From Phycisphaerae bacterium (lineage in GTDB: Bacteria; Chloroflexota; Anaerolineae; 4572-78; J111), in the NCBI GenBank assembly GCA_028285035.1, contig JANQQF010000075.1, forward strand, positions 1 to 11,787: a DNA stretch of 11,787 nt, in the 5' to 3' direction. Position 1 is the first letter of the stretch. Every line of letters starts with the position of its first letter. Below are positions 1 to 11,787 of this stretch, in pieces. The notes below the pieces were generated by a model. That model saw nothing but the letters and a program-made list of their open reading frames with translations, was not told the origin of the DNA and did not search any database. Made by a program: the position numbers and the translations under genes.

Positions 1-84
1 TATGTCGCCCTCGCTGAATTCAAACGTAATCTTAAATCTGTCAATCCTCCCTTCATCGCTTCTTTAGTTGTCCGCACCTTTTGA
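1..84 (+). CDS. C-terminal end of an unidentified protein (partial)
   Basis: Reading from base 1, the frame is open for 27 codons and ends in TGA at 82-84. The visible tail begins YVALAEFKRN and ends SLVVRTF. It is the only plus-strand frame that stays open from the window edge for a useful length, but 27 codons could be open by chance. I recognise no family. The end lies about 50 bases before the promoter of the next gene, a normal spacing for an upstream gene's end. Confidence 0.3.
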   Translation, partial: YVALAEFKRNLKSVNPPFIASLVVRTF

Positions 85-132
85 CCTCATGAGCCTACAA
101 AGAATTGTCTATTAGACCGGACATTTTGGTTA

Positions 133-161
133 TTGACTTTAAAATAGGCTATCCCTATAAT
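133..161 (+). promoter_or_regulatory. Sigma-70-type promoter of the GAF/SpoIIE phosphatase gene
   Basis: TTGACT (133-138) and TATAAT (156-161) are separated by exactly 17 bp, a near-perfect housekeeping promoter. Transcription would start near 168, about 75 bases before the ATG at 243. A 15-bp inverted repeat, ATAGG-N5-CCTAT (144-158), covers the spacer and the first part of the -10 box, so a repressor could bind there; that role is inferred. Confidence 0.65.
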
Positions 162-242
162 TTTTATAGTTTTATTAAGAAATGCCTAAGTGGGTTTACC
201 TTCCACGTGAAAAGACCGACCACATCTGCAAAAAGCAATAAA

Positions 243-3200
243 ATGCGTTCAACAACTGAGACTCTACTCACCAATCTACAAAAACTTCTCTCGCTCCTGG
301 ATCCTAATCTAAATTCGACCGAGATGTTGAATCACGTCATCGCACAAGTTATCGAGATGTTTGAAGTGAGTTATGCCAGTTTAATCCGCTTTGAAGCAGA
401 TCAAGATAGCGGCTTAATCATTGCCGAGTATCCTTCACGCAATTCAGTAGGAAGAACGATTCCCCTTAAAAATTATCCCCTCATTCAGGAATTAATATCG
501 ACACAAAAACCGATCTCTGTGTTAGATGCCCAAAATGATCCGATCATGGGTGTTGTTCGTCGTGCAATGCAGACACTTGAAGTGAAATCGCTTTTAATGA
601 TACCGCTCATTGTGCGAGGTAAATTAATTGGAGGTCTGAGCCTAGAAATGATCAGAACAGAGCGCCAATTTACCTCAAAAGAAATCGAAATGACGGCCCT
701 CATCGCCAACCAAATTGCGGTGACGATTGACTACACCGATGTTCACGAAACCATCGAACAAAGCCATCAAGAAAGCGAAATTCTACAGCAAGTCAACCAA
801 AGATTGGGTGAAACCCTTGATCTTAACGAGGTTCTTCCTCTGATTCTTGAGCAACTTGAACAGGTATTATCTGTCGATGGCAGCTCAATTTACCTGCTAC
901 TGGATGAGAATGTTCAGCTCAAAGCCCGACGCGGTGGTTACTCCCCGTTTCTAGATCAGCAGATTATTCCCGTTAATAAACTGTGGGGCGTTTCTCAAGT
1001 CGTCCAGACGAAAGAGGCCCTGTTAATTAATGATACCGAAAATCATCCCAATTGGGAGAAATATTCCGGCAGCCCTATTCGAGCCTGGTTGGGTATACCC
1101 CTTGTCGCCAATGGTGAGGTGGTCGGGGTCCTCAACATCGATGGTTACAGCGTCAACCGCTTTGATGAGCAGCTCCTGCCTTTGGCGCTGGCCTTTGCCA
1201 ATCAGTCGGCTATGGCGATTTACAACGCTCGGCTCTACGGGCAGGCTAAAACGCGTGCTGAGTTATTAGCCTCAGTTCAAGAAATCGGGGTAAGACTTGT
1301 TTCGTCCTTCAATTTAGAGGATATTCTGCAAATCGTCATCACCAGCGTCATCAAGCTACTCGATGCTGGGCAAGCCCGAATTTATCTCTATGATGACATT
1401 GAAGACTCCTTCACCCTTGCCGCTATTTTAGACAATGCCGGAAAATTCAAAATGCACATTCCCCAGCCCCGCCACGATGGTTTGACCTACGAAGTGGCCC
1501 GCTCTGGCGAATATATGATGATTCCCGACATTCTCTTCCACCCGCTCTATCGAAATGAAAGCGGCGTCCACGGCTTTCGGGCCATTGCTAGCATGCCTTT
1601 GAAAAAACGTGATAAGGTGCTGGGTGTTTTGAATGTATTCTATGCAGAATTTCATCATTTTGCCCCAGAAGAAGTTGATGCTTTGGAGTTGCTGGCGGTA
1701 CAAATTGCGGTGGCCCTGGAAAACGCACGTCTCTATAGTATCGAGCAGGAACGCTTGGAGGATCAGGCCCGTCGAGTAAAACAATGGCAGCAAGTCCAAG
1801 CAATTTCTTCAACCCTCAACAGTTCGCTCAATCTGGATTATATCCTCAACACGGCCTGTGAACGGTTTACCGAATTAATCAACATCGACCACTGTGGGGT
1901 AATGCTCATTGAAGCTGACGGCATCGGTCGATTAGTGGCAGAGCATCCATCACGAGGCGCAATTGGTTTGGAGTTACCGATAGATTATCCAGCCTTCCAA
2001 GCAATCATGACGGACCACCAACCATATATCAGTGCGAATGTTGGCAAAGATGAACAACTCGGGGCAGCTCAGCCGATTTTAGAACGGGTGGGTATTCAAT
2101 CCCTGTTGCTTGTTCCGCTCGTAGTTCAGGACCAAGTCATTGGTTCCATCGGTTTTGATGCAATTCAAGCCCCACGTCAATTCACAGAAGAAGAAATCAA
2201 TATCATCCGCGTGGTCACCGACCAAATGGCAATAGCAGTCACAAACGCTCGCACCTATGAGGCAGAGCACGAAGCCCGACTTCAAGCCAACACCTTGCGC
2301 GAAGTGGCCGAAATTTTAGGAGCCACCCTCGATTTACGCGAGGTTCTCAGCCGAATTCTAACACAACTCAAGCGGCTAGTCACTTGTGATAGCGCCTCGA
2401 TTATTTTGAGAGAGACAACCCACTTTCCGATGGTCGCCACCAAGGGTCTACCAGAAGGTGTGCAAATTGAAGGCCTCACCTTTGCCTTAACCCAAAAACC
2501 CTATTTTCAAGAAATTGCTCGGTCCAAACAACCCTTGGTGATTTCAGACACAGCAGAGTTTGCAGGTTGGGATGTTGAAACTACTAAGGATATTGGGAGT
2601 TGGGTTGGGGTCCCCTTGGTTGTCTCTGACCAACTGATTGGTATCTTGACCCTCGAACATCAACAGCCCAACTTTTATCACGAAGATCAGGGCGAGGTCA
2701 TCAAGGCTTTTGCGGATTTAGCCACAGTAGCTTTAGAAAACGCCCGATTATATGAGTTCGAGGTCAAACAGGTTGAACAAGAGTTGGAGCTTGCCCGTCA
2801 GGTACAGCGTGGCTTCTTTCCTGATTTACTGCCTGATCTACCCAATTGGCAATTGGCCGCTATTTGTCGGCCCGCGAAGGAAACAGGCGGTGATTTCTAC
2901 ACCTTTGTGGAACGCCCCGATGAAACAGTAGGTATCATCGTTGGAGATGTTTCTGGTAAAAGCATCTCAGCTGCCATGCTTATGGCCGGGGCGCACAGCG
3001 TTGTACGATCTAAAGGGTCAGACCACCGCTCACCAGCGGAAGTGTTACGTGAAGCGAATAGGCTGTTGTATGATGATGTCTCGGATGGCTCATTTGTCGC
3101 AGTGTCATACGCCCTGATTTCAGCCACTGAGCCAAAAATGTGGCTGAGCAGCGGTGGCCAAGTCGCTCCAATTTACGTGCCAGCCAATGGTGAAGCCGTC

Positions 3201-3512
3201 CAACTGATCGAACCGCCAGGGGATCGGCTACCTTTAGGCGTTCTAAATGATGTGACCTATCAAGAAGCTTGTGTCACTATGAAACCAGGCGACTTGTTAA
3301 TTTTCTACACCGATGGCCTTGTCGAAGAACATAATGCCAAGGATGAACTCTTTGGCTTTGAACGCGTGTTGAACTTAGTCAATGAGATGCGTGGGCAAGG
3401 TCCAGACAAGGTGATGAATACCTTGTTAACAGCCATCCAAACCTTTGCTGGGCAAGAAGACCAGCACGATGATGTCACGCTGGTTGTCCTACAAAATCGT
3501 GGGACGTCATGA
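243..3512 (+). CDS. Multi-GAF sensor PP2C/SpoIIE-type serine phosphatase (RsbU-like)
   Basis: The protein of 1089 residues is a soluble signalling phosphatase. Five GAF-type repeats follow each other at about residues 24-166, 194-332, 357-499, 529-670 and 694-837; most end in the helix pattern 'A(V/T)xNAR(L/T)Y' that links tandem GAFs. A short helix with the signature ELELARQVQRGFFP leads into a SpoIIE/PP2C domain (about 860-1085). Likely metal ligands are present: GGD (Asp884), GDVSGK (Asp902), YTDG (Asp1024) and HDDVT (Asp1076/1077). The second Asp often found in GGDxxD is Thr. Members of this family usually dephosphorylate STAS-domain anti-anti-sigma factors; GAF ligands here are unknown. 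I chose ATG 243 because an in-frame TTG at 105 lies upstream of the promoter at 133-161; the ribosome site is weak, and GTG 207 is a second option. The stop overlaps the next start as ATGA. There are no membrane segments. Confidence 0.9.
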   Translation: MRSTTETLLTNLQKLLSLLDPNLNSTEMLNHVIAQVIEMFEVSYASLIRFEADQDSGLIIAEYPSRNSVGRTIPLKNYPLIQELISTQKPISVLDAQNDPIMGVVRRAMQTLEVKSLLMIPLIVRGKLIGGLSLEMIRTERQFTSKEIEMTALIANQIAVTIDYTDVHETIEQSHQESEILQQVNQRLGETLDLNEVLPLILEQLEQVLSVDGSSIYLLLDENVQLKARRGGYSPFLDQQIIPVNKLWGVSQVVQTKEALLINDTENHPNWEKYSGSPIRAWLGIPLVANGEVVGVLNIDGYSVNRFDEQLLPLALAFANQSAMAIYNARLYGQAKTRAELLASVQEIGVRLVSSFNLEDILQIVITSVIKLLDAGQARIYLYDDIEDSFTLAAILDNAGKFKMHIPQPRHDGLTYEVARSGEYMMIPDILFHPLYRNESGVHGFRAIASMPLKKRDKVLGVLNVFYAEFHHFAPEEVDALELLAVQIAVALENARLYSIEQERLEDQARRVKQWQQVQAISSTLNSSLNLDYILNTACERFTELINIDHCGVMLIEADGIGRLVAEHPSRGAIGLELPIDYPAFQAIMTDHQPYISANVGKDEQLGAAQPILERVGIQSLLLVPLVVQDQVIGSIGFDAIQAPRQFTEEEINIIRVVTDQMAIAVTNARTYEAEHEARLQANTLREVAEILGATLDLREVLSRILTQLKRLVTCDSASIILRETTHFPMVATKGLPEGVQIEGLTFALTQKPYFQEIARSKQPLVISDTAEFAGWDVETTKDIGSWVGVPLVVSDQLIGILTLEHQQPNFYHEDQGEVIKAFADLATVALENARLYEFEVKQVEQELELARQVQRGFFPDLLPDLPNWQLAAICRPAKETGGDFYTFVERPDETVGIIVGDVSGKSISAAMLMAGAHSVVRSKGSDHRSPAEVLREANRLLYDDVSDGSFVAVSYALISATEPKMWLSSGGQVAPIYVPANGEAVQLIEPPGDRLPLGVLNDVTYQEACVTMKPGDLLIFYTDGLVEEHNAKDELFGFERVLNLVNEMRGQGPDKVMNTLLTAIQTFAGQEDQHDDVTLVVLQNRGTS

Positions 3513-4402
3513 CAGAATTCATTGCCATCGGTTCTATTATCATCGATGACATCGTTGATCCGATGGGTAAAAGCTCAATGGGAGTACTAGGGGGTGGGGC
3601 CAGCCACGCTGTAGCCGGAATGCGGGTCTGGTCAGAGCAAACCGCAATGGTCTCGGTCATCGGGGAAGGTTTTCCAGAAACTGCCTGGGACCAACTGACA
3701 GATCTAGCAAACGTCAACGGCGTCATCAAACGTCCGGCCCTGCAACCCCGCGCTTGGCAACTCTTTGAGCCTGATGGCACCCGTAACGAAGTATTCCGCA
3801 CCGATTTCACCATCTTTCGAGATATCCCCATCCGCCCCGATGAATTCCCTCCCGCCTTCGCCTCTGCTAAAGGTGTCTTTCTCCAAACTGACACCGCAGA
3901 TCGAGCCAAAGCCTGGGTCACCCACCTACGCCGTCTCAATCCTGAGATGATCCTGTTGTGGGAGCCGTGGGAAATTTTCTACACGCCCGAAAATTTAGCC
4001 AATTTCCAGCGGGTCGCCCCACTTTTTGATATCGTTTCCCCCAATTCTGATGAAGCAAGCTGGATGTTCGGCGAAACCGATCCCCAGAAGCAAGCCAATC
4101 TACTCTTCGAATGTGGTGTCCGCTGTCTCGCCCTCCGTCTCGGTGCCGCTGGCTCCATCGTCGGCACCGCTAGTAAAACCCACCACATCCCCGCCATCAA
4201 AGTCCCGGTCATCGATGAAACTGGCGCTGGTAACAGCTACAATGGTGGCTTTCTAGTTGGTTACATCCAATCCAATGGCAATCCTCTCACTGCCGGTCAA
4301 TACGGCTCTGTCTCCGCCACCTTCGCCTTAGCCCAATTGGGTCTAGCTCAGTTAGGACCTGATACACAGCGGGTGGCGCAAGAGCGGTTGGCCGGGTTTT
4401 AG
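3509..4402 (+). CDS. PfkB-family sugar kinase homologue, MAK32-like, with Asn at the catalytic Asp position
   Basis: This 297-residue protein has the ribokinase/PfkB fold pattern. It shows an N-terminal strand with IAIGSIIIDDIV, a glycine-rich GGGASHAVAGMRVW (28-41), WEPWE followed by TPENL, and DIVSPNSDEASWMFGE (about 173-188). These features resemble the MAK32-like branch more than typical fructokinases or ribokinases. The anion-hole motif near the C terminus reads DETGAGNSYNGGF (236-248). In active PfkB kinases the GAGD Asp is the catalytic base; here it is Asn242 (AAC at 4232-4234). I recall Asn at this place in MAK32-like proteins, so it may be a feature of the branch rather than a mutation. 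Its start overlaps the phosphatase stop (ATGA), suggesting translational coupling in one operon. The substrate, and whether it phosphorylates anything, cannot be told from sequence. Confidence 0.85.
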   Translation: MTEFIAIGSIIIDDIVDPMGKSSMGVLGGGASHAVAGMRVWSEQTAMVSVIGEGFPETAWDQLTDLANVNGVIKRPALQPRAWQLFEPDGTRNEVFRTDFTIFRDIPIRPDEFPPAFASAKGVFLQTDTADRAKAWVTHLRRLNPEMILLWEPWEIFYTPENLANFQRVAPLFDIVSPNSDEASWMFGETDPQKQANLLFECGVRCLALRLGAAGSIVGTASKTHHIPAIKVPVIDETGAGNSYNGGFLVGYIQSNGNPLTAGQYGSVSATFALAQLGLAQLGPDTQRVAQERLAGF

Positions 4403-4433
4403 TACAAGCATTTCACACGCTAATTTTAGAATT

Positions 4434-4501
4434 TGATGAGAGTCTGATGAGAACTTCTTAGAGTTTTTGTAGAGTCTTACAATCAAATTGTATGCTAAGA
4501 T
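4434..4501 (+). promoter_or_regulatory. Phased AGA(G/A) repeats followed by a possible promoter for the lipase-protease gene
   Basis: The 241-bp gap 4403-4643 has no gene. It holds four copies of AGAG/AGAA starting at 4439, 4450, 4460 and 4471, so spaced 11, 10 and 11 bp. The first two are within a repeated TGATGAGA (4434 and 4445), and the last two within TAGAGT. Such one-turn spacing is typical of tandem sites for OmpR/PhoB-type response regulators. A weak promoter follows: TTGTAG (4467-4472), 18 bp, TATGCT (4491-4496). The regulator is unknown. No terminator for the upstream operon is evident. The rest of the gap (4502-4631) is a plain AT-rich leader. Confidence 0.35.
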
Positions 4502-4643
4502 AGTTCAAACACCCTTTAAACAGTACCCCATCAACGGCTCGAATCAAATATACAGTATTAAGACCACCTCATAACTAGAAACACAAAACTTAACAAGGCT
4601 TATATCCAGGTAGCGTTGAAATTAGGTCTTTAGGAGAGAACCC

Positions 4644-7391
4644 ATGACTAATCAAGCTGACACTTTAATTGACTCCAATTTTAGCTGGCAAGCGGCATTG
4701 TCTCTTGCCTTAAGTAGCAAGTTAGCCTATCAGCGAGCAGCTGCGGTTAAATCTGTGACGATGAATCAATGGGGATATGACGATTGTACATTCCTCGAAA
4801 AAAGTGACACCCAACTATTTGTAGCTGTTAAAGATGATAAAGTCGTGATCTCATTCCGGGGGTCACAAGGGCGGGGCGATTGGCTCAATAATTTTAGAGC
4901 GATTGGCACAAATGATCTTGCGGTTGGTCGAGTCCACACCGGGTTTTATCAAGCGTTTCAAGCGATAAAAGAATCATTGATTAAACTCATCAATGATTTG
5001 GGCAATGGCAAAAAGATTTGGCTAACAGGACATAGTTTGGGCGGGGCTTTAGCCACCATTTGTCTGGCCGAGTTGGACGCAAGCCATCATGATAAATTTC
5101 AAGCCTGCTACACTTATGGCCAACCGAGAGTTGGTCATAGTGGTATTGCCAATTTTATAAAAACAAATTATGGCGGACGGTATTTTCGCTTCGTCAATGA
5201 CGACGATATCGTGACTCGTATCCCCCCAATATATCGCCATGTTGGCGATTTGATACACTTTGCCGCTGATGGGTCGCTTCTCACCTCTCCTCCGATAGGC
5301 GATGATATGGCTGTGGAGGCAGATGAAGCAGAGATGCTTGAGACAGATACAGAGCCAACCACCACAGAAGCACCGCCTTTGACCGAAGCCGAGTTTGAGA
5401 AATTCTTAGCGACTGATGGAGAAGAAGACAGTGGCGATCTAAATCAAGATAGCACAACTGAAGGATTCTTTCCAAGTGTCCGCGATCATGATATGCAGGA
5501 ATACATTAGTAAAATTACCGCCCACGATCGAATTTCTGAGTCACGAGGCGATGTCGAAACTGTTTCAACCGATCGACAGGTTGAAAGATCGATGGAAATG
5601 ATGGCTGAAGTTGTCGAAAGCGATAGTGCTGCTGAGATGGAGGGTCTGGAAGGTATCGGCTTTGAGCCAGACAGTAGTTCGGCGCGTATACCAATTTTAA
5701 TCAAAGCGGCACCTGGCTGGACACCACCTGATGACATTAAGATTAACTCGGCGATTGGCGATATTCACACTGCTTTGGTAACAACAGGTCAATTGGAAAG
5801 ATTGCAACAAGATACACGAAATATCATCTCAATTGATCGCAGTTCTGATGACCTCATTCTTGATAGTCTCGTTTCGGTTCCATTTGTTAAAGCGGAACAA
5901 GTTCATTGGCCCCCACTCAGCGAAAAAGGCGATCAAGCCATCGTTGGAATCATCGACACCGGAATAGATGTACTCCATCAAGCATTCACAGACATCAATG
6001 ACCCAACAAAATCAAGAATATTATATGTTTGGAATCAAAATGACACGTCAAATGCTGGCCATGCACCGTCCGATATCGATCCCAATTTTTCGGCGAACTA
6101 TGGTCGTGTTTATACTCAAAATGAGATCGAACAATTTATGAGTGCTGGATCGGTTCCACACATTCGATTACGAGACCCTAACGGCCATGGCACCCACGTT
6201 TCGGGAATTGCGGCTGGTCGTGCGGTTGGTACAATTGGGGATGGTGTTGCGCCACAAGCCTTGCTAGCAGTTGTTATCCCAAGGCTACAGATTGAGCCAG
6301 AGGATCCACCCAGCATAGGCTACTCCTTGACCCACCTTGATGGCTTGCTCTTTTTGAAGGAGGTTGCCAAAAAACAGGGTTTACCGATAGCTATTAATAT
6401 TAGTCTAGGTCAAAATGCAGGTTCTCATGATGGCTCATCTACATTGGAGGCTGGCTTTGACTCAGTTCTTGGTCAGGGCCGGGAACCTGGTTTGGTTATT
6501 GTTAAATCAGCTGGGAATGAACGAGGCCATAAAGGACATGCTAAAGTTAATGTTACTACAAATCTCATTGAAACAGTGTCTTGGCGGTCAAAAGACAAGG
6601 TGCGTAAACAAGACTATATCGAGGGTTGGTATGACTCTTTTGATGACCTTGAGTTTGCCTTAATCGGTCCTAATAAGAAACGTTCAGGAGCAATTTCATT
6701 TGATCGAAATGCAGGCCCACAAGACACACCTCAAAAGAAAATGGGCAAGTTAGCTGGGAGTAATTATGAACTTAGTCTAACCAAGAATCATCGAGATAAT
6801 GGAAATAGTTTGATTCAGGTTATCATTACGCCCAGTGAGCCAGGTAAAAAGATTCGTAGAGGAATTTGGAAACTTGAAATTTTACGTCGAACGCCTGGGT
6901 CAGCCAGTGGACGTGTTGACTTCTGGATTGAGCGCACTCGGGCCCGAGCCATCAATTTTGAACAAGGTGCCGACGACAGTATGACCCTGAGCGTGCCAGG
7001 CACTGCCCGTCACGTAATTACAGTTGCAGCTTGCGCCCCTGATGGACCACCCATACGTTTAACATCCAGTTCATCCTATGGGCCGACACGTCAAAATGAG
7101 AAAAAACCAGAAATTACAGCTCCAGGAGACAATATTTTTTCCGCCCGATCAAATACAAACGATCCAACAGCTGGCGTCGCTGAGACCGGGACCAGCATGG
7201 CTGCCCCCCATGTTACGGGTGCAATTGCATTGGGCATGTCCAAACTGCATAAAGACGACCCAACCCGTCAATTCAATGCCGTTCGGTTTAAGCAAGCGTT
7301 GATACTAAACTCGATGGATGCATCTCCCAACCACCACCCTGGCCGAGGATTTGGCATTTTAGATGTTAAACGATTCTTCGATAGTCTTTAG
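4644..7391 (+). CDS. Fusion of class-3 lipase and subtilisin-family (S8) serine protease
   Basis: One continuous 915-residue frame holds two enzymes. The first (about 15-210) is a class-3 lipase: FRGS (71-74), HTGF, nucleophile Ser131 in GHSLG, then VNDDDIV with Asp188 and YRHVG with His199 completing the triad. Residues about 215-345 are an acidic Asp/Glu-rich linker. Residues about 348-425 (beginning RIPILIKAAPGW) look like an inhibitor-I9-type prodomain. The S8 domain has Asp438 (IIDTGID), His515 (NGHGTHVSG), oxyanion Asn625 (SAGNE) and Ser851 (GTSMAAPHV), with an inserted beta-rich region at about 640-775 as in several large subtilases. The start ATG has AGGAGAG at 4632-4638. No signal peptide or membrane helix is visible at the N terminus, so export, if any, is not by a recognisable Sec signal. 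Likely acts on acyl esters and proteins; natural substrates are unknown. Confidence 0.9.
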   Translation: MTNQADTLIDSNFSWQAALSLALSSKLAYQRAAAVKSVTMNQWGYDDCTFLEKSDTQLFVAVKDDKVVISFRGSQGRGDWLNNFRAIGTNDLAVGRVHTGFYQAFQAIKESLIKLINDLGNGKKIWLTGHSLGGALATICLAELDASHHDKFQACYTYGQPRVGHSGIANFIKTNYGGRYFRFVNDDDIVTRIPPIYRHVGDLIHFAADGSLLTSPPIGDDMAVEADEAEMLETDTEPTTTEAPPLTEAEFEKFLATDGEEDSGDLNQDSTTEGFFPSVRDHDMQEYISKITAHDRISESRGDVETVSTDRQVERSMEMMAEVVESDSAAEMEGLEGIGFEPDSSSARIPILIKAAPGWTPPDDIKINSAIGDIHTALVTTGQLERLQQDTRNIISIDRSSDDLILDSLVSVPFVKAEQVHWPPLSEKGDQAIVGIIDTGIDVLHQAFTDINDPTKSRILYVWNQNDTSNAGHAPSDIDPNFSANYGRVYTQNEIEQFMSAGSVPHIRLRDPNGHGTHVSGIAAGRAVGTIGDGVAPQALLAVVIPRLQIEPEDPPSIGYSLTHLDGLLFLKEVAKKQGLPIAINISLGQNAGSHDGSSTLEAGFDSVLGQGREPGLVIVKSAGNERGHKGHAKVNVTTNLIETVSWRSKDKVRKQDYIEGWYDSFDDLEFALIGPNKKRSGAISFDRNAGPQDTPQKKMGKLAGSNYELSLTKNHRDNGNSLIQVIITPSEPGKKIRRGIWKLEILRRTPGSASGRVDFWIERTRARAINFEQGADDSMTLSVPGTARHVITVAACAPDGPPIRLTSSSSYGPTRQNEKKPEITAPGDNIFSARSNTNDPTAGVAETGTSMAAPHVTGAIALGMSKLHKDDPTRQFNAVRFKQALILNSMDASPNHHPGRGFGILDVKRFFDSL

Positions 7392-7407
7392 TGCGGTTTG
7401 ATTTATG

Positions 7408-7430
7408 AAAAATGAGAGCTAACACTAACT
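7408..7430 (-). terminator. Weak hairpin that may end oxyR transcription
   Basis: On the minus strand, just past the oxyR stop, AGTTA-GTGT-TAGCT forms a 5-bp stem with one wobble (7417-7430), followed by CTCA and a run of five T (7408-7412). The stem is short, so the call is tentative. The 41-bp gap separates two convergent genes and shows no stronger terminator for the plus strand. Confidence 0.25.
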
Positions 7431-7432
7431 GA

Positions 7433-8326
7433 CTATTTCGCTAAAATCCCCTCACAGGTCACCCGCACATCCTCAACAAAGGCTTTGGCTAAATAAGACT
7501 GGATACGGCCCCGATGCCATGCCGCGACGATGGTGCGGGTGGGGGGATGATCTGAGATCGCAACATAGGTACATTGCCCCTGCCCCTCCGAGACCACCGA
7601 CATTTTAGGGATCAATGAGATGCCTAACCCCGAGGCCACACAAGCTTTGATCGTCGATAGCTGAGCAGTGTGGCAAACGATGTCAGGCGACACTTTGTGT
7701 TCGTAACAATAGGCTTGTACCTGTTCCCCCAAGCAATGAATCTCATTTAAGGCAATGAAGGGGATGCCTTCCAAATCATCAATGGATGGAGTTCCCTCAA
7801 AAAATGGATTTTCATTGGACACGGCGATCAGCAGAGGTTCGGTCACCAGTGTTTCGGTCTGAATTAATTTATTATTGATCGGCAAGCTCATGATGCCGAC
7901 ATCAATCTCGGCGGTGATCAACTTTTCAATGAGATCATCGGTCAAATCCTCGGTTACCGATAAGGTTGCACTCTGATACTTCTCCTTAAATAAATTCAAT
8001 GCTTCTGGTAAGACAAAAGGAGCAATGGTGGGGATAAATCCAACCGTGAGGTGCCCACCACCTTCATCTATCTCCCTCAGAACATTTCTCTGAATATCTT
8101 GTACTTCAGCCAAAATGCGTTTTGCTTTTGGCAAAAGCACTTTACCCGCTTCGGTCAAAGCGACCGACCGCCCCAACCGATCAAACAGCTTTTCGCCCAA
8201 CTCTTGCTCTAGCTTAATAATCTGCTGGCTGAGTGAGGGTTGGGCCACATTACAGCGTTTCGCCGCTCGGCTAAAGCCACCTGTTTCAGCAACAGCTACA
8301 AAATATTGAAGTTGGTGGATTTCCAT
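7433..8326 (-). CDS. oxyR: OxyR, LysR-type hydrogen-peroxide sensor and regulator
   Basis: The 297-residue protein has a LysR-type winged helix-turn-helix at the N terminus (MEIHQLQYFVAVAE; helix pair about 18-40 with SRAAKRCNVAQPSLSQQI) and a two-lobed effector domain. It carries HCL followed by YC: Cys198 and Cys207, nine residues apart, matching Cys199/Cys208 of E. coli OxyR, which form the disulfide on peroxide exposure. This pair separates OxyR from general LysR regulators. The start is the ATG complementary to 8324-8326, preceded by GGAG (8335-8338 on the plus strand). A longer reading from 8374 would overlap its own -10 box. It is divergent from katG with a shared OxyR site between them, so it very likely activates katG and controls itself. 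Confidence 0.93.
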   Translation of the reverse strand: MEIHQLQYFVAVAETGGFSRAAKRCNVAQPSLSQQIIKLEQELGEKLFDRLGRSVALTEAGKVLLPKAKRILAEVQDIQRNVLREIDEGGGHLTVGFIPTIAPFVLPEALNLFKEKYQSATLSVTEDLTDDLIEKLITAEIDVGIMSLPINNKLIQTETLVTEPLLIAVSNENPFFEGTPSIDDLEGIPFIALNEIHCLGEQVQAYCYEHKVSPDIVCHTAQLSTIKACVASGLGISLIPKMSVVSEGQGQCTYVAISDHPPTRTIVAAWHRGRIQSYLAKAFVEDVRVTCEGILAK

Positions 8327-8360
8327 AATAAATGCTCCAATAAAAGTGCAGAATAAACAA

Positions 8361-8390
8361 ATAATAGAACGCAAAGCTATAGTTTGTCAA
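8361..8390 (-). promoter_or_regulatory. oxyR promoter
   Basis: Read on the minus strand, TTGACA (8390-8385) and TATTAT (8366-8361) are 18 bp apart, giving a strong sigma-70 promoter. Transcription would begin near 8354, leaving a leader of about 28 bases. The OxyR site at 8412-8448 lies about 22 bp upstream of the -35 box, suited to autoregulation. Confidence 0.65.
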
Positions 8391-8411
8391 ACTTGCTTCC
8401 ATATTTTATCC

Positions 8412-8448
8412 ATAGGCATTAGCTATAGGTTTGATAGGCCAAAAGTAT
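8412..8448. promoter_or_regulatory. OxyR binding site, four quarter-sites
   Basis: The 37 bp read ATAG-N7-CTAT-N7-ATAG-N7-GTAT, matching the tetrameric OxyR consensus ATAG-N7-CTAT repeated at one-turn spacing in 15 of 16 positions. The right edge (GTAT, 8445-8448) touches the katG -35 box, the usual place for OxyR to contact RNA polymerase. The other side faces the oxyR promoter. The site and the neighbouring oxyR and katG genes support each other. Confidence 0.85.
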
Positions 8449-8477
8449 TGGACAGGAATGCATTTTGAAAATACAAT
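8448..8477 (+). promoter_or_regulatory. katG promoter
   Basis: TTGGAC (8448-8453) and TACAAT (8472-8477) are 18 bp apart, a less-than-perfect -35 as expected for an activator-dependent promoter. It directly abuts the OxyR site. Transcription would start near 8484, giving a leader of about 130 bases. Confidence 0.6.
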
Positions 8478-8501
8478 ATCCATTGTAAGGTAGGAAATAT
8501 T

Positions 8502-8542
8502 GATGGATTGTTTGATTGGGAATAAGAGAAACCAAATCCATC
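8502..8542 (+). other. Hairpin in the katG leader
   Basis: GATGGATT (8502-8509) pairs perfectly with AATCCATC (8535-8542), and GTTT (8510-8513) with AAAC (8529-8532) across a two-base bulge, leaving a 15-base loop. It lies in the predicted 5' leader of katG. No T-run follows, so it is not a terminator; it could affect mRNA stability or be chance. Confidence 0.35.
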
Positions 8543-8553
8543 GTTATATATAA

Positions 8554-10818
<2,265 letters not shown>

Positions 10819-10840
10819 TCTCATAAAAGAAAAATGAACT

Positions 10841-10882
10841 AAAAAGGCCTTCGAAGTCTAATTGACTTTGAAGGTCTTTTTT
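10841..10882 (+). terminator. Strong intrinsic terminator after katG
   Basis: An 18-base arm (10841-10858) pairs with 10864-10881 with only two G-T wobbles around a 5-base loop TAATT, and the hairpin ends in a run of six T (10877-10882). The left arm begins with AAAAAG, so it could also work on the minus strand. It lies 22 bases after the katG stop and separates katG from the next gene. Confidence 0.9.
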
Positions 10883-10924
10883 GATATTGATACACTTGAC
10901 TAAAGTATAAATATAGGAGGCTAT

Positions 10925-11638
10925 ATGTCTACACAAAAAAAATTAGTACAACAGACATACACTGCCATTCTTGAGCATCTGGTAGAATTTGGGCGAGCCC
11001 CCCATTATACAAAATTGGCAAAGTTGCTCCATGTCGATGTTGAGACAGCTAAGGATTTACAAAAACAAGCTGCGGATGTGGGAGTCGGCTGTTGGCTTAC
11101 TCATAAGACAGATTACATTGAATCTTGGGCACCATTCTCTAATTTACCAACACATCACGAGGTCACAGTGGATGGTGAACAGAAGTGGTATGCCCAGTGA
11201 GGTCTTGAGGCGCTGGCCGTGTGCTGGCTTTTTCCTGGCAAAGCAGTGCAAATTAATACCCGCTGTTTAGATTGTGGCGAGGAAATTCAAATTCAAATGA
11301 AGGATGGGGGAATTTTAGATGCCAATCCTTCGACCATCGTTGGTCATATGAATATCCCATTCGCTAAAAATATCACGGATGAAGTTAATATTGCGTATGC
11401 CTGAGGTCAGATGAATCTCTTTCGGTCGGAAGAGCATGTAAAAAATTGGTCAGATTACGATCCCATCTCAGCAGAAGCCATTATGCCTCTCGCTGACTGG
11501 GCGGCTGTGTTCAGTGGGCCTCTTTTTCGCAATCGGTTAGATCCTGATATGATCATCAATACAAGAACGTATTGGGCTGATTTTTTTGCCCGATTGGCGA
11601 ATTTAGGAAGAACAGGATCATTTTGGAGGCCTGAGTAG
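10925..11638 (+). CDS. Alkylmercury-lyase (MerB)-like selenoprotein with two predicted selenocysteines
   Basis: This is one frame of 237 codons ending in TAG, with TGA at codons 92 (11198-11200) and 160 (11402-11404) and no other internal stop. Residues 1-60 form a winged-helix-like start, followed by PFSNLPTHHEV and WYAQ-U-GLEAL. MerB of plasmid R831b reads YAWC(96)ALD(99) here, so TGA sits on catalytic Cys96 and Glu95 takes the Asp99 place. A CxxC (Cys114, Cys117) lies near MerB Cys117. The second TGA, in AYA-U-GQMNLFRSEEHV..W, aligns without gaps on Cys159 of MerB FCCHVHFF. The C-terminal part (RLDPD, then GSFW) fits the wider MerB-like family. A strong AGGAGG (10915-10920) fixes the start. 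MerB breaks carbon-mercury bonds; no merA, merR or merT is nearby, so the substrate here is open. The alternative, a pseudogene with two nonsense mutations exactly at both catalytic Cys, is much less likely. The selenocysteine machinery is not in this window. Confidence 0.82.
11198..11200 (+). other. Predicted selenocysteine codon 92 (TGA)
   Basis: This in-frame TGA lies between WYAQ and GLEALAVCW, where MerB-like proteins have their first catalytic Cys (Cys96 in R831b MerB). Reading continues in the same frame with conserved residues. The following bases are GGTC, as at the second TGA. Confidence 0.78.
11205..11241 (+). promoter_or_regulatory. Candidate SECIS hairpin for Sec92
   Basis: Four bases after the TGA, TTGAGG (11205-11210) pairs with CCTggCAA (11234-11241, two-base bulge). 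After a 4x4 internal loop, GGCC (11215-11218) pairs with GGCT (11226-11229), closing a 7-base loop GTGTGCT whose first G is 19 bases after TGA. Bacterial SECIS elements need a small loop with G in the first two places about 16-37 bases from UGA. The upper stem is short, and an alternative fold (GGCGC/GTGCT, loop TGGCCGT) is possible. Confidence 0.5.
11402..11404 (+). other. Predicted selenocysteine codon 160 (TGA)
   Basis: This second in-frame TGA lies between NIAYA and GQMNLFRSEEHV. Aligned without gaps to MerB from the later conserved Trp, it falls on catalytic Cys159. The downstream frame stays open for 77 codons with family-typical residues. Confidence 0.78.
11411..11437 (+). promoter_or_regulatory. 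SECIS hairpin for Sec160
   Basis: CTCTTTC (11417-11423) pairs with GGAAGAG (11428-11434) in a 7-bp stem with one wobble, capped by the tetraloop GGTC (11424-11427), 20 bases after the TGA. ATG (11411-11413) and CAT (11435-11437) extend it below a three-base bulge AAT. GGUC is the loop of the E. coli fdhF SECIS as I recall it, and a bulge in the stem is also a feature of that element. Confidence 0.75.
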
Positions 11639-11691
11639 TAACATTTGATGTTGTACGAAATAGTTATAACCAAACCAATTTTATGTATTAG

Positions 11692-11787
11692 ATGTGCTCC
11701 GCAATAAGGTTCAGAGATCGGATGGTCCGGTTTTACAGCGAATTTGAGGATTTACCAAAGATTTTCATTCGTTTAATCCCTCAATGT
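11692..11787 (+). CDS. Possible start of an unidentified ORF (partial)
   Basis: From ATG 11692 (or ATG 11722) the frame is open to the window end, 32 codons (or 22), with a stretch reading FYSEFEDLPKIFIRL. There is no good ribosome site before either ATG and no family is recognised. The rest of 11639-11787 shows nothing I can name. Confidence 0.2.
   Translation, partial: MCSAIRFRDRMVRFYSEFEDLPKIFIRLIPQC

What the first reader, a model, noticed from the sequence alone, without database searches (positions are those of the whole stretch)
10925..11638. MerB-like gene with two in-frame TGA codons at both catalytic cysteines: a probable double-selenocysteine protein
Seen: a single frame of 237 codons has exactly two internal stops, both TGA, and family-like residues run on across each one. 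Known: MerB uses Cys96 and Cys159 (with Asp99) to break carbon-mercury bonds. Both TGAs align on these two positions. Inferred: selenocysteine replaces both catalytic cysteines. TGA is not reassigned throughout the genome, since the phosphatase gene ends in TGA at 3510-3512. Ordinary gene calling would split this into three small ORFs or call it a pseudogene. Selenolates bind mercury more strongly than thiolates, so a two-Sec active site would be chemically striking; the real substrate may differ. I cannot confirm novelty.
Basis: partly seen in the sequence, partly recalled or inferred. Interest (0 to 1): 0.95.

Follow-up and report, generated by a model that had tools for sequence, protein, structure and literature searches.

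The report
Double-selenocysteine MerB-like protein family
This bacterial gene, a relative of the enzyme that breaks down methylmercury, carries the codon TGA at both positions of that enzyme's catalytic cysteines, as do 77 of the 80 closest relatives retrieved, which come from several phyla, so both positions are likely filled by selenocysteine and the protein would attack carbon-metal bonds with two selenium atoms.

Summary
10925-11638 is one 237-codon frame ending in TAG, with two internal stops, both TGA (11198, 11402), on the columns of MerB's two catalytic cysteines. It is not chance, decay or a code change: in the best 80 of 272 genome loci plus the window, TGA/TGA stands in 78 of 81 and Cys/TGA in 3, with TGA nowhere else before the C-terminal end; in a 247-genome sample all 17 strong hits have exactly 2 TGA. 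RNA structure beyond the coding need follows both TGAs and, on average, Sec but not Cys sites; it is weak for the window alone. The second hairpin has a GGTC loop and almost frozen synonymous sites. SelB or tRNA-Sec is found in 36 of 38 carrier genomes searched; the window's own genome is not held. The inventory I read lists one MerB-like selenoprotein, SaoL, with one Sec; this family scores far below SaoL's cut-off and forms its own clade, with Glu for Asp99. A second double-Sec MerB clade exists. Organometal cleavage is inferred; AAA+ and cyclase fusions leave sensing open. Two primary papers could not be read.

The parts
10915..10920 (+). Shine-Dalgarno-like AGGAGG, 4 bases before the ATG
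   Evidence: read directly
10925..11638 (+). double-Sec MerB-like gene, 237 codons plus TAG
11198..11200 (+). TGA1, codon 92, MerB Cys96 column: predicted Sec
   Evidence: TGA in 78 of 81, Cys in 3
11207..11209 (+). Glu95 codon, MerB Asp99 column
   Evidence: Glu in 81 of 81
11212..11228 (+). first SECIS-like hairpin GCTGGC-CGTGT-GCTGGC; the T run after it also makes it look like an intrinsic terminator
   Evidence: fold; family mean z -0.98 against synonymous shuffles; weak in the window alone (z -0.52); terminator-like hit
11264..11275 (+). CLDC motif: Cys114 (MerB Cys117 column) and Cys117
   Evidence: Cys in 80 of 81 and 77 of 81; column match
11402..11404 (+). TGA2, codon 160, MerB Cys159 column: predicted Sec
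   Evidence: TGA in 81 of 81
11417..11434 (+). second SECIS-like hairpin CTCTTTC-GGTC-GGAAGAG, loop 11424-11427
   Evidence: consensus fold of 38 of the 81 sequences; codons CGG 80 of 80 Arg and TCG 80 of 80 Ser against background shares 0.26 and 0.21; family mean z -1.91; window alone -1.25
11636..11638 (+). true stop TAG

Best explanation
The gene encodes a MerB-family protein whose single reading frame crosses two TGA codons at exactly the two catalytic cysteine columns of MerB; both are predicted to be read as selenocysteine, which would give a two-selenolate active site that likely binds organometal compounds and breaks their carbon-metal bond. Shown: the frame, the family match, the positions, their conservation across phyla, RNA structure after both TGAs at family level, and Sec machinery in relatives. 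Inferred: SelB with tRNA-Sec inserts Sec at both codons in the window's organism. Inferred: as in MerB, Sec92 and Sec160 would hold the metal while Glu95, in the place of Asp99, moves the proton that releases the alkyl group. Not known: the natural metal and alkyl group (methylmercury is one candidate) and how the metal leaves the enzyme.
Against: The window's genome is not held, so its Sec machinery is untested. The window's own RNA is weak: dinucleotide shuffles z +1.66 and -0.21 for the 48 bases from each TGA, +1.38 and -0.96 without the TGA; synonymous shuffles -0.52 and -1.25. The first hairpin plus its T run also fits an intrinsic terminator (3 overlapping hits, shuffles mean 0.8). SelB and tRNA-Sec are common in the phylum of L003 anyway (192 and 184 of 251), so their presence is weak evidence there. 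2 of 38 carrier genomes show neither. In the wider family the Sec/Cys contrast is not uniform: Sec-site means of -0.43 and -0.63 in two groups lie in the range of a Cys-site mean of -0.68. For function: Glu replaces Asp99; MerA is over cut-off in only 6 of 38 carriers; no neighbour gene cluster is shared by more than 5 of 80 loci (neighbours were not searched for mer genes); 11 of 80 loci fuse the domain to an AAA+ ATPase or a cyclase, which fits sensing as well as catalysis.
Confidence: 0.68

Rival explanations
1. Both TGAs are selenocysteine, but the domain is a receptor or carrier of metals or organometals, not a lyase; in fused forms it would switch a cyclase or an AAA+ ATPase.
For: C-terminal fusions in 11 of 80 loci: AAA+ in 8, class III cyclase in 3 (Pfam confirmed on 3 of these 11 tails). 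Only 6 of 38 carriers have MerA over cut-off. Glu replaces Asp99 in 81 of 81.
Against: The other 69 loci and the window showed no such partner. Both catalytic cysteine columns and an acidic residue at the Asp99 column are kept, and two clades keep Sec at both, which fits chemistry better than binding alone.
Confidence: 0.2
2. Both TGAs are selenocysteine and the pair forms a redox-active diselenide, with CLDC as resolving thiols; substrate not a metal.
For: The review holds that most uncharacterized selenoproteins likely serve redox functions (PMC13188914). CLDC is kept, 80 and 77 of 81.
Against: The fold matches MerB; both Sec fall on metal-binding cysteines of MerB and the acidic residue is invariant in 81 of 81.
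Confidence: 0.09
3. TGA is read as tryptophan in these organisms.
For: 19 of 21 database proteins in alignment A1 have W at both columns.
Against: Those W fit gene callers using code 4 on the same TGA genes (inferred). In genome DNA the columns are TGA or Cys codons, never TGG, in 81 genes, while Trp101 is TGG in 81 of 81. The window's phosphatase ends in TGA. RNA structure sits at the TGAs.
Confidence: 0.01
4. A decayed gene or sequencing errors.
For: Mechanical ORF calling at 80 residues or more lists only the first 91 codons of this frame.
Against: The same two TGAs in 78 of 81 genes from separate records and no other stop; coding constraint persists after each TGA.
Confidence: 0.01

Closest known systems
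SaoL, MerB-like organometallic lyase (NF040728)
   Same: MerB-like selenoprotein; Sec at the MerB Cys159 column (read in L114); best NCBIfam match here
   Different: SaoL has Cys-Ala-Ile-Asp at the first site and CU at the second, one Sec. Here Sec at both, Glu for Asp, no Cys before Sec160; 52.9 bits against a cut-off of 140
MerB organomercurial lyase (PF03243; PDB 3f0o, 3f2f, 5c17)
   Same: Pfam family, fold, two catalytic positions, acidic residue 3 on from the first
   Different: Sec codons for Cys96 and Cys159, Glu for Asp99, extra Cys117; 42 and 36 bits against NCBIfam cut-offs 193 and 200
Second double-Sec MerB clade (10 rows, for example L119)
   Same: TGA at both catalytic columns
   Different: Asp kept at the Asp99 column; separate clade, SH-aLRT 99, and a different place in the tree
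Multi-Sec proteins listed in PMC13188914 Table 1 (MbdU, MduS, TsoB and others)
   Same: two or more Sec per chain
   Different: none is listed as MerB-like

Membership tests
MerB (PF03243) | Pfam gathering score 27 | tested here: met
   88.1 bits
MerB (PF03243) | MerB fold | tested here: met
MerB (PF03243) | Cys96 and Cys159 | tested here: not met
   both are TGA; the functional equivalent Sec is predicted
MerB (PF03243) | Asp99 | tested here: not met
   Glu in 81 of 81
NCBI MerB equivalogs NF009710, NF033555 | curated cut-offs 193 and 200 bits | tested here: not met
   42 and 36 bits
MerB | cleaves organomercurials | not testable with these tools
   needs an assay
SaoL (NF040728) | curated cut-off 140 bits | tested here: not met
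   window 52.9 bits; best E among 27 members scanned 1.9e-14, by my estimate about 54 bits
SaoL (NF040728) | one Sec, motif CU | tested here: not met
   two TGA; Ala before Sec160
SaoL (NF040728) | SAO gene neighbourhood | tested here: inconclusive
   none seen among the ORFs of the window, which ends 149 bases after the gene; ORFs were not scanned for Sao families
bacterial selenoprotein | TGA alternating with Cys in homologues | tested here: met
bacterial selenoprotein | SECIS-like hairpin after TGA | tested here: met
   family level; weak for the window alone
bacterial selenoprotein | SelB and tRNA-Sec in the same genome | tested here: inconclusive
   own genome not held; 36 of 38 carrier genomes have at least one, 28 of 38 both

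The most novel reading that the evidence does not exclude
The MerB fold reached a two-selenolate metal site in two separate clades, and one of them, spread over records titled Chloroflexi, Deltaproteobacteria, Actinomycetota, Acidobacteria, Nitrospirae and Gammaproteobacteria and missing from the inventory read, is a new class of selenium-based organometal enzyme that in some bacteria drives a cyclase or AAA+ ATPase as an organometal-sensing switch.
Probability: 0.35. Interest if true: 0.92.

Novelty: new variant of a known kind. Interest (0 to 1): 0.84.

Why it matters
If both sites are Sec, this is an enzyme family in which selenium replaces sulphur at both metal-binding catalytic positions, in lineages some of whose genomes also carry the mercury-methylation gene hgcA. 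It would mean that microbial breakdown of methylmercury or other organometals is undercounted: gene callers appear to cut these genes at a TGA or to translate TGA as Trp, so merB surveys would miss or mislabel them. It also gives a natural Cys/Cys, Cys/Sec, Sec/Sec series in one fold for testing what selenium adds.

Tried and rejected
Own-genome searches: none held. Dinucleotide-shuffle folding of the window alone: no excess structure; the family test was needed. Rfam scan of 10800-11787: one match, 21 bits, E 0.14, a fungal snoRNA, rejected. Promoter scan: 2 sites against 2.7 in shuffles, none placed to serve the gene; the 3 terminator-like hits all overlap the first SECIS-like hairpin. Conserved gene neighbourhood: no cluster in more than 5 of 80 loci, many contigs being short; window genes had one weak hit among the loci, so the host phylum stays open. 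Covariation in the second hairpin: only 1 of 7 pairs has changes on both sides (8 sequences; 10 broken at that outermost pair; 38 of 81 sequences given), so the evidence is frozen synonymous sites, not covariation. tRNA-Sec matches of 47 to 55 bits were not counted, as they are weak and may be other long-arm tRNAs; the tool's own tally over cut-off is 33 of 38. The scan kept the best 80 of 272 and required a conserved peptide word, so I repeated the count in an evenly drawn sample. L071 and L078 fell out of the test (a bounding column is gapped). Tree: quick method, no bootstrap, several long branches, a warning on long branches that meet; two gains of double Sec against one deep gain with losses cannot be told apart. 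Rows dropped before the tree: L099, L110, L116, L139, and only 20 of the 81 genes of the first set were used. Haft and Gwadz 2023 and Haft and Tolstoy 2025 are not held, so a mention there cannot be excluded. Literature searches. Papers: PMC13188914 section 7 parts 1 and 2 of 3, plus passages; PMC9312934, PMC8261052, PMC4525700, PMC11639659, PMC12013277 passages only; PMC5029168 term search only, no hits; all others search listings only.

Full report

Conservation of both TGAs. A scan of one genome per species found 272 relatives and kept the best 80. In these plus the window, columns 92 and 160 are TGA/TGA in 78 of 81 and Cys/TGA in 3 of 81 (TGT 2, TGC 1); no TGG occurs. TGA occurs at no other column up to 235; five rows have it at 236-237, where the protein ends. 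The scan required a conserved peptide word and ranked by similarity, so I checked an evenly drawn sample: in 247 genomes of the phylum of L001 (titled Syntrophobacteraceae; Desulfobacterota by my reading) all 17 matches above 260 bits, in 13 genomes including the centre, have exactly two TGA; the 9 other matches, at 93 bits or less, have no stop. In a 251-genome sample of the phylum of L003 (titled Anaerolineales; Chloroflexota by my reading), MerB-family matches carry none, one or two stops, and every stop is TGA. Third codon positions differ from six relatives 1.9 to 3.9 times as often as second ones, before, between and after the TGAs.

Database proteins mislead here. In alignment A1, 19 of 21 database proteins have Trp at both columns; many others are 152 to 163 residues long, have Cys at column 92 and end about where column 160 lies (one search was cut in its middle). 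Both patterns fit automatic gene calls: code 4 on TGA/TGA genes, or truncation at TGA2; this is inferred. Two rows of A1 differ: P0004 has Cys at both, P0002 Ser and Cys.

RNA signals. I folded the 39 bases after each of 34 columns in 79 of 81 genes against versions with the same protein and synonymous codons of the same gene. Mean z is -0.98 after column 92 and -1.91 after column 160; tested positions next to these (86, 158, 164) reach -0.41, -1.43 and -1.25; all others lie between -0.29 and +0.32. As a second control I compared Sec and Cys sites across 76 genes of the wider family: Sec sites mean -1.31 (n=88), Cys sites -0.05 (n=64), nominal p 4e-11; Sec sites outside the window's Sec/Sec/Glu group -0.98 (n=34), nominal p 2.5e-5; rows are related, so p values overstate. 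Not every group is clean: Cys-site means after column 160 are -0.31 (n=18) and -0.68 (n=7), while the second Sec site is only -0.43 (n=10) in the other double-Sec clade and -0.63 (n=11) in the Cys/Sec/Asp group. The second hairpin is CTCTTCC-GGTC-GGAAGAG in most genes, its loop 19 bases after TGA (window: CTCTTTC), with Arg167 CGG in 80 of 80, Ser168 TCG in 80 of 80, Phe166 TTC in 80 of 81, against background shares 0.26, 0.21, 0.54. After TGA1, Ser96 is TCG in 58 of 60 and Leu97 CTG in 67 of 81. That the loop resembles the E. coli fdhF SECIS loop GGUCU is recalled, not from a call. For the window alone the signal is weak, and the first hairpin with its T run also scores as terminator-like.

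Sec machinery. I searched the genomes of L001-L040, 40 of the 80 loci: 38 genomes (L023 not held; L009 and L032 share one). tRNA-Sec is found at 57 bits or more in 32, SelB over cut-off in 32, both in 28, at least one in 36; G008 and G030 show neither. In the sample of the phylum of L003, 14 genomes have a MerB-family gene with TGA; SelB is over cut-off in 12, tRNA-Sec in 12, at least one in 14. The background is high (192 and 184 of 251), so this supports but does not prove. The window's genome is not held.

Place among known families. The nearest named family is SaoL, the MerB-like protein of the Sec-assisted organometallic system, listed in a 2026 inventory of 119 families with one Sec and motif CU (PMC13188914, Table 1). 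A SaoL over cut-off (L114, 175.7 bits) reads Cys-Ala-Ile-Asp at the first site and Cys-Sec at the second. All 27 aligned members of the window's family that I scanned match SaoL only weakly, best E 1.9e-14, by my estimate about 54 bits against a cut-off of 140. In a tree of 76 proteins the window lies in a clade of 30 (27 Sec/Sec/Glu, 3 Cys/Sec/Glu; SH-aLRT 99), next to five Cys/Cys/Glu proteins (95); ten Sec/Sec/Asp proteins form another clade (99) on the other side of the midpoint root. So double Sec arose in two places or was lost often.

Function. Inferred from MerB: Sec92 and Sec160 bind the metal, Glu95 moves the proton. Computation on mercury removal from MerB gives Asp99 an accessory proton-transfer role (PMC4525700, passages); selone mimics cleave Hg-C bonds faster than sulphur ones (PMC11639659, passage). 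hgcA is more frequent in the double-Sec genomes of the L001 sample (8 of 13 against 60 of 234, one-sided Fisher p 0.009; 7 of 13 with the curated cut-off, p 0.033); without the centre genome p is 0.020 and 0.069. None of this is corrected for kinship or genome size, so it is a hint only. Over the 38 carriers hgcA is over cut-off in 10 and MerA in 6. Against a simple detoxification operon: no neighbour cluster shared by more than 5 of 80 loci, and in 11 of 80 loci the frame runs on into an AAA+ ATPase (8) or class III cyclase (3) (Pfam on one AAA+ and two cyclase tails; the others by likeness of sequence).

Verdict. A double-Sec MerB-fold protein: about 0.96. Organometal lyase as its main role: about 0.65 to 0.7; sensor or carrier about 0.2. 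New variant of a known kind, absent from the inventory that I could read; two primary papers were not readable.

Noticed in passing
L113, L117, L119, L120, L121, L124, L125, L128, L131, L142: A second double-Sec MerB-like clade with Asp kept at the Asp99 column (UAVDA ... FUKESVFFRSEE type), separate from the window's clade.
   Followed up: partly
L017, L018, L019, L020, L027, L033, L046, L055 (AAA+); L022, L032, L047 (cyclase): The MerB domain with TGA at both columns, or Cys and TGA in L047, runs on in frame into a C-terminal AAA+ ATPase or class III nucleotidyl cyclase. Database proteins P0090-P0094, P0096, P0098 (AAA) and P0099 (cyclase) look like such proteins started after TGA2.
   Followed up: partly
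P0003, P0005-P0010, P0013-P0016, P0018, P0019, P0021, P0022, P0026, P0033, P0042, P0043: Database proteins with Trp at both Sec columns, apparently TGA translated by code 4; such entries would hide selenoproteins.
   Followed up: partly
L092, L093, L095, L097, L098, L102, L106, L108, L109, L115: MerB-like genes with Cys at the first and TGA at the second catalytic column, other than the SaoL in L114.
   Followed up: partly
L122, L129, L134, L136, L143: All-Cys relatives with Glu at the Asp99 column, the nearest neighbours of the window's clade in the tree: natural Cys/Cys controls.
   Followed up: partly
window 4644-7391: A 915-residue ORF that reads as a lipase-like N-terminal part followed by a subtilisin-like protease part (my reading of the translation).
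   Followed up: no
window 7433-10818: A LysR-type regulator on the minus strand diverging from a katG-like catalase-peroxidase gene: oxidative-stress neighbours just upstream of the MerB-like gene (my reading).
   Followed up: no
G003 (genome of L003): A chromosome-level assembly with a double-TGA gene and tRNA-Sec (67.5 bits) but no SelB over cut-off.
   Followed up: no
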